64,000 nucleotides of DNA from Streptomyces hygroscopicus (GTDB taxonomy: Bacteria; Actinomycetota; Actinomycetes; Streptomycetales; Streptomycetaceae). Within the stretch, counting starts at the first letter, position 1. The number at the start of each line of letters is the position of its first letter. The stretch spans positions 4,526,001-4,590,000 of the forward strand of contig CP018627.1 in assembly GCA_002021875.1 (NCBI GenBank), given 5' to 3'. Under the pieces are notes generated by a model. It made no database searches, had not been told where the DNA came from, and worked only from the letters and a program-made list of their open reading frames with translations. Positions 1 through 64,000 of the stretch are shown piece by piece. The translations under genes were made by a program, and so were the position numbers.

Positions 1-77
1 ACGCCTTCAAGCGGCGGGACCCGAGAGTCGGCGAACTGGTCAAGGACCATGTCCTCGGCTGTGCACCGCGTGCCTAG
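1..77 (+). CDS. C-terminal end of an unidentified protein (possibly a GntR/FCD-type regulator)
   Basis: The third reading frame is open from the window edge to a TAG stop at 75-77 and codes for about 24 residues ending in VLGCAPRA. The piece [16 protein letters not shown] resembles the last helix of FCD-domain GntR regulators, where a DP-x-x-A/V pattern is followed by a histidine near the C-terminus. That identification is an inference from very few residues. A regulator here would sit directly upstream of aceE, about 90 bp away, with a palindrome in between. The rest of the gene lies outside the window. Confidence 0.4.
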
Positions 78-135
78 TTTCGCGGCACGGAATGCCAATT
101 TCGGCTTGCGGAGCACTTTTTCCTCGACAGATCTT

Positions 136-152
136 TGATCGATCATCGATCA
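136..152. promoter_or_regulatory. 17-bp palindrome, candidate operator of aceE
   Basis: TGATCGAT-C-ATCGATCA is a perfect 8-1-8 inverted repeat ending 17 bp before the chosen aceE start. Its position in a short AT-richer promoter gap fits a dimeric repressor site. GntR-family regulators commonly control pyruvate dehydrogenase genes, and the partial gene upstream may be such a regulator. The link is inferred. Confidence 0.5.
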
Positions 153-169
153 GACTTACAGTCGGTTTC

Positions 170-2845
170 ATGACCGATCTCGCACGCACGCGGCCGAGTG
201 CGCTCGACCAGCTTCCCGACCGTGACCCCGAGGAGACCGCCGAATGGGGCGCCTCCCTGGACGCCGTCGCGCAGGCGGCCGGGTCCCACCGCGCCTCGTA
301 CCTCATGCGCCGCACCCTGGAGCGCGCCGAGAGCACCGGGCTCGCCCTGCCGCCCCTGCTGGAGTCGGACTACGTCAACACCATCCCGACCGCCGCCGAG
401 CCCGCGTTCCCGGGCGACGAGGCCATGGAGAGCCGCATCACCGCCTGGAACCGGTGGAACGCGGCGGCGATGGTCACCCGCGGCAGCCGTGACGGCCTCG
501 GCGGCCACATCGCCACCTTCGCCTCCGCCGCCTGGCTCTACGAGACGGGCTTCCAGCACTTCTTCCGCGGCAAGGAAGCGGACGGCAGTGGCGACCAGCT
601 CTACATCCAGGGCCACGCCTCCCCCGGCATCTACGCCCGCGCCTTCCTCGACGGGCGGCTGACCGAGCGCCATCTGGACCACTTCCGCCGCGAGGCGGGC
701 GGGGAGGGTCTGCCGTCCTATCCGCATCCGCGGCGGCTGCCGTGGCTGTGGGAGTTCCCCACCGTCTCGATGGGTCTCGGCCCGATCTCCGCGATCTACC
801 AGGCCCGCTTCAACCGCTATCTGGCCGCGCGCGGCATCAAGGACACCGCGAACTCCCACGTCTGGGCCTTCCTCGGCGACGGCGAGATGGACGAGCCGGA
901 GTCGACGGCCGCGCTGGCACTCGCCGGGCGCGAGGGCCTGGACAACCTCACCTTCGTCATCAACTGCAATCTGCAGCGGCTCGACGGCCCGGTGCGCGCC
1001 AACTTCAAGATCGTGCAGGAGCTGGAGGCCCAGTTCCGCGCGGCGGGCTGGAACGTGGTCAAGTCGCTGTGGGGCTCCGCCTGGGACGAGTTGTTCGCGC
1101 TGGACACCTCGGGTGCGCTGGTCCGCCGGCTGCGCGAGGTCCCGGACGGCCAGTTCCAGACGTACGCGACCCGTGACGCGGCCTACATCCGCGAGCACTT
1201 CTTCGGCGCCGACCCGGAGCTGGCCCGGCTGGCCCAGGGGCTCACGGACGCCAAGCTCACCGAGTGTTTCCACACCTCGCGCGCGGGCCATGAGCCGCGC
1301 AAGGTGTACGCGGCCTACCGCGCGGCCGTGGAGCACAAGGGCGCCCCGACCGTCGTGCTCGCCCAGACCGTCAAGGGCTGGACGCTGGGCCCCGGCTTCG
1401 AGTCGCGCAACGCCAACCACCAGATGAAGAAGCTGACCGGCAAGGAGTTCCGCGCCATGCGGGACCTCCTCGAACTCCCCATCCCGGACAGCAAGCTGGA
1501 CGACGGCCTCGTCCCCTACGTCCACCCCGGCCCCGACTCCCCCGAGGTCCGCTACCTCCAGGAGCGCCGCGCGGCCCTCGGCGGCCCCGCCCCGGCCCGC
1601 AAGGTCCACGCGGTGGCCCTGCCCGAGCCGTCCGCGAAGCCGTTCGAGGCGCTCGCCAAGGGCTCCGGCAGCCAGGAGATCGCCACCACCATGGCCTTCG
1701 TCCGGCTGGTCAAGGACCTGATGCGGGACAAGGAGACCGGGCGGCGCTGGGTGCCGATCGTGCCGGACGAGGCGCGGACCTTCGGCATGGAGTCGCTCTT
1801 CCCCACCGCCGGGATCTACTCCCCGCTCGGCCAGACCTACGACCCGGTCGACCGCGATCAGCTCCTGTACTACAAGGAAGCGCAGAACGGTCAGATCCTC
1901 AACGAGGGGATCACCGAGGCCGGTTCGATGGCCGACTTCACCGCCGCCGCGACGTCGTACGCGACCCACGGCGAGCCGATGATCCCCTTCTACATCTTCT
2001 ACTCGATGTTCGGCTGGCAGCGCACCGCCGACCAGATGTGGGCGCTCGCCGACCAGCTCGGCCGCGGCTTCCTCATCGGCGCCACCGCCGGCCGTACGAC
2101 GATGACCGGCGAGGGCCTGCAGCACGCCGACGGCCACTCCCCGCTGATCGCCTCCACCAACCCGGCGGCGCTCGCCTACGACCCGGCGTTCGCGTACGAG
2201 ATCGGCGTGATCGTGCGGGAGGGTCTGCGGCGGATGTACGGCCTCGAGGCCGAGGACGTCTTCTACTACCTGACCGTCTACAACGAGACCAAGGTCCAGC
2301 CGCCTATCCCTGAGGGCGAAGGCGTCGAGGAGGGCATCCTCAAGGGCCTTTACCGCTACCAGGAGGCCACGGCCCCGGCCGGGGACTCCCCCCGCATCCA
2401 GCTCCTCGCCTCCGGCACCGCCATCCACTGGGTGCTGGAGGCCCAGAAACTCCTCGCCGACGACTGGGGCGTGGCCGCCGACGTGTGGTCCGCCACCTCC
2501 TGGAGCGAGCTGCGCCGTGACGCCCTGTCCTGTGACGCGGCGCAGCTCAGTGGCGAAGACCGGGTCCCGTACGTCACCCGTGCCCTGGCAGGCGCACCGG
2601 GCCCGGTCCTCGCCGTCAGCGACTGGATGCGGGCCGTCCCCGACCAGATCAGCCAGTGGGTCGAGCAGGACTGGTACTCGCTGGGCACGGACGGCTTCGG
2701 CCTCTCCGACACCCGCGAGGCCGCCCGCCGCCACTTCGGCGTGGACGCCCCGGCCATCGTGGTGGCCGCGCTGTCCCGGCTGGCCCGGCAGGGCGCGGTA
2801 CGGGCCACCGCGCCCAAGGAGGCCGCGGAGCGGTACGGCATCTGA
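170..2845 (+). CDS. aceE: Pyruvate dehydrogenase E1 component, homodimeric type
   Basis: This is the thiamine-diphosphate-dependent E1 of the pyruvate dehydrogenase complex. It decarboxylates pyruvate and transfers the acetyl group to the lipoyl domain of E2. The product is 891 aa, close to the roughly 890 aa of the homodimeric (E. coli AceE-like) family. The diphosphate-binding motif is clear: [10 protein letters not shown] at about residues 235-244, then [11 protein letters not shown] at about 264-274. The reading frame is open further upstream to 92, but MTDLARTRP at 170 gives a normal N-terminus. No good Shine-Dalgarno sequence precedes 170, so the mRNA may be leaderless. The lipoate synthesis genes lipB and lipA lie 13 kb downstream. 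Identification is firm; the exact start is less so. Confidence 0.96.
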
Positions 2846-2854
2846 GGCACACCC

Positions 2855-2893
2855 CCAGGGGGGGCCGGAGCCGCGGCTCCGGCCCCCCCCTGG
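2855..2893. terminator. Hairpin terminator after aceE
   Basis: Ten bases after the aceE stop, CCAGGGGGGGCCGGAG pairs with CTCCGGCCCCCCCCTGG, giving a stem of about 16 bp with one bulged C and a very short loop. It lacks a U-tract, as is common in Streptomyces. Confidence 0.75.
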
Positions 2894-2899
2894 CGCGCG

Positions 2900-3473
2900 C
2901 CCGGCCGTTACTCCGGCGCGCCGGCGCGCCGGCGCGCCAGGAGTGTCCAACGGATTGCGACGCCCGCGGCGGGCCTGCGCCCCTCCCCGCCCCTTCCCTC
3001 AGCATCGATATGCGGCTCCGCCGCGTGGTGGGGCTCGCCCCAGACCCCAGCCGGACAACCCGGAAGTGCGTGGACGCCCGCCCGCCCGGCCAGCCGCGCC
3101 GACGTGCCGACGTGCCGACGTGCCGACCGCGATCAGTCCGCCGGTGCGGGGACAATCCAGCCCCTCCGGCGTTTGAGGAGCGGGGTCCAGGGGCGGAGCC
3201 CAACCGGGGGCCGGGGCCGGGCCCCGGTTCGGGGAGGGGCGGGGAGGGGAAAGCATCGGCATGCGGCTCCGCCGCGTGGTCCCCTGGACACCCCGTGACC
3301 CGGGGCGCGACGCCCCGCCTCCGAGCCGCCACTCCCGGGCGGGCACCCGGGCGGCATCCGGCCGACGGGCCGTGCGCAAGACCCGAGCCCCACCCCCGGA
3401 GCGGCCGGGCGCGCTTCGGCCGCGAGCCCGGCATGATCCGCCGCCCGCCCGGAAGGCACGGCATCATGGGGCG
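2900..3473. repeat. Gene-free stretch with dispersed intergenic repeats
   Basis: No convincing gene is seen here. GGCGCGCC occurs three times in tandem at 2915-2938. At about 2940-3035 and 3240-3290 there are copies of an element containing ATATGCGGCTCCGCCGCGTGG or close variants, which recurs near 48.4 and 50.7 kb. At 3154-3201 there is one copy of an element (CCCCTCCGGCG, GAGGAGCGGG, GGGCGGAGCCC) that is present in three tandem copies at 50777-50932. Both elements can form hairpins and resemble common Streptomyces intergenic repeats. Confidence 0.7.
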
Positions 3474-4439
3474 GTGCGTGCTGCCCGGCTCATCAAGATG
3501 GTGCTTCTGCTCCAGGCTCGACCCTCGATCACGGGGGCCGAGCTGGCGCGGGAGCTGGAGGTCTCGGAGCGCACCGTGACCCGGGACGCCGCCGCGCTCT
3601 CCGAGGCGGGGATCCCGGTCTACGCGGACCGGGGCCGGGCCGGGGGCTACCGGCTCATCGGCGGCTACCGCACCCGGCTGACCGGCCTCGGGCGGACCGA
3701 GGCCGAGGCGCTGTTCCTGTCCGGCGTCCCCTCCGCGCTGCGCGAGATGGGGCTCGCGGACGCCGCCTCCGCCGCCCGGCTGAAGGTGTCCGCCGCGCTG
3801 CTCCCGGAGCTGCGGGACGCCTCGCACACGGTGGCCCAGCGGTTCCATCTCGACGCCCCGGGCTGGTGGCGGGAGCCGGAGGCGCCGGAGCTGCTGCCGA
3901 GGATCGCCGACGCGGTCTGGGACGATCTGCGGATCACCGTGCGCTACCAGCGCCGGGACGCGGAGGTCCGGCGGGAGCTCGAACCGTACGGGCTCGTACT
4001 CAAGGCGGGCGTCTGGTATCTCGCGGCCCGCGCGGAGGGCGGCTTCCGGGTGTACCGGGTGGATCGCTTCGCGGCCGTCGAACCGGACGGCACCCACTTC
4101 ACCCGGGACGAGGACTTCGACCTGCCCGGCTTCTGGGAGGAGCGGGCCGATCAGTTCGTCCGCTCGATCCTGCGGGAGAAGGCCGTCGTACGGCTGACCC
4201 CGGCCGGTGCCCGGGGGCTGCCGCATGTCACGGACCGGGCGGCGGCCGAGGAGGCCGTACGCGAGGCCGGGGAGCCCGACGGGCAGGGGCGGCTCACCGT
4301 CACCCTGCCCATCGAGTCGTACGAGGTCGCCCTCGCCCAGCTGCTCGCGCTCGGCCCGGAGGCGGAGGTGCTGGGGCCGCCGAAGCTGCGAGCGCTCTTC
4401 GCCGAGGCGGCGCGCCGCACGGCGGAGCGCTACGAGTGA
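3474..4439 (+). CDS. WYL-domain HTH transcriptional regulator
   Basis: The 321-aa product starts with an N-terminal helix-turn-helix of the HTH_11/DeoR-like kind (LIKMVLLLQA, GAELARELEVSERTVTRD, about residues 6-40). A GGYRL wing follows, and a WYL-type sensor domain spans about residues 135-220, including WYLAARAEGGFRVYRVDR. The C-terminal part is typical of the family. The frame is open from 3261, but the first 70 codons there are repeat sequence, so I chose the GTG at 3474, which gives the usual start VRAARLIKM. WYL proteins sense ligands, often nucleic-acid or nucleotide derived; no target gene is evident. The next gene is convergent. Confidence 0.88.
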   Translation: MRAARLIKMVLLLQARPSITGAELARELEVSERTVTRDAAALSEAGIPVYADRGRAGGYRLIGGYRTRLTGLGRTEAEALFLSGVPSALREMGLADAASAARLKVSAALLPELRDASHTVAQRFHLDAPGWWREPEAPELLPRIADAVWDDLRITVRYQRRDAEVRRELEPYGLVLKAGVWYLAARAEGGFRVYRVDRFAAVEPDGTHFTRDEDFDLPGFWEERADQFVRSILREKAVVRLTPAGARGLPHVTDRAAAEEAVREAGEPDGQGRLTVTLPIESYEVALAQLLALGPEAEVLGPPKLRALFAEAARRTAERYE

Positions 4440-4731
4440 CCACAGTGCGCTGCGGGCGACCACGGCGTTCCCCCCGGGACCGCGGGCCCGGCGGCTGCGG
4501 AACACGCCGGTGACCGCGGCGCTCTACCGGGGGCCACGGCGCACCGCGCCCGTAGAGCGCCGAGCCGTCGCCCGGGACGCCGCCGAGCGCAGTCCCGGTA
4601 CGGCGCCAAGCCATCGCCCCGGACACCACCGAGCCCGGCCCCGATAAGACGGCCAAGCGCGGCCCCGGTACGGCGCCGAGCCGTCGCCCGGGACGCCGGG
4701 CCCGGCCCCGGCAAGGCTCCGCGCCCTCGCC
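4440..4731. other. Gap between convergent genes with degenerate GC repeats
   Basis: No gene is supported. Loosely repeated blocks containing GCGCCGAGCCGTCGCCCGGGA and variants occur at about 4551-4580 and 4671-4695. They may act as a bidirectional termination zone. Confidence 0.4.
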
Positions 4732-5658
4732 CTATCGGTAGTCCGCGGCCGTGCCCGCCTTGCCGCCGAAGACGACGTCCTGGAAGTAGCCGAGGACATC
4801 CGGCCGGGAGCCGTCCCGGTCGGTGAAGCCGTAGACCTTGGCCAGATCTCCGCTGAAGACGGACTTCCCGTTCCAGCGCGCCCGGTCCGGGTCGGCGGCG
4901 AGCGCGGCGACCGCCCGTCCGACGAAGTACGGCGACTCGGCGATGGCGAAGTGCGGCTCCTTCTCCACCGCGTCGCGCCAGTTCTCCTCCGTCACCCCGA
5001 AGTGGTCCAGCATCTGCTCGGAGCGCAGAAAGCCCGGCGAGATGCTCACCGCCGTGCCGTCGAACTCCTTCAGCTCCTCCGCGAGCCCGAAGGCCGTCCG
5101 GATCGGGGCGTTCTTGGTGAGGTCGAAGAAGAGGTTCTCGCGGTAGGTCTTGTTGAACTCCTCGTTGCCGTCGGTCACCTCGACCACCAGCCCGCCCGGG
5201 TGCCGGATCAGCAGCGGCAGTGCGTAGTAGCTGGTGATGAGGTGGGTCTCGACGCCGAGCCGGAGCATCCGCAGCCCGCCCGTCAGATCCGTCTCCCAGG
5301 TCTTCTTGCCGAACTCGATCAGCGCCTCGCCGCCCCATACGTCGTTGACCAGGACGTCCAGCCGGCCCTGCTCCCGGTCGATCCGCTCCACCAGCGCCCG
5401 GACCTGCTCGGGCTCCAGATGGTCGGTCGGCACCGCGATGCCCGTACCGCCCGCGGCCGTGATCAGCTCCGCCGTCTCCTCGATGGTCTCCGTGGCCCGC
5501 CCCACCTCGCTGACGCGCTCCCGTGTGGTGCGCCCCGTCGCGTAGACGGTGGCCCCGGCCGCCCCCAGCTCGACGGCCATCGCCCGGCCCGCGCCGCGCG
5601 TCGCCCCCGCGACGAGCGCGACCCTGCCCGCCAGTGCGCCCTGTGTGCTCACGTCCAT
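4732..5658 (-). CDS. Short-chain dehydrogenase/reductase (SDR)
   Basis: NAD(P)-dependent oxidoreductase of the classical SDR fold, 308 aa. The N-terminal cofactor loop is GATRGAGRA (TGxxxGxG-like), preceded by the beta-strand VALVAG. The expected catalytic YxxxK is not in its usual form: NKTYRENLFFDLTKNA shows a Tyr but not a clean YxxxK, which is typical of an atypical SDR branch seen in actinomycetes. The substrate is unknown. The start at 5658 (MDVSTQG) has GAGAGGA just upstream. It is transcribed toward the WYL gene. Its promoter region carries an unusual array of 10-bp repeats. Confidence 0.85.
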   Translation of the reverse strand: MDVSTQGALAGRVALVAGATRGAGRAMAVELGAAGATVYATGRTTRERVSEVGRATETIEETAELITAAGGTGIAVPTDHLEPEQVRALVERIDREQGRLDVLVNDVWGGEALIEFGKKTWETDLTGGLRMLRLGVETHLITSYYALPLLIRHPGGLVVEVTDGNEEFNKTYRENLFFDLTKNAPIRTAFGLAEELKEFDGTAVSISPGFLRSEQMLDHFGVTEENWRDAVEKEPHFAIAESPYFVGRAVAALAADPDRARWNGKSVFSGDLAKVYGFTDRDGSRPDVLGYFQDVVFGGKAGTAADYR

Positions 5659-5680
5659 ACGTCCTCTCGGTGGGGATGCC

Positions 5681-5740
5681 ATGTGGGTGACCTGGGTCGA
5701 CCCGGGTCGAACCCAGTCGATCCGGGGCGACCCAGGTCGA
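5681..5740. promoter_or_regulatory. Array of five to six 10-bp iterons in the SDR promoter region
   Basis: Five consecutive 10-bp blocks starting at 5691, 5701, 5711, 5721 and 5731 all end in CGA, four of them in GTCGA or AGTCGA; a sixth weaker block starts at 5681. CCTGGGTCG (5691-5699) and CGACCCAGG (5728-5736) also form a perfect inverted repeat. A period of about one helical turn places all units on one face of the DNA, as expected for cooperative repressor binding. No regulator is identified. Confidence 0.5.
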
Positions 5741-5835
5741 CCTTCGCAGGGAAATCCGACATCTTCTGTCTGGTATTACGAAGCGGTCGCATCCGGCGCG
5801 TTCCGCGTGCGGGGGTGCGCGGGAGGGCCGATCCT

Positions 5836-5875
5836 GGTCCCGTGATGATGGACGAGGTCCCGTGATGATGGACGA
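5836..5875 (+). repeat. Perfect 20-bp tandem duplication over the start of the DUF4240 gene
   Basis: Bases 5836-5855 and 5856-5875 are identical (each begins GGTCCCGTGATGATGG). The second copy holds the start codon. The junction creates GACGAGGT, which supplies a Shine-Dalgarno-like GAGG, and the first copy gains a mini-ORF of six codons ending at the real start. Confidence 0.85.
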
Positions 5876-6386
5876 AACGGAGTTCTGGGGGCTGGTCGAC
5901 AGCGCCCGGGAGGTCGCGGACGGCGACCCCGAGGACCAGTCCGACCTGCTCGTCGATTCGCTGTCACAACTCGACCCCGACGCGGTGCTGGACTTCGCCC
6001 GGCACTTCGAGGCCCGTTCCAACCGGGCGTACCGCTGGGACGTGTGGGGTGCCGCCTGGGTGCTGCTCGGCGGGGTCAGCGACGATGCCTTCGAGGCGTT
6101 CCGCTTCTGGCTGATCGGCCAGGGCCGGGAGATCTTCGAGGGCGCGCTGCACGATCCGGACGCACTCGCCGACCTGCTCGAGGACTTCGATGAGCAGGTG
6201 GACGGCGACTGCGAGGACCTGGGGTACGCGGCGGACGAGGCGTACGAGCGGCTGACCGGGGCGCCCCTGCCGGAGCTGGGGCTCGCCCCCGCGCCTCGGG
6301 AACCGATCGGGGAGCCCCTCGACTTCGAGAGCGAGGCGGTGCTGGCGCAGCGGTATCCCCGGCTGTGGGAGCGCTTCAAGGGCTGA
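5865..6386 (+). CDS. DUF4240 domain protein
   Basis: Small acidic cytoplasmic protein of 173 aa, matching the DUF4240 family throughout: MDETEFWGLVDSAR near the N-terminus, LDFARHFEARSNRAYRWDVWGAAW at about 40-65, and FRFWLIGQGREIFEGALHDPD at about 78-100. The biochemical role of the family is unknown. GTG 5862, ATG 5865 and ATG 5868 are possible starts. ATG 5865 lies 7 nt after a GAGG sequence that spans the junction of the 20-bp duplication, so I prefer it. Divergent from the SDR gene. Confidence 0.85.
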   Translation: MMDETEFWGLVDSAREVADGDPEDQSDLLVDSLSQLDPDAVLDFARHFEARSNRAYRWDVWGAAWVLLGGVSDDAFEAFRFWLIGQGREIFEGALHDPDALADLLEDFDEQVDGDCEDLGYAADEAYERLTGAPLPELGLAPAPREPIGEPLDFESEAVLAQRYPRLWERFKG

Positions 6387-6445
6387 CGCTTCAGGGGCTG
6401 ACCCTCCGGCGCTCAGCAGCGTCTCGGCAACGCCCCATCAGCGCC

Positions 6446-7030
6446 TCAGCGGTCCAGCGAGCGCCCCATCAGCACATCGTCCACGTACTCCCCCGCCAGC
6501 AGGAACTCCCCCGGCAGCACGCCTTCCACCGCGAACCCCTCCGACGCGTACAGCCGCCGTGCCGGGGTGTTGTGGCCCAGCACGCGCAGCGTGATGCGGG
6601 TCGCGCCCTGCCGCCGTGCCTCCTCGTACGCGGCGCCGAGCAGCGCCCGCGCCACGCCCTTGCCCCGCGTCCGCTCGTCCACCGCGAGCCCCTGGATCTG
6701 GCGGACATGCGTGTTGCAGGCCAGCGGGGTCGACGGCACGAGCCGTATATAGCCGACGGGGCATCCGCCGAGCTCGGCCACGAGGATGTGCTCGACGCGG
6801 TTGCGCCGGGTGAAGAAGGGGTCGTACGGCGGCTGCGGCTTCGGCTGTACGGAATGCAGCACCGACCAGGTGCGGCGGTCCAGCTCGGCCAGCGCCGTCT
6901 CGTCGTCGATCACGGCGGGGCGGACGACCAGTTCGGGCTGCCGGGACGCTCGGGGTCGGCCGGAAGACTGAGGCGGACCGGAAGGCTGAGGCAGGCCAGA
7001 CGGCTGAGGCGGGCCGGAGGGCTGGGACAT
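6446..7030 (-). CDS. GNAT family N-acetyltransferase
   Basis: Probable acetyl-CoA-dependent N-acetyltransferase, 194 aa. The first 25 residues are a low-complexity Pro/Ser/Gln stretch (repeats of PSGPPQ). The GNAT core follows: the acetyl-CoA binding signature IQGLAVDERTRGKGVARAL (Q/RxxGxG/A) lies about two thirds along, then NTPARRLYASEGF, the typical motif B, and the end of the fold. The substrate is unknown. I chose ATG 7030 (MSQPSG); a GTG at 7039 is possible. It is divergent from the next gene, with about 70 bp between starts. Confidence 0.85.
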   Translation of the reverse strand: MSQPSGPPQPSGLPQPSGPPQSSGRPRASRQPELVVRPAVIDDETALAELDRRTWSVLHSVQPKPQPPYDPFFTRRNRVEHILVAELGGCPVGYIRLVPSTPLACNTHVRQIQGLAVDERTRGKGVARALLGAAYEEARRQGATRITLRVLGHNTPARRLYASEGFAVEGVLPGEFLLAGEYVDDVLMGRSLDR

Positions 7031-7098
7031 GCGAGTCACTGTGCCACGCCCGCCTGTTGTCCGACATCTCTCCCGTGATCGAGGGCAGGATGGGGGCC

Positions 7099-7989
7099 AT
7101 GCGTATCGCGGTCACCGGCTCCTCAGGGCTCATCGGCACGGCACTCGTCCGCTCGCTGCGGGAGGACGGCCACCAAGTGGTGCGTCTGGTGCGGCGTCCG
7201 CCGCGTGCGCAGGACGAGGTGGAGTGGGACCCGCGGCGGGAGCGGGTGGACACGAAAGGACTGATGGGCTGTGAGGCCGTGGTCCATCTCGCGGGCGCGG
7301 GCGTCGGCGACCGGCGCTGGACCGACGCGTACAAGAAGGAGATCCGGGACAGCCGGGTGCTGGGCACCGCCGCACTCGCCGAGGCGATCGCCTCGCTGGA
7401 CACCCCGCCACGGGTGCTGGTGAGCGGAAGCGCGGTCGGGTTCTACGGTGACACCGGGGAGCGCGCGGTCGATGAGAGTGCGCCCCCCGGCCACGGTTTT
7501 CTTCCGGATCTCTGCCAGGACTGGGAGGAGGCGGCGACCGCGGCGCAGGAGGCGGGCGTCCGTACGGTCTTCACCCGGACCGGCCTGGTGATCTCCTCCG
7601 AGGGCGGGGCGTGGGGGCGTCTCTTCCCGTTGTTCAAGCTGGGCCTCGGCGGGCGGATGGGCAGCGGCCGGCAGTACTGGAGCTTTATCGCGCTGCGGGA
7701 CCATATCGCCGCGCTGCGCCATATCCTCGACACGCCCGAGCTCACCGGCCCGGTCAACCTCACCGCCCCGGCGCCGGTCACCAACCGCGAGATCACGGCG
7801 GCCATGGGCCGCGTGCTGCGCCGCCCCACCCTCTTCACGGTCCCCGCCCCCGCGCTCCGGATCGCGCTGGGCGAGATGTCCGGCGACGTCCTCGGCAGCG
7901 TCCGGGCCATCCCCCGCCGCCTCCTGGACTCCGGCTTCACCTTCACCCACCCGCATGTGGACGAGGCCATCAAGGCGGCCCTGCCGTAG
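7099..7989 (+). CDS. TIGR01777 family NAD(P)-binding epimerase-like protein
   Basis: Member of the extended SDR group often annotated as SulA-like or nucleoside-diphosphate-sugar epimerase; its in vivo reaction is not established. The 296-aa product has the N-terminal Rossmann motif TGSSGLIG (residues 6-13), VVHLAGAG, the SGSAVGFYG segment where the catalytic Ser/Tyr are expected, and a C-terminal DUF1731-like end (SGFTFTHPHVDEAI). ATG 7099 (MRIAVTG) is the conserved start; an in-frame ATG nine bases earlier is an alternative. From memory, this gene is usually found a few genes upstream of lipB in Streptomyces. Confidence 0.9.
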   Translation: MRIAVTGSSGLIGTALVRSLREDGHQVVRLVRRPPRAQDEVEWDPRRERVDTKGLMGCEAVVHLAGAGVGDRRWTDAYKKEIRDSRVLGTAALAEAIASLDTPPRVLVSGSAVGFYGDTGERAVDESAPPGHGFLPDLCQDWEEAATAAQEAGVRTVFTRTGLVISSEGGAWGRLFPLFKLGLGGRMGSGRQYWSFIALRDHIAALRHILDTPELTGPVNLTAPAPVTNREITAAMGRVLRRPTLFTVPAPALRIALGEMSGDVLGSVRAIPRRLLDSGFTFTHPHVDEAIKAALP

Positions 7990-7993
7990 GAGG

Positions 7994-8026
7994 GTTGACG
8001 CCCCGTTGACGCCCCGTTGACGCCCC
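7994..8026 (+). repeat. Three tandem copies of GTTGACGCCCC (11 bp)
   Basis: The units start at 7994, 8005 and 8016, directly after the stop of the preceding gene. Each contains TTGAC, which resembles a -35 box, but the position after a stop codon makes a simple repeat more likely. The rest of the gap to 8227 shows no gene. Confidence 0.6.
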
Positions 8027-8227
8027 TCGCACTCCCCCGGTCGCGCATCGCTCGATGACGTGTGCGACCGGTGTGCGCCCGTGCCCGGTCGATGCGCGTC
8101 TGGCATCGACCGTTTTTGTCCGTACTGTCAAGTCCGTCTCGCGAGCCGTCACGCGGGACCCACGTATCCGGGCCGCCGACCGGGGCAGCAGCCCCCGTGA
8201 CGGACGCACCGACCTCGGGGAGGACAC

Positions 8228-9574
8228 GTGCTCAAGCGCGCGCACCGCACGGACGTCGTCATCGTCGGCGCCGGGCTCGCGGGGCTGGCCGCGGCTCATC
8301 GGCTGACCGACGCGGGAGTGGCGGTCACGGTGCTCGAGGCCGCGCCCCACGTGGGCGGACGGATGACGACCGACACCGTCGACGGCTTCCGGCTGGACCG
8401 TACCGGTCACTTGATGAACACCTCATTCCCGGAGTTGCGGCGCACTCCGGGGCTCGGCGCCCTCGCCCTGCGCCCCTTCGCCCAGGGGGTGCTGGTCCAC
8501 AACGAGGGCCGTACGCACCGGGTGGACACCCCCCGGAGCATGAGGGGCGCATTCACCACGGCACGCGCCCTCGCGAACGCCGCCCGCGCGCCGCTCGGCA
8601 GCGGGCTCGACCAGGCCCGACTCGGTGCCGCGCTCGGCAGGCTCGCCGCCCTGCCCGCGGACCGCCTTCTCGCCCGCCCCGACCGGCCGGTCTCCGAGAC
8701 CCTGGGGGGGCGGGGCCTACCTGCTCGTACGGTCGAGGGGGTGCTGCGTCCGCTGCTCGTCTCGCTGCTGAGCGACCCGGACCTCACCACCTCCAGCCGC
8801 TGCGCCGACCTCGCGCTGCGCGGCTACGCACGCGGCCGCCTCTGCCTTCCGGCGGGCGGCGCGTCCACCGTCCCCGAGCTGCTCGCGGCCGCGCTGCCGC
8901 CGGGGACGGTCCGTACGGGCGTCCGGGCCGTATCGGCCTCCACCACCGCCGTCGCCACCGCCGAACACGGCGAGATCGGCTGCCGTGCGGTGCTGGTGGC
9001 CACCGGTGCGCACGACGCGGCCGGACTCCTGCCCGGACTGCGGGTGCCGGCCTTCCACCCGGTGACCGTGACGCACCACACCGCCGACCGGCCGCCGCTG
9101 CGCGAGCCCGCGCTGATACTCGCCGCGGGCGGCCGGGGGCCGGTCGCCCACACCATGGTGGCCAGCGAGGTCGACCCCTCCCGCACCCCGCCCGGCCGGG
9201 TGCTGATCACCTCCACGGTGCTGGGCACCTCCGCCGCGCTGCCCGCCGCCGAACTCGACCGGACCGTCAGGGCCCAACTGGCGGCGGTGTACGGCACGTC
9301 GACCGCGGGCTGGGAGCTGCTGGCCACACACCACGACCCGTACGCGGTCCCGGCCATGCCCGCCCCACACGACCCGCGCCGCCCGGTGCGGCTGCTGTCG
9401 GGGCTGTACGTCTGCGGCGACCACCGGGACTCCAGCACGGTCCAGGGCGCCCTGGCCTCCGGCCGCCGGGCGGCGCGAGCGGTCCTCAGCGACTTCGGCG
9501 CCCCACCGGACGCCGGCTCCGACGCGAACGCCCGCAACACCGGCACGGGCTCCTTCCCGGCTGCGGCGGCCTGA
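8228..9574 (+). CDS. FAD-dependent oxidoreductase (amine oxidase/desaturase-like)
   Basis: Flavin monooxidase or desaturase-like enzyme, 448 aa. The N-terminus shows the dinucleotide-binding pattern VVIVGAGLAGLAAAHRL followed by VLEAAPHVGGRM (about residues 10-46), the hallmark of the NAD(P)-binding_8/amino-oxidase clan. Near the C-terminus LYVCGDHRDSSTVQGALASGRRAA is the second FAD contact. The substrate is unknown. GTG 8228 is preceded by GGGGAGGA. In Streptomyces a gene of this kind is commonly found just upstream of the lipB region. Confidence 0.88.
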   Translation: MLKRAHRTDVVIVGAGLAGLAAAHRLTDAGVAVTVLEAAPHVGGRMTTDTVDGFRLDRTGHLMNTSFPELRRTPGLGALALRPFAQGVLVHNEGRTHRVDTPRSMRGAFTTARALANAARAPLGSGLDQARLGAALGRLAALPADRLLARPDRPVSETLGGRGLPARTVEGVLRPLLVSLLSDPDLTTSSRCADLALRGYARGRLCLPAGGASTVPELLAAALPPGTVRTGVRAVSASTTAVATAEHGEIGCRAVLVATGAHDAAGLLPGLRVPAFHPVTVTHHTADRPPLREPALILAAGGRGPVAHTMVASEVDPSRTPPGRVLITSTVLGTSAALPAAELDRTVRAQLAAVYGTSTAGWELLATHHDPYAVPAMPAPHDPRRPVRLLSGLYVCGDHRDSSTVQGALASGRRAARAVLSDFGAPPDAGSDANARNTGTGSFPAAAA

Positions 9575-10168
<594 letters not shown>

Positions 10169-11617
10169 TCAAGACGCCTCGGTGGCAGAGGAGTTGGGCG
10201 CCGGGCGGGCGGCGGGCCCCGAGACCGCCGCAAGCACCGCGCCTCCCAGGAAGCATCCGGCCGCGATCACGGCGGACAGCCGCATCCCGGCGTAGAAGGC
10301 GGAGCTCGCGGACGCCGCGGCGAGGGTTCCGAACAGCGCCACGCCGATGGCGCTGCCCAGCTGCCGCGCCGCGTTGAACGCGCCCGACGCCGCGCCGCGC
10401 ACCTCGTGCGGCGCGGCCTCCATCGCCGCGATCGTCGCCGACGGCATGGTGAACGAGGTGCCGAACCCGGCCAGCAACAGCGGCACGACCAGCAGCGCAT
10501 ACGGCGTATGCGGCCCCACGGCCGCCCAGCCGAGCAAGCCCACGGCTCCGGTCAACAGCCCGGCCACGGCCGGGACATGGGTGCCGACGCGCGCCGCGAC
10601 CCGCCCGGACAGCGGCGAGGCGACCGCCACCAGCGCGCCCATCGGCAGCAGCGCCAGACCGGTGGAGAGCGGGTCCCAGCCCCGGTGGCGCTGGAAGTAG
10701 AGGGTGGTGAGGAAGAGCAGCCCGTAGAAGCCGAGGTTGAGCAGCACCCCCACGGCCAGGGCCGCCGGGAACCGGAAACCGGTCAGCAGCCGCGGCGGCA
10801 GCGCGGGCGCCGCCGCGCGCCGCTCCAGCCACAGGAACAGCACTCCCGCGAGCGGCGCGACCGCCAGGGCGCCGAGCACCAGCGGATCGGTCCAGCCGCG
10901 CCCTCCCGCCTCGTTCAGCCCGACCGTGAGGGCGGCCACCGCGACGACGCCGGTGAGCTGGGCGGCGAGGTCCAGCGACGGACGCTCCCCACGCGGGCGC
11001 GGGCGCGTGCCGGGCACATGACGGATGGTGAGCCAGACGGCGAGCACGCCCAGGGGGACGTTGACTAGGAACACGGTCCGCCAGCCCACGCCCCACACCA
11101 GCACCCCGCCGAGCACCGGACCGGCCGCGGCGGCGGCCCCCGCGATGCCACCCCACACCCCGAACGCCCTGGCGCGCGCGGCAGGTTCGGGGTGCAGCGC
11201 TCCGAGCAGCGCGAGCGAGGCGGGCACCATGGTCGCCGCCCCGGCCCCCTGCGCCAGCCGCGCGCCGACCAGAACGGCGGCGGTCGGCGCGAGCGCGCAC
11301 CCGGCGGAGGCCACCGTGAACAGCCCGAGCCCGGCGAGGAACACCCGCCGATGGCCCAGCCGGTCCCCCAGCCCGCCACAGAACAGCAGCAGCCCGGCGA
11401 AGACCAGCGTGTACCCGTCCACGATCCACTGCAGCGCCCCCTGCCCGGCCGCCAGCCCGGCGCCGATGCGGGGTACGGCCACATTGACGACGGTGACGTC
11501 GAGGATGACCAGGAAGTACCCGAGGCAGATGGCGAGCAACGGCACCCTCCGCACGGCGACCGCCACGGGCGGGGCCGAGGATTCCGAGATCCGATGCGTG
11601 GAGCGGTACGTCCTCAT
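10169..11617 (-). CDS. MFS drug/metabolite exporter, DHA2 (14-TMS) family
   Basis: Proton-driven exporter in the cytoplasmic membrane, 482 aa, the usual length of the EmrB/QacA group. Motif D1 (LDVTVVNVAVPRIG) lies in the first membrane segment, motif A (GGLGDRLGHRRVFL) between TM2 and TM3, and the motif C-like GPVLGGVLVWGVGWRTVFLVNVP in TM5. About 14 hydrophobic segments can be counted. It is divergent from an ArsR-type regulator gene across 760 bp, a pairing often seen where the regulator controls the exporter. The exported compound is unknown. The start MRTYRST is accepted without a strong RBS. Confidence 0.92.
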   Translation of the reverse strand: MRTYRSTHRISESSAPPVAVAVRRVPLLAICLGYFLVILDVTVVNVAVPRIGAGLAAGQGALQWIVDGYTLVFAGLLLFCGGLGDRLGHRRVFLAGLGLFTVASAGCALAPTAAVLVGARLAQGAGAATMVPASLALLGALHPEPAARARAFGVWGGIAGAAAAAGPVLGGVLVWGVGWRTVFLVNVPLGVLAVWLTIRHVPGTRPRPRGERPSLDLAAQLTGVVAVAALTVGLNEAGGRGWTDPLVLGALAVAPLAGVLFLWLERRAAAPALPPRLLTGFRFPAALAVGVLLNLGFYGLLFLTTLYFQRHRGWDPLSTGLALLPMGALVAVASPLSGRVAARVGTHVPAVAGLLTGAVGLLGWAAVGPHTPYALLVVPLLLAGFGTSFTMPSATIAAMEAAPHEVRGAASGAFNAARQLGSAIGVALFGTLAAASASSAFYAGMRLSAVIAAGCFLGGAVLAAVSGPAARPAPNSSATEAS

Positions 11618-11639
11618 GCCTCCACCCTCGCCCCTGATC

Positions 11640-12290
11640 CCTTCGCCACAGACCGAAGCGTGGCGCGCCGAGGCGCGCGAGGAACGGAGCCACGGACCGC
11701 ATCACCCGCCCCCGGCCCGGCCCAAAGCGCATGCCCCCGCCGCAGCACACGGCCTACGGCCGGAGCCTCATACGGCGAGGCATCCCACCCCAAGCACGCA
11801 GCGCAAGGCACCCAGGCCGAGGCGCCGCACGCGTAGACGCGCAGAGAACGGAGGCCACAGACCACATCGCACGGACCCCGGCCCGATCCAAAGCGCTTGC
11901 CCCCGCCGCAGCACACGGCCTGCGGCCGGAGGCACGTACAGCGGGCGTCCAGCCCCGAGCGCGCAGCGCAAGGCACCCGGGCCGAGGCGCCGAGCGCGTA
12001 GACGCGTAGGGAACAGGGCGAGGCACGCCGGGCGCGGGCGGAGGCCACGGACCACATCGCGCGGCCCCCGGCCCCGCGCCCCGGCCTGCCGAGTCCGAAA
12101 CACCGGCACGCCAGAGCACGGCCGCAGGCGCAGATTCATAGGGCCAGGCTTCCAACCCCAAGCGCAGCGGCAAGGCACACAGGCCAACGCACGCAGGCTG
12201 AGGCGTGGCGCGCCCAGGACGGGCGGAGCGGGGGCCACATCGCGCGGCCCCGGTCCCCAGCCCCGCCCGGGGCACACACCGCAGGGCACG
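11640..12290. repeat. Three to four diverged tandem copies of a ~165-200 bp unit
   Basis: Copies begin near 11671, 11819, 11984 and 12186. Shared landmarks are GAGGCGC-ACGCGTAGACGCG, GGAGGCCACAGACCACATCGC, CCCCCGCCGCAGCACACGGC and GCGCAGCGCAAGGCACCC-GGCC. The first two units are the most alike and later ones are more decayed. The array fills most of the gap between the divergent exporter and regulator genes, so the promoters of both must lie within or beside it. I see no gene in 11618-12377. Confidence 0.65.
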
Positions 12291-12377
12291 CACTGCGGGC
12301 CGTACCGCCGAAGGTTGGCACGTGCGCCCGCGCACACTTCGTCCGCTGCCGAAGCGACCCCGACCTAGGCTGGACGC

Positions 12378-13139
12378 ATGGCCACCACCACGGACGCCCG
12401 TGACGCCGACATCGCCCGCGCTGCCGCCGCGATCGCCGATCCGTCTCGCGCCCGCGTTCTGCAGGCGCTGTTGGAGGGCCGCGCCCTGCCCGCGAGCGTG
12501 CTGGCCACCGAGGCCGGGGTCAGCGCCTCCACGGTGAGCGGGCATCTGGCCAAGTTGCTGGAGGCCGGGGTGGTACGGGTCGAGCCGCACGGGCGGCACC
12601 GCTACTACCGGCTGACCGGCCCCGCCGTCGGCGAGGCCCTCGAGGCGCTGGCCCGGATCGCCCCGCCGCTGCCGGTCACCTCGCTGCGCCAAAGCACCCA
12701 CGCACACGCCCTGCGCCGGGCGCGTACCTGCTACGACCATGTCGCGGGCGCCCTCGGAGTAGCCCTGATGGCGGCGCTGCTGGAACGCGGGGTCCTGGAA
12801 GGCGGCGACGGACGCTTCCACCCCGGGGCGGCGGAGAGCGACCGACTCTCCGCCCCGGGCAACGACACCACGTACCGGCTGACGGACCCGGGGCGCGCGG
12901 AGCTGGCGGCGTTCGGCGTGGACGCGGACGGGCTCCCCGCGCGCCGCCCGCTGATCCGCTACTGCGTGGACTGGACCGAGCAGCGCCACCATCTGGCCGG
13001 GGCGCTGGGCGCCGCCCTGACGGACCGGCTGTTCGCGCTGGACTGGATCCGCCGTGGCAGCCGCCGCCGCGTGATCCACCTGACCGACGCGGGCCGCACC
13101 GGCCTGGAGCGCACCTTCGGCGTCGTCGTGGACGCCTGA
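12378..13139 (+). CDS. ArsR-family winged-helix regulator
   Basis: Probable transcriptional repressor of the adjacent exporter, 253 aa. The N-terminal winged helix is typical: IADPSRARVLQALLEG (about residues 19-34), then ATEAGVSASTVSGHLAKLLEAGVVRVEPHGRHRYYRL (about 43-79). The C-terminal 150 residues form the second domain found in a larger subgroup of ArsR proteins (YDHVAGALGV and HHLAGALGAAL mark its internal repeat). The ligand is unknown; there is no obvious metal-binding cysteine cluster. ATG 12378 follows a long repetitive leader. Confidence 0.87.
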   Translation: MATTTDARDADIARAAAAIADPSRARVLQALLEGRALPASVLATEAGVSASTVSGHLAKLLEAGVVRVEPHGRHRYYRLTGPAVGEALEALARIAPPLPVTSLRQSTHAHALRRARTCYDHVAGALGVALMAALLERGVLEGGDGRFHPGAAESDRLSAPGNDTTYRLTDPGRAELAAFGVDADGLPARRPLIRYCVDWTEQRHHLAGALGAALTDRLFALDWIRRGSRRRVIHLTDAGRTGLERTFGVVVDA

Positions 13140-13681
13140 CCCACCCGGTGCCCTGGGCACCACCCGGCCCTGGACACACCCGTCCTGGACACCCCACCTC
13201 GTCCGGCCCCGGGACACACCCGTCCTGGACACCTGACCACACCCGCCCCAGGGACACACCCGCCCTGCACACCTGACCACACCCGACCCGGGCACACCCC
13301 TCCTGGACACCCCACCTCGTCCAGCCCCGGGGCACACCCGTCCTGGACACCTGACCACACCCTGCCCAGGCACCCGTCCTGGACGCCTGGACGCGCGCCC
13401 CGCCACCTGACCAGCGACCGTCCGCCCCGCGCCCCCCGCCACCTGGCCAGCGACCTCCCGCCCCGGCCCCCGCCACCTGATCAGCGACCGCCCCACCCTG
13501 CGGCCCCACGCCCCACGCCGCACGTCCCACGCACCGCGCACCGCGCACCGCGCACCCGAGCGGCCACCATCCCGCCCCAGCGCCCCGCGCGCCCCAGCAG
13601 CCACCGCCCCACCGTGCGGCCCCGCGCCCCGCCACCTGAGCAGCCACGGCCTCCGCGCCCCACACACCCACACCCCCGCCC
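13140..13681. repeat. 542-bp gap filled by two tandem repeat families
   Basis: From about 13160 to 13395 units built on CACACCCGTCCTGGACACCTGACCA recur with a spacing of about 35-45 bp. From about 13400 to 13640 a second family built on CGCCACCTGACCAGCGACC takes over, with GC-rich spacers. No gene is supported. The flanking genes are convergent, so this is a shared 3' region. Confidence 0.6.
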
Positions 13682-15325
13682 CTACCCCAGCGCCGCCACT
13701 CGCTCCCGGTAGCCGCGGGCCGGGGCCGCGTCCCGGTAGGGCTCCAGGCGGCGCTCGAAGTCCCGTACGTACTCCACCGCCCGCACCGACCGCATCTCCG
13801 AAGCCTGTTGCGCCGCCTCCGCCGCCAGCTGGCACGCCTGTTCCAGCTCGCCGAGGCCCAGCCGCGCGCTCGCCAGGACCACCCGGCAGAACAGCCGGCT
13901 GCGCGCGAACCCGGCGCCGTGCAGTTGCAGGGAGCGCTCCGCGTGCTGGGCGGCGGCCCGGTACTGCTGCAGGTCGCGGTGGCAGTGGCCGAACTCGTCG
14001 GCCAGCTGGGCCTCGTCGAAGAGCCGCGCCCAGTACGGCACATCGTCCCCCGGCCGGGCCGTCTCCAGCGCCCGCTCGGCGCGGGCGAGCGAGGCGGTGC
14101 ACGCGCGCACCTCGCCCAGGACGCCATGGCCGCGCGCCTCGATCGCGTGCAGCAGCGACTGCAGCACCGGCGGGGCGCCGCCGCCGACCCCCTGCTGGGC
14201 CACCCGGGCCAGCTGCACGGCCTCCCGCCCATGGCCGAGATAGACGGCCTGGCGGCTCATCGTCACCAGCACATAGCTGCCGTATGTGCGGTCCCCGGCC
14301 GCCTGTGCCAGCCGCAGCGCCTGGACGAAGTAGCGCTGTGCCAGACCGTGGGCGGCGATGTCGAACGAGGTCCATCCGGCCAGCCGGGTCAGATCGGCGA
14401 CCGCGCCGAACAGCCGCCGCCCGGTCGCCTCGTTGTACGAGCCGCGCAGCATCGGCTCGCCCTCGTGCTCGAGGTAGCGCACCAGGGCCTGGCGGGCGTG
14501 TCCGCCGCCGTACGTCTGGTCCAGCGCCGCGAACAGCTCCCCGACCGAGCGCAGGGCCGCGATGTCGCCGGAGGTCACCCGGTAGCCCGGTGCGCGCCGG
14601 TCGCGGTCGTGCCGGCGCTGACGGGGCAGCGGCGCCCGGCCCTGGGCACCGTGAGCGCCATGAGCGCCCTGAGTGCCATGGGCGCCGTGCGCGCCCTGGA
14701 TGGCCGCACGCCCCGGTGCCACCCCGGCCACCCCGGCCGGGCCACCCGCCGGGCCACCCGCCGGGCCACCCGCTCGGCCGCCCTGCGCGGGCAGCCGCCC
14801 GGCCGCGGCCCCTGCCCCGCTACCGCCCCCGAGCCCCGTCCCCGCCGGGACGCCGCCCGCCGGTGGCTCACCGCGCGCCACCCGGTCGTCGGGCCGCCCG
14901 ATCAGCCAGTCGCGGCTGGGGACGACCAGACCCGCCGGGGTGAAGGCGATCTTCCGCAGCTCCGCTTGGCTTCCGGAGTCCTTCCGCCACAGCCCGCTGA
15001 CGATGTCCACCGCCTCCTGCGGCGTGGCGGCGAACTCCAGCCCCGCGTAGACGGGCGCACAGGCGTCCAGGCCCAGGTCCTGGGCGGTCAGCCGACGCCC
15101 CAACCGCCGGGTGAACACCTCGGCGATCAGCGCCGGGGTGGTACCGCGTGGCTGCTGTCCGCGCAGCCACCGCGTCACCGATGTCTTGTCGTACCGCAAG
15201 TCCAGGCCGTGCTCCAGCCCGAGCTGGTCCACCCGCCGGGCGAGCCCAGCGTTGGAGAAGCCAGCCTCGGCGATGAGCGCGGCGAGCTGACGATTGGGAA
15301 TGCGCTGTGGGGGTCGTTCCGTCAT
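13682..15325 (-). CDS. Large HTH regulator with TPR-like C-terminal region, next to lipB
   Basis: Likely cytoplasmic regulator, 547 aa. Residues about 8-80 form a helix-turn-helix-like domain ([42 protein letters not shown]). A low-complexity linker at about 175-250 consists of Gly/Pro/Ala and GAHG repeats. The C-terminal 270 residues are Ala/Leu-rich helices of TPR type. Its build is comparable to the Streptomyces NsdA-type negative regulators of development, but I cannot confirm membership. The start is MTERPPQR at 15325; an upstream extension is open but lacks family character. It is divergent from lipB, about 200 bp apart. Confidence 0.8.
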
Positions 15326-15529
15326 CAGCTTGCCGGTCTCCCTGATCGCTCTGTGGAACGGCGCGAATGTAACTGCCCCTCGAGGGCTGATCGCGGCCGT
15401 CGGGCGGCATTCATCCGATCGTGTGAGAACGGGCCGGGTGAGGACGTAAGGGGACACGGTCGTACAGTGGCGGGGGCGCCGCCGCGAGGCTCCGCCCCCA
15501 ATCGCACGTGGGCCGAGAAGGAGCTTGCC

Positions 15530-16354
15530 GTGACCGCCGTGACCACTGCTTCGCCGGGGTCGGTCCCCGGTTCACCGGCGCTGCGCTACGTCCACCTGGG
15601 CTTCGGCGCGGACGCCGTGGACTACGAGGAGGCGTGGCAGGAGCAGCGCCGGGTGCACGCCGCCCGCTTCGCGGACGAGATCCCCGACACCTGTCTGCTG
15701 CTGGAGCACCCCCCGGTCTACACGGCGGGGCGGCGCACGGCCGACAACGAGCGCCCCCTGGACGGCACCCCGGTGGTGGACGTGGACCGCGGCGGCAAGA
15801 TCACCTGGCATGGCCCCGGTCAGCTGGTGGGCTATCCGATCCTCAAGCTGCCGCGCCCGGTGGACGTCATCGCGCATGTCCGCCGCCTGGAGGAGGCGCT
15901 GCTGCGCACCTGCGCGGAGTTCGGCGTGGAGACGACCCGGGTGGAGGGCCGCAGCGGGGTGTGGGTGCTGGGCGACCCGGTGGATCAGCGCCCCGCGCTC
16001 GGCGGGCTGAAGCTGGACTTCGACCCGCGGCTGGAGGACGAGGAGTTCGACGCACGGCTGAACGGGCCGGAGTACGCCCCGTCCAACGCCGGGCAGCGCC
16101 GTGAGGACCGCAAGCTGGCCGCCATCGGGGTGCGGATCGCCAAGGGCGTGACGATGCACGGCTTCTCGCTCAACTGCAATCCGGACAACACCTGGTTCGA
16201 CCAGATCGTGCCGTGCGGGATCCGGGACGCGGGTGTGACCTCGCTCTCGGAGGAGCTGGGCCGGGATGTGCCGATCTCCGAGGTGCTGCCGGTCGTCGAG
16301 CGGCATCTGCGAGAGGTCCTGGAGTCCGCCGTCCCGCTGCCCCGGGCGGTCTGA
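15530..16354 (+). CDS. lipB: Lipoyl(octanoyl) transferase
   Basis: Transfers octanoate from octanoyl-ACP to lipoyl domains of the 2-oxoacid dehydrogenase E2 proteins and the glycine cleavage H protein, the first step of lipoate synthesis. The product is 274 aa. Family motifs are [13 protein letters not shown] (about 57-69), [19 protein letters not shown] (about 87-105) and the catalytic pair: Lys in [10 protein letters not shown] (about residue 194) and the acyl-carrying Cys in IVPCGI (about 228). The chosen GTG is 6 nt after GAGAAGGAG, an ideal ribosome binding site. It lies upstream of lipA and 12.7 kb from aceE, whose complex needs the cofactor. Confidence 0.97.
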
Positions 16355-16365
16355 CCTTCCCGGGC

Positions 16366-16461
16366 CGGGCCCGCCGGTCGGCCCACCGATCGGGCCCGCC
16401 GATCGGGCCCGCCGATCGGGCCCGCCGATCGGGCCCGCCGATCGGGCCCACCGATCGGGCC
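16366..16461. repeat. 13-bp tandem array of alternating palindromes between lipB and lipA
   Basis: GATCGGGCCCGCC recurs exactly every 13 bp with GATC at 16388, 16401, 16414, 16427, 16440 and 16453; a degenerate unit precedes them. Each period contains CCGATCGG and CGGGCCCG, both self-complementary, so the array can fold into alternating hairpins on either strand. It starts about 12 bp after the lipB stop and could act as a terminator or attenuator before lipA. Confidence 0.85.
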
Positions 16462-16676
16462 CTACCAGCCCAGCCCTGCCGGGTCCGGCGCTCCGGGAAG
16501 GCGGCCCTTCCGGGTCCGGCCCTCCGGGAATGCGCCCTCACCGCTATCGGTTGCCCTGGACGTAAATGCGTACGAACCACGGGCGTACTCTGGTGACCGC
16601 CGACGATTCGAAAGCCCGCCGGCAAACTCGCCACGCCGAGCCGCCAAGCAGAGCCAAGCAAAGAGGAGTGCCGGAC

Positions 16677-17627
16677 GTGTCCGCAGTCGCACCCGACGGA
16701 CGCAAGATGCTGCGCCTGGAGGTCCGGAACAGCCAGACCCCCATCGAGCGCAAGCCCGAGTGGATCAAGACCCGGGCGAAAATGGGCCCCGAGTACACCG
16801 AACTGCACGGCCTGGTGAAGCGCGAGGGCCTGCACACCGTGTGCCAGGAGGCGGGCTGTCCGAACATCTATGAGTGCTGGGAGGACCGCGAGGCGACGTT
16901 CCTCATCGGCGGCGACCAGTGCACCCGGCGCTGCGACTTCTGCCAGATCGACACCGGCAAGCCGCAGGAGCTGGACCGCGACGAGCCGCGCCGGGTGGCC
17001 GAATCCGTACGCACGATGGAGCTGAAGTACGCGACCATCACCGGTGTGGCCCGTGACGACCTGGAGGACGGCGGTGCCTGGCTCTACGCGGAGACCGTCC
17101 GCCAGATCCACTCCCTGATGCCGAACACCGGTGTGGAGCTGCTGATCCCGGACTTCAACGCGGTCCCCGAGCAGCTCGCCGAGGTCTTCTCGTCCCGCCC
17201 CGAGGTGCTCGCGCACAACGTCGAGACGGTGCCGCGGATCTTCAAGCGCATCCGTCCCGGCTTCCGCTACGAGCGCTCGCTCGAGGTGATCACCAAGGCG
17301 CGCGAGGCGGGTCTGGTCACCAAGTCCAACCTGATCCTGGGCATGGGCGAGGAGCGCGAGGAGATCAGCCAGGCGCTGCAGGACCTCCATGACGCGGGCT
17401 GTGAGCTGATCACCATCACCCAGTACCTGCGGCCGTCCGCCCGGCACCATCCGGTGGAGCGCTGGGTCAAGCCCCAGGAGTTCGTGGAGCTCCAGGAGGA
17501 GGCCGAGGAGATCGGCTACGCGGGCGTCATGTCCGGCCCGCTGGTCCGCTCCTCGTACCGGGCCGGCCGTCTGTACCAGCAGGCCATCGAGCGGCGCAAT
17601 GTCGCCGCGGCCTCCCCGGCGGTCTGA
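16677..17627 (+). CDS. lipA: Lipoyl synthase (radical SAM)
   Basis: Inserts two sulfur atoms at C6 and C8 of protein-bound octanoyl groups. The 316-aa length is standard. Both iron-sulfur clusters are visible: the auxiliary cluster motif [12 protein letters not shown] (about residues 56-67) and the radical SAM CxxxCxxC in CTRRCDFC (about 82-89). The C-terminal RSSYRAG holds the conserved RSSY motif that ligates the auxiliary cluster. The frame is open further upstream, but GTG 16677 lies 7 nt after GAGGAG and gives the conserved N-terminus. The 322-bp gap after lipB holds the 13-bp array, so co-transcription with lipB is uncertain. Confidence 0.97.
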
Positions 17628-17640
17628 GTTCACACTCCGT

Positions 17641-17651
17641 CACGTAACGTG
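17641..17651. promoter_or_regulatory. CACGT-A-ACGTG palindrome after lipA
   Basis: A perfect 5-1-5 inverted repeat 13 bp after the lipA stop, in the gap before the small gene at 17874. It may be a protein-binding site; nothing else supports it. Confidence 0.25.
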
Positions 17652-17873
17652 CTCCGATCGGCCGTGTGAGCAACACGCTGTGTGATTGCGAGCACACACA
17701 TATCCGAGGGCTCCGAAAACGCCGCAGGTCAAGGGCGGGATACGGGCCGCAGCTGGGCTTCATCGGTGTTTGACCGGCCAGTCACGCACTGGTAACACCA
17801 ATGGGTAACGATTGAGCCACGCACTGCTTATACGTTGTGCGTAGCGATCATCCGCCGCTTCCGAGGGGTATCC

Positions 17874-18071
17874 ATGCCGGCTGCGCCCGTACGCCCGTCC
17901 GTCACCGACGCGCTCCTCGCCCTGGAGGGTCTGCTGCTGCGGGGCGGGCAGCGCACCGCCCGCCGCAACGCCTGGACGGCCGTGCTCGAGGACCGCCGTC
18001 GGGCCAAGGACCGGGACGAGGCCGAACACGTACTGGAGGCCGTGTCCACCAGTACCTCCCAGGCCACGTAA
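17874..18071 (+). CDS. Small conserved hypothetical protein
   Basis: A 65-aa protein beginning MPAAPVRPSVTDALLALEG, with a central basic helix (RTARRNAWTAVLEDRRRAKDRDEAEHVLEA). No domain of known function is recognised. A gene of this size and sequence style occupies the same place between lipA and the DUF4191 gene in other Streptomyces, from memory. The start ATG follows GAGGGGTATCC, an acceptable binding site. It ends only 10 bp before the next gene, suggesting one transcription unit. Confidence 0.7.
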   Translation: MPAAPVRPSVTDALLALEGLLLRGGQRTARRNAWTAVLEDRRRAKDRDEAEHVLEAVSTSTSQAT

Positions 18072-18081
18072 ACTTCGCTGT

Positions 18082-18762
18082 ATGGCGAGGAAGGAAACAT
18101 CCGAGAACCCCGGGCGGCTGAAGCAGATCGCCCTGACCTACAAGATGACCAAGCGGGTCGACCCGAAGGTCACTCTTGTCGTCGCCGGCGTGGGGATTGT
18201 CACCTTCGGTGTCCTTCTCGCGATCGGCTTCCTGATCGGTCACCCGATCTTCGCTGGCATCCTGGGCTTCGTCCTGGCGTTCCTCGCGATGGCGATCATT
18301 TTCGGCCGCCGTGCCGAGCGGGCCGCCTTCGGACAGATGGAGGGCCAGCCGGGCGCGGCGGCGGCGGTGCTGGAGAACGTGGGCCGCGGCTGGTCGGTGA
18401 CCCCCGCGGTGGCCATGAACCGGAACCAGGACGTCATCCACCGCGCGGTGGGCAAGGCGGGCGTCGTGCTGGTCGCCGAGGGCAACCCGAACCGGCTCAA
18501 GGGCATGCTGGCCGCCGAGAAGAAGAAGATGGCGCGCATCGTCGCGGAGGTCCCGGTCCACGATGTGATCGTGGGCTCCGGCGAGGGCCAGGTCGAGATC
18601 AAGAAACTCCGCACCACGCTGCTGAAGCTTCCGCGGGTGCTGCCGGGCGCACAGGTCACGGTGGTCAACGACCGGCTGCGCGCGCTGGGCGATCTGATGA
18701 GCAACATGCCGATTCCGAAGGGTCCGATGCCCAAGGGGATGCGGATGCCGAAGGGGCGCTGA
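18082..18762 (+). CDS. DUF4191 family membrane protein
   Basis: A 226-aa integral membrane protein of the actinobacterial DUF4191 family. Two adjacent hydrophobic segments (about residues 30-52 and 54-73) follow a short basic N-terminus. The remaining 150 residues are cytoplasmic and include a nuclease-like or NERD-like segment of unknown role (VIHRAVGKAGVVLVAEG, KKKMARIVAEVPVHDVIVG). The C-terminus is a basic PKGPMPKGMRMPKGR tail. Function is unknown. It is conserved next to lipA and glnA. A strong hairpin follows the gene. Confidence 0.9.
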   Translation: MARKETSENPGRLKQIALTYKMTKRVDPKVTLVVAGVGIVTFGVLLAIGFLIGHPIFAGILGFVLAFLAMAIIFGRRAERAAFGQMEGQPGAAAAVLENVGRGWSVTPAVAMNRNQDVIHRAVGKAGVVLVAEGNPNRLKGMLAAEKKKMARIVAEVPVHDVIVGSGEGQVEIKKLRTTLLKLPRVLPGAQVTVVNDRLRALGDLMSNMPIPKGPMPKGMRMPKGR

Positions 18763-18790
18763 GCGCTCCCCGCACCGAAACGGATACGAG

Positions 18791-18823
18791 ACGGCGGCCC
18801 GGACATGGAGTCCGGGCCGCCGT
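18791..18823. terminator. Perfect 14-bp hairpin, bidirectional terminator
   Basis: ACGGCGGCCCGGAC at 18791-18804 pairs without mismatch with GTCCGGGCCGCCGT at 18810-18823, around a 5-nt loop, followed by TTT. It lies between the convergent DUF4191 and RDD genes. Confidence 0.92.
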
Positions 18824-18873
18824 TTCGTACGTAACGCCGTTGTACGCAATCCGTACGGGTGTGATCCCGGGGC

Positions 18874-19341
18874 TCAGACCCTGATCTGCACGGCGCGGGA
18901 GAGCCGGTCGTGCAGCCCGCGGGTGTCGCGGTCCCAGACCACCGCCGGGATGACCAGTACCACCAGCACACTGCGCAGCACGGCCTTCGGCAGGCTCAGC
19001 CGCACCCCGCCCTCGCCGATGACCCGCAGCTTCAGCAGCAGCTTGCCGGGGGTGGCGCCGACGGTGCCCACGGTGACCAGGCTCAGCACCAGGAAGACCA
19101 GCAGCGCCCAGTTCCCGGCGGCCTGGGCGTCGCGGCCGGACAGCAGGGCGTAGGAGACGAGCAGGCACAGGGCCCAGTCGATGAAGAGCGCCCCGAAACG
19201 GCGTCCCAGCGGCGCTATGGCGCCCGGTCCGCTCTCGGGGAGCCCGAGCCCCTGGCCCCGGTAGCCGAAGTCGACGCCCATGTCCTCGGCGGCCGCGCGG
19301 GGCCCGGAAAGCCACGATCCGATTGCTTGCCTCTTGTCCAC
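18874..19341 (-). CDS. RDD family membrane protein
   Basis: A 155-aa membrane protein with the RDD domain. The Arg in [15 protein letters not shown] (about residues 45-60) begins the first membrane segment, the second hydrophobic segment is at about 78-98, and [16 protein letters not shown] follows. A third segment ([16 protein letters not shown]) and the terminal [17 protein letters not shown] complete the pattern. RDD proteins are of broad or unknown function. The gene is divergent from glnA and convergent with the DUF4191 gene, a conserved arrangement in Streptomyces. Confidence 0.9.
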
Positions 19342-19461
19342 CCGTCTACGTTACTGCGACCGCATACGTTCCCCGGGCCTGGCCCCCGCCCGCTGGTTCC
19401 GGGCGGGCCATTCGGTGCCTTTTCCGAGGCCACGAGGTCCCCGTAACCCCCCTCGGGCCGG

Positions 19462-19477
19462 TTAACCTGGGTGAAAC
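19462..19477 (+). promoter_or_regulatory. Candidate GlnR box upstream of glnA
   Basis: TTAAC-CTGGGT-GAAAC matches the two half-boxes with 6-nt spacing described for GlnR sites of nitrogen-regulated Streptomyces genes. A further GTAAC lies at 19443. The box is about 120 bp before the glnA start. This is known regulation of the gene combined with a visible match; binding is not shown. Confidence 0.55.
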
Positions 19478-19595
19478 AAATGGGTCATGCCCGGGAAATC
19501 CCGTCTGCCTATGGTCGGCGACAGCGCGCCACCGCACATGGACCGCGCGACCGGACAAATCCCCGTCCCACCGCGGCCGGGCTAGGAGGAGTTGG

Positions 19596-21005
19596 ATGTT
19601 CCAGAACGCCGACGACGCTCGGAAGTACATCTCGGACGAGGACGTCAAGTTCGTCGACGTCCGCTTCTGCGACCTTCCCGGCGTCATGCAGCACTTCACC
19701 GTACCGGCGGAGGCGTTCGACCCGAACGAGGAGCTGGCCTTCGACGGCTCGTCGATCCGCGGCTTCCAGGCCATCCACGAGTCGGACATGGCCCTGCGCG
19801 CGGACCTCTCCACGGCCCGGGTCGACCCGTTCCGCCGGGACAAGACGCTCAACATCAACTTCTTCATCCACGACCCGATCACGGGTGAGCAGTACAGCCG
19901 TGACCCGCGGAACATCGCCAAGAAGGCCGAGGCGTACCTCGCCTCCACCGGTATCGCGGACACCGCGTACTTCGGCCCGGAGGCGGAGTTCTACGTCTTC
20001 GACAGCGTGCGCTTCGACACCAAGGCGAACGAGTCCTTCTACCACATCGACTCCGAGGCGGGCGCCTGGAACACCGGCGCGCTTCAGGACAACCGTGGCT
20101 ACAAGGTCCGCTACAAGGGCGGCTACTTCCCGACCCCGCCGGTCGACCACTTCGCCGACCTGCGCGCCGAGATCAGCCTCGAGCTGGACAAGGCCGGTCT
20201 CCAGGTCGAGCGCCAGCACCACGAGGTGGGCACCGCCGGCCAGGCCGAGATCAACTACAAGTTCAACACGCTGCTGGCCGCGGCCGACGACCTGATGCTG
20301 TTCAAGTACATCGTCAAGAACGTGGCGTGGAAGAACGGCAAGACCGCGACCTTCATGCCGAAGCCGATCTTCGGTGACAACGGCTCGGGCATGCACGTCC
20401 ACCAGTCGCTGTGGCAGGGCGGCTCCCCGCTCTTCTACGACGAGCAGGGCTACGCGGGCCTGTCGGACACCGCCCGCTATTACATCGGCGGCATCCTCCG
20501 GCACGCCCCGTCGCTGCTGGCCTTCACCAACCCGACGGTGAACTCCTACCACCGCCTGGTGCCGGGCTTCGAGGCGCCGGTCAACCTGGTGTACTCGCAG
20601 CGTAACCGCTCCGCCGCGATGCGTATCCCGATCACCGGCTCCAACCCGAAGGCCAAGCGCGTCGAGTTCCGCGCCCCGGACTCCTCCGGCAACCCGTACC
20701 TGGCCTTCTCCGCCCTGCTCCTCGCGGGTCTGGACGGCATCAAGAACAAGATCGAGCCGGCCGAGCCGATCGACAAGGACCTCTACGAGCTCGCCCCCGA
20801 GGAGCACGCGGGCGTCCCGCAGGTCCCGACCTCCCTCCCGGCCGTCCTCGACTCCCTCGAGGCCGACCACGAGTTCCTCCTCCAGGGCGGGGTCTTCACC
20901 TCCGACCTGATCGAGACCTGGATCGACTACAAGCGCACCAACGAGATCGCCCCGCTGCAGCTGCGCCCGCACCCGCACGAGTTCGAGCTCTACTTCGACG
21001 TGTGA
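19596..21005 (+). CDS. glnA: Glutamine synthetase type I
   Basis: Makes glutamine from glutamate, ammonia and ATP in the cytoplasm as a dodecamer. The product has exactly the usual 469 aa. Conserved regions include FDGSSIRGF (about 50), the catalytic segment with FGPEAEFY (about 127), [10 protein letters not shown] (ATP-binding/ammonium site area, about 264-275) and the [11 protein letters not shown] loop. Tyr397 in [11 protein letters not shown] is the adenylylation site, so control by GlnE is expected. ATG 19596 follows AGGAGGAGTT, an excellent binding site; the frame is open upstream but carries no family sequence. Transcription probably depends on GlnR. Confidence 0.98.
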
Positions 21006-21021
21006 TCCGTACCGGCTCCGG

Positions 21022-21064
21022 CCGAGCCCCCGCCGCCGCCCCGATGGGCGGGGCGGGGGCTCGG
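21022..21064. terminator. GC-rich hairpin after glnA
   Basis: CCGAGCCCCCGCC at about 21022-21034 faces GGCGGGGGCTCGG at about 21052-21064, with internal GC pairing closing around the GAT loop. It separates glnA from the convergent Ig-like gene and could serve both. Confidence 0.75.
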
Positions 21065-21079
21065 TGGTGTGTGGAGCGG

Positions 21080-21670
21080 TCACGCGGTGGGGTTGACGGT
21101 CTGGGTGTCGGTGCCGGAGGACGGCAGGAAGCTGGTGTCGCCGGTGTAGAGGGCGACCACGGGGTGGGTGCCTACGCCCAGGGTGTTGAGGGACAGCGTC
21201 GCGGTGCCCGCCGACAGGGGCTGGACGAAGGCGCCGCCGCCGGAGCCTCCGATGATGAAGGTGACCGTCCCGGTCGGGACGCCCGCACCGGGTGCGACCG
21301 GGGTGACGGTGGCGGTGAACGTCACCGACTGCCCCAGCGTGGACGGATCCGGCGCCGAGGACACCGATGTGGTGGTCGCCGACTGGACGACGAGGATGAC
21401 GTTGGCGCCGGTGGACGGGGAGAAGTTGGTGTCACCGTTGTAGTTGGCGAGGACGGCGTGGGCGCCGACGCTCAGGCTGGGGACGGTGACCGAGGTGGTC
21501 CCGCCCGACAGCGTCCCAGTCACGGTGGGGCCGCCGGTGACGACGAAGGTGACGGTGCCGGTGGGAGTTCCGGCGCCGAGCGGGATGACGGTGGCGGTGA
21601 GGGTGACCGACTGTCCGAACGTCGCGGGTTGGGGTGAGACCGTGACCAGGGTGATCGTGGGGGTAGCCAT
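21080..21670 (-). CDS. Small Ig-like repeat protein, copy 1
   Basis: The 196-aa protein consists almost entirely of two bacterial Ig-like (Big_3_5-type) repeats. Each has P-x-FGQSVTLTATV, GTPTGTVTF, a Gly-rich loop, and NYNGDTNF or LYTGDTSF. Repeat 1 spans about residues 5-97 and repeat 2 about 100-193. No signal peptide, membrane segment or sorting motif is visible, which is odd because such repeats usually occur in secreted proteins. ATG 21670 has GGAGGGCC just upstream. A paralogue at 23528-24166 shares both coding style and a nearly identical leader. Function is unknown. Confidence 0.8.
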   Translation of the reverse strand: MATPTITLVTVSPQPATFGQSVTLTATVIPLGAGTPTGTVTFVVTGGPTVTGTLSGGTTSVTVPSLSVGAHAVLANYNGDTNFSPSTGANVILVVQSATTTSVSSAPDPSTLGQSVTFTATVTPVAPGAGVPTGTVTFIIGGSGGGAFVQPLSAGTATLSLNTLGVGTHPVVALYTGDTSFLPSSGTDTQTVNPTA

Positions 21671-21892
21671 GGTGGCCCTCCAAGTGGTGTGGGGTGGTGG
21701 GCCGTTGCTCGCCACGCATGCGGGAACAAGGCGCGGCGGCGCATCGGAGGCGAGGGGGTGCGCACTTACGGCGATCCACACGGGGACATCCCCGCGGCGC
21801 CGTCCCCCGGCAGATGTGGAACCCACCGGTCTGTAGCACCAGTAGGCGCGCGACTGGCCGCCACCGCCAGAGAGTTGACGCCCAATTACCCC
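21671..21892 (-). promoter_or_regulatory. Conserved leader/promoter of Ig-like gene 1
   Basis: This 5' region matches the one before the second Ig-like gene. A 114-bp core (21741-21854) aligns with 24239-24352 with, by my count, six substitutions and two single-base indels. The last 37 bp, distal to the gene, are identical. The core contains the hairpin ACTGGT-7 nt-ACCGGT (21825-21843). A further match, GGGGTAATT (coding strand), lies 29 bp beyond. The stretch is non-coding: the indels shift any reading frame. Confidence 0.7.
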
Positions 21893-22030
21893 GGATAGCG
21901 CAGCGCTCGACGGCCTTCCCCGCGCACACCATCCGCCTCGTGCGGCGCGCGTTCCGTGTGGTCGGGGCACCGCGTACGCACCGCGCACACGCGTGTGCTG
22001 GGGGCCTGCCGCGGGCGCGTCGGCCAGGGG

Positions 22031-23398
22031 TCAGCCGCCGTCGCCGAAGCCTCCCCCGAAGCCACCGCCGAATCCACCGCCGTCGCCGAAACCACCGCCG
22101 AAGTCGCCGCCCCCGGCGTCACCGCCGCCCCCGCCGTCGCCGAAGCCGCCGCCGAAGTCGCCGCCGAAGTCGCCGGTGTCGTAGCCGGGGCCGAGGGACC
22201 CGCCCAGCAGCGTGCCGATCAGCAGCCCGGGCAGCAGCATCGAGCCGTATCCGCCGAAGTACCCGCTCGCCCAGGGCCCGTAGGCCGGACCGGCCTCCCA
22301 GTACGGGCGTCGCCGGTCGACGCCGACCGGGACGGTGCGGGCGTCCGGATCGAGGCCGTCGTCGATGCGGGTGGCGTCCGCGGCGCAGGCCGGGACGGAG
22401 CGCTGGGTGCCGCCCGAGGGCGCCCACGGGACGTCCCGGACCGACGGGCCGTGGCGCGGGTCGAAGAAGCACGGCGGGCGGCGCTCGGGCAGCGGCCCGC
22501 CCTCGCGGCGGGCATCGAGCACCGCCAGCGCGAAGCGGCCCTCCTCCAGCGCCTCGGTCACCGGCCGTACGTCCGCGGGGCCCCGGGCGGCGGCCGACTT
22601 GGCCTTCGCCTCCTCGTAGGCGTCCAGGGCGCGGCCGTAGTCGTCCGCCATCTCGGGGGTGGACGCCGGGTCGGCCGGGTCGAAGCCGGTCCGGCTGAGC
22701 TTCTCGCCGTACGCGGTGATGTCCTCCTCGACCGCGCCACGCACCTGCTCCAGCTCGGCCCGCTCGCGCTCGCGGCGCTGCTTGCGGGTGCGCCGCAGCA
22801 GGTAGAGACCGCCTCCGCCGACGGCGGCCAGAATGATCAGCACCACCACGGTGTCCCCCACCGACAGACCGGTGGAGTCCCGCGCGCCCTGGTCGCCGCC
22901 GGTCCCCTGGCCGCCCCGGTCGTGGGTCGCCTTGGCCGCGTCGGTCACGAAGCCGTCCAGGACCGCCGCGAGGTCGCGGGGGTGCTGCCGCAGGTTCTGC
23001 GCCGCCAGCGCCTGCGAGGTGCGTCCCGGCAGCACCGAGGTGTCGGAGGCCGCCCCGAAGGAGGAGCCGAGCGCCACCGCGTAGATGCCGGGACGGTCGA
23101 CGGCGGCCCGCAGCCGCCCGAAGACGCGCTCGCCTCCGTACGCGGGATTGTCCGGCAGGACGGCGACGTAGACGGGCACGCCCGCCTCACGGATATGCGC
23201 CACCAAGCGGCGCGCCTGTCCGGCGCTCAGTGCGTCGGAGGCGCCGGGATCGACGTATACGGGGCTGTGCCGCAACGCCTTGCCGATCTTGTTCACATCC
23301 GTTTCGGCACGAGCGCCCCCGGCGGTGAGCAGCACCGCCGTCAGAGCGACGAGGACGGCCAGCAGCAGCGCGCCCCATCGCGGCGTCTTGACGGACAC
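22031..23398 (-). CDS. TPM-domain membrane protein with glycine-rich tail
   Basis: The 455-aa protein has an N-terminal signal sequence (about 1-31, ending GGARA). An extracytoplasmic domain resembling the TPM_phosphatase fold follows (about 32-165, with IREAGVPVYVAVLPD), then a spacer and one membrane helix (about 180-200, VVVLIILAAVGGGGLYLL). Next comes a basic and coiled-coil-like cytoplasmic region, and the last 50 residues are repeats of GGGFGDGG. Such proteins are common in Streptomyces; their role is unproven. GTG 23398 overlaps a GAGGT sequence. It sits between two Ig-like paralogues in the same direction. Confidence 0.8.
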   Translation of the reverse strand: MSVKTPRWGALLLAVLVALTAVLLTAGGARAETDVNKIGKALRHSPVYVDPGASDALSAGQARRLVAHIREAGVPVYVAVLPDNPAYGGERVFGRLRAAVDRPGIYAVALGSSFGAASDTSVLPGRTSQALAAQNLRQHPRDLAAVLDGFVTDAAKATHDRGGQGTGGDQGARDSTGLSVGDTVVVLIILAAVGGGGLYLLRRTRKQRRERERAELEQVRGAVEEDITAYGEKLSRTGFDPADPASTPEMADDYGRALDAYEEAKAKSAAARGPADVRPVTEALEEGRFALAVLDARREGGPLPERRPPCFFDPRHGPSVRDVPWAPSGGTQRSVPACAADATRIDDGLDPDARTVPVGVDRRRPYWEAGPAYGPWASGYFGGYGSMLLPGLLIGTLLGGSLGPGYDTGDFGGDFGGGFGDGGGGGDAGGGDFGGGFGDGGGFGGGFGGGFGDGG

Positions 23399-23475
23399 AC
23401 CTCACATTTACCCGCATAAGGGTCACTCATGCGTGGATCCGGCTTTCCGCGCGGGTCGACGTCCGACGTGCGTGG

Positions 23476-23517
23476 CTGGGCCCCGCCACTGCCCCTTTCG
23501 GCGGTGGCGGGGCCCAG
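23476..23517. terminator. Strong hairpin between Ig-like gene 2 and the TPM gene
   Basis: CTGGGCCCCGCCAC (23476-23489) pairs perfectly with GTGGCGGGGCCCAG (23504-23517); GCC and GGC inside the loop extend the stem. It lies 11 bp after the stop of the Ig-like gene at 23528 (minus strand), so that gene and the TPM gene should be separate transcripts. Confidence 0.88.
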
Positions 23518-23527
23518 TGCTGTGGGA

Positions 23528-24166
23528 TCAGCTCACAGTGGTGGTCACCGTGCCGCTCTCCGGCTCGGTGACGACCTGGGTGTACTCGGAGACGCCGGAG
23601 GCGCCGAAATTGGCGTCCCCCGCGTAGAAGGCGTCGACGTCCCAGTTGCCTGCCGACAGCGGCACTTCGACGAAGGCGAATCCATTGGTGTCCACGGTGG
23701 TGTTGATGGTGATCGTGCCCACACCGTTGGTGAGGGTGAAGGTGACCGTGCCCGTCGGGGTGCCGTCGCCGGGCGGGATGGCTTCCACGAAGGCGACGAA
23801 GTCGACGAGTGTGCCCGCCTCGGACGGGTTGGGGTTGGAGCTGATCGTGGTCCTGGAGTTCGCGGGGTTCACCACCTGCGTGAGCGGCGCCGACGTCGAC
23901 GTGGCGAAGTTGGTGTCACCGTTGTAGGTGGCGGTCACGGTGTGCGACCCCGCGCCCGGGCCGCTGGTGATGAACGTCGCCGTGCCGCCCGTCAGCGGCT
24001 GGGTGAACGTGCCCCCGCCCGTACCGCCGATCACGAAGGTGACCGAACCGGTCGGGGTGCCGGTCGCGGGCGGGTGCGGCGTGACCGTGGCGGTGAGCGT
24101 GACCGACTGCCCGGAGACCGCGGGATTGGGTGACGCCGCGACCAGGGTGACAGTGGGTGAAGCCAT
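23528..24166 (-). CDS. Small Ig-like repeat protein, copy 2
   Basis: A 212-aa paralogue of the protein at 21080-21670. The first repeat (about 5-100) is close to copy 1: MASPTVTLVAASPNP, SGQSVTLTATVTP, TGTPTGSVTF and ATYNGDTNF. The second repeat (about 103-205) is more diverged, with GDGTPTGTVTFTL and AFYAGDANF. No signal peptide is visible. The start ATG has GGAGGGCC upstream as in copy 1, and the 5' region is almost the same sequence. A tandem duplication of gene plus leader with later insertion or retention of the TPM gene between the copies would explain this. Confidence 0.8.
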   Translation of the reverse strand: MASPTVTLVAASPNPAVSGQSVTLTATVTPHPPATGTPTGSVTFVIGGTGGGTFTQPLTGGTATFITSGPGAGSHTVTATYNGDTNFATSTSAPLTQVVNPANSRTTISSNPNPSEAGTLVDFVAFVEAIPPGDGTPTGTVTFTLTNGVGTITINTTVDTNGFAFVEVPLSAGNWDVDAFYAGDANFGASGVSEYTQVVTEPESGTVTTTVS

Positions 24167-24389
24167 GACGGGCCCTCCAAATGGCTTGGAATGGTGGGCC
24201 GTTACTCGCCACGCGCGACTGCGAGCGCGCAGGGCGGCGCATCGGAGGCCAGGGGTGCGCACCTACGGCGATCCGCACGGGAACATCCCCCGCGTCGCCG
24301 TCCCCCGGCAGATGGGGAACCCACCGGTCTGTAGCACCAGTAGGCGCGCGACACACCCCCAACGCCAGGGAAACACCCCGAATTACCCC
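24167..24389 (-). promoter_or_regulatory. Conserved leader/promoter of Ig-like gene 2
   Basis: Second copy of the leader described for Ig-like gene 1. The 114-bp core is at 24239-24352, the hairpin ACTGGT-GCTACAG-ACCGGT (coding strand) at 24323-24341, and the outer GGGGTAATT match at 24381-24389. The 28-29 bp between core and outer match differ in sequence but not length, as in a promoter spacer. The remainder of the gap to 24514 shows no gene. Confidence 0.7.
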
Positions 24390-24514
24390 ATACAGCCCAG
24401 CGCCCACCTCTTCCCCCAGCGCACCCCCCACCTCGCGCACGGCGCGCGCCGCCTCTCCTCAACTCCCCGCGCACGCGTGGCGCGCGGAGGGTGCCGCCGC
24501 GTCAGAGGGCGCGG

Positions 24515-25153
24515 CTAGTCCGTGCGGCCGGTCGCGGCGACGGTGACGCCAAGGCCGATCATGGAGAGTCCGCCGACGCCGCCGACCAGGGCGAGGCGTC
24601 TCGGTGAGCGGGCGAACCAGGTGCGGGCGGTGGCCGCGGCCAGGCCCCATACGCTGTCGGAGACCACCGCGATGGCGTTGAAGATCAGGCCGAGGAGCAG
24701 CATCTGCAGCGCGACATGCCCCTGGTCACGGTCGACGAACTGGGGCAGTACGGCGGCGAAGAACACGATCGTCTTGGGGTTGGCCACCCCGACCGCGAAC
24801 CCCTCCCACAGGGTGCGCAGGCCCCCGCGGGCGGGGCCGTCGCCGGTGAAGGCGGCGTGCAGCGAGCGGCGCTGCCGCACCGCCTTGACGCCCAGGTGGA
24901 CCAGATACGCGGCGCCCACCAGCTTCAGCGTGGTGAAGACGACGGCCGAGCGCTCCACCACGGACCCGACGCCCAGCGCCACGGCCACGACCAGCACATA
25001 CGCCCCGAGCGTATTGCCGATGACCGTGGTCAGCGCCGCGCGGCGGCCCTGGGCCAGTGCCCGGCCGACCACGAAGAGCACGCTGGGGCCGGGGATCACG
25101 ATCAGCAGAAAGGACATGGCCGCGAAGGCGAGCAGCCGGTCGGTGGACACCAT
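24515..25153 (-). CDS. LysE-family amino acid exporter
   Basis: A 212-aa membrane exporter of the LysE/RhtB family, the standard length, with about six hydrophobic segments. The N-terminal signature IPGPSVLFVVGRALAQGRR (about 18-36) with the family's PGP motif is present, then GNTLGAYVLV, YLVHLGVKAVR and FAVGVANPKTIVFFAAVLPQFV, the conserved NPK segment. Family members export lysine, arginine, homoserine, threonine or similar; the substrate cannot be told. The frame is open well upstream but only MVSTDRLLAF matches the family start. Confidence 0.92.
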   Translation of the reverse strand: MVSTDRLLAFAAMSFLLIVIPGPSVLFVVGRALAQGRRAALTTVIGNTLGAYVLVVAVALGVGSVVERSAVVFTTLKLVGAAYLVHLGVKAVRQRRSLHAAFTGDGPARGGLRTLWEGFAVGVANPKTIVFFAAVLPQFVDRDQGHVALQMLLLGLIFNAIAVVSDSVWGLAAATARTWFARSPRRLALVGGVGGLSMIGLGVTVAATGRTD

Positions 25154-25383
25154 GGGGCGCATCGAAGCACGCGCACGGGGCGCGGCTCCAGCCCTTTTTC
25201 CGGTCATCCGAGGTCGTCCGAGGTGGCGTGACCTCGGCTGAGGTCGGCTGAGGTGAGGGGGGCGCCTGGTGCGATGCGGCCGCTCCACGATCGGTGGACC
25301 TCGCCGTAAACCACGGGCGACCGAGTCTCGGTCTGCGGCAATCTGAGGCATACCGAACGGAAAACACGCCCTCAGGGGGATTT

Positions 25384-27342
25384 GTGACGTCCCGAACCAC
25401 GGAGCAGGCGGAACAACCACCGGAACAGCCATCGAAGCAGCCGTCGGAACAGCCATCGGAACAACCGGCCGAGCGGCCCAGCGAGGAGTTACGGTTCCGG
25501 CCGCCCGCGCTGACCGCCTTGGAGAAGAACCCCGTCACCACCCGGGCCATGGCCCGCAGACTGCCCCAACTCGTCCGCCGTTCCATGGCGTTGGCCTGGA
25601 AGGTGGACCGGACGGCGGTGGTGGCGCTGCTGGTGTGCCAGGCGCTGTCGGGCTTCTTCGAGGCGTTCGGGCTGCTGGCCACCACGGGCACGATCACGGC
25701 GCTCATCTCCTCCGGCCACATCGCCGACCGGCTCCGGGACGCGCTGCCCTCGATCGCGGTGCTGGCGGGGGCGGCCGGGCTGCGGGCGCTGCTGGGGATC
25801 GCGGTCAGCAACATCTCCAGCAGGCTCTCCCCGCGGATCTCCCGGGAGGCCGAGACGCAGATGCTGGACGCGGCGATCAACGCCGAGCTGGCGGCGTACG
25901 ACAACCCCGGGTTCAACGACAAGTGGGACGCCGCGGACCGGGGCGCCGAGGTGGCGCAGGATCTGATCACCGAGTCGCAGCAGCTCATGGCGTGTCTCTC
26001 GTCGCTGATCGCGGCGGCGGGCGTGGTCACCGTGCTGCATCCGGCGCTGCTGCCGCTGTTGCTGCTGACCGCGTTGCCGCAGGGGATCGCGGGGATGAAG
26101 GCGGCCCGGGTGCACTACGAGACCAGTCGTGCGATGAGCGCCGACCGGCGCACGCTCGGGCTGCTGCGCTGGTACATGGTGGACAAGGACATCGCCGATC
26201 AGCTCCGTTCCGGCACCATGGCGGAGTTTCTGCTGAAGCGCTACCGGGCCATCGGGGCGCGGGTGGACGCGGCCACCGACACGGCGGTCCACCGGGGCGC
26301 GCGGTACGCGGTGCTGGGCGCGCTGGCCGGAGGGCTGGCGTCCGGGCTGGTCTGGGTGTCGCTGGCGCTGCTGCTGGGCGCGGGGCAGATGTCGGTGGCG
26401 TCGGCGGGTACGGCCGTGTTCGCGCTGCGCACGGTGGGCGCTTCGCTGCAGGGGATGGTCGGTTACGGGACGCGGCTGTTCCGTACGGGGCTGTATCTGG
26501 ACGACTGGGCGGAGTTCATCGAGGAGGCGGGGGGACACCGGATGCGGCGCGGCACCCGGATCCCGGCGTCGCCGCGGGTGATCAGGGCCGAGGGCCTGAC
26601 GTACGCCTATCCGGAATCCGACGCCCCGGCCCTGGACGATGTCACGCTCGAGGTGCGGCGGGGCGAGGTGCTCGCGCTGGTCGGGGAGAACGGCTCGGGC
26701 AAGACCACCCTGAGCAAGCTGCTGACCGGGCTCTATCTGCCCACCAAGGGCACGGTGACCTGGGACGGCGCGGATGTGGCGGGGCTGGATCCGCAGGCGA
26801 TGTGGCGGCATACGGCGGTCGTGCCGCAGGACTACGCGCACTGGCCGCTGTCCGCCCGCGACAACATCACCCTGGGCCAGCCGCACGGCGGGGACGAGGC
26901 GGTCCGGGAGGCGGCGGTCCACTCCGGGGCGCATGAGGTGGCGGACGGGCTGCGCAGCGGGCTGGACACGCTGCTCGCCCGGCAGTGGTGGGGCGGGGTG
27001 GAGCTGTCCGGCGGGCAGTGGCAGCGCATCGCGCTGGCCCGCGCGTTCCACCGGCCCGCCGGACTGCTGGTGATGGACGAGCCCACCAGCGCGCTGGACG
27101 CCCGTGCCGAGCACCGGATCTTCGCGGGGCTGCGGCGGATGGCGGAGGACCGCGCCGTCGTCCTGGTCACGCACCGGCTGGCGAACGTCGCCGTGGCGGA
27201 CCGGATCGTCGTGCTGGAGCGGGGGCGGGTGATCCAGCAGGGCACGTTCGCGGAGCTGACGGGGTGCCGCGGGCTGTTCCGGGAGTTGTGGGAGCTGCAG
27301 AACGACCGCGGGGTGCCGGCGCCGCGCGGGGAGACGGCCTGA
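25384..27342 (+). CDS. ABC transporter, fused permease and ATPase (exporter type)
   Basis: A 652-aa half-transporter expected to work as a homodimer in the membrane. Residues 1-40 are low-complexity Gln/Pro/Glu repeats (PSEQPSEQPAERPSE). The transmembrane domain spans about 80-370. The nucleotide-binding domain follows: Walker A VGENGSGKTT (about 432-441), Q-loop VVPQDY, signature LSGGQWQRIALAR (about 540), Walker B LLVMDEPTSALD (about 560) and H-loop VTHRL. Such stand-alone exporters are frequent near peptide natural product genes, but none is seen here. GTG 25384 follows AGGGGGA. Confidence 0.9.
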   Translation: MTSRTTEQAEQPPEQPSKQPSEQPSEQPAERPSEELRFRPPALTALEKNPVTTRAMARRLPQLVRRSMALAWKVDRTAVVALLVCQALSGFFEAFGLLATTGTITALISSGHIADRLRDALPSIAVLAGAAGLRALLGIAVSNISSRLSPRISREAETQMLDAAINAELAAYDNPGFNDKWDAADRGAEVAQDLITESQQLMACLSSLIAAAGVVTVLHPALLPLLLLTALPQGIAGMKAARVHYETSRAMSADRRTLGLLRWYMVDKDIADQLRSGTMAEFLLKRYRAIGARVDAATDTAVHRGARYAVLGALAGGLASGLVWVSLALLLGAGQMSVASAGTAVFALRTVGASLQGMVGYGTRLFRTGLYLDDWAEFIEEAGGHRMRRGTRIPASPRVIRAEGLTYAYPESDAPALDDVTLEVRRGEVLALVGENGSGKTTLSKLLTGLYLPTKGTVTWDGADVAGLDPQAMWRHTAVVPQDYAHWPLSARDNITLGQPHGGDEAVREAAVHSGAHEVADGLRSGLDTLLARQWWGGVELSGGQWQRIALARAFHRPAGLLVMDEPTSALDARAEHRIFAGLRRMAEDRAVVLVTHRLANVAVADRIVVLERGRVIQQGTFAELTGCRGLFRELWELQNDRGVPAPRGETA

Positions 27343-27445
27343 GTGCGGGCGCTGCGCGGGCGGGCGCCCCGAACGCCGGCGCTGGGCGGGGAAACGCCCT
27401 GGGCGCCCGCGGCGCGCGGGCCGGTGCCCTGAGCGTCGACCCTGG

Positions 27446-27955
27446 TCAGGGGCTCGGGAACCAGCCGGTTTCGGCGGCGCGGACGCGGGAGGCGGCTATT
27501 TCCGCGTAGGCCCGGTCACGGCCCTCCCAGTGGGAGCCCTCGACGGACTTGCCGGGCTCGAGGTCCTTGTAGACCTCGAAGAAGTGGGTGATCTCCCGCC
27601 GGTCGAATTCGGGGACGTCCTCGATGTCCTGGACGCCGACATAGCGCGGGTCATGGGCCGGGACGCAGAGGATCTTCTCGTCCGGGCCCTGCTCGTCGCG
27701 CATGCAGTACATGCCGATGGCGCGGCAGAGGATGACACAGCCGGGGAAGGTCGGCTCGGCGACGGTGACGAGGGCGTCCAGCGGATCGCCGTCCCGGCCG
27801 AGAGTGAGGTCGACGAAGCCGTAGTCGGCCGGATACTTCGTCGAGGTGAACAGCATCCGGTCCAGCCGGATCCGGCCGGTGTCATGGTCCATCTCGTACT
27901 TGTTGCGGGACCCCTCCGGGATCTCCACGACCACATCGAACTCACCGTGCTCCAT
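27446..27955 (-). CDS. ppa: Inorganic pyrophosphatase, family I
   Basis: Soluble Mg-dependent enzyme that hydrolyses pyrophosphate, 169 aa. The conserved core is clear: EIPEGSRNKYEMDHDTGRIRLDR (about 11-33), YPADYGFVD, the metal-binding signature DGDPLDALV (about 56-64), DEKILCVPAHDPRY and HFFEVYKDLEPGKSVEG near the C-terminus. Some positions (for example IGMYCMRDEQGPDEK) differ from the housekeeping Streptomyces enzyme as I remember it, which lies in another chromosomal context. This may therefore be a second copy; the symbol refers to the family. Confidence 0.9.
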   Translation of the reverse strand: MEHGEFDVVVEIPEGSRNKYEMDHDTGRIRLDRMLFTSTKYPADYGFVDLTLGRDGDPLDALVTVAEPTFPGCVILCRAIGMYCMRDEQGPDEKILCVPAHDPRYVGVQDIEDVPEFDRREITHFFEVYKDLEPGKSVEGSHWEGRDRAYAEIAASRVRAAETGWFPSP

Positions 27956-28038
27956 CGCGGCCTCCGGTCACCCGTGCGCTCCGCCGTCCTTCCAGTGTGC
28001 GCCCGGCCCGCAGGGCGGGCAGCTCGGACCTGGACACC

Positions 28039-28764
28039 TCAGCCACCCCGCACGAGGGCGTCGATCTCGGCCTCGAAGAGGACCGAGGGATCGAAGCCCA
28101 TGCCCGTGAACTGGCCTTGCACATCAAGGCTGATCACGCCGTGGAGCCGGGTCCAGGTGCGCAGCGCACGGCCCTTCAGCTCGCCACCGGGCTCTTCCCC
28201 GGCCACCCAGGGGCCCGCGCCCTCCAGATGGCGCGCCAGCGCGGCCTCGAGCTCGGTGAGGGGCTGCTCGCCGCTCATGGTGGCGCCATCGCCACCGCTC
28301 GCGTCACCGGCACCGGCACCCGCACCCGCACCCGCACCCGCGACGGTGGCGCAGGCGTCGACGATGGTCCGCATCATCCCGGCCGCGATCTCGATGGTCT
28401 CCGGCGGCGCGTGGTAACCGGGCACCGGGGTGCCGTAGATGAGCAGATAGCGGTCGGGCTGCCGCTTCGCCCAGTCGCGCAGGGCGAGGGCCAGGGCGCG
28501 GAAGCGGTCGGCGGGGACGGCGTCGGCGACGGCCCGGGCGAGGGCCTCGGCCAGATCGCGGTAGGCGTCGGTGATCAGCTCGGTCAGCAGCTCGTCCCGG
28601 CTCGCGAAATAGCGGTAGAGCGCGGGGCCGGTCATGCCCATCGACTTCGCGATCGCGTTCACCGAGATGCCGGCGGTGCCCGACTCGGAGAGCTGGGCCA
28701 GGGCCACGGCCTTGGCCTCCTCCCGGGTCTGTTTGCGGTAGCGCTCTCGCCGTGCTGTCGCCAT
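28039..28764 (-). CDS. TetR-family repressor (WHG/TetR_C_13 type)
   Basis: A 241-aa repressor. The N-terminal HTH is standard: LSESGTAGISVNAIAKSMGMTGPALYRYFASRDELL at about residues 24-59. The C-terminal ligand domain resembles the WHG or TetR_C_13 group and contains a disordered Ala/Gly insertion (AGAGAGAGAGDASGG, about 150-165). It is divergent from the oxidoreductase gene at 28885, with a promoter and an inverted-repeat region between them, so it probably represses that gene and itself. The ligand is unknown. MATARRERYRKQ at 28764 is the natural start. Confidence 0.9.
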   Translation of the reverse strand: MATARRERYRKQTREEAKAVALAQLSESGTAGISVNAIAKSMGMTGPALYRYFASRDELLTELITDAYRDLAEALARAVADAVPADRFRALALALRDWAKRQPDRYLLIYGTPVPGYHAPPETIEIAAGMMRTIVDACATVAGAGAGAGAGAGDASGGDGATMSGEQPLTELEAALARHLEGAGPWVAGEEPGGELKGRALRTWTRLHGVISLDVQGQFTGMGFDPSVLFEAEIDALVRGG

Positions 28765-28799
28765 GGACGGGCCTCTCGTACGGGTCGTCGATTTCGGAC

Positions 28800-28845
28800 T
28801 TGACACTTCGAGAGTAACAGGTTCATTGTTTCGTTAGAAGCTCTC
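28800..28845 (+). promoter_or_regulatory. Promoter and candidate TetR operator for the oxidoreductase operon
   Basis: TTGACA at 28800-28805 is a perfect -35 box; CATTGT 18 bp later could be the -10. GAGAGTAAC (28810-28818) and GTTAG-AAG-CTCTC (28833-28845) face each other as an interrupted inverted repeat (GAGAG/CTCTC and TAAC/GTTA) that overlaps this promoter. The overlap fits repression by the divergent TetR gene product. Confidence 0.5.
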
Positions 28846-28884
28846 ACAACAACGAGAACTCCTCACCCGAAAGCGAGATCCGCC

Positions 28885-29940
28885 ATGATCACCGAAGTCG
28901 TTCTGCCGGGCCAGGTGGAGCCGGAGGGGCTCCAGCTCCGCACCCGCCCGCTGCCCGAGCCCGGTCCCGGGCAGGCGCTGGTGGCCGTCGAGGCATCGGG
29001 GGTCTCCTTCGCCGAGCAGCAGATGCGCCGCGGGAAGTACTACGACCAGCCGCCGTTCCCCTTCGTGCCCGGCTATGACCTGGTGGGCAAGGTGGTCTCG
29101 ACCGGCCCCGGGGTGGATCCGGCCCTGCGGGGGCGCCGGTTCGCGGCACTCACGAAGATCGGCGGCTGGGCCAGCCACACCCTCGTCGACGCGGGCGATC
29201 TGGTGGAGGTCCCCGAAGGGGTGGACCCGGCGGAGGCCGAGACGGTGGTGGTCAACGGGATCACGGCCTGGCAGATGCTCCACCGCGTGGCCAAGCTGCG
29301 CCCCGGGTCGACCGTGCTGGTGCACGGGGCCAACGGCGGAGTGGGCACCACACTGGTCCAGCTCGCCCGCCATGCGGGCGTCAAGGTCATAGGCACCGCC
29401 TCGCCCCGCCATCACGACGCGGTGCGCGCCCTCGGCGCCACCCCCCTCGACTACCGCGATCCGGATCTGCCCGGCCGGGTGCGCGCGCTGGCGCCCGGCG
29501 GGGTCGACGCGGTCTTCGACCACGTCGGCGGCGAGGGCATCGTGGACTCCTACCGGCTGCTCGCCCCCGGCGGCACGCTGGTCTCCTACGGCACGGCGGC
29601 CACCCGGGACATCCCCGGATCGTCCCGGACCCCGGTGCTCAAGCTGTTTGCCCGCCTCGCCCTGTGGAATCTGCTGCCCAACGGACGGGGGGCGCACTTC
29701 TACAACCTCTGGGCCGGACGGCGGCGGCTGGCCGCCTACCAGGCGCGGATCCGCGCCGATCTGGGGCAGGTGCTGGCGCTGCTGGCGAGCGGCGAGTTCA
29801 CCGCACTGGTGGCGGCGCGGATTCCGCTCTCCGATGCCGCGGAGGCGATGCGGCTGGCCGAGTCCGGCACCGTCACCGGAAAGGTCGTCCTGGTCGCGGA
29901 CCAGGGTGCCGGCCAGGACGGCGAGGAGGACGCGCGATGA
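28885..29940 (+). CDS. MDR-family quinone oxidoreductase/zinc-less alcohol dehydrogenase
   Basis: NADPH-dependent medium-chain reductase, 351 aa. GroES-like N-terminal half with PFVPGYDLVGKV (about 59-70); Rossmann half with VLVHGANGGVGTTLVQLARHAG (about 148-169), the AxxGxxG-type cofactor loop of quinone oxidoreductases. There is no cysteine-rich structural zinc loop. The substrate is unknown. Its stop overlaps the start of the carotenoid oxygenase gene by ATGA, so the two are translationally coupled. Expression is probably controlled by the divergent TetR protein. Confidence 0.9.
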   Translation: MITEVVLPGQVEPEGLQLRTRPLPEPGPGQALVAVEASGVSFAEQQMRRGKYYDQPPFPFVPGYDLVGKVVSTGPGVDPALRGRRFAALTKIGGWASHTLVDAGDLVEVPEGVDPAEAETVVVNGITAWQMLHRVAKLRPGSTVLVHGANGGVGTTLVQLARHAGVKVIGTASPRHHDAVRALGATPLDYRDPDLPGRVRALAPGGVDAVFDHVGGEGIVDSYRLLAPGGTLVSYGTAATRDIPGSSRTPVLKLFARLALWNLLPNGRGAHFYNLWAGRRRLAAYQARIRADLGQVLALLASGEFTALVAARIPLSDAAEAMRLAESGTVTGKVVLVADQGAGQDGEEDAR

Positions 29941-31412
29941 GCGGCAAGCCCTTCGGCGAGCCCGATAGGCACGACGAGCATGACAAGCCCGGCAAGCCCT
30001 ATGTCAGCGGCCACTACGCCCCGATGGCGGTGGAGTCGACCGTCTGGGGCCTCACCGTGCACGGCTCTCTGCCTCCCGAGCTGACCGGCCGCTATCTGCG
30101 CAACGGCCACAACCCCCCGCCCGGGGTGGTGCCGTCGCACTGGTTCAAGGGCAGCGGCATGGTCCATGGGCTGCGGCTGCGCGACGGAAGAGCGGAGTGG
30201 TACCGCAACCGCTGGGTGCGGACACCGGCCCTCCACAGCGCCATGGAGACGGCCGCGGGCGGCGAAGGGGCGGGCGCGGGCGGCGAGGGAATCGCCCCGG
30301 GCGACGCAGGGGCGGATGGCGCGGCCGATCTCATCGCCAGCGTCGCCGGCACCCATGTGATCGAGCATGCGGGTCGCGTCCTGGCCCTCCAGGAGGCCAA
30401 CCTCCCCTATGAGTTGACCGCCGAGCTGGCCACGGTCGGCGCCTACGACTTCGGGGGAAAGCTGACCCGGGCCATGACGGCGCACCCCAAGGAGGATCCG
30501 GTCAGCGGGGAGCTGCACTTCTTCTCGTACTCGCCGTTGCCGCCCCATCTCGTCTATTACGTCGCGTCCCGCGACGGCCATATCGTCCGCGAGGAGACCA
30601 TCGAGGGCGCGGGGCCCTCGCTGATGCACGACTTCGGGCTGACCGAGCGCTATGTGGTGTGGCTGGACCTGCCGGTGGTCTTCGACCCCGCCGAGCACTC
30701 CGGGATCCCCTACCGCTGGTCCGATGGCTACCGGCCGCGCATCGGGCTCATGCCGCGCACCGGGCCGCCCCATGTCACCTGGTGCGAGGTGGAGCCCGGC
30801 GCCCTGCTGCATATCGCCAACGCCTATGAGGATCCGGCGGGCCGCATCGTCGTCGAGGGGCCGCGCTATGACCGGGCCGCCTGGCAGACCTCCTGGAAGT
30901 GGTGGACCGGCGCCCCGGGCCACGCCACCGTCCCGCTGGTCGGCTCCCTGCACCACCGCTGGGTCCTCGACCCCTCCGCGGGCACGGCACGGGAGGAGCC
31001 GCTGGATGATCTGGTCACCGAGTTCCCCACGATCAACGACAGTGTGCTGGGGCGGCCCAGCCGCTATGGCTACGCCGTCGCCTTCCCCGGCGGCGGACTG
31101 GAGGAGTACGCACTGGTCAAGTACGACGCGGCCACCGGGGCCCGGCAGATAGCTCCGACCGGACCGGGCCGGATGCCCGGGGAGGCGGTGTTCGTGCCCG
31201 CGGACGGGGGCGGAGGAGCGGGCGGAGGAGGGAGCGAGGACGATGGCTATCTCCTGACCCTCGTCAGCGACCTCCGCCGGGACGCCTCCGAACTGATCGT
31301 CCTGGACGCCCGGGACATCACGGCCGCCCCCGTCGCCACCGTGGAGCTGCCCCACCGCGTCCCCGCGGGGATCCACGGCTCCTGGATCCCCGACCCGGCC
31401 ACCGGTCCGTGA
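29937..31412 (+). CDS. Carotenoid cleavage oxygenase family protein
   Basis: Iron(II)-dependent dioxygenase of the RPE65/carotenoid oxygenase family, 491 aa. The N-terminus shows the family motif GRYLRNGHNP and HWFKGSGMVHGLRL. The four iron-binding histidines can be placed: AHPKEDP (about 183), MHDFGLTE (about 231), HIANAYED (about 292) and HGSWIPDP near the C-terminus. Family members split alkene bonds in carotenoids, stilbenes or lignin-derived phenylpropanoids; which applies here is open. It overlaps the preceding reductase gene and is followed within 50 bp by a GntR gene. Confidence 0.92.
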   Translation: MSGKPFGEPDRHDEHDKPGKPYVSGHYAPMAVESTVWGLTVHGSLPPELTGRYLRNGHNPPPGVVPSHWFKGSGMVHGLRLRDGRAEWYRNRWVRTPALHSAMETAAGGEGAGAGGEGIAPGDAGADGAADLIASVAGTHVIEHAGRVLALQEANLPYELTAELATVGAYDFGGKLTRAMTAHPKEDPVSGELHFFSYSPLPPHLVYYVASRDGHIVREETIEGAGPSLMHDFGLTERYVVWLDLPVVFDPAEHSGIPYRWSDGYRPRIGLMPRTGPPHVTWCEVEPGALLHIANAYEDPAGRIVVEGPRYDRAAWQTSWKWWTGAPGHATVPLVGSLHHRWVLDPSAGTAREEPLDDLVTEFPTINDSVLGRPSRYGYAVAFPGGGLEEYALVKYDAATGARQIAPTGPGRMPGEAVFVPADGGGGAGGGGSEDDGYLLTLVSDLRRDASELIVLDARDITAAPVATVELPHRVPAGIHGSWIPDPATGP

Positions 31413-31420
31413 TAATTTTC

Positions 31421-31438
31421 GTATACGAGTTGTATGCG
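31421..31438 (+). promoter_or_regulatory. Operator-like motif, site 1 (upstream of gntR)
   Basis: GTATAC-GAGTT-GTATGCG lies 18 bp before the preferred GntR start in an AT-rich patch. The pattern GTATACNNNNNGTATGCG recurs at 35007-35024 and nowhere else that I noticed. It is probably the autoregulatory site of this GntR protein. Confidence 0.6.
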
Positions 31439-31456
31439 AAGCAGCATGGGGGCCCA

Positions 31457-32089
31457 GTGCCAGCGCAGTCCGGACGAGAAAAGGCGTACGCGTTCCTCAA
31501 GGAGACCGTGCTGACCGATCCCGACATGCAGGGCCGGTTCCTCACCGAGCAGGAGATCGCCGACCGGATCGGCATCTCCCGGACCCCGATCCGTGAGGCC
31601 CTGCTCCTGCTGGCGGCCGAGGACCTGGTCCAGCTCGTCCCCAAGCGGGGTGCGCATATCGCCCCGCTGTCCGGCCGGGAGATCACCGAACTGATGGAGC
31701 TGCGCGGAATCGTCGAGCGCTACGCCGCCGAGCACACCATCGAGGCGGGCACGGTGCCGGTCGCGAAGCTGCTGGAGCTGCTGGACCGGCAGCGCGAGCT
31801 GATGGGGCCGGACCAGGCCAAGGAGTTCATCGCCATCGACCACCTCTTCCACGCGACCATGGTCGCCGCGGTCGGCAATGAACTCCTCAACCGGCACTAC
31901 GACGGACTGCGCAGCCGCCAGATCCGGGCCGGGGTGGTGGCCCTGTACAACCAGACCGGCCGCCAGGAGGAGGTGCTCGGCGAGCACCGGGCGATCCTGG
32001 ACGCGGTGGCCTCCGGGGACAGGGAGGCGGCCCGCACGGCGATCAGCGCCCATCTGGAGTCGACCCTGAAGGTGCTGCTCACCGGGTGA
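31457..32089 (+). CDS. GntR-family regulator, FCD type
   Basis: A 210-aa regulator. The winged helix covers about residues 8-70: EKAYAFLKETVL, LTEQEIADRIGISRTPIREALLLL and VQLVPKRGAHIAP. The C-terminal FCD ligand domain has ELRGIVERYAAE, the conserved D-x-x-F/L-H of FIAIDHLFHATMVAA, and EHRAILDAVASGD, with His residues positioned to bind a metal and a small carboxylate. The frame is open back to 31409, but that would translate the operator-like motif, so GTG 31457 is preferred. The likely regulon includes the MHS transporter and DUF2848 genes. Confidence 0.88.
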   Translation: MPAQSGREKAYAFLKETVLTDPDMQGRFLTEQEIADRIGISRTPIREALLLLAAEDLVQLVPKRGAHIAPLSGREITELMELRGIVERYAAEHTIEAGTVPVAKLLELLDRQRELMGPDQAKEFIAIDHLFHATMVAAVGNELLNRHYDGLRSRQIRAGVVALYNQTGRQEEVLGEHRAILDAVASGDREAARTAISAHLESTLKVLLTG

Positions 32090-32149
32090 GTCACCGCCCA
32101 GTGGCCGGACGGGTGAGTCACCACCCGGCGCCCGGACCGATGAGTCACC
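32085..32149. repeat. Three 27-bp tandem units carrying the palindrome GGTGAGTCACC
   Basis: The palindrome starts at 32085, 32112 and 32139 (the last reads GATGAGTCACC). The first copy contains the TGA stop of the GntR gene, and the third contains the stop of the convergent cupin gene on the other strand. The unit lies wholly between or over the two gene ends. Confidence 0.85.
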
Positions 32150-32525
32150 GCTCGGCGGGCGCCTCCGGATAGGTGATCACCAGCATGGTGACGCCCTCCT
32201 CGGAGACCCAGGGGCCATGCGGCATCCCCGGGGGCCGACAGGCATAGAAGCCGCGCGAGAAGGTCCTCCCCAGGGTCAGATCGCGCATGCTGCCCTCCAG
32301 GAGATAGACCTCCTCCCAGCCGTCGTGGCGGGCGACCCCCGACGGGGAGGTGTCCGTCCCCGGCTCCCAGCGCACCAGGGCTGTGGTGTGGGAGCCGCTC
32401 CCGTCCACGGCCAGGATCTGTTCGCTGACCCCCGCGCCCGCACCCGGCGGCCGCTGCCAGGGCCCGGAAGGCAGATGGAACTCGAGCTCCGGTTTGGCCC
32501 CTTCGGCCTCGCGGGCGCCGCTCAC
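32145..32525 (-). CDS. Cupin-domain protein
   Basis: A 126-aa single-domain cupin. The first cupin motif is RHDGWEEVYLLEGSM (about 64-78, with His and two Glu as possible metal ligands) and the second is PPGMPHGPW (about 100-108). The role is unknown; small cupins often act as isomerases, dioxygenase-like accessory enzymes or sensors in catabolic clusters. GTG 32525 overlaps the nitrilase stop as GTGA, so it is translationally coupled to that gene. Confidence 0.8.
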   Translation of the reverse strand: MSGAREAEGAKPELEFHLPSGPWQRPPGAGAGVSEQILAVDGSGSHTTALVRWEPGTDTSPSGVARHDGWEEVYLLEGSMRDLTLGRTFSRGFYACRPPGMPHGPWVSEEGVTMLVITYPEAPAER

Positions 32526-33331
32526 GGGTTTACCCCCAGCCTGCGGTTGGCCAGAACGGACACCGTGCGGCGCACCGCGGCGACCTCCTCGGTGTCGACG
32601 TCCCCCACCAGCAGCCCCGGCCCCGCGTCCAGCCGCTCCCGTACGGTGCCGTCGGGGCCGATCAGGGCGCTGTGGCCGATACCGGTGGGGGCGGAGGCCG
32701 CGGCGGTCACGCCGGACGCCGCCGGATCGGCCTGGCCCACGGCCGCCAGCCAAATGGTGGCGTCGAGCGCCCGCGCCCGGGTCAGCAGCTCCCACTGCTC
32801 GCGCTTGCCGGGCCCCGCGCCCCAGGAGGCGGGCAGCACGGAGAGCACCGCGCCCGCGTCGGCGTGGGCCCGGAAGAGCTCGGGGAACCGTACGTCGTAG
32901 CAGGTGGCCAGGCCGATCCGGACGCCGTCGAGATCGAAGGTCACCACCTCGGAGCCCGGGGCCACGGTCTTGGACTCGGCGAAGCCGAAGGCGTCATAGA
33001 GATGGATCTTGTCGTAGGAGGTCTCCACTCCCGGGCCGGTGGCCAGCAGGGTGTTGGTCACCCGGCCGTCGGGCGCCGGGGTGAACATCCCGGCCACGAC
33101 CACCAGCCCGGCATCCTTCGCGAGCTGCCGGACCTCGGTGGCCCAGGGCCCGTCCAGCGGTTCGGCGATCGGGCCGAGCCGGGTGCCGAAGCAGGCCATG
33201 GCCGCCTCCGGGAAGACGACCAGACGCGCCCCGGCCTCCGCCGCCCGCTGTGTCTCCTGGCGCAGAAGGGCGAGGTTCGAGGCCGGGTCCGGGCCCGTGG
33301 TGAGCTGGCTCAGTGCGATGCGGAGGGGCAT
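32522..33331 (-). CDS. Carbon-nitrogen hydrolase (nitrilase superfamily)
   Basis: A 269-aa amidase or nitrilase-fold enzyme that cleaves non-peptide C-N bonds. The Glu-Lys-Cys triad is visible: Glu in VVFPEAAMACFG (about residue 40), Lys in YDKIHLYDAFG (about 108) and Cys in LATCYDVRFPE (about 143). The substrate is unknown; the sequence type resembles omega-amidase and deaminated glutathione amidase relatives rather than true nitrilases. It is the first gene of a two-gene unit with the cupin gene, transcribed like the MHS transporter gene 210 bp upstream. MPLRIALSQL at 33331 is the family start. Confidence 0.9.
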   Translation of the reverse strand: MPLRIALSQLTTGPDPASNLALLRQETQRAAEAGARLVVFPEAAMACFGTRLGPIAEPLDGPWATEVRQLAKDAGLVVVAGMFTPAPDGRVTNTLLATGPGVETSYDKIHLYDAFGFAESKTVAPGSEVVTFDLDGVRIGLATCYDVRFPELFRAHADAGAVLSVLPASWGAGPGKREQWELLTRARALDATIWLAAVGQADPAASGVTAAASAPTGIGHSALIGPDGTVRERLDAGPGLLVGDVDTEEVAAVRRTVSVLANRRLGVNP

Positions 33332-33540
33332 GGCGGGTGCTGCCTCATTTCCTGGTCGGGAGGGTCGGAGTGTAGGCGGGGTGCCGGGGTACGCGGTCCC
33401 GTCCCGCGTACGTGATCCCATCCCGCCCCTTCCCCGGCGCGGCTCCCTTTACAGCTCCGCGGAGCCGGGAGCCGGGCGCCGGGAGCCGGGCGCGGGGCGC
33501 GGGGCGGGGCCAGGGCGGGACCGGGACGGTGCGGGACGGG

Positions 33541-34893
33541 TCAGGACACGGTGGTGGAGGTGGCGTGGTCGACGGGGAGCGGCTCCGGCTCCTCCTCTTC
33601 GGCGGAAGAGGGGTCCCGGCCCAGCCAGAGGCCCGCCACCGTGACCGCGGCGGTGACCGCGATGTAGATGGCCAGCGGCACCCAGGCGTGATAGACCCCG
33701 AGCAGCGTGGTGAAGAGCAGCGGCGCGACCGCGCCGCCGATGATCCCGGCGAGGGTGTAGGCGAGCGAGGAGCCGGTGTAGCGCAGCCGCGGGGAGAACT
33801 GCTCGGCGACGAAGGCCGCCTGCGGCCCGTACATCAGCGAGTGGATCACCAGCGCGCCGACGACCCCGAGGGTGAGCAGCGCCCAACTGCCGTCCGCGAC
33901 CAGTGGGAAGAACAGAAACGGCCAGACACCGGCGGCGACGGCGGCGCCCGCGTACAGCCACCGCCGGTTGACGCGGTCCGAGAGCGCCCCGGCCAGCGGG
34001 ATGAGCACGATCTGCAGCGAGGAGCCGATCAGCACGGCGGTGAGCGCCGAGCCGCGTGACATGTCGAGTTCCTCGGTGGCGTAGGTGAGCACGAAGACGG
34101 TGAACATCGCGTACAGCACATCGGGGGCGACCCGGCAGAGGATCGCGGCGGTCAGCGCCCTCGGCTGGGTGGTGAACACCTCGCGCACCGGTGCCTCCGG
34201 GCGGTCCTGCGCGGCCTCCATCGCCTTGAAGACCGGGGTTTCCTCCAGCTTGGCGCGGACCCACAGGCCGAATCCCACCAGGGCGCCGGAGAGCAGGAAC
34301 GCCACCCGCCAGCCCCAGCTGATGAACTGGTCCTCCGTCAGCGCCACGCCCAGCGCGGCCAGGACGCCGTTGGCCAGCAGATTGCCCGCCGGAGGGCCGA
34401 CCTGCGCGGCGGAGGCGTAGAAGCCGCGTCGCCGCGGATCGCCGAACTCGCTGGACAGCAGCACCGCACCGCCCCACTCACCGCCGACGCCGACGCCCTG
34501 TGCGAAGCGCAGCAGCACCAGCGCGGCGGGGGCCGCGACACCGACCGTGGCGTAGGTGGGCAGCAGCCCGATCAGCAGCGTGGCGCTGCCGATGAGCACG
34601 AGCGTCGCGATGAGCACCTTTTTGCGGCCGATGACATCGCCGAGCCGGCCGAAGACGAAGCCGCCCAGCGGCCGGGACACATAGCCGACGGCGTAGGTGG
34701 AGAACGCCAGCAGGGTGCCGGTGAAGGGGTCCTTGGAGGGGAAGAAGAGGTCGCCGAAGACCAGGGCCGCGGCGGCGGAGTAGACGGCGAAGTCGTACCA
34801 CTCCAGGGCGGTGCCGGTGAGGCTGGCGACGAAGGCGCGGCGAACCCCGGACCGGTCGGCCCGGGGCGGTGCGCTCGATGCGGTGGGCTGCAT
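33541..34893 (-). CDS. MFS transporter, metabolite:H+ symporter (MHS) family
   Basis: A 450-aa proton symporter with 12 predicted membrane segments. Family signatures are TALEWYDFAVYSAAAALVFG (about 27-46), the motif A GRLGDVIGRKKVL (about 82-94), RFAQGVGVGGEWGGAVLL (about 128-145) and RRGFYAS. MHS proteins import small organic acids or zwitterions such as alpha-ketoglutarate, shikimate, proline or betaine. ATG 34893 follows GAGGACGGA. It is divergent from the DUF2848 gene, and the shared 210-bp gap holds a copy of the operator found before the GntR gene. Confidence 0.92.
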   Translation of the reverse strand: MQPTASSAPPRADRSGVRRAFVASLTGTALEWYDFAVYSAAAALVFGDLFFPSKDPFTGTLLAFSTYAVGYVSRPLGGFVFGRLGDVIGRKKVLIATLVLIGSATLLIGLLPTYATVGVAAPAALVLLRFAQGVGVGGEWGGAVLLSSEFGDPRRRGFYASAAQVGPPAGNLLANGVLAALGVALTEDQFISWGWRVAFLLSGALVGFGLWVRAKLEETPVFKAMEAAQDRPEAPVREVFTTQPRALTAAILCRVAPDVLYAMFTVFVLTYATEELDMSRGSALTAVLIGSSLQIVLIPLAGALSDRVNRRWLYAGAAVAAGVWPFLFFPLVADGSWALLTLGVVGALVIHSLMYGPQAAFVAEQFSPRLRYTGSSLAYTLAGIIGGAVAPLLFTTLLGVYHAWVPLAIYIAVTAAVTVAGLWLGRDPSSAEEEEPEPLPVDHATSTTVS

Positions 34894-35006
34894 GTTCCGT
34901 CCTCGAGATGGTGCGTGAGGGTTACGTGATGGTACGTGGCGTTTGCGCGGTGGTGCGATGAGATGGTCGGGGGGTGTGCGTGGGTCGACCTTCCGGCATA
35001 CTTGTT

Positions 35007-35024
35007 GTATACCAACGGTATGCG
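35007..35024. promoter_or_regulatory. Operator-like motif, site 2 (between MHS and DUF2848 genes)
   Basis: GTATAC-CAACG-GTATGCG matches the GntR-upstream site in all 13 fixed positions with the same 5-bp spacer. It is 114 bp from the MHS start and 80 bp from the DUF2848 start, suitable for control of both. Confidence 0.6.
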
Positions 35025-35103
35025 CAACCCCTCCGGGGGAAGTTAACCGCTTCGAAATCGCAGAAACAGCACATCGCCCCCCGCCTTGGAGAGCTCAACA
35101 CCC

Positions 35104-35826
35104 ATGACAACGCAGCCGTCGCAGCCCACCCCGCCCGCCCGGTCCTCGCTCACCTTCGAACTCCCCGACGGCTCCCTCCACCACGTGGAGGTCGTCCAGG
35201 TGCTCAACGCGGGCTACGCGGGACGCAGCCAGGACGATGTGGCCGCCCATGTCGCCGAGCTCGCCGAGCTGGGCGTGCCCGCACCCTCCGTGACGCCCGC
35301 CCTCTACCCCGTCTCCCCCTACCTCGCCCAGCAGACCGGCCAGGTCAGCGTCCAGCACGCCCGCACCTCGGGCGAGGCCGAGTGGGCGCTGGTGGTGGCC
35401 GCGGACGGGGAGCTGCTGCTGACGGCGGCCTGCGACCACACCGACCGGGCGCTGGAGGTGCACGGCGTGGCCTGGAGCAAGAACGCGGCCCCCGACGTGC
35501 TGGCCACCCGCGCCTGGCGGCTGTCCGATGTGGAGTCCCGCCTGGACGACCTGACACTCCGTGCCTGGGTCACTCACGACGGTGAGGAGACCGAGGTGCA
35601 GAGCGGCACCCTGGCCGAGCTGCTGCCGCCCTCCTATTGGGTCGAGGTGCTGCGCGAACGCGGTGACCTGGTGCCCGGCACCGTGCTGATCTCCGGCACC
35701 ATCCCGATGGCCGAGGACGTGGACCAGTTCGCCGGGCGCTGGCGGGTGGAGCTGGGCGACCCGGCCACCGGCCGGACCATCGACTGCTCCTACGACGTGG
35801 TCCCGCTGCCCGAGCCGATCGGCTGA
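35104..35826 (+). CDS. DUF2848 family protein (fumarylacetoacetate hydrolase-like)
   Basis: A 240-aa soluble protein of the DUF2848 family, which appears related to fumarylacetoacetate hydrolases. Features include LNAGYAGRSQDDVAAHVAELAELGVPAPSVTPALYPVSPY (about 37-75), SGEAEWALVVAADGELLLTAACDHTDR (about 95-120, with a probable metal-binding acidic cluster) and WSKNAAPDVLATRAWRLSDV. The precise reaction is unknown; FAH-fold proteins hydrolyse, decarboxylate or dehydrate keto acids. ATG 35104 has GGAGAG ten bases upstream. Shared control with the MHS importer suggests it acts on the imported acid or a product of it. Confidence 0.85.
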   Translation: MTTQPSQPTPPARSSLTFELPDGSLHHVEVVQVLNAGYAGRSQDDVAAHVAELAELGVPAPSVTPALYPVSPYLAQQTGQVSVQHARTSGEAEWALVVAADGELLLTAACDHTDRALEVHGVAWSKNAAPDVLATRAWRLSDVESRLDDLTLRAWVTHDGEETEVQSGTLAELLPPSYWVEVLRERGDLVPGTVLISGTIPMAEDVDQFAGRWRVELGDPATGRTIDCSYDVVPLPEPIG

Positions 35827-35910
35827 GACGGCCCACCCAGGCACCGACAAGGACACCGACAAGGACACCGGCGAGGGCACCGGCAAGGCACGAAGAGCAC
35901 CGGGAGCGCA

Positions 35911-35961
35911 CGAAGGCCGTCCACCGCACGACCCCCGAGGGCGTGCGGTGGACGGCCTTCG
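35911..35961. terminator. Perfect 20-bp hairpin, bidirectional terminator
   Basis: Bases 35911-35930 (CGAAGGCCGTCCACCGCACG) pair without mismatch with 35942-35961 around an 11-nt loop. It separates the convergent DUF2848 and SPW genes. Just upstream, GACACCGACAAG-type repeats occupy 35848-35887. Confidence 0.93.
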
Positions 35962-35996
35962 CCGATGCGCAGACGGTTCAGTGATTCAGCGTCCGG

Positions 35997-36437
35997 TCAG
36001 GTCGCCCTGCCCTTCCGCATCACCATGCCGGCTGCGATCAGGCCGAACAGGCAGGTGACGGCACCCACGACGACATTGTTCACGATCACCCCGATATCGG
36101 GACCCCGGGCGACCACCCAGGGGGAGATGATCATCCATACACCGATCGCGGACATGGCCCAGCACAGGCTGTACATCCTCCTCGGCGCCGTGGTGAGGCC
36201 GATGCCCAGCAGGGCGATCGCGATACCGAGGACGAGGTTGTTGACCATGAGGTTGGGGTTGGTGGCCGAGAAGTGCACCACCCAGGGAGAGATGGCGAAG
36301 TACAAACCGGCGAGAAGTACCGGCCCGTCGAGGAAGACAACATCCCGAGCGTCCATCATGCGCGCGTAGCGCTCCCGCATCTCGGACACATCGGGGTGGC
36401 CCCTAAGATCACCTTTCGCACGTGAGACGTCGGCCAT
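35997..36437 (-). CDS. SPW repeat membrane protein
   Basis: A 146-aa membrane protein with two SPW repeats, each a pair of hydrophobic helices containing the motif: LYFAISPWVVHFS (about 45-57) and VWMIISPWVVARG (about 100-112). About four membrane segments are expected; the N-terminus (MADVSRAKGDLRGHPD) is soluble. The function is unknown. ATG 36437 follows GAAGGAGGC. The upstream gap to 36610 has AT-rich sequence suitable for a promoter but no further gene. Confidence 0.9.
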   Translation of the reverse strand: MADVSRAKGDLRGHPDVSEMRERYARMMDARDVVFLDGPVLLAGLYFAISPWVVHFSATNPNLMVNNLVLGIAIALLGIGLTTAPRRMYSLCWAMSAIGVWMIISPWVVARGPDIGVIVNNVVVGAVTCLFGLIAAGMVMRKGRAT

Positions 36438-36610
36438 GCGACTCGCCTCCTTCGATCCATGCAAGTCTGACCGCGCAGTGCGGTAAAAACACCGCACCCC
36501 CATTGTGCGCCTCGCCTTGGTATATAGGTAGATGTCGGATTCGCATCAAATGACGTATAGTTCGCGGTCGGCCGCCGTACGACATGCGCACGGGGGAGCC
36601 AGGGGGAGCG

Positions 36611-36982
36611 TCAGGCCGGATGGACCACCTCGTGCTTCTCGTAGCAGTCCCGGTCGAGATCGCGGACATCGACGGTGGTCTGCACGGTCAGCCCCGGCAC
36701 GGGCGACACATGGGCGCGGGCCACCTCCAGCACGGCGGCGGACAGCTCCCGCTTGGTCCCGGCATCGCGCCCGGACAGGATGGACACCTCGATATGGATC
36801 ATGGCGAGGTCCGGGGCGCCGTCCGCGAGATGGGCCTCCGCTATCCGCCGGAAGCGGGTCTTGCAGCCCGCCACCGCCGTGTCGACGGTCTTGGCGACCA
36901 CCGGGTGCAGGGCGGCACCGAAGCCGGGGCGGTCGAACGCGTCGGTCAGGGTGTCGGAGTATTCGACGACGATATGCGGCAT
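36611..36982 (-). CDS. 5-carboxymethyl-2-hydroxymuconate isomerase-like tautomerase
   Basis: A 123-aa protein of the CHMI branch of the tautomerase superfamily. The initiator Met is followed by Pro (MPHIVVEYSDTL), which becomes the catalytic N-terminal proline after Met removal. RFRRIAEAHLADG, MIHIEVSILSGRD and TVQTTVDVRDLDRDCYEKHEV match the family. CHMI isomerises an intermediate of homoprotocatechuate degradation, but no other gene of that pathway is next to it, so the substrate may differ. RBS GAGGAG precedes the start. It is transcribed in the same direction as the SPW gene with a 173-bp gap. Confidence 0.85.
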   Translation of the reverse strand: MPHIVVEYSDTLTDAFDRPGFGAALHPVVAKTVDTAVAGCKTRFRRIAEAHLADGAPDLAMIHIEVSILSGRDAGTKRELSAAVLEVARAHVSPVPGLTVQTTVDVRDLDRDCYEKHEVVHPA

Positions 36983-37100
36983 GGGCTTACGCTCCTCCAG
37001 GGGTACGCGGCGGCCGGTGGCGCTGCCGCGTGGGGCCTCTTACGCGGGCATCGTCGCACCTCTTCCCGCTTCACGGCCGAGCACCCCGGGCCCGCCATCC

Positions 37101-37200
37101 GCTTCAGTCCCGGCCCCGTACCTGCTTCAGTCCCGGCCCCGTACCTGCTTCAGTTCCGGCTCCGTATCCGCTTCAGCCCTGACCCCGGTATCTGCTTCAA
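37101..37200 (+). repeat. 23-bp tandem array, about 4-5 copies
   Basis: GCTTCAGTCCCGGCCCCGTACCT-type units begin at 37101, 37124, 37147, 37170 and (24 bp later) 37194. Copies become more diverged rightwards. The array ends 8 bp before the small open frame at 37208. Confidence 0.85.
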
Positions 37201-37207
37201 TAGGCCC

Positions 37208-37339
37208 ATGGCCAGCCTCCGTGACATCGCGACGGGTCGTTACGACCTCGAGCCGTTCTGGCCGTCCCGGCAGGCGCACCACTTCGACCGCGAGTGTTGC
37301 CGCGCATCCGATGCGCGGGCCCGCTCGCTCGGCCGCTGA
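37208..37339 (+). CDS. Possible small protein or leader peptide (43 aa)
   Basis: ATG-to-TGA frame coding for 43 residues, beginning MASLRDIATGRYDLEPFW and containing HHFDRECCRASDARAR. Third codon positions are almost all G or C, as in real Streptomyces genes. The RBS is weak (AGG close to the ATG). The CCR motif after a His/Asp-containing segment recalls short Streptomyces leader peptides, but the match is loose. It precedes the winged-helix gene by 72 bp in the same direction. Confidence 0.35.
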   Translation: MASLRDIATGRYDLEPFWPSRQAHHFDRECCRASDARARSLGR

Positions 37340-37411
37340 CCTCTCCGTCCGGCCGCCCAGCCCGCGCGCACGACGTCCACTGACGCCTTCTCGCGCGAAA
37401 GAGCTGACCTC

Positions 37412-38017
37412 ATGACGAACCTCCGTAGCCTGTCGTCCGCCTCCGCCTCCGCTCCCGCCGCCCCGTCCGCGGCGTCCGCGACGTCCGCCCCGGCGAACCG
37501 CCAGCGGCTGCGAGCCGTCGCACCGGACGAGGTGCCGCCGGTCGCCGATCTGCTGCACCCCGGCGCCACCTGGCTGTCCGCTCCCCCGCACACCCTGCCC
37601 ACACTCCCCGGCCACCCGCCGATGGTCGGCTATCTGGTGCTGGTCCCGGCCGACCGGCAGCGGCCCGAGGCGGCGGGGCCGCCCCCGGAGGGAATACCGG
37701 CCGTGACGGGCGAAACCGGCGAGAGGGGTGACGAGCTCATCCGGATCGACCCCGACCATCGGACCGCCGAGGTCGCGGGGCGGCCGCTGGACCTGACCTA
37801 TCTCGAGTTCGAGCTGCTGAGCCATCTCGTCGCCCATCCGCACCGGGTGCACTCCCGCGATCAGCTCGTGACCACGGTGTGGGGGTACGGCCATGTCGGC
37901 GACGGCCGGACCGTCGATGTCCATGTGGCCCGGCTGCGCCGCAAGATGGGCCCCGAGCACCGGGGGACGATCGTGACGGTGCGGCGGGTGGGGTACAAGT
38001 ACGTGCCCACCGTCTGA
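37412..38017 (+). CDS. OmpR/PhoB-type winged-helix DNA-binding protein without receiver domain
   Basis: The 201-aa product lacks the phosphorylation domain of response regulators. Residues 1-60 are Ala/Ser-rich and probably disordered. About 60-110 contains PMVGYLVLVPADRQRPE. About 112-201 is a complete trans_reg_C domain with LDLTYLEFELLSHLVAHPHRVHSRDQLVTTVWG, then RTVDVHVARLRRKMG and VRRVGYKYVP. Members of this type occur in many Streptomyces as stand-alone regulators; the target is unknown. A perfect hairpin follows the stop. Confidence 0.88.
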   Translation: MTNLRSLSSASASAPAAPSAASATSAPANRQRLRAVAPDEVPPVADLLHPGATWLSAPPHTLPTLPGHPPMVGYLVLVPADRQRPEAAGPPPEGIPAVTGETGERGDELIRIDPDHRTAEVAGRPLDLTYLEFELLSHLVAHPHRVHSRDQLVTTVWGYGHVGDGRTVDVHVARLRRKMGPEHRGTIVTVRRVGYKYVPTV

Positions 38018-38038
38018 CCGCATCCGTGCACCCAGGAC

Positions 38039-38083
38039 GCCCGCCGTGCCGGACAGGCCAGCAGCCCGTCCGGCACGGCGGGC
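38039..38083. terminator. Perfect 16-bp hairpin between convergent genes
   Basis: GCCCGCCGTGCCGGAC (38039-38054) pairs with GTCCGGCACGGCGGGC (38068-38083) around a 13-nt loop, between the winged-helix gene and the MMPL gene. Confidence 0.92.
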
Positions 38084-38132
38084 GGGTACCCGGGTGCGGT
38101 GTGCGTCAAGTGGTGGGCGCTCGGACCCGCGC

Positions 38133-40328
38133 TCAGCGGCCCGCCCCCACCAGCGGCGGCCGCGGCCGCTCCACCGGCTCCTCGCCGTGGTCGATGCTCG
38201 GCAGCCACCGCAGGGCGCGCGGCAGATACCAGTTGCGCTCCCCCAGCAGCGCCATCACCGAGGGCAGCAGCACCATCCGCACCAGCGTGGCGTCCACCAG
38301 CACCGCGACCGCGAGCCCGACGCCCATCTGCTGCATGTCCTGCATCCGCAGCAGCGCGAAGACCGCGAACACGGCGACCATGATGGTGGCCGCCCCGGTG
38401 ACCGAACCCGCCGTCGTCCGGATGCCCTCGCGGATCGCGTCCCGGGTGGCAAAGCCCCGTTCATGGGCCTCCCGGATCCGCGAGACCACGAAGACGTGGT
38501 AGTCCATCGACAGCCCGAAGAGGATGACGAGGACGAACAGCGGCATCCACGACTCGATCGCCCCGGCCGGCTCCATCCCCAGCAGCTCCGCGCCCCAGCC
38601 GTGCTGGAAGACGGCGGTCATCGTGCCGTACGCGGCGCCCACCGACAGCAGGTTGAGCAGGATCGAGACGACGGCGATCGGCAACGACCGGAAGCAGAGC
38701 AGCATCAGAACGAAGGTCACGGCGGCGATGAAGAGGAAGACCGGCGCGATGTCGGTCTTCAGCTGGTCGTTGAAGTCGCGGCTCCCGGCGAGCTCACCGC
38801 TCACATACACCTGGTCGGAGACCGGTCCCAGGATCTTCGGCACCAGATCCTCCCGGAGGGTGTCCAGGGCGCGCCGGGAGGCGGCGTCCTGACCGTCCCC
38901 GGCCAGCGGCACCTCGATCCGGGCCACCCCCTTCGTACGGTGCGCCTCGACGTCGACCGTCCTGCCGAACCGTCCGGAGGCGGCGAGCTTTTTCTTGAAG
39001 TCCGCGACGGCCGCCTCGAAGCGGGGCGAGGCGATGTCGTCGGAGCGCAGCACGACCTCGGCCGGGGCGGGGCCGCCGGGGAAGGCGCCGGTGATCTGCT
39101 GGTAGGCCACGGTGATCGGGGCGTCGGAGCCGAACTGCTTTTCCATGCCGAGCTGTTCGGTCTTCATCCCGAGGGCGGGCGCGGACAGCACCAGCAGCAG
39201 CGCGCCCGATACGACGGCGAACAGCTTCGGCTTGGCCAGGACGGGCCGCATCAGCCTGACGGTGACGCCACCGCTGCTGTGCACGCCCTTCTTCCGGCGG
39301 CGGTTCAGCAGCGGCACCCGCCCGGCGTCGATCCGGTCGCCCAGCCAGGACAGCATCGCGGGCAGTACGGTCACCGAGCCGAGCATCGACATCAGGACGA
39401 CCAGGATGGTGGCGACCGCGAAGCCGTGGAACAGCAGCAGTCCGGACAGGAACATCCCGGACATCGCCAGCATGACCGTGATCCCGGAGATCAGCACCGC
39501 CCGGCCGCTGGTGGCGGCCGCGATCCGCAGCGCGGTCTCGGCGTCCCGGCCCGCGGCCCGCTCATCGCGCTCCCGCCGCAGATAGAACAGCGAGTAGTCG
39601 ACGCCGACGGCCAGGCCCACCAGGAACATCACCGAGAATGTGGAGTCGAACATGGGCAGCTTGTGGCTGACGAGGGCGAGCAGTCCGAAGGTGCCGACGC
39701 AGGCGGTCACCGCGAGCAGCACCGGCAGCAGCGCGGCCACCAGCGCCCCGAAGACCACCAGCAGAATGCCCAGCGCCAGTGGTACGGCGGTCAGCTCGGC
39801 CTTCTTGAAGTCGTTGGCGAACATGTCGTCGAGCCGGTGCTGGGCGGTGGCGTCGCCGAACTCGTGGAGCACGATGCCCCGATGGGCCGACTCGGTCTTC
39901 TTCACCGCCTCGACGACCGGCTCCACCCGCTTCCCTGCGGTGTCCGGGTCGCCCTTCATCTCAAAGCTGATCAGGGCCTCCCGTCCGCTCTCCGAGCGCA
40001 CCGGGGGCTGGACGCGCACCGCCTCGCCCGTCCGCTCCAGTCGCGCCGTAAGGTCGCGGGCCGCGTCCCGCCAGTCGTCCGGACGGTCGCCGCGCAGCAT
40101 CACCATCTCCCCGGCCGGGGTCTGGAGGCCCGCGTCCTCCAGGATCTTCTCCGCACGTGCGGAATCGCCCGCACCGTTCTCCGAATTGGTCATCTGCCGG
40201 GACCCCGACATTCCGCCGACCACGGCGACGACCACGACGAACAGCAGCCATCCGATGATCGCGGTCTTGCGGTGGCGAGTGCTCCACCCGCCCAGCCGCA
40301 CGGCCAGGCCCTTCCTCGTTGCGCTCAT
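38133..40328 (-). CDS. MMPL family RND-type transporter
   Basis: A 731-aa membrane protein of the MMPL/SSD family, which exports lipids or hydrophobic compounds using the proton gradient. Two halves each consist of one membrane helix, a large extracytoplasmic domain and five further helices. The proton-relay Asp-Tyr pairs known from MmpL3 are present in both halves: VGVDYSLFYLRRERDE (about 243) and LSMDYHVFVVSRIREA (about 605). ATG 40328 follows GGGGAGAG. The frame extends upstream without family sequence. It is divergent from the sensor kinase gene by 251 bp; no regulator of its own is adjacent. Confidence 0.92.
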   Translation of the reverse strand: MSATRKGLAVRLGGWSTRHRKTAIIGWLLFVVVVAVVGGMSGSRQMTNSENGAGDSARAEKILEDAGLQTPAGEMVMLRGDRPDDWRDAARDLTARLERTGEAVRVQPPVRSESGREALISFEMKGDPDTAGKRVEPVVEAVKKTESAHRGIVLHEFGDATAQHRLDDMFANDFKKAELTAVPLALGILLVVFGALVAALLPVLLAVTACVGTFGLLALVSHKLPMFDSTFSVMFLVGLAVGVDYSLFYLRRERDERAAGRDAETALRIAAATSGRAVLISGITVMLAMSGMFLSGLLLFHGFAVATILVVLMSMLGSVTVLPAMLSWLGDRIDAGRVPLLNRRRKKGVHSSGGVTVRLMRPVLAKPKLFAVVSGALLLVLSAPALGMKTEQLGMEKQFGSDAPITVAYQQITGAFPGGPAPAEVVLRSDDIASPRFEAAVADFKKKLAASGRFGRTVDVEAHRTKGVARIEVPLAGDGQDAASRRALDTLREDLVPKILGPVSDQVYVSGELAGSRDFNDQLKTDIAPVFLFIAAVTFVLMLLCFRSLPIAVVSILLNLLSVGAAYGTMTAVFQHGWGAELLGMEPAGAIESWMPLFVLVILFGLSMDYHVFVVSRIREAHERGFATRDAIREGIRTTAGSVTGAATIMVAVFAVFALLRMQDMQQMGVGLAVAVLVDATLVRMVLLPSVMALLGERNWYLPRALRWLPSIDHGEEPVERPRPPLVGAGR

Positions 40329-40579
40329 GGCGTCTCTCCCCGTGCGGTGCGGACGGAACAGGTCATGCCACGACGCTAGAAAGCCGCAGGTCCGCGCCCC
40401 AGCCGGGCAGCCACCCAGTCGCCGAGCCATAGGGCGAGGTGGGGAGGTGGTGCCAGGTACACCCCCGGACGGTCCGCACCCCCCGTGACCGGCCAGGGGC
40501 GCGCGGTCAGACTGAGGGCGTTGACTGACGGTGCCGGATCACCGGGACCGACGGGACGGACCGCCGAGAGGGACGCAGG

Positions 40580-41857
40580 ATGAAGGTACGCAAAGCGCTG
40601 TTGGCCTGTGTGCGGGGGCTTGCCCTGGCCCCGCTCACGCTCGCGGGCTCCATCACGCTGTTCACGCTGTTGGTCGTGTCCGTGTGTCTGATCCCGCTGG
40701 GCGTGGGGGTGTTCACCACCCCTCTCCTGGTCCGCACGGTGCGGGCGCACGCCAATCAGCGCCGGCTGCTGGCCGCCACCTGGTCCGATGTGCGGATCCA
40801 GCTGCCGTACCGCCCGCTGCCCGCCGATCGGCGCTCCGGGATCACCGGGCAGGTGGAGCTGTGCACCTTCCTGCTGAAGGACCCGGCCACCTGGCGGGAT
40901 CTGCTGTGGCTGGCCGTCGACATGATCGCCGGCTTTGCCACCGCGCTGCTGGCCTTCGTCTTCGTGCCGTACGGGATCGAGGGGTTCGTCCTGGCCGCCG
41001 GGGTGTGGAAGCCGATCGTGGACGCGGGCGGCACCTACTGGTACGGGTTCCTCCCCATCGACTCGCTGTGGACCGCCCTGCTGGCCGTCCCGGTCGGCAT
41101 CGGGTTCATGGCACTCGGGGCGACCGTCTCCCCCCTCCTGCTGCGCGGTCACTTCCAGCTCGCGCGCGCCTTCCTGGACCCGACCCCGCAGATGGCGCTC
41201 GAGCAGCGGGTGCAGCGGCTCACCGAGACCCGGCATGACGCCGTGGACACCTCCGCCGCCGAACTGCGCCGCATCGAGCGCGATCTGCACGACGGCGCCC
41301 AGGCCCGGCTCGTCGCCATGGGCATGAGCCTGGGCACCGTGGAGGCCCTGATCGAGAAGGACCCGGCCAAGGCCAAGGAGCTGCTCGCCGCGGCCCGTAC
41401 GAACTCCGCCGAGGCCCTGGCCGAGCTGCGCGACCTGGTCCGCGGCATCCATCCGCCCGTCCTGGCCGAGCGCGGCCTGGGGGACGCGGTGCGCGCACTG
41501 GCGCTGCGGATGGCGGTGCCCGTGGAGGTGGACGTGGATCTGGCGGGCCGAGCCGATGAACCGGTCGAGTCGGCCGCGTACTTCGCGGTCAGCGAGGTGC
41601 TGACCAACGCGGCGAAGCACGCGGGCGCCTCGCAGATGTGGCTGGACGTGCACCATACGGAGGGCATGCTGCGCATCACCGTGACCGACGACGGCCGCGG
41701 CGGCGCGCAGATCACCCCGGACGGCGGGCTGAGCGGGGTCGAGCGGCGGCTGGGCACCTTCGACGGGGTCCTCGCGGTCAGCAGCCCGACCGGCGGGCCC
41801 ACCATGGTGACGATGGAGATCCCCTGCGCCCTCTCGGCGCAGGGCGCCGCCAGATGA
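40580..41857 (+). CDS. Sensor histidine kinase, HisKA_3 (NarL-system) type
   Basis: A 425-aa kinase. The N-terminal 200 residues are a membrane sensor region of four hydrophobic segments of the putative-sensor type found in Streptomyces. Then comes the dimerisation and phosphoacceptor domain with His in ELRRIERDLHDGAQARLVAMGM (about residue 237), and an ATPase domain ending with EVLTNAAKHAGA, VTDDGRGGA and GLSGVERRLGTFDG. Such kinases normally sit next to a LuxR-type response regulator. The only candidate here starts 2.5 kb downstream at 44403. A hairpin follows the stop directly. Confidence 0.93.
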   Translation: MKVRKALLACVRGLALAPLTLAGSITLFTLLVVSVCLIPLGVGVFTTPLLVRTVRAHANQRRLLAATWSDVRIQLPYRPLPADRRSGITGQVELCTFLLKDPATWRDLLWLAVDMIAGFATALLAFVFVPYGIEGFVLAAGVWKPIVDAGGTYWYGFLPIDSLWTALLAVPVGIGFMALGATVSPLLLRGHFQLARAFLDPTPQMALEQRVQRLTETRHDAVDTSAAELRRIERDLHDGAQARLVAMGMSLGTVEALIEKDPAKAKELLAAARTNSAEALAELRDLVRGIHPPVLAERGLGDAVRALALRMAVPVEVDVDLAGRADEPVESAAYFAVSEVLTNAAKHAGASQMWLDVHHTEGMLRITVTDDGRGGAQITPDGGLSGVERRLGTFDGVLAVSSPTGGPTMVTMEIPCALSAQGAAR

Positions 41858-41886
41858 CCCGCCGCCGGGGAAAATCCGGCGGCGGG
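41858..41886. terminator. Hairpin immediately after the kinase stop codon
   Basis: CCCGCCGCCGG (41858-41868) pairs perfectly with CCGGCGGCGGG (41876-41886) around a 7-nt A-rich loop. It would end the kinase transcript before the remnant genes and the response regulator. Confidence 0.85.
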
Positions 41887-42026
41887 ACGCGCCGCCCCGG
41901 TGTTAGCGTGCCGATGCCGGCCGCGGGACTCCGGTGCGACTCCCGGAACCCGCCTGCTGAGCGACGATTCGCAGTTCGTGCCCCCATTCCCCGGCCGGCT
42001 CCCGCACCCCGTCGCCGGAGGCCCCC

Positions 42027-42496
42027 ATGGAGACGCCGGCCGACCTGGTCGCGGCCGAGGACGTCCCGCTCTTCGTGAACGCGGCCATCACCTCGACGGG
42101 CCAGCGGGAATTCCACTCCGACACGGGCGAGCAGCGCATGTCGCTCGAATTCCTGCCCAGCGTCTTGCCGCCCTTCCGCCGCCCCGGGTCTACCGGCTGT
42201 TCCGCGCGCTGCGCCGGGCCGGGGTCAACAACCGCCGCACCGGCGAGACCATCACCCACGAGGACGGCCGTCTGGCCTACCTCAAGACCTTCCGCCTCTC
42301 CGAGGCCCAGACCCGGCGCGGCCATCTACTCACCCTCCTCGCCGCCCACGACTGGCACTTCGGCGCGACTGCCGACGCCCTGGGGATGAGCCGCGACCAG
42401 CTCGCCTCCCGTGTGGAGCCCGCGGGGTTCGGCGCGCTGCTGCGCCAGGACATACGCGACCACTACCGCGCGGCGGCGCGCGGGACAGCGCCCTGA
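42027..42496 (+). pseudogene. Frameshifted and shortened gene remnant
   Basis: Two pieces in different frames look like real protein. One is METPADLVAAEDVPLFVNAAIT running to MSLEFLPS (42027 to about 42165). The second, from about 42175 to 42496, contains ITHEDGRLAYLKTFRLSEAQ and ends with a HTH-like segment (ATADALGMSRDQLASRVEPAGFG). The second piece resembles the C-terminus of ARPP-2 or related Streptomyces proteins with a Fis-like HTH. No single frame joins the pieces, and the total is shorter than I would expect. The family assignment is uncertain. Confidence 0.5.
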
Positions 42497-42549
42497 CGAG
42501 CCGGCTGCGCCGTCGCCCTGACGGCCGCCGCCCTGCTCTCCGCGCGCGC

Positions 42550-43929
42550 TCAGTCAGTGATGTACCAGTCGTCCTTCATGTACTCCAGGGTGCTGGTCCC
42601 GATCTCGTTTTCGGAGAAGGTGACGGAGGCCTTGACCGCATCGGCCGGAATGTCGATCTTGGCGGGGCTTCGTACGACGACCTTCTGCGGGTCGACCGTC
42701 GCGGTCTGCAGAGCCTTCTTCTGCGTAGGCGAGATCATCTGGAACGTGACGAGGAACGTGGACGTGCACGGACCGAACCCCTGGTCCTCCGCCTGCTTCG
42801 CCGCGGGCCCGGCCACCTCGCAGACCGTCTTGATGTCCTCCCGGCCCACGGCGTGCAGATACTCCTCGTACCGCCGGATCGCCCCTTCCTGCGTCCTGGG
42901 CGCGGCCTGGTCCGTGGGCTGTTCTGTGGGCTGGTCCGTGGGCTGGTCCGTGGGCGGATCCGTCGGCGGCTTGTCGGCGGACCCGCAACTGTCGTTGGTG
43001 AAGATGCCCGACAGCAGACGCCCCGGGCGCGGGCCCATCGGCCCGTTGAATCCGCTCACATGCTGCTGCGACCCCCACCACCCGGCGTACCCCCACCACG
43101 GCTCGCGGTTGACAGGGCGGGCGTGCTCCCAAGTGCGCCACTCGGCGCCGCCCTTCGAGGGCCGATCGAGCGTGCCGTTCACCCACTGGTTCTTGTCGGT
43201 CGGATAGGAGCCGTGTGAACCACGCGCCGAGTACACCGTCGGATGCCCGTCCTGCGGATCCAGTTCCGACCACTTCACGCCGCACGTGTCCTTGCCGTGC
43301 TTCGCGAACGTCACCGCCTCCGGCTTGCCGTCGCGCAGCTGGACCGCGACGCGCTCCCAGTCGCCCTCGTGCCGGTTGCCCGGGATCAGGTTGTTGTAGG
43401 CATAGAAGAACCAGTAGACGTACGCCGCGCGCTTCGGGTCGGTCTTGTGGTTGTGGTACTCCCAGTAGACCGGCGCGTCAGTGCCCTCGCCCTTCCGCAC
43501 CTCCTTCGGCGGGTCGAGATAGAAACCGCCGTCGGCCTCGGTCGAGGTGTGCCACTTGTCCCCGTGTCCGGGGCAGGACACCGGCTGGGACGAGGACTTC
43601 CCCGGCTGCACGTCCGCGTGCTTGTAGGGACTGTCCTTACTCCCCAACCGCCGCGGGTCGGGCGGATCGGCCACCGGTCCCTCGTCACGGCAGAAGCCCT
43701 CGTGGTCGAAGCGCAGCGCGGACCGCCCGATGAACCGCGTCGCGTCCATCGGCAACAGCGACTCCCCCTTGGCCAGCCGCACCAACGGCGCGAACCGCGC
43801 GGCCTCGGCCGCGGACCCCTTAGAAGGCTCCGCCCCCGTCCACTCCTTCTCCTTCTCCGGCCCGCACGCCACCAGCGCCACCGAAAGCGACACCGCCACG
43901 CCCACCATCACCCGCATCCGACCCGGCAC
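42550..43929 (-). CDS. Secreted lipoprotein with Vps62-like domain
   Basis: A 459-aa lipoprotein: the N-terminal signal ends in the lipobox LVAC (Cys about residue 22). The main domain (about 60-330) has the Vps62/DUF946 hallmarks: YWFFYAYN, NRHEGDWERVAVQL, ARGSHGSYP and WWGYAGWWG. A Pro/Thr/Asp/Gln repeat linker (PTDQPTDQPTEQPTDQ) follows. The last 100 residues (IRRYEEYLHAVGREDIKTVCEVAG onward) look like a small NTF2-like surface domain. Function is unknown. GTG 43929 follows AAGGGGGAG; ATG 43917 is an alternative start. Confidence 0.75.
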   Translation of the reverse strand: MPGRMRVMVGVAVSLSVALVACGPEKEKEWTGAEPSKGSAAEAARFAPLVRLAKGESLLPMDATRFIGRSALRFDHEGFCRDEGPVADPPDPRRLGSKDSPYKHADVQPGKSSSQPVSCPGHGDKWHTSTEADGGFYLDPPKEVRKGEGTDAPVYWEYHNHKTDPKRAAYVYWFFYAYNNLIPGNRHEGDWERVAVQLRDGKPEAVTFAKHGKDTCGVKWSELDPQDGHPTVYSARGSHGSYPTDKNQWVNGTLDRPSKGGAEWRTWEHARPVNREPWWGYAGWWGSQQHVSGFNGPMGPRPGRLLSGIFTNDSCGSADKPPTDPPTDQPTDQPTEQPTDQAAPRTQEGAIRRYEEYLHAVGREDIKTVCEVAGPAAKQAEDQGFGPCTSTFLVTFQMISPTQKKALQTATVDPQKVVVRSPAKIDIPADAVKASVTFSENEIGTSTLEYMKDDWYITD

Positions 43930-44063
43930 CGGCTCCCCCTTCGTTCGCCCGCCACCAGCCAGCAGCACGTCAAGAGGACATCACGCGGAATCCGGCAGAA
44001 CGGTTCCCCGCGCGGGGCGCCCAACCCACGGGGCCGCCCCGCGCGGAAGCCTTCCCCTTACGC

Positions 44064-44345
44064 TCAGCCGTGCGCCAACCCCCGGCCGCCCTCGTCGTCG
44101 GCCTCGGCCTGGACCGGCTGGGGCAGGGCCGAGCCCGAGTCCCATACGGTGACGCGGAAGTCCGGGGGCTTCGGCTGCCAGTCCACGCTGACGTACGAGT
44201 CGGTGGCGGTGTTGCGCGGGGCGTTCGTCGTCAGCTCGGAGACGAGGAGTTCGGCGGTGTCGACGAGAACTCGCTGGGGCTGATCCGGCGCATCCTCGAC
44301 CGCCCGGGCCGCTGATCCCCTCCCGCTCACCGCACAGCGGTACAT
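44064..44345 (-). pseudogene. Truncated RsbW/SpoIIAB-like ATPase remnant
   Basis: Up to 93 codons encode part of a HATPase_c_2 anti-sigma/ATP-binding regulator: PQRVLVDTAELLVSELTTNAPRNT (N-box), then VSVDWQPKPPDFRVTVWDSGSALPQPVQ (G1 region), ending at EGGRGLAHG just where the conserved GRGL segment begins. The following helix and strands are missing, and the N-terminal 30-40 residues of a normal protein have no counterpart. The N-box reads NAPRNT where NALRHT is usual. It lies between kinase and response regulator genes, antisense to them. Confidence 0.6.
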
Positions 44346-44402
44346 TCGTCGGATTCGGTCACGTCCCCCACCCCAGGGGCCCGACGAAGTCATGGAGCCG
44401 CC

Positions 44403-45050
44403 GTGCGTGTTGTGGTCGCCGAGGATCTGTTCCTGTTGCGGGACGGGCTGGTCCGCATGCTGGAGGCGTACGACTTCGAGGTCGTGGCGGCCGTGGAGAG
44501 CGGGCCCGAGCTGAGCAAGGCGCTGGCGGAGCTGGAGCCGGATGTCGCGGTGGTGGATGTGCGGCTGCCGCCGTCGTTCAGCGACGAGGGGCTGCAGTGC
44601 GCGCTGGGGGCGCGGCGGGCGCGGCCGGGGTTGCCGGTGCTGGTGCTGTCGCAGCATGTGGAGCAGTTGTACGCGCGGGAGCTGCTCGCGGACGGCAGTG
44701 GGGGCATCGGGTATCTGCTCAAGGACCGGGTCTTCGACGCCGATCAGTTCATCGACGCCGTGCGGCGGGTCGCCGCGGGGGGCACGGCGATGGATCCGCA
44801 GGTGATCTCGCAGCTCCTGGACCGGCGCGCCCAGGACAAGCCGCTGGGGCGGCTGACGCCGCGGGAGCTCGAGGTGATGGAGCTGATGGCGGAGGGGCGG
44901 TCGAATACGGCGATCGCGGCCAAGCTGTTCGTCACCGAGCGGGCGGTGGCCAAGCACACCTCCAATATCTTCGGAAAGCTCGGTCTGCCGCCGTCGGACG
45001 ACAGCAACCGCCGGGTGCTGGCGGTGCTGGCCTACCTGGACCGCGGCTGA
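44403..45050 (+). CDS. LuxR/NarL-type response regulator
   Basis: A 215-aa response regulator. The receiver domain (about 1-120) has the acidic pair AED (residues 6-8), the phosphoacceptor Asp in VVDVRLPPSFSDEG (about 52) and Lys in YLLKDRV (about 108). The C-terminal HTH (about 148-210) reads LTPRELEVMELMAEGRSNTAIAAKLFVTERAVAKHTSNIFGKL. The expected partner is the HisKA_3 kinase at 40580-41857; the two are separated by about 2.5 kb. GTG 44403 follows GGAGCC. The GH89 gene follows in the same direction after 115 bp. Confidence 0.94.
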   Translation: MRVVVAEDLFLLRDGLVRMLEAYDFEVVAAVESGPELSKALAELEPDVAVVDVRLPPSFSDEGLQCALGARRARPGLPVLVLSQHVEQLYARELLADGSGGIGYLLKDRVFDADQFIDAVRRVAAGGTAMDPQVISQLLDRRAQDKPLGRLTPRELEVMELMAEGRSNTAIAAKLFVTERAVAKHTSNIFGKLGLPPSDDSNRRVLAVLAYLDRG

Positions 45051-45165
45051 TGGTCCACGGCCCCGGGAACCGGCACCTCCCCGTGCGCCCCATTGCTCCC
45101 ACCCCATAACGCTGGTTAAGTGCCTTCTCCATACGACGCATTGGCTGTTGTCCGATGGGGGGCGC

Positions 45166-48100
45166 ATGAGCGACCTGAGCAGACGCACGCTGATCGGAAC
45201 CGCCGGAGCACTCGGGGCCGGGGCCACGCTGGGGAGCCTCGTCCCCGCGGTGGCCGATGAGCCGCACGACGCACAGGACACCGCCGTGACCGCATTCGAC
45301 ACCGCTCCCGCGCGGGCCGCCCTGCGGCGGCTGCTGCCGGTGCACGCCGGGCAGTTCCGGCTGGTGGCACTGGCGAGGCGGGGCGATGAGGAACGGTTCG
45401 AGGTCGACGGATCCGCGGGGCGGGTGACGGTCTCCGGCACCAGCCCGGCGGTGCTGCTCACGGGCGTGCACTGGTATCTCAAGTACACCTGCCACGCCCA
45501 GCTCACCTGGTCCGGCGATCAGCTCAACCTGCCGGAGAAGCTGCCCGCGCCCGCCCGGCGCCTCACGCGCTCGACCGCGCTGCCGCACCGCTTCGCGTTC
45601 AACGACACCCATGACGGCTACACCGCGCCGTTCGCCGACTGGGACCGCTGGGAGCACCTGATCGACGTCGCGGCCCTGCACGGCTGCAACGAACTGCTGG
45701 TCACCGCCGGACAGGAGGCCGTCTACCACCGGCTGCTCCAGGAGTTCGGCTACACCGAGACCGAGGCGCGCACCTGGCTCCCCGCCCCCTCCCACCAGCC
45801 GTGGTGGCTGCTGCAGAACATGAGCGAATACGGCGGCCCGGTCTCCACCGCGCTCCTGGACAAGCGCACGGAGCTGGGGCGGCGGATCGCCGACCGGCTG
45901 CGGGAGCTGGGCATGCGGCCGGTGTTCCCCGGCTACTTCGGCACCGTCCCCGACGGCTTCGCGGACCGCAACCCGGAGGCCCGTACGGTGCCGCAGGGCG
46001 ACTGGAACGGGCTCAGGCGGCCCGACTGGCTCGATCCGCGCACCGAGTCGTTCCGGAAGGTGGCCGCGGCCTTCTACCGCCACCAGCGCGAACTGTTCGG
46101 CGAGGCCGGGCTGTTCAAGATGGATCTGCTGCACGAGGGCGGCGACCCCGGCGACGTCCCGGTGCCCGAGGCCGCCCGCGCCGTGGAGACCGCGCTGCGG
46201 ACCGCCCGCCCCGGCGCCATCTGGGTGATCCTCGGCTGGCAGGAGAACCCCCGCCGCGATCTGCTGGACGCCGTCGACCACGACCGGATGCTCGTGGTGG
46301 ACGGTCTGTCGGACCTGGACACCGTCACCGACCGGGAGAAGGACTGGGGTGCGGTGCCGTACGCGTTCGGCACCATCCCCAACTTCGGCGGCCGCACCAC
46401 GATCGGCGCCAAGACCCATATGTGGACGAAGCGGTTCACCGTATGGCGGGACAAGCCGGGCAGCAAGCTGGTGGGCACCGCCTATATGCCGGAGGCGGCC
46501 GAGCGGGATCCGGCCGCGTTCGAGCTGTTCAGCGAGTTGGCGTGGCGGGAGGAGGCGGTGGACCGGGCGGAGTGGTTCCGCTCGTACGCCGATGTGCGCT
46601 ACGGCGGACGGGACGCCAAGGCCCGGGAGGCGTTCGCCGCGCTGCGCGACACCGCGTACGAGATCAGCAGCAAGGACGGCCGCCCGCATGACTCGGTCTT
46701 CGCCGCCCGCCCCTCCCTGACCGCCCGTTCGGGCACCAACTACGCGACCCACACGCCCGCCTTCGACCCGGCCGGTTTCGACGTGGCCTTCGCCGCGCTG
46801 CTGGGCGTCCGCGCCGGGCTGCGCGACAGCGACGCCTACCGCCACGACCTCACCGATATCGCGCGGCAGGCGCTCGCCAACCGCTCCTGGCAGCTGATCC
46901 CCCAGCTCCAGGACGCCTACGACCGTAAGGACCGCACGGCCTTCCGGACGCTGGCCCGGCTGTGGCTCAAGCTGATGCGGCTCAGCGACGACATGACCGG
47001 CGCCCACCGGCGGTTCCTGCTGGGCCCGTGGCTCGAGGACGCCAAGCGGATGGCGTCGGGCGAGGAGGAGTCGGCCCAGCTCGAGCGGGCCGCGCGCACC
47101 CTCATCACCACCTGGGCGGACCGCGCCACGGCGGACGGCGGCAAGCTGGCCAACTACGCCAACCGCGACTGGAGCGGCCTCATCGCCGACTTCCACCTCC
47201 CCCAGTGGCAGTCCTATCTGGACGAGCTGGAGGACGCGCTGGCGGAGAGCCGCCCCCCGCGCTCCTTCGACTGGTTCGCCGTCGAGGAGCCGTGGACCCG
47301 GGAGCGCACGAGCTATCCGGTGCGGCCGACGACGGACGCCCACCGCACCGCCCAGCGGGTGTACGAGGCGCTGGCCAAGGCCCCGTACCAGGGCACGCTG
47401 ACCGTCACCGCCGAGCCCGCCGCCCTGCCGCCCGGCGGCACCGCGACCCTCACCGCCGCCCTGCGCAACGTCAACGGGCTGCGCCCCACCGGCCGCGTCG
47501 ACTTCGACCTCACCGTGACCGGGCTTGACCCGGACCCGGACGGGCCGACCCGGCTGCCCGGCGTCCCCGCGGGCGGCACGGGCGAGGTCCGCTGGCGCGC
47601 GACCGCGCCCGGCGAGCCGCTGGAGCACCCGCTCGAGCCGCTGCCGTACGAGCTGGGCGTCACCTACGGGCCACGGGGCGAGGACCGGGTGCGGGCCGTG
47701 CGCGCCGGGACGCTGTGGATCGCCGGACCGCTGGCGGACGGCTTGCGGACGGTCACCAACAGCGGTGCCGCCTTCGGTCAGCTCGACGAGCGGTTCGCGA
47801 TCGACGGCGCGGGCCAGGACCTGTGGAAGGGCACCGCCGAATTCGGCTCCGTCTACCGCGACGGCGTCCTTACGGTGGGCACGGCCATCACCGTGAAGGT
47901 GACCGCCCAGGCGGCCACCGGGCCCTGGGCGCGGGCCGGGATCATCGTCCGCAACGACCTCGCCACGGCGGGCTCCCCCGGCTTTGTGAACCTCTCCGTC
48001 ACCCCGGCCAACGGGGTCGTCCTGTCCTACGACTCGGGCGGCGACGGCACGCTGGACACCTACCAGCGGATCACCGGCGTCAAGGCGCCCGTCCTGCTGC

Positions 48101-48300
48101 GGCTGACCCGCACCGCGGCCACCTCCTACACCGGCGAGCTGTCCACCGACGACGGCACGACCTGGCGGAAGGTGGCCACCGTGACGGCGCCGGGCGCGAC
48201 GGCCGCGCAGGACGCCGGGATCTTCATGACGGCGGCGAACGGCGGCACGGGCGCCCGGGGGACGGTCGAGTTCAGCGGCTGGAAGACCAGTACGCCGTAG
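45166..48300 (+). CDS. Secreted alpha-N-acetylglucosaminidase (GH89)
   Basis: A 1044-aa enzyme predicted to remove terminal alpha-linked GlcNAc from glycans. The N-terminus carries a Tat signal (SRRTLIGTAGALGAGATLG). The NAGLU core runs to about residue 700: HWYLKYTCHAQLTWSG, CNELLVTAGQEAVYHRLLQEFGYT, NMSEYGGP, the acid MDLLHEGGDPG (corresponding to the DPFHEGG catalytic segment) and VILGWQENPRRDLL. About 740-830 is an Ig-like or NPCBM-associated domain. The last 190 residues form a concanavalin/DUF1349-like carbohydrate module (TGPWARAGIIVRND). ATG 45166 has GGGGGGC upstream. Confidence 0.9.
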   Translation: MSDLSRRTLIGTAGALGAGATLGSLVPAVADEPHDAQDTAVTAFDTAPARAALRRLLPVHAGQFRLVALARRGDEERFEVDGSAGRVTVSGTSPAVLLTGVHWYLKYTCHAQLTWSGDQLNLPEKLPAPARRLTRSTALPHRFAFNDTHDGYTAPFADWDRWEHLIDVAALHGCNELLVTAGQEAVYHRLLQEFGYTETEARTWLPAPSHQPWWLLQNMSEYGGPVSTALLDKRTELGRRIADRLRELGMRPVFPGYFGTVPDGFADRNPEARTVPQGDWNGLRRPDWLDPRTESFRKVAAAFYRHQRELFGEAGLFKMDLLHEGGDPGDVPVPEAARAVETALRTARPGAIWVILGWQENPRRDLLDAVDHDRMLVVDGLSDLDTVTDREKDWGAVPYAFGTIPNFGGRTTIGAKTHMWTKRFTVWRDKPGSKLVGTAYMPEAAERDPAAFELFSELAWREEAVDRAEWFRSYADVRYGGRDAKAREAFAALRDTAYEISSKDGRPHDSVFAARPSLTARSGTNYATHTPAFDPAGFDVAFAALLGVRAGLRDSDAYRHDLTDIARQALANRSWQLIPQLQDAYDRKDRTAFRTLARLWLKLMRLSDDMTGAHRRFLLGPWLEDAKRMASGEEESAQLERAARTLITTWADRATADGGKLANYANRDWSGLIADFHLPQWQSYLDELEDALAESRPPRSFDWFAVEEPWTRERTSYPVRPTTDAHRTAQRVYEALAKAPYQGTLTVTAEPAALPPGGTATLTAALRNVNGLRPTGRVDFDLTVTGLDPDPDGPTRLPGVPAGGTGEVRWRATAPGEPLEHPLEPLPYELGVTYGPRGEDRVRAVRAGTLWIAGPLADGLRTVTNSGAAFGQLDERFAIDGAGQDLWKGTAEFGSVYRDGVLTVGTAITVKVTAQAATGPWARAGIIVRNDLATAGSPGFVNLSVTPANGVVLSYDSGGDGTLDTYQRITGVKAPVLLRLTRTAATSYTGELSTDDGTTWRKVATVTAPGATAAQDAGIFMTAANGGTGARGTVEFSGWKTSTP

Positions 48301-48720
48301 CGGGTCGGCGTCAGTGGCGGGGCGGGGCTCGGGGGTGTCCGGCGGGACTTGACGCCTGCGGCGGGGCCTGCTCCCCTCCCCGCCCCTTCCCTCAGCATCG
48401 ATATGCGGCTCCGCCGCGTGGTGGGGCTCCGCCCCGGATCCCGGCCGTACGGGCCCGCATGGGCGCGGGCATCGGCCCGGTCATCCGCCGCGCCGCGCGC
48501 CGACGCGATCAGCCCGCCGGTGCGGGCGTTCACGGCGGCGACGGTCGGCTCGTCGACGCCCGGGGTCCAGGAGCGAAGCCCCTGCCACGCGCCGGAGCGC
48601 ATACCGATGCCGCGGGAAGGGGCGGGAAGGGGCGGGGAGGGGAAAGGAACCGGCCGCAGGCGCCAAGGCCCGCCGGACACCCGTAGGTGACCAACCCGGC
48701 CCGCCACTCGTTCACGAAGC
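48301..48720. repeat. 420-bp gap with dispersed intergenic repeats
   Basis: At about 48330-48450 lies a close relative of the element at 2940-3040: GGGTGTCC, GCGGCGGGGCCTG, CATCGATATGCGGCTCCGCC and GTGGTGGGGCTC. At about 48590-48650 an inverted, shorter version occurs (GCCACGCGCCGGAGC, GCATACCGATG). No gene is supported. Confidence 0.7.
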
Positions 48721-50661
48721 GTGGACCAGCACCAGGCGACAGTCGCCCCCGACGACGAGACCACCGGCCTGATCGACGTCGAGCAGGCCGAGGCCGCCAT
48801 CGTCGAGCACTACCCGCGGCTGGTGCGGCTCGCGTATCTCATCCTGCCGCCGGGCATCGGGCGCACCCGCCGGGTGCTCGCGGCGCACGCCCTCGCCCAG
48901 CGCGCGCTGCCCCGCAACCGCGGCTACGGCATGGGCCCGGACCCGCACCCCGATGTCGAACTGCCCTGGCAGCGCGGGACGAAGGGCCCGGGGGCCGACA
49001 CCGGCTATGCGTATGTGCGGCTGCGGGTGCTGCGCCTGGCGCTGCGCGCCGCCCGGCCGCGGCGCTGGTGGCAGCGGCCCCCGGCACTGCCGCAGGTGTT
49101 CGGGCTACGGCTGTTCCCGCGCTCGGGCGGGGCCGATGAACTCGCCCTGGAGCGTGCCCTGTCGGAGCTGTCCGGGCCCGGCCGCGCCGCGTACGTACTG
49201 CTGGAGCTGGAGCAGCTCGGCGAGCAGGAGACGCGCGCGCTGCTGGGCACCGCGGGGGTCGCCGACCCGCGGGCCGCCCTGGACGAGGCGGAGTCGGTAC
49301 CGGAGCAGACCGGCAGCCAGGACGAATCACTGCTGGAGTCCCCGGAGTTCGACCCGTGTTCGCTCCAGGCGCGGCCCACCGATCTGATGCGCCGCCGTCA
49401 GCATGTGCGCGCGGTGCTGGTGGCCGTCGTGGCGCTGGTGGTGTGCGGGACGCTGCTGGGCGTGCCGGGGCGAGGCTGGGGGCCGACCGGCGCGGCCGCG
49501 CCCTCGTACGCCCGTAATCCGTCCTCCGAACGAGCCCTGGACCCCGCGCGGTTGACGCGGGCCGCGCCCGACGCCTGGCGCACCGCGTCCCGCGCCGGCT
49601 TCTCCTCCTGGCCCGCGCGCGGCGACCGCGTCCGGGACACCTCGCTGCTGCGCCGCGCGCTGGCCGTCTGGGCGCGGCCGGGCCGTTCGGTGCGGGTGTC
49701 GGCCACCATGGGCACGCAGTCCGGGCCGCCCTCGGGGCCGCCGCAGCTGCTGTTCGCGGGCGAGGTGGACCAGGCCACGGTGGTGCTGCTGTACGACGGG
49801 CTGCGGGTGGCGCGGTACGCGGAGGCGGGCGAGGGCGGTGCGGCCGCGCTGGACTTCGCCCGGCTGGACGCGGCCGACGCGGCCACCTCGACCGCACTGG
49901 TCCTCAGCCGCACGGACGGCAACGTCCGCTATCTGACCGCCCCTTGGGTACGTCATGCCTGGGTGCGGGATCTGCTCCACCCGGGCGATGCGCCGCGTCC
50001 GCTGCACCACACCGGGCACGGGGTGACCGATCCGGTGCGCACCATTCCGCAGCTCCGGCCCTGCCGTGGCTGGCCCGCGCTGCAGTTCGGCTCCCGGCTC
50101 GTGGCCGACCTGGGCGAACTGGCCCCGGCCCGGCTCACCTACGGCACCCCCGGCGCCGGTGTGCGCGATGTGGCGGGGCGGGCGGCCCGTGCGAGCTGGG
50201 CCAGGACCGGGTGCCGGCTGGCGATGATGCGCGGGCGGGGGGTGCGCTCGGTCAACTCCTGGCGGTTCGCCGCCCAGGCCCTGCCGGAGGCGGGCGGCCA
50301 CGCGGCCTGGCTGTGCACCCGCGCCGACACCTGGCGGGACACGGGCAGCAAGGTCCTGGCGCAGTTCCAGCCGTGGGACACCCGCCGGGGCGCGGCGGGT
50401 GCGGTCGTCTCCAGCGCCGACAACTCCCCCGCCTGCGGCCCGCGCGAGCCGCGGGTGCTGGCGGGAGTGCTGTGGAAGGCGCGGTCCGGCCGGTGGTATC
50501 TGCTGGCCGCCGGAAGCCGTCAGGTCACGGGGATCGTCGCCACCGGCGGCGTCCGGGGCCGCTCTTACGGCCGCGGCCTGACCCTCCCCGCCAAGGCGGG
50601 TGCCCGCGCCGACCTCAGGGCCCGGCTGACGGACGGTGGCCGGCTGAGCCCGTTGCGCTAG
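48721..50661 (+). CDS. Membrane protein with degenerate ECF-sigma-like cytoplasmic domain
   Basis: A 646-aa protein of three parts. Residues about 20-65 (AEAAIVEHYPRLVRLAYLIL to AAHALAQRALPR) look like region 2 of an ECF sigma factor, and about 140-200 (ELALERALSELSGPGRAAYVLLELEQLGEQETRALLGTAG) like region 4. One membrane helix follows (about 229-249, VLVAVVALVVCGTLLG), then a 390-residue extracytoplasmic part of unknown fold with few cysteines. A protein of this design may sense something outside and act on transcription, or the sigma-like part may be a relic. GTG 48721 has a weak RBS. Confidence 0.75.
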   Translation: MDQHQATVAPDDETTGLIDVEQAEAAIVEHYPRLVRLAYLILPPGIGRTRRVLAAHALAQRALPRNRGYGMGPDPHPDVELPWQRGTKGPGADTGYAYVRLRVLRLALRAARPRRWWQRPPALPQVFGLRLFPRSGGADELALERALSELSGPGRAAYVLLELEQLGEQETRALLGTAGVADPRAALDEAESVPEQTGSQDESLLESPEFDPCSLQARPTDLMRRRQHVRAVLVAVVALVVCGTLLGVPGRGWGPTGAAAPSYARNPSSERALDPARLTRAAPDAWRTASRAGFSSWPARGDRVRDTSLLRRALAVWARPGRSVRVSATMGTQSGPPSGPPQLLFAGEVDQATVVLLYDGLRVARYAEAGEGGAAALDFARLDAADAATSTALVLSRTDGNVRYLTAPWVRHAWVRDLLHPGDAPRPLHHTGHGVTDPVRTIPQLRPCRGWPALQFGSRLVADLGELAPARLTYGTPGAGVRDVAGRAARASWARTGCRLAMMRGRGVRSVNSWRFAAQALPEAGGHAAWLCTRADTWRDTGSKVLAQFQPWDTRRGAAGAVVSSADNSPACGPREPRVLAGVLWKARSGRWYLLAAGSRQVTGIVATGGVRGRSYGRGLTLPAKAGARADLRARLTDGGRLSPLR

Positions 50662-50977
50662 GGGGTGTCCGGCGGAGCTTTCCCCTCCCCGCCCCTCCCC
50701 GCAGCGTCGATATGCGGCTCCGCCGCGTGGCAGGGGCTCCGCCCCGGACCCCGGGGTCCGGGGCGGAGCCCCTGCCAATCCAGCCCCTCCGGCGATCGAG
50801 GAGCGGGATCCGGGGCGGAGCCCCTGCCAATCCAGCCCCTCCGGCGATTGAGGAGCGGGATCCGGGGCGGAATCCCTGCCAATCCAGCCCCTCCGGCGAT
50901 TGAGGAGCGGGATCCGGGGCGGAGCCCCGGCGGGGTCCAGGGGCACAGCCCCTGCCACGCGGTCCGCCGGGCCTCGC
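50662..50977. repeat. Intergenic repeat block with a 52-bp unit in triplicate
   Basis: A dispersed element at about 50663-50760 is followed by three tandem 52-bp units starting at 50777, 50829 and 50881, each with AATCCAGCCCCTCCGGCGAT, GAGGAGCGGGATCC and GGGGCGGA. A single copy of this unit lies at 3154-3201. The block separates the convergent sigma-like and pullulanase genes and probably terminates both. Confidence 0.85.
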
Positions 50978-53635
<2,658 letters not shown>

Positions 53636-54310
53636 GGGGCTGGTGGCTCCTTGAGGTGTGGTGTGGGTGCGGGCTCCGCGCCCCCGCCCCCGCCCCAGGG
53701 CGGGGAGGACGTCGGGGGCGATTCGATGCCCGGGGCAGGGGCAGGGGCAGGGGCGGAGCCCGGGGCCTGGTGCGGTACCTGATGCCCGGGGCGACGGCCG
53801 GGCAGGCGGAACCCGGGGCCCGAGGCCGTGCCCGAGGCCCGAGGCCGGGGCCCGAGACCCGAGGCCGGGGCCCGAGACCCGAGGCCCGAGGCCGGGGCCC
53901 GAGGCCCGAGGCCCGAGGCCCGAGGCCGGGGCCCGAGGCCCGAGGCCCGAGGCCCGAGGCCGGGGCCCGAGGCCCGAGGCCCGAGGCCCGAGGCCCGAGG
54001 CCCGAGGCCCGAGGCCCGAGGCCCGAGGCCCGAGGCCCGAGGCCGTGCCCGAGGCCGGGGCACGGGGCACGGGGGACGGGCTGAGCCCAGCCCAGGGGCA
54101 GACCCCCGGACCCAAGCCGGACCCCGGACCCAAGCCGGAACCCCCAGCCCAAGCCGGAACCCCCGGCCCAAGCCGGAACCCCCAGCCCAAGCCGGAACCC
54201 CCAGCCCAAGCCGGAACCCCCAGCCCAAGCCGGAACCCCCAGCCCAAGCCGGAACCCCCGGGGCAGGGGCGGAGCCCCTTGCCTCCGGGCCCGTCGGTGA
54301 AGGCCGCGGC
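53636..54310. repeat. Minisatellite zone between amylase and pullulanase genes
   Basis: From about 53819 to 54055 the sequence is an almost pure 7-bp repeat (CCCGAGG) with occasional GCCGGGG or GTG interruptions, roughly 30 units. From 54111 to 54264 a 19-bp unit (CCCAAGCCGGAACCCCCAG and variants) is repeated eight times, with AAGCCGG at 54114, 54132, 54151, 54170, 54189, 54208, 54227 and 54246. No gene is supported. The pullulanase promoter would have to lie in 53636-53810. Confidence 0.9.
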
Positions 54311-55699
54311 CTACCCGCAGCTACGGGCCCCGGTGTGCAAGGCCACCGCCGTATTCGCACCCAGCGTGGCGGTGAACTTCCCCGAGGAGTCGACCGTCAC
54401 GGCCTTGCCGCTCTGCACATCGCAGTAGCCGCCGGCCGGGAGCGAGGTCTGGAAGGTCTGGGTGAGGGAGCCGCTTTCGTGGTTGATGGCCACGTATGCC
54501 TTGTCACCGCGTCCGAAGGCGATGGCGTTGCTGCCGTTGTCCCACCAGTTGGTCACCGATGCGCCCCGGGCGGTGTTGCGGAGGGCGACCATGCTCATGA
54601 TCTCGGGCCACTTGTGCTGGCACTTCCAGCCGTCCTGGTAACAGGCGCCCACCGTGCCGCCGTTCGGCGGGCCCGCGTCGCTGTCGCTGAACTCGTAGCC
54701 GGAGTGGACGTCCGGGGAGCCGTAGGGCCAGGCCAGCATGAAGACGTTGGCGAGGGTGTAGTCGGCGCCGTTCTTGTAGGTGAGGGTGGAGCCGTTGCGC
54801 TCGGTGTCCCAGTTGTCGACGAAGACACCGGACTGGCCGCTCGCCATATAGCCCCAGCCCTCGCCGAAGTTCTTCAGATACGCCAGCTTCTCGCCCTGGA
54901 ACACCCGCTTGAGGTCACGGCCGTAGCGGAACTCCTGCACATCGCCGTTGGGCAGATACTCCGTCGGGGAGACCGCCTCGCCCTCGCCGTAGATGACCTC
55001 CTGCTTCCAGTAGACGCCGGGGTCGCTCAACTGGCTTTTGATGGCGGCCAGGTCCTCGGTCGGGATGTGCTTGGCGCCGTCGACGCGGAAGCCGTCCACG
55101 CCGAGCGAGAGCAGGTCGTTCAGGTACTGCGCTATCCGGGTGCGGACGTAACTCTCACCGGTGTCCAGGTCGGCCAGGCCCACCAGCTCGCAGTGCTGCA
55201 CGTTCCAGCGGTCCTGGTAGTTGCTGATCTGCGAGGTGCAGTCGTCCATGTCCTGGGCCTGGTAGATCCCGGGATAGCCGTACTTGGTGTACGAGGAGCC
55301 GCCGGTGCCGGTGCCGGATCCGGCGGACATGTGGTTGATGACGGCGTCGGCGACCACTTTGACGCCCGCCGAGTGACAGGTGTCGATCATGTTCTTGAAG
55401 GCGGTGCGGTCGCCGAGCCGCCCGGCGATCTTGTAGCTGACGGGCTGGTAGGAGGTCCACCACTGGCCGCCCTGGATGTGCTCGGTGGCAGGCGACACCT
55501 CGACATAGCCGTATCCGGCGGGGCCGAGGGTGCTGGTGCACTCCTTGGCGACGGAGTCGTACTTCCACTCGAAGAGTTCGGCGGTGACGTCCTTGGTACC
55601 GGGCGGTGTCGCCCGCGCGGTCTGGGGCAGGGCGACGAGCGCCGCCGCGCTCGTCGCGAGGGCGATTGCGGTGGCAAGGGGGATACGGCTGCTGGCCAT
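54311..55699 (-). CDS. Secreted alpha-amylase (GH13_32-like)
   Basis: A 462-aa endo-alpha-1,4-amylase with a signal peptide of about 30 residues (ending QTARA). GH13 regions: ADAVINH (about 114), GFRVDGAKH (about 200, nucleophile Asp), EVIYGEGE (about 235, acid Glu) and FVDNWDTER (about 290), where the usual NHD is [18 protein letters not shown] and the C-terminal AamyC domain match Streptomyces amylases. ATG 55699 follows GGAGGAACG. The leader holds several CTTGC/GCAAG half-sites of the type used by the maltose repressor MalR, so induction by maltose is expected. Confidence 0.94.
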
Positions 55700-55781
55700 C
55701 GTTCCTCCGTGGGGGGAGTTCGGGGGTGCCGATTGAGCCTCGTACGGCAACGCGCCATGCCCATAAGGCCAGTTGAAGGTT

Positions 55782-55879
55782 CTTGCTGCAAGACGTCAGC
55801 GGGGGTGGTGACGGGAACGTACTCGCGAGTTTTTGTAGTTGCAAGACCTTTCGCAAGCAATTGCGGCGGTGTTACGTTC
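55782..55879. promoter_or_regulatory. MalR-type operators upstream of the amylase gene
   Basis: CTTGC-T-GCAAG (55782-55792) is a perfect palindrome. A second cluster at 55839-55866 holds TTGCAAG, CGCAAG and GCAATTGC. On the plus strand this cluster is followed 12 bp later by TGTTACGTTC (55870-55879), as at the glucosidase promoter. On the minus strand GAGTACGTTC (55815-55824) could be the equivalent box for the amylase gene. Confidence 0.65.
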
Positions 55880-55973
55880 AACCACGTTCTCCGGTCCGGC
55901 CGGCCGGGGGTCCAGTCAATGGGCCTCACGCGCCCGGCCGGTCGGATCGGTTCGACGGCCGTGGATCAGTGGA

Positions 55974-56306
55974 TCAGTCGCGGTCCTCGACGGCCATTTC
56001 CCCGAGGAGGGACCAGTCCTCCTGCGGGACGTTCATGTTGACGATCCGCGGGGTCGCGGCGAGATGCGGCGGCAGGGTCCGCTGCGCGGCCTTGAAGTGC
56101 GGCGAGTTGACGTGGGCCGCACCGGCCTCCTCGTCGCGGAACGCCTCGACCAGGACGTACTCGTCCGGGTCCTCGACACTGCGGGACCAGTCGAACCACA
56201 GACAGCCCGGCTCGGCGCGGGTGTCCCGGGTGAAATCGCCGGCGATCTCGGGCCACCGGTCCGCATGCTCGGGCAGAACACGGAATTTCGCGGTGATGAA
56301 GATCAT
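55974..56306 (-). CDS. Antibiotic biosynthesis monooxygenase (ABM) domain protein
   Basis: A 110-aa protein of the ABM/quinol monooxygenase-like family: AKFRVLPEHADRW (about 6-18), TRAEPGCLWFDWSRSVEDPDEYVLVEAFRDEEAGAAHVNSPHF (about 29-71), the core of the ferredoxin-like fold. Members oxidise quinols or degrade haem, or act only as binding proteins; the role here is unknown. ATG 56306 follows GAGGAACCCCC. Its neighbours are gene remnants and the amylase gene, so no functional context is evident. Confidence 0.87.
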   Translation of the reverse strand: MIFITAKFRVLPEHADRWPEIAGDFTRDTRAEPGCLWFDWSRSVEDPDEYVLVEAFRDEEAGAAHVNSPHFKAAQRTLPPHLAATPRIVNMNVPQEDWSLLGEMAVEDRD

Positions 56307-56377
56307 TGGGGGTTCCTCACGTTGTTGCGGATCGGCCGGCCCCTTGGCATGGACCGGCGGTGTTCCAGGGTCGGCGG

Positions 56378-56482
56378 TCAGGGGACGAGAATGGCGCGCC
56401 CGCGGATCCGTCCGGCGCCGAGGTCGTCCAGGGCGTCCTGGAACCGGTCCAAAGGGTACGTGGTGGTGTGCGGGCGCACGCG
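56378..56482 (-). pseudogene. C-terminal remnant of an alcohol dehydrogenase
   Basis: The minus strand reads VRPHTTTYPLDRFQDALDDL then GAGRIRGRAILVP and a TGA stop, the typical end of a zinc-type medium-chain alcohol dehydrogenase. Upstream of this the frame runs into unrelated sequence within a few codons. Only about 35 of some 340 codons remain. Confidence 0.65.
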
Positions 56483-56499
56483 ATCCCGGGCCTGCCGCG

Positions 56500-56650
56500 A
56501 CCCGCGCGCTGACCTCCTACGACTGGCCCGAGAACGTCAGGCAGCCACGCCGGGTGGTGCGGGAGGCGGCGGCCAGGAGAGATGTGATCGACACCCGTCA
56601 TCTCCCGGCCGAGGTGTTCACCCGCTCGGGCGGCCGGCTGACCCGTCAAC
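56500..56650 (+). pseudogene. C-terminal remnant of a Fis-type, GAF/AAA+ regulator
   Basis: The plus strand reads ALTSYDWPENVRQPRRVVREAAAR then DVIDTRHLPAEVF, the end of the AAA+ domain and linker of sigma-54-activator-like regulators that in Streptomyces often neighbour alcohol or aldehyde dehydrogenase genes. The GNVRQL motif appears as ENVRQP. Nothing upstream belongs to it. Its last 30 bp overlap the 3' end of the adjacent repressor gene. Confidence 0.6.
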
Positions 56651-57685
56651 GGCAGGCGGAGCCTGGGCCGTCGAGCCGCGGACGACCAGGTCCGGCTGGA
56701 AGACGAACTCCGTGTGCTGCACCGGGTTTCCGGCCATCTCCTCCAGCAGCGCCCCCACCGCCGCCGTCGCCATCGACTGCACCGGCTGCCGGACGGTGGT
56801 CAGCGGCGGATCGGTGAAGGCGATCAGCGGGGAGTCGTCGAAGCCGACCACCGACACCTCGTGCGGCACCCGCAGCCCCCGCCGGGCCGCCTCCCGGATC
56901 ACCCCGAGCGCCATCAGATCGCTGCCGCACACGATGCCCGTACAGCCCTGGTCCAGCAGGGTGGCCGCCGCCACCTGCCCGCCCTCGACGCTGAAGAGCG
57001 TATGCCGCACCAACTCCCCCGTCTCGCCGGGCGATCGGCCGAGCAGCTCGGTGCTCGCCGCGAGGAACCCCTCGACCTTGCGCTGCGCGGGGACGTAGCG
57101 GGCGGGCCCCACCGCGAGGCCGATCCGGTGGTGGCCGAGCGCGGACAGATGGCGGACGGCCATCCGCGCCGCCGCCCGGTCATCGGGTGAGACGAAGGTG
57201 GCCTGGATGTGCTCGTTGTAGCCGTTGATCAGCACGAACGGCACCTTGCGGCCGGCCAGCCGGGCGTAGCGGGCGGGGTCGGCCGTGGTGTCGGCGTGCA
57301 GTCCGGACATGAAGACGATGCCCGCCACATCGCGCTCCTCCAACTGCTCCACCAGTTCGTCCTCGGTGGCGCCGCCGGGCATCTGGGTGCACAGGATCGG
57401 GGTGTAGCCATGCCCGGCCAGCACCTGCTCGATGATCTGCGCGAAGGCGGGGAAGACCGGGTTGGTCAGCTCCGGGATCACCAGGCCGACCAGCCCGGCG
57501 CTGCGCCGCCGCAGCCGCACCGGCCGCTCGTAGCCGAGGACGTCGAGGGCGGCGAGCACCCGCTGCCGGGTGGTGTCCGCCACCCCCGCCTTGCCGTTGA
57601 GCACCCGGCTGACGGTGGCCTCGCTGACCTTGGCCTGTGCGGCGATATCGGCGAGCCGCGGCCCCGCCGCGGGTGGGCTCGTCAC
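56618..57685 (-). CDS. LacI-family repressor, second maltose-type regulator
   Basis: A 355-aa repressor, paralogue of MalR at 62780-63832. The HTH and hinge (about 10-58) are LADIAAQAKVSEATVSRVLNG and [18 protein letters not shown]; the recognition helix is the same as in MalR and the hinge differs little. The periplasmic-binding-like ligand domain follows and ends VVGFDDSPLIAFTDPPLTT. GTG 57685 overlaps the malG stop as GTGA, so it is the last gene of malE-malF-malG. The C-terminal tail (PPAVDGSAGRPSG) runs into the adjacent regulator remnant and may be altered. It probably binds the same operators but responds to another sugar. Confidence 0.92.
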   Translation of the reverse strand: MTSPPAAGPRLADIAAQAKVSEATVSRVLNGKAGVADTTRQRVLAALDVLGYERPVRLRRRSAGLVGLVIPELTNPVFPAFAQIIEQVLAGHGYTPILCTQMPGGATEDELVEQLEERDVAGIVFMSGLHADTTADPARYARLAGRKVPFVLINGYNEHIQATFVSPDDRAAARMAVRHLSALGHHRIGLAVGPARYVPAQRKVEGFLAASTELLGRSPGETGELVRHTLFSVEGGQVAAATLLDQGCTGIVCGSDLMALGVIREAARRGLRVPHEVSVVGFDDSPLIAFTDPPLTTVRQPVQSMATAAVGALLEEMAGNPVQHTEFVFQPDLVVRGSTAQAPPAVDGSAGRPSG

Positions 57686-58512
57686 GACTTGGTCGCTCCG
57701 GCCGTGAGCCCCGCGACGAGATGGCGCTGGGCCCAGGAGAACACCAGCGCCGCCGGGATGGCGATCATGACGGCCGCGGCCGTCATGGAGCCCCAGTCGG
57801 AGGTGTACTGGTTGACGAAGGTCTGCAGCCCGGCGGCGAGCGTGAGGTTGTCCTCGCCCGTCATGAAGGCGGAGGCGTAGGCGACCTCGGCCCAGGCGGT
57901 GATGAAGGTGTAGAACGCGGTCACCGCGAGCCCCGGCTTGGCCAGCGGGACGACCAGGCGCCAGAAGGTCCCGAACGGGTTGAGGCCGTCGACCCGGCCC
58001 GATTCGTCGATCTCCACCGGGATGGTGTCGAAGAAGCCCTTCATCATCCAGGCGCAGAACGGCACGGCGACGGTGAGGTAGGTGACGATGAGCGAGATCG
58101 GCTGGTTGAGCCAGCCCAGCGTCGACATGATGTTGTACAGCGGCACGATGAGGATGGCCACCGGGAACATCTGGGTGATCAGCAGCAGCCACATCAGCGG
58201 GCGCATCCCGGGGAAGCGGAAGCGGCTGACGGCGTAGCCGGTGGTGGCCGCGATGAAGACGCCCAGGATCGTGGTGATGACCACGATGAACAGCGAGTTG
58301 CCGAACCAGGTCAGGAACTCGGTGTCGCCCAGGACGTGTTGATAGTTCCGCAGTGTCGGGTTCTTCACCACATCGGTGCTGAACGCCTCGCTCTTGGGCT
58401 TGAACGAGGTCACCACCAGCCACAGCGGCGGGAAGACCGCGACGGCGGAGGCGATGACGAGCGTCGTGTGCAGCCCGACGGAGGCGAGCGGGCCGCGTCG
58501 TTGGTCGCGCAT
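57682..58512 (-). CDS. malG: Maltose/maltodextrin ABC importer permease MalG
   Basis: A 276-aa inner-membrane permease with six membrane segments. The EAA loop that contacts the ATPase is EIDESGRVDGLNPFGTFWRLVVPLAKPG (about 168-195). FPMGNSLF-like WFGNSLFIVVITT and the C-terminal QRHLVAGLTAGATKS are typical of MalG. It starts 2 bp after the malF stop codon and overlaps the following repressor start. No ATPase gene is present; Streptomyces sugar importers usually share MsiK encoded elsewhere. Confidence 0.95.
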   Translation of the reverse strand: MRDQRRGPLASVGLHTTLVIASAVAVFPPLWLVVTSFKPKSEAFSTDVVKNPTLRNYQHVLGDTEFLTWFGNSLFIVVITTILGVFIAATTGYAVSRFRFPGMRPLMWLLLITQMFPVAILIVPLYNIMSTLGWLNQPISLIVTYLTVAVPFCAWMMKGFFDTIPVEIDESGRVDGLNPFGTFWRLVVPLAKPGLAVTAFYTFITAWAEVAYASAFMTGEDNLTLAAGLQTFVNQYTSDWGSMTAAAVMIAIPAALVFSWAQRHLVAGLTAGATKS

Positions 58513-58514
58513 GG

Positions 58515-59537
58515 CTACCACACCTCTCCCTGCTTGCGGAGCGAACGGCGGTAGACCACCGCGAAGAGCATGAGGATGAGCAGGATCAGCACACCCCAGG
58601 CCGAGGCGCCGGCGAAGTCGCGCGGGCTGTTGACGAAGGAGAGCCGGTAGGCGTACGTCACCAGGATCTCGGTGGCGTCGCCGGGTCCGCCGCGGGTCAG
58701 CAGGAAGATCACCGGGAACATGTTGAACGTCCAGATGGTGGACAGCAGGATCACGGTGGAGCTGACCGAGCGCAGCCCGGGGAGGGTGATGTGGCGGAAC
58801 CGCTGCCAGGGGCTCGCCCCGTCCATCTCGGCGGCCTCGTACAGCTCACCGGGGATGGACTGCAGCCCGCCGAGCAGCGCGACCAGCATGAACGGCACCC
58901 CGAGCCAGATGTTCACGGCGATCACCGACGCCTTGGCCATGGTGGGGTCGTTGAGCCAGGGCACCGCGTCGATCCCGCCGCCGTCGAGCACCTTGTTGAG
59001 GATGCCGTTCTTCTCGTTGTAGAGCAGCCGCCAGGCGAAGACGGAGACGAAGGCGGGGACGGCCCAGGGCAGGATCAGCAGCGACCGGTAGAGGGTGCGC
59101 CCGGCGAACCGCCGGTTGAGCAGTACGGCCAGGCCCAGGCCGATCGAGAAGGTGAGCGCCACACAGCAGACGGTCCAGGTGACGGTCCAGCCGAGCCGGT
59201 CCCAGAAGACCTGGTCCTCCAGGATGGCCTTGAAGTTGTCGAGGCCGACCGTCTTGTAGGTGGCGGGGATGTGGTTGATCCCGATGGTGCGCTCGACATT
59301 GGCCTCGTTGGCGTCGGTCAGCGACAGATAGAGGCCGCGGACCAGCGGATAGCCGATGATCAGCCCGATGACGACCACGACGGGCGCGACCATGGCCCAG
59401 GCGTACCAATGGCGGGCCAGTGCGTTGCGGATGCCGCGCGGCGGCGGAGTTCCATCCTTGTGAACCCGGCCGCCCCGGCCGCGGGCGCCCTTCGCGCCCG
59501 CGGCCGGGTCCAGCGGCCGGCTGGTGTCGACAGCCAT
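58515..59537 (-). CDS. malF: Maltose/maltodextrin ABC importer permease MalF
   Basis: A 340-aa permease. A 40-residue cytoplasmic Gly/Arg-rich N-terminus precedes six membrane segments. The EAA motif ELYEAAEMDGASPWQRFRHITLPGL lies at about 236-260. Start ATG 59537 is 11 bp after the malE stop. It pairs with MalG to form the channel for maltose and maltodextrins delivered by MalE. Confidence 0.95.
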   Translation of the reverse strand: MAVDTSRPLDPAAGAKGARGRGGRVHKDGTPPPRGIRNALARHWYAWAMVAPVVVVIGLIIGYPLVRGLYLSLTDANEANVERTIGINHIPATYKTVGLDNFKAILEDQVFWDRLGWTVTWTVCCVALTFSIGLGLAVLLNRRFAGRTLYRSLLILPWAVPAFVSVFAWRLLYNEKNGILNKVLDGGGIDAVPWLNDPTMAKASVIAVNIWLGVPFMLVALLGGLQSIPGELYEAAEMDGASPWQRFRHITLPGLRSVSSTVILLSTIWTFNMFPVIFLLTRGGPGDATEILVTYAYRLSFVNSPRDFAGASAWGVLILLILMLFAVVYRRSLRKQGEVW

Positions 59538-59548
59538 CGTCGCCGGCC

Positions 59549-60829
59549 CTACTTCCAGTCGCCCTTGAGGAGCTTGCGGTACGCGTCACCGGCCGACTTG
59601 GCGGCCTTCTCGGGTGAGGTCTTGCCGGTGAGGACGTTCGGGAACTGCACCAGGATCGCCTGGAAGAGGCTGTTGCCCTCGGGGATCCAGGGGCGCTCGA
59701 CGGCCTTGTCGACGGCGGCCTTGAAGAACTTCACATTGGGGTTCGCGGCGACCGACTTGTTGGAGTAGACGGAGGTGCGGGTGGGCAGCAGCGAGAGCTT
59801 CTCGGTGGTCTTGGCCTGGACCTCGGGCGAGCTCATGTACTGGGCGAAGGCGTAGGAGGCGTCCAGGTTCTTCGACCCGGCGTAGACGGTGAGGTTCTGG
59901 CCGCCCTGCGGCGCGCCCTGGCCCTTGCTGCCGGCCGGGACGGGGACCACACCGAGGTTGGACTTGTCCTTGAACGCCTTGCCCGCCAGGGTGTCCTCGA
60001 TCGCCCACGGCCCGTTGATCGTCATCGCGACGTCGCCGTTCTTGATGGCGTTCTGCATGTTGTCCCAGCCATCGGTGGCGTCGGTCTCCGCCGCCTTGGA
60101 GGTGACCAGGTCCCGGGCGGCCGCGAACGCCTTGACGCCGGGCTCGTCGTCGATGGTGACCTGCTTGGCGCCGGTGTCGAGGAGGTCGCCGCCCTCGCCG
60201 TAGATGAAGGGCAGGTACCAGTAGGCGTCGTCGCCGCGCAGATACAGACCGGTCTTGCCGGTCTTCTCCTTGATCTTCTTGGCGGCGGCCTTGAGCTCGG
60301 TCCAGTCCTTGGGCGGCTGGACCCCGGCCTCCTTCAGCATCTTCTTGTTGTAGAAGAGGCCGAGGGTGTCGATGACCTGCGGTACGGCGTAGGTCTTGCC
60401 CTTGAACTTGGCGCCCGCCAGGGCCTTGGGCAGATAGTCGGACTGGTTCGCGAGGGCGGGGGTGCCGTCCAGCGGGGCGAGATAGCCGATGTTGGCGAGG
60501 TCCTGGGTCCAGGCGACCTCGGTGCGCAGCACATCGGGCGCGCCGGAGCCGCCGGAGCCCGCGGCGTTCTTGAACTTGGCCAGCGCCTCGCCGAAGGGCA
60601 CGTTGACGTAGTTGACCTTGACGTCGGGGTGCTTCTTCGCGAAGCCGAGGGCGAGCTCCTTGTAGGTGCCCTTCTCCGCCTCGTTCGACGTATCCCAGTA
60701 GGTCACGGTGCCGGAGAGCTTGCCGCCGGACTTCTTGTCGCCGCCGCTGCCGCCGTCGTCACCGCCGCATGCCGTCGCCGCGAGCGCCATGGCCGCGACG
60801 AGTGCGGTGGCCGCTATGCCACGTCGCAT
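59549..60829 (-). CDS. malE: Maltose/maltodextrin-binding lipoprotein MalE
   Basis: A 426-aa solute-binding lipoprotein anchored outside the membrane. The signal MRRGIAATALVAAMALAATAC ends in a lipobox with Cys21, followed by a Gly/Asp/Lys-rich linker. Mature features: GTVTYWDTSNEAEKGTYKEL, FAKKHPDVKVNYVNVPFGEA and MTINGPWAIED, typical of family 1 sugar-binding proteins. ATG 60829 follows GAGGAGTTCAG. It is the first gene of malE-malF-malG-lacI. Its promoter region shares operators with the divergent glucosidase gene. Confidence 0.95.
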   Translation of the reverse strand: MRRGIAATALVAAMALAATACGGDDGGSGGDKKSGGKLSGTVTYWDTSNEAEKGTYKELALGFAKKHPDVKVNYVNVPFGEALAKFKNAAGSGGSGAPDVLRTEVAWTQDLANIGYLAPLDGTPALANQSDYLPKALAGAKFKGKTYAVPQVIDTLGLFYNKKMLKEAGVQPPKDWTELKAAAKKIKEKTGKTGLYLRGDDAYWYLPFIYGEGGDLLDTGAKQVTIDDEPGVKAFAAARDLVTSKAAETDATDGWDNMQNAIKNGDVAMTINGPWAIEDTLAGKAFKDKSNLGVVPVPAGSKGQGAPQGGQNLTVYAGSKNLDASYAFAQYMSSPEVQAKTTEKLSLLPTRTSVYSNKSVAANPNVKFFKAAVDKAVERPWIPEGNSLFQAILVQFPNVLTGKTSPEKAAKSAGDAYRKLLKGDWK

Positions 60830-60878
60830 CTGAACTCCTCCAAAGCCGGCCGCTCCGTCGCGGCCCCGGGTTGCGGAG

Positions 60879-60932
60879 GAACGTAACAGGGCCGCAAGCC
60901 CGCCGAAAGAGCTTGCGGCAAATTTCTGCAAG
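60879..60932 (-). promoter_or_regulatory. malE promoter with MalR-type operators
   Basis: On the coding strand CTTGCAG (60932-60926), CCGCAAGC (60918-60911) and CTTGC (60898-60894) precede TGTTACGTTC (60888-60879). That box is identical in the glucosidase promoter, where it probably covers the -10 region. The site is 50 bp from the malE start. Confidence 0.7.
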
Positions 60933-61046
60933 GCGCTCGGCATCGTTACGTCCGCGTGTCCCCGCGGTAGCCGCTCCGCTCCCGCTCAGGCGCTTGACAT
61001 GCGTCCACAGCACGACCGGAGCCCCCGCCAAGGGCACCAGCGCGCC

Positions 61047-61087
61047 CTGCAAGCTCTTCCGCAAGGCATTGCAGAGCTGTTACGTTC
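61047..61087 (+). promoter_or_regulatory. Glucosidase promoter with MalR-type operator
   Basis: CTGCAAG (61047-61053), CGCAAG (61060-61065) and TTGCAG (61069-61074) are followed by TGTTACGTTC (61078-61087). CTGCAA and TTGCAG form an inverted repeat. The box ends 5 bp before the ATG, so the transcript is probably leaderless. Confidence 0.7.
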
Positions 61088-61092
61088 GCGCC

Positions 61093-62754
61093 ATGACCCA
61101 GGAGCTCACGACCTCCCTTCCCACCGAGCCGGTGCGACCGTCCGAGAGCCCCGGATGGTGGCGCGCCGCCGTCATCTACCAGGTGTACGTACGGTCCTTC
61201 GCCGACAGCGACGGCGACGGGATCGGCGATCTGCGCGGGGTGCGGGAGCGGCTGCCGCACCTCGCCGGGCTGGGTGTGGACGCCGTCTGGCTGACCCCCT
61301 TCTACGCCTCCCCGCAGGCCGACGGCGGCTACGACGTGGCCGACTACCGCACCGTGGACCCGCTCTTCGGCACCCTCGGCGACGCCGACGACCTGGTGCG
61401 CACCGCCCATGAGCTGGGGCTGCGGGTGATCGTGGACGTCGTCCCGAACCACAGCTCGGACCAGCACCCATGGTTCCGCGAGGCGCTCGCCGACCGGCCC
61501 GGCGGGGCGGCCCGCACCCGGTACCACTTCCGCCGCGGCCGCGGCGCGCAGGGCGAACTGCCGCCGAACGACTGGGAGTCGGTCTTCGGCGGCCCCGCCT
61601 GGACCCGTACCACCGATCCGGACGGCACCCCGGGCGAGTGGTATCTGCACCTCTTCGCCCCCGAGCAGCCCGACCTCAACTGGGACTCCCCCGAGGTGCG
61701 TGCCGAATTCGACTCGGTGCTGCGCTTCTGGCTGGACCTGGGCGTGGACGGCTTCCGGATCGATGTCGCGCACGGCATGGTCAAGGCCGCCGGGCTGCCC
61801 GACATCGGCCGCACCGAACAGGCCAAGCTGATCGGCTCCCAGGTGCTGCCGTTCTTCGACCAGGACGGGGTGCACGAGATCCACCGCTCCTGGCGCCGGC
61901 TGCTGGACTCCTACCCCGGCGACCGGATCGGCGTCGCCGAGGCATGGGCGCCCACCGCCGAGCGGCTGGCCCTCTACGTACGCCCGGACGAGCTGCACCA
62001 GGCGTTCAACTTCCAGTTCCTCAAGTGCCCGTGGGACGCGGCCGCGATGCGCGAGGTGATCGACGAGTCGCTGGCCGCGACCCGCTCCGTCGGCGCCCCC
62101 ACCACCTGGGTGCTCTCCAACCACGACGTGGTCCGGCACACCACCCGTTACGCCGACGGCGGCCCGGGGCAGGGGCTCGCCCGCGCCCGCGCCGCGGCCC
62201 TGCTCACCCTCGCCCTGCCCGGCTCGTCCTACCTCTACCAGGGCGAGGAGCTGGGCCTTCCCGAGGTGACCGACCTGCCGGACGAGCTGCGCCAGGACCC
62301 GGCCTTCTTCCGTACCTCCCCCGACGGGCAGGACGGCCAGAGCGGTCAGGACGGCTTCCGCGACGGCTGCCGGGTGCCCCTGCCCTGGACCCGCTCCGGC
62401 GAGAGTTACGGCTTCGGCCCCGGCGGGAGCTGGCTGCCCCAGCCGGACGCCTGGTCCGGGCTGTCCGTCGAAGCGCAGACCGGCGACCCCGGCTCCACGC
62501 TGGAGCTGTACCGCGGCGCGCTCGCGCTGCGCCGTGAGCTGCCGGGCCTGGGGGACGGGCCGATGAACTGGCTGGAGGCCCCGGCGGGGGTGCTCGCGCT
62601 CTCCCGGCCGGGCCTGGTGTGCACGCTCAACACGCTCGGGGAAGAGGTCGAACTGCCGGTCCCGGGGCGCGCCCTGCTGTCGTCGGCGCCACTTTCGTAC
62701 GGGGCCGGAACCGTACGCATTCCGCCTGATTCGTGCGCGTGGTGGGCAATCTGA
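61093..62754 (+). CDS. Cytoplasmic alpha-glucosidase, GH13
   Basis: A 553-aa enzyme without signal peptide, expected to split imported maltose and maltodextrins into glucose. GH13 regions: DVVPNHSSDQHPWF (about 114), GVDGFRIDVAHGM (about 219, nucleophile Asp), GVAEAWAP (about 282, acid Glu) and VLSNHDVVRH (about 341). QVYVRSFADSDGDGIGDLRG near the N-terminus is the family opening. It lacks a Shine-Dalgarno sequence and starts a few bases after the promoter box. It is the first gene of a unit with malR and divergent from malE, the arrangement I remember for this locus in Streptomyces. Confidence 0.94.
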   Translation: MTQELTTSLPTEPVRPSESPGWWRAAVIYQVYVRSFADSDGDGIGDLRGVRERLPHLAGLGVDAVWLTPFYASPQADGGYDVADYRTVDPLFGTLGDADDLVRTAHELGLRVIVDVVPNHSSDQHPWFREALADRPGGAARTRYHFRRGRGAQGELPPNDWESVFGGPAWTRTTDPDGTPGEWYLHLFAPEQPDLNWDSPEVRAEFDSVLRFWLDLGVDGFRIDVAHGMVKAAGLPDIGRTEQAKLIGSQVLPFFDQDGVHEIHRSWRRLLDSYPGDRIGVAEAWAPTAERLALYVRPDELHQAFNFQFLKCPWDAAAMREVIDESLAATRSVGAPTTWVLSNHDVVRHTTRYADGGPGQGLARARAAALLTLALPGSSYLYQGEELGLPEVTDLPDELRQDPAFFRTSPDGQDGQSGQDGFRDGCRVPLPWTRSGESYGFGPGGSWLPQPDAWSGLSVEAQTGDPGSTLELYRGALALRRELPGLGDGPMNWLEAPAGVLALSRPGLVCTLNTLGEEVELPVPGRALLSSAPLSYGAGTVRIPPDSCAWWAI

Positions 62755-62779
62755 CACGCGACCGGTACAGTCCCACTCC

Positions 62780-63832
62780 ATGACCGCACGGCTTGCTGAC
62801 ATCGCAGCCCAGGCGGGGGTCAGCGAAGCCACCGTCAGCCGCGTCCTCAACGGCAGGCCGGGGGTGGCCACGGCCACCCGCGAGTCCGTCCTCGCCGCCC
62901 TGGACGTCCTCGGCTATGAGCGGCCCGTGCGATTGCGGCAGCGCAGCGCCGGGCTGGTGGGACTGATCACCCCCGAGCTGGAGAATCCGATCTTCCCCGC
63001 GCTCGCCCAGGTCATCGGGCAGGCGCTCACCCGGCAGGGCTACACCCCGGTGCTGGCCACCCAGACTCCCGGCGGCTCGACGGAGGACGAGCTGACCGAG
63101 ATGCTGGTGGACCGGGGCGTGGCCGGGATCATCTTCGTCTCGGGGCTGCACGCGGACACCTCGGCCGATATGCAGCGCTATGACCAGCTACGCGGCCAGG
63201 GTGTTCCGTTCGTGCTGGTGGACGGCTTCTCGCCAAAGGTGCGGGCGCCGTTCATCTCCCCCGACGACCGGGCGGCGATGGGGCTGGCGGTCACCCATCT
63301 GGTCTCGCTCGGGCACACCCGGATCGGTCTCGCGCTCGGGCCGAAGCGGTTCGTTCCCGTACTGCGCAAGATCGAAGGCTTCCAGCAGGCGATGCGGGAC
63401 CGGCTGGGGCTCTCCCCGGAGGAGTCCGAGGAGTTGATCCAGCATTCGCTGTACACCCTGGAGGGCGGCCAGGCGGCGGCGACCGCGCTGATCGACCGGG
63501 GCTGTACGGCGGTGGTGTGCGCGAGCGACATGATGGCGCTGGGCGCCATCCGGGCGGCCCGGCAGCGAGGTCTGGGGGTCCCGCAGAACGTCTCGGTGGT
63601 CGGCTTCGACGACTCCCCGCTGATCGCCTTCACCGATCCGCCGCTGACCACGATCCGTAAGCCGGTGCAGTCGATGGGGCAGGCGGCGGTGCGGGCGCTG
63701 CTGGAGGAGATCGGCGGCACTCCGGCCCCGCCCAGCGAGTTCGTCTTCCTCCCCGAACTGGTGGTGCGCGGCTCGACGGCGTCGGCCCACGGCGTTGAGG
63801 CGCGGGGCCGGGCGGCCGGGAGCGCGACCTAG
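62780..63832 (+). CDS. malR: Maltose operon repressor MalR (LacI family)
   Basis: A 350-aa LacI-type repressor. N-terminal HTH and hinge: MTARLADIAAQAGVSEATVSRVLNGRPGVA and [26 protein letters not shown]. The ligand domain continues through TPELENPIFPALAQVIGQAL, VSGLHADTSADMQRY and VVGFDDSPLIAFTDPPLTTIRKPVQSMG. As I recall, the S. coelicolor MalR protein is very similar over its whole length and represses malE in the absence of maltose. It follows the glucosidase stop by 25 bp, so it is probably co-transcribed and autoregulated through the same operator. Confidence 0.95.
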   Translation: MTARLADIAAQAGVSEATVSRVLNGRPGVATATRESVLAALDVLGYERPVRLRQRSAGLVGLITPELENPIFPALAQVIGQALTRQGYTPVLATQTPGGSTEDELTEMLVDRGVAGIIFVSGLHADTSADMQRYDQLRGQGVPFVLVDGFSPKVRAPFISPDDRAAMGLAVTHLVSLGHTRIGLALGPKRFVPVLRKIEGFQQAMRDRLGLSPEESEELIQHSLYTLEGGQAAATALIDRGCTAVVCASDMMALGAIRAARQRGLGVPQNVSVVGFDDSPLIAFTDPPLTTIRKPVQSMGQAAVRALLEEIGGTPAPPSEFVFLPELVVRGSTASAHGVEARGRAAGSAT

Positions 63833-63957
63833 ACCCTGGCCGGGGGACGTAGATGCATATACGCCCCATAGAGGACCCCCGGACCAGGACATAAGCAATC
63901 AAGACCCGATGCCGGGGATGATCTGCGGGTGGACGTCGTCTGGCAGACTGTTGCCCT

Positions 63958-64000
63958 ATGGGTGGAGCGACTATCAGGACGACGGCGGGCCGAATGGCCA
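63958..64000 (+). CDS. Possible start of a further gene, cut by the window edge
   Basis: An ATG at 63958 opens a frame (MGGATIRTTAGRMA) to the end of the window. An overlapping GTG frame at 63930 is open too, so neither is certain. The 125 bp between malR and this point contain no gene that I can support. Confidence 0.2.
   Translation, partial: MGGATIRTTAGRMA

Follow-up and report, generated by a model that had tools for sequence, protein, structure and literature searches.

A conserved leader with a promoter-like 5' block and a candidate structured 3' RNA upstream of Ig-like and other repeat-protein genes in Streptomyces

Two Ig-like genes are found on the minus strand within the stretch of DNA analysed here (the window), a 64-kb piece of the 12.0-Mb Streptomyces hygroscopicus chromosome, and the sequences just upstream of them are strikingly alike. 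The question is whether this resemblance is simply what is left of a duplication or whether the leaders have a function of their own, and if so whether as DNA or as RNA. The genes (21080..21670, 196 aa, and 23528..24166, 212 aa, with start codons at 21670 and 24166) each encode a protein with two Big_3_5 stretches, in agreement with the two Ig-like domains proposed in a first-pass annotation made from the sequence, and by eye without a signal peptide. The near-identity of the leaders reported there is borne out as well: their alignment includes a run of 37 identical bases as well as GGGGTAATT, with one-base gaps on both sides of the core, as the indels claimed for it imply. As direct repeats, the pair breaks up into several ungapped stretches (84 nt at 90%, 39 nt at 92%, and 44 nt at 86%), and in a blastn search of the same genome leader 1 retrieves leader 2 with E=3.2e-57. 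Between the two genes is a frame for a 455-aa protein (22031-23398, minus strand), which by eye has a signal sequence, a membrane segment, and a Gly/Asp/Phe-rich C-terminal repeat, and which matches no Pfam family at E≤0.01.

Recent duplication of an Ig-like gene together with a leader of no special function would explain two closely similar leaders 2.5 kb apart, and was the alternative set down in the first-pass annotation, with the core confined to this locus. The distribution of the leader contradicts this and refutes it as a full explanation, leaving it exceedingly improbable: diverged leaders are located before unrelated gene families in many genomes. By blastn there is a third copy in the same genome, at 11.47 Mb and 6.9 Mb away, upstream of a related Ig-like gene (E=3.6e-39). 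A profile trained on 62 of the 88 leaders in the discovery set (R3) has only two matches within the window and 12 at E≤1e-3 in the genome as a whole. Each of the six Big_3_5 loci in this genome has one leader upstream. Three of the other six leaders precede IPT/TIG-domain genes, one of these with an ice-binding-like domain; one leader each is found before a DUF1360 gene and, by eye, before a transposase-like frame (G000:C1:11197476, minus strand, L228). At another locus (L323:2681-2788, minus strand) the leader copy is followed by an annotated IS6 transposase, and in both cases an insertion element seems to have come between leader and gene. The DUF1360-like small proteins, found behind leader L231 (G000:C1:8109408, minus strand; by Pfam) and leader L148 (by eye), are unlike the repeat proteins elsewhere.

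Twenty downstream proteins were chosen to represent the kinds seen rather than as a random sample. Ten had TIG and/or Big_3_5 domains, four were beta-propeller-like, and there was one acyltransferase and one DUF1360 protein; the remaining four matched no Pfam family at E≤0.001. The proposed tie to Ig-like genes thus holds in part, in that the leader recurs ahead of such genes in many genomes, but it is not specific to two-domain Ig-like genes, since IPT/TIG, beta-propeller, acyltransferase, and further genes have it upstream too.

The core is matched exactly in 13 stretches of named Streptomyces genomes, including S. violaceusniger, S. hygroscopicus, and S. iranensis, and at E≤1e-6 leader 1 has blastn matches in 12/392 Streptomyces genomes, its own included. 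Profile searches extended this range; leaders used for training match their own profile by construction, and the profile E-values are rough. A sequence-only profile of 26 leaders (R1) matched 38/392 Streptomyces genomes at E≤0.01, and one of 36 leaders (R2) matched 31/391 genomes of the order at E≤1e-3, tallies that still contain non-leader matches (for R2, at least two genomes are counted through matches unlike leaders). The better R1 matches are divergent leaders before other Ig-like genes. Several of the weak ones proved to be coding sequence and were left out of further analysis: seven (L078, L082, L083, L085-L087, L091) share one common reading frame, which we take to be that of glycine dehydrogenase. 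L084 from R1 and L137 and L138 from R2 were removed as unlike leaders. R2 extends the family to IPT/TIG genes and others, and R3 matched 52/392 Streptomyces genomes at E≤1e-5. Over the class, R3 matched 2/276 genomes, the one considered here and another of its genus. Among 38 chosen genomes, 29 had at least one R3 match at E≤1e-3, and the richest had 15 copies; the nine without include eight Streptomyces added as negatives, and two genomes from another family in the order have two matches each. In scans of more than 40 genomes only 9-13 candidates were scored in each, which makes the copy numbers from such scans minimum values.

Some copies are on plasmids. The leader is found at or just before annotated IPT/TIG genes on plasmids of Streptomyces scopuliridis (three records, one of which was inspected) and Streptomyces sp. 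NBC_00984; no plasmid match was obtained with leader 1 as query. A phage origin was considered and dropped: the class I core (that of the window's leaders) was found in none of the viral contigs, one IPT/TIG-class leader had no match among phage records, and the single viral-contig match to the D palindrome (16 bits, block D only) looks like chance. Some copies are closely paired, either in the same orientation with starts about 265 nt apart (G026:C10:23079/23346, G298:C7:67905/68172, G267:C94:9341/9606) or divergently, about 100 nt apart (G183:C4:55871(-)/56077(+)).

The R3 matches in the window cover conserved blocks A to E, at 21800..21906 in leader 1 (59.4 bits) and 24298..24403 in leader 2 (53.2 bits), both on the minus strand like all features of the two window leaders given below. 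The position of the leaders, upstream of a coding gene and on its sense strand, is consistent with a 5' UTR. Start codons chosen automatically for part of 168 loci, in a search ending 340 nt after the block D anchor, were mostly 90-340 nt past that anchor, with some at 41-87 nt. In L242, L243, L246, L250, and L270 the frame starts 41-55 nt past it, leaving little room for a downstream helix partner. In L324 (4010-4116) the annotated start of an IPT/TIG CDS is at 4124, just past block E, so either the public start codon may be misplaced or the leader truncated.

A conserved upstream small ORF encoding a leader peptide could also keep such a sequence constant. Some members do have an open frame over the core, and in class II the leaders L019, L020, L021, and L070 could encode similar peptides (APTxAxDRRVAxLAxxxG) overlapping it. 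Differences among these four show no third-codon-position bias by eye, however, and in the other classes every frame is broken by stops and indels, so this explanation is very unlikely.

The 5' half of the element, blocks A-C, is rigidly spaced. A TTG/TGG block starts 24 or 25 nt before a TTACT block in 145 of the 150 sequences (out of 162) where both were found, and a GGGTGA-like block 46 or 47 nt before TTACT in 86/98 sequences with such a block. These figures are an upper view of the rigidity, because the two blocks were sought only within 12 and 17 nt of their expected places and the profiles favour fixed spacing. No supported pairing or fold was found for blocks A-C. A scan of 21400-24600 for a sigma-70-type promoter (TTGACA, 16-18 nt, TATAAT) found none, and therefore the role of the 5' half is one that we infer: it resembles DNA to which a protein binds, and a promoter whose start is just after TTACT would be the simplest case. 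Fixed spacing of short conserved blocks is also a feature of sigma-specific Streptomyces promoters, from which the leader differs in having no sigma-70-type match; to our knowledge, its 5' blocks do not fit the consensus of other Streptomyces sigma factors either.

The whole leader might then act only as DNA, as a long promoter/operator for a sigma factor and a regulator, with a passive 5' UTR downstream. The spacing and the unfolded 5' half are in keeping with this, as is the observation that across classes sequence is kept rather than structure; the empty sigma-70-type scan is not. What weighs most against it is compensatory pairing of helices P2 and P3 in two sequence sets (below), which would be unexpected in a passive UTR, and overall we consider it unlikely that DNA is the whole story. 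The first-pass annotation offered a structured 5'-UTR or a regulator-specific promoter as alternatives, and each of these guesses fits one half of the element.

The hairpin that it named, ACTGGT-GCTACAG-ACCGGT in block C, is present in the leaders as sequence, and was rejected as the structural core, since it never changes among near relatives and disappears in distant ones. It does not vary in any of 20 class I rows; when three distant rows were added, one pair was broken in 2/26 rows and another was outside the predicted fold. In a diverse alignment of 36 sequences the hairpin is missing from the RNAalifold structure, which has just four pairs, all elsewhere. The proposal of RNA structure thus survives through compensatory pairing in the 3' half, and not through this hairpin. 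Two further results tell against RNA structure: column-wise covariation against a tree-based null gave no pair below E=0.1 for blocks A-E, and windowed folding of the same blocks showed little structure. A reason for this emerged from the sequence after block E, where its partner, block F, is located. For covariation, removal of near-duplicates left 94 of 105 rows, from which a further eight, six, or seven were dropped as diverged or badly aligned; some of these do precede Ig-like genes.

Block E (e.g., CCUCU-CC-GGGGG) is complementary to the downstream block F (CCCCC-GU-AGAGG), and the two change together between classes. Pairing within each sequence was tested against pairings in which one partner came from another sequence; the permutations take sequences as unrelated, and controls were drawn from the same sequences. 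In the discovery set, the outer strand of P2 gave z=-5.75 (22 representatives) and P3 gave z=-7.19 (25 representatives), each with 0/20000 permutations as good, while none of five control pairings was significant (the nearest at 1541/20000). Block F could be placed by pattern in only 28/88 discovery and 12/70 new sequences, and pattern-free tests of E against downstream sequence avoid selection on this basis. Over all 88 sequences these gave a mean z of -0.93 for E, compared with -0.38 for D, 0.23 for C, and -0.08 to 0.04 for three controls. An independent set was obtained from 80 newly fetched loci, 70 of which were not near-duplicates of the first set and 57 non-redundant. Here, with the partner placed without a pattern, E and downstream sequence gave z=-5.41 (0/20000, n=57) and the P3 strand z=-3.91 (3/20000, n=57). 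Block D and downstream sequence gave z=-0.80 (4199/20000), C2 gave 0.46 and A 0.26, and E with sequence further downstream gave 0.84. As controls, E with upstream sequence gave z=-1.44 and block B with downstream sequence z=-2.39 (197/20000), which is unexplained. In the new pattern-placed sequences P2 was reached by 7/20000 permutations (11 representatives) and P3 by 956/20000 (12 sequences). The predicted helices P2 and P3 in the 3' half are thus shown by compensatory change in two sequence sets.

In leader 1, the predicted P2 pairs CAUC-n4-GGGGG at 21804..21816 with CCCCC-n8-GAUG at 21742..21758, enclosing a P3 stem-loop at 21768..21803 (ACGGCG ... CGCCGU and an inner stem). In leader 2 the corresponding P2 strands are at 24302..24314 and 24240..24255 (CCCC ... 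GAUG), with P3 at 24265..24301; the 5' strands of P2 were placed by hand from alignment A6 in both. Folded alone, leader 1 is no more stable than shuffled sequences (z=0.43) and leader 2 slightly more so (z=-1.68, equalled by 12/200 shuffles). Within the window's class, 94.8% of cells are paired in the structure made up of P2, P3, and the two downstream hairpins described below (P4 and the Shine-Dalgarno hairpin); sliding this structure along the alignment lowers the figure to 37-56%. Two-sided change there is no greater than in shuffles (196/500 reach it); because the class shows almost none, the fold of the two window leaders rests on the wider family.

Other pairings were less consistent. 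A pseudoknot between D and F1 (253/20000 in the discovery set, 5590/20000 in the new pattern-placed sequences) is suggestive only. An outer helix P1, between C2 and the tail after F, is convincing by eye in L126, L130, and L182 and was rejected as not significant over either set. A C1-D3 helix reached z=-4.56 for an overlapping window in one scan and failed in an anchored test. The same scan gave z=-5.03 for a local hairpin at block E, which would compete with P2.

Nearer the start codon, 94 non-redundant leaders with a placed start show a stem-loop signal between -80 and -35 (mean z=-0.92, t=-5.6, 29% below -1.5). The stem-loop at this family-wide position, P4, is at 21710..21738 in leader 1, upstream of the ribosome binding site, and at 24207..24236 in leader 2. 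It is followed in leader 1 by a hairpin of GGCCCACC with GGAGGGCC (21674..21703), which would pair the Shine-Dalgarno sequence, and in leader 2 by its counterpart (24171..24200). All 7/7 pairs of this hairpin are invariant in class I, so it yields no covariation evidence. There is little sign of terminators: TTTT occurs in the last 70 nt of 2/94 leaders, against 5/94 in an upstream control stretch, and no intrinsic terminator (GC-rich hairpin and U-tract) was found in 21400-24600. Control of translation start is suggested by the position of P4, the Shine-Dalgarno hairpin in the window's class, and the scarcity of U-tracts.

Taken together, each leader is probably a two-part cis-regulatory element, with a promoter- or operator-like 5' block and a structured, translation-controlling 3' RNA. 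Blocks A-C, about 65 bp, would most likely serve as a promoter or operator belonging to that copy alone, with transcription beginning close to TTACT or shortly after it and the RNA starting near block D. Blocks D-F, once transcribed, would form the long-range helix P2 closing the variable domain P3; P4 would come next, about 35-80 nt before the start codon, and the whole may control translation start of the downstream repeat-protein gene.

This proposed RNA half has much in common with riboswitches and other structured 5'-leader RNAs: a sense-strand position upstream of genes, a conserved core, compensatory helices, and a stem-loop before the ribosome binding site. It differs from them in having no intrinsic terminator seen and no known ligand, in being fused to a rigidly spaced, unfolded upstream block, and in often preceding genes for structural repeat proteins rather than metabolic ones. 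A riboswitch proper, in which blocks C-F would be an aptamer for a small molecule or ion and P4 with the Shine-Dalgarno hairpin the expression platform, would suit these likenesses, the many copies, and the R3 matches that follow each other at about 265 nt in a shared orientation. The genes give no clue to a ligand, however, most of them looking structural, and the D-F1 pseudoknot that would define the pocket is weak, so that this reading is doubtful. A tentative variant, for which we hold a modest degree of belief, is an orphan riboswitch-like RNA class that would coordinate signal-less and secreted beta-repeat proteins (Ig-like, IPT/TIG, beta-propeller, ice-binding-like), with a promoter block for each copy and a switch between the block E hairpin and long-range P2; its known range so far is a minority of Streptomyces genomes plus two from elsewhere in the order.

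For the window and eight relatives, all of the Rfam 15 matches listed were far below gathering scores. No description of this leader was found in the literature searched, including text from PMC2864571, PMC11109978, and PMC11062931. The dauA, livJ, pntA, and asfR motifs are likewise candidate structured leaders, restricted wholly or mainly to Streptomyces (PMC11109978); the downstream genes given for them there differ from those seen here, being for transport, transhydrogenase, and a regulator, and the main text of that paper mentions neither TIG nor IPT. We rate the leader as a new family of structured leaders whose general kind is known, unusual in its two-part build and gene set.

Repeat-protein genes that are scattered over Streptomyces chromosomes with no assigned role are joined by their leaders as one candidate regulon, the regulation and role of their products become directly testable, and a genus of antibiotic producers gains a further structured RNA for study. 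Arrangements within the family vary. In the class found with beta-propeller genes (L271, L272, L276-L278, L319), blocks D and E appear by eye to be followed directly by their complement, in a hairpin of about 15 bp.
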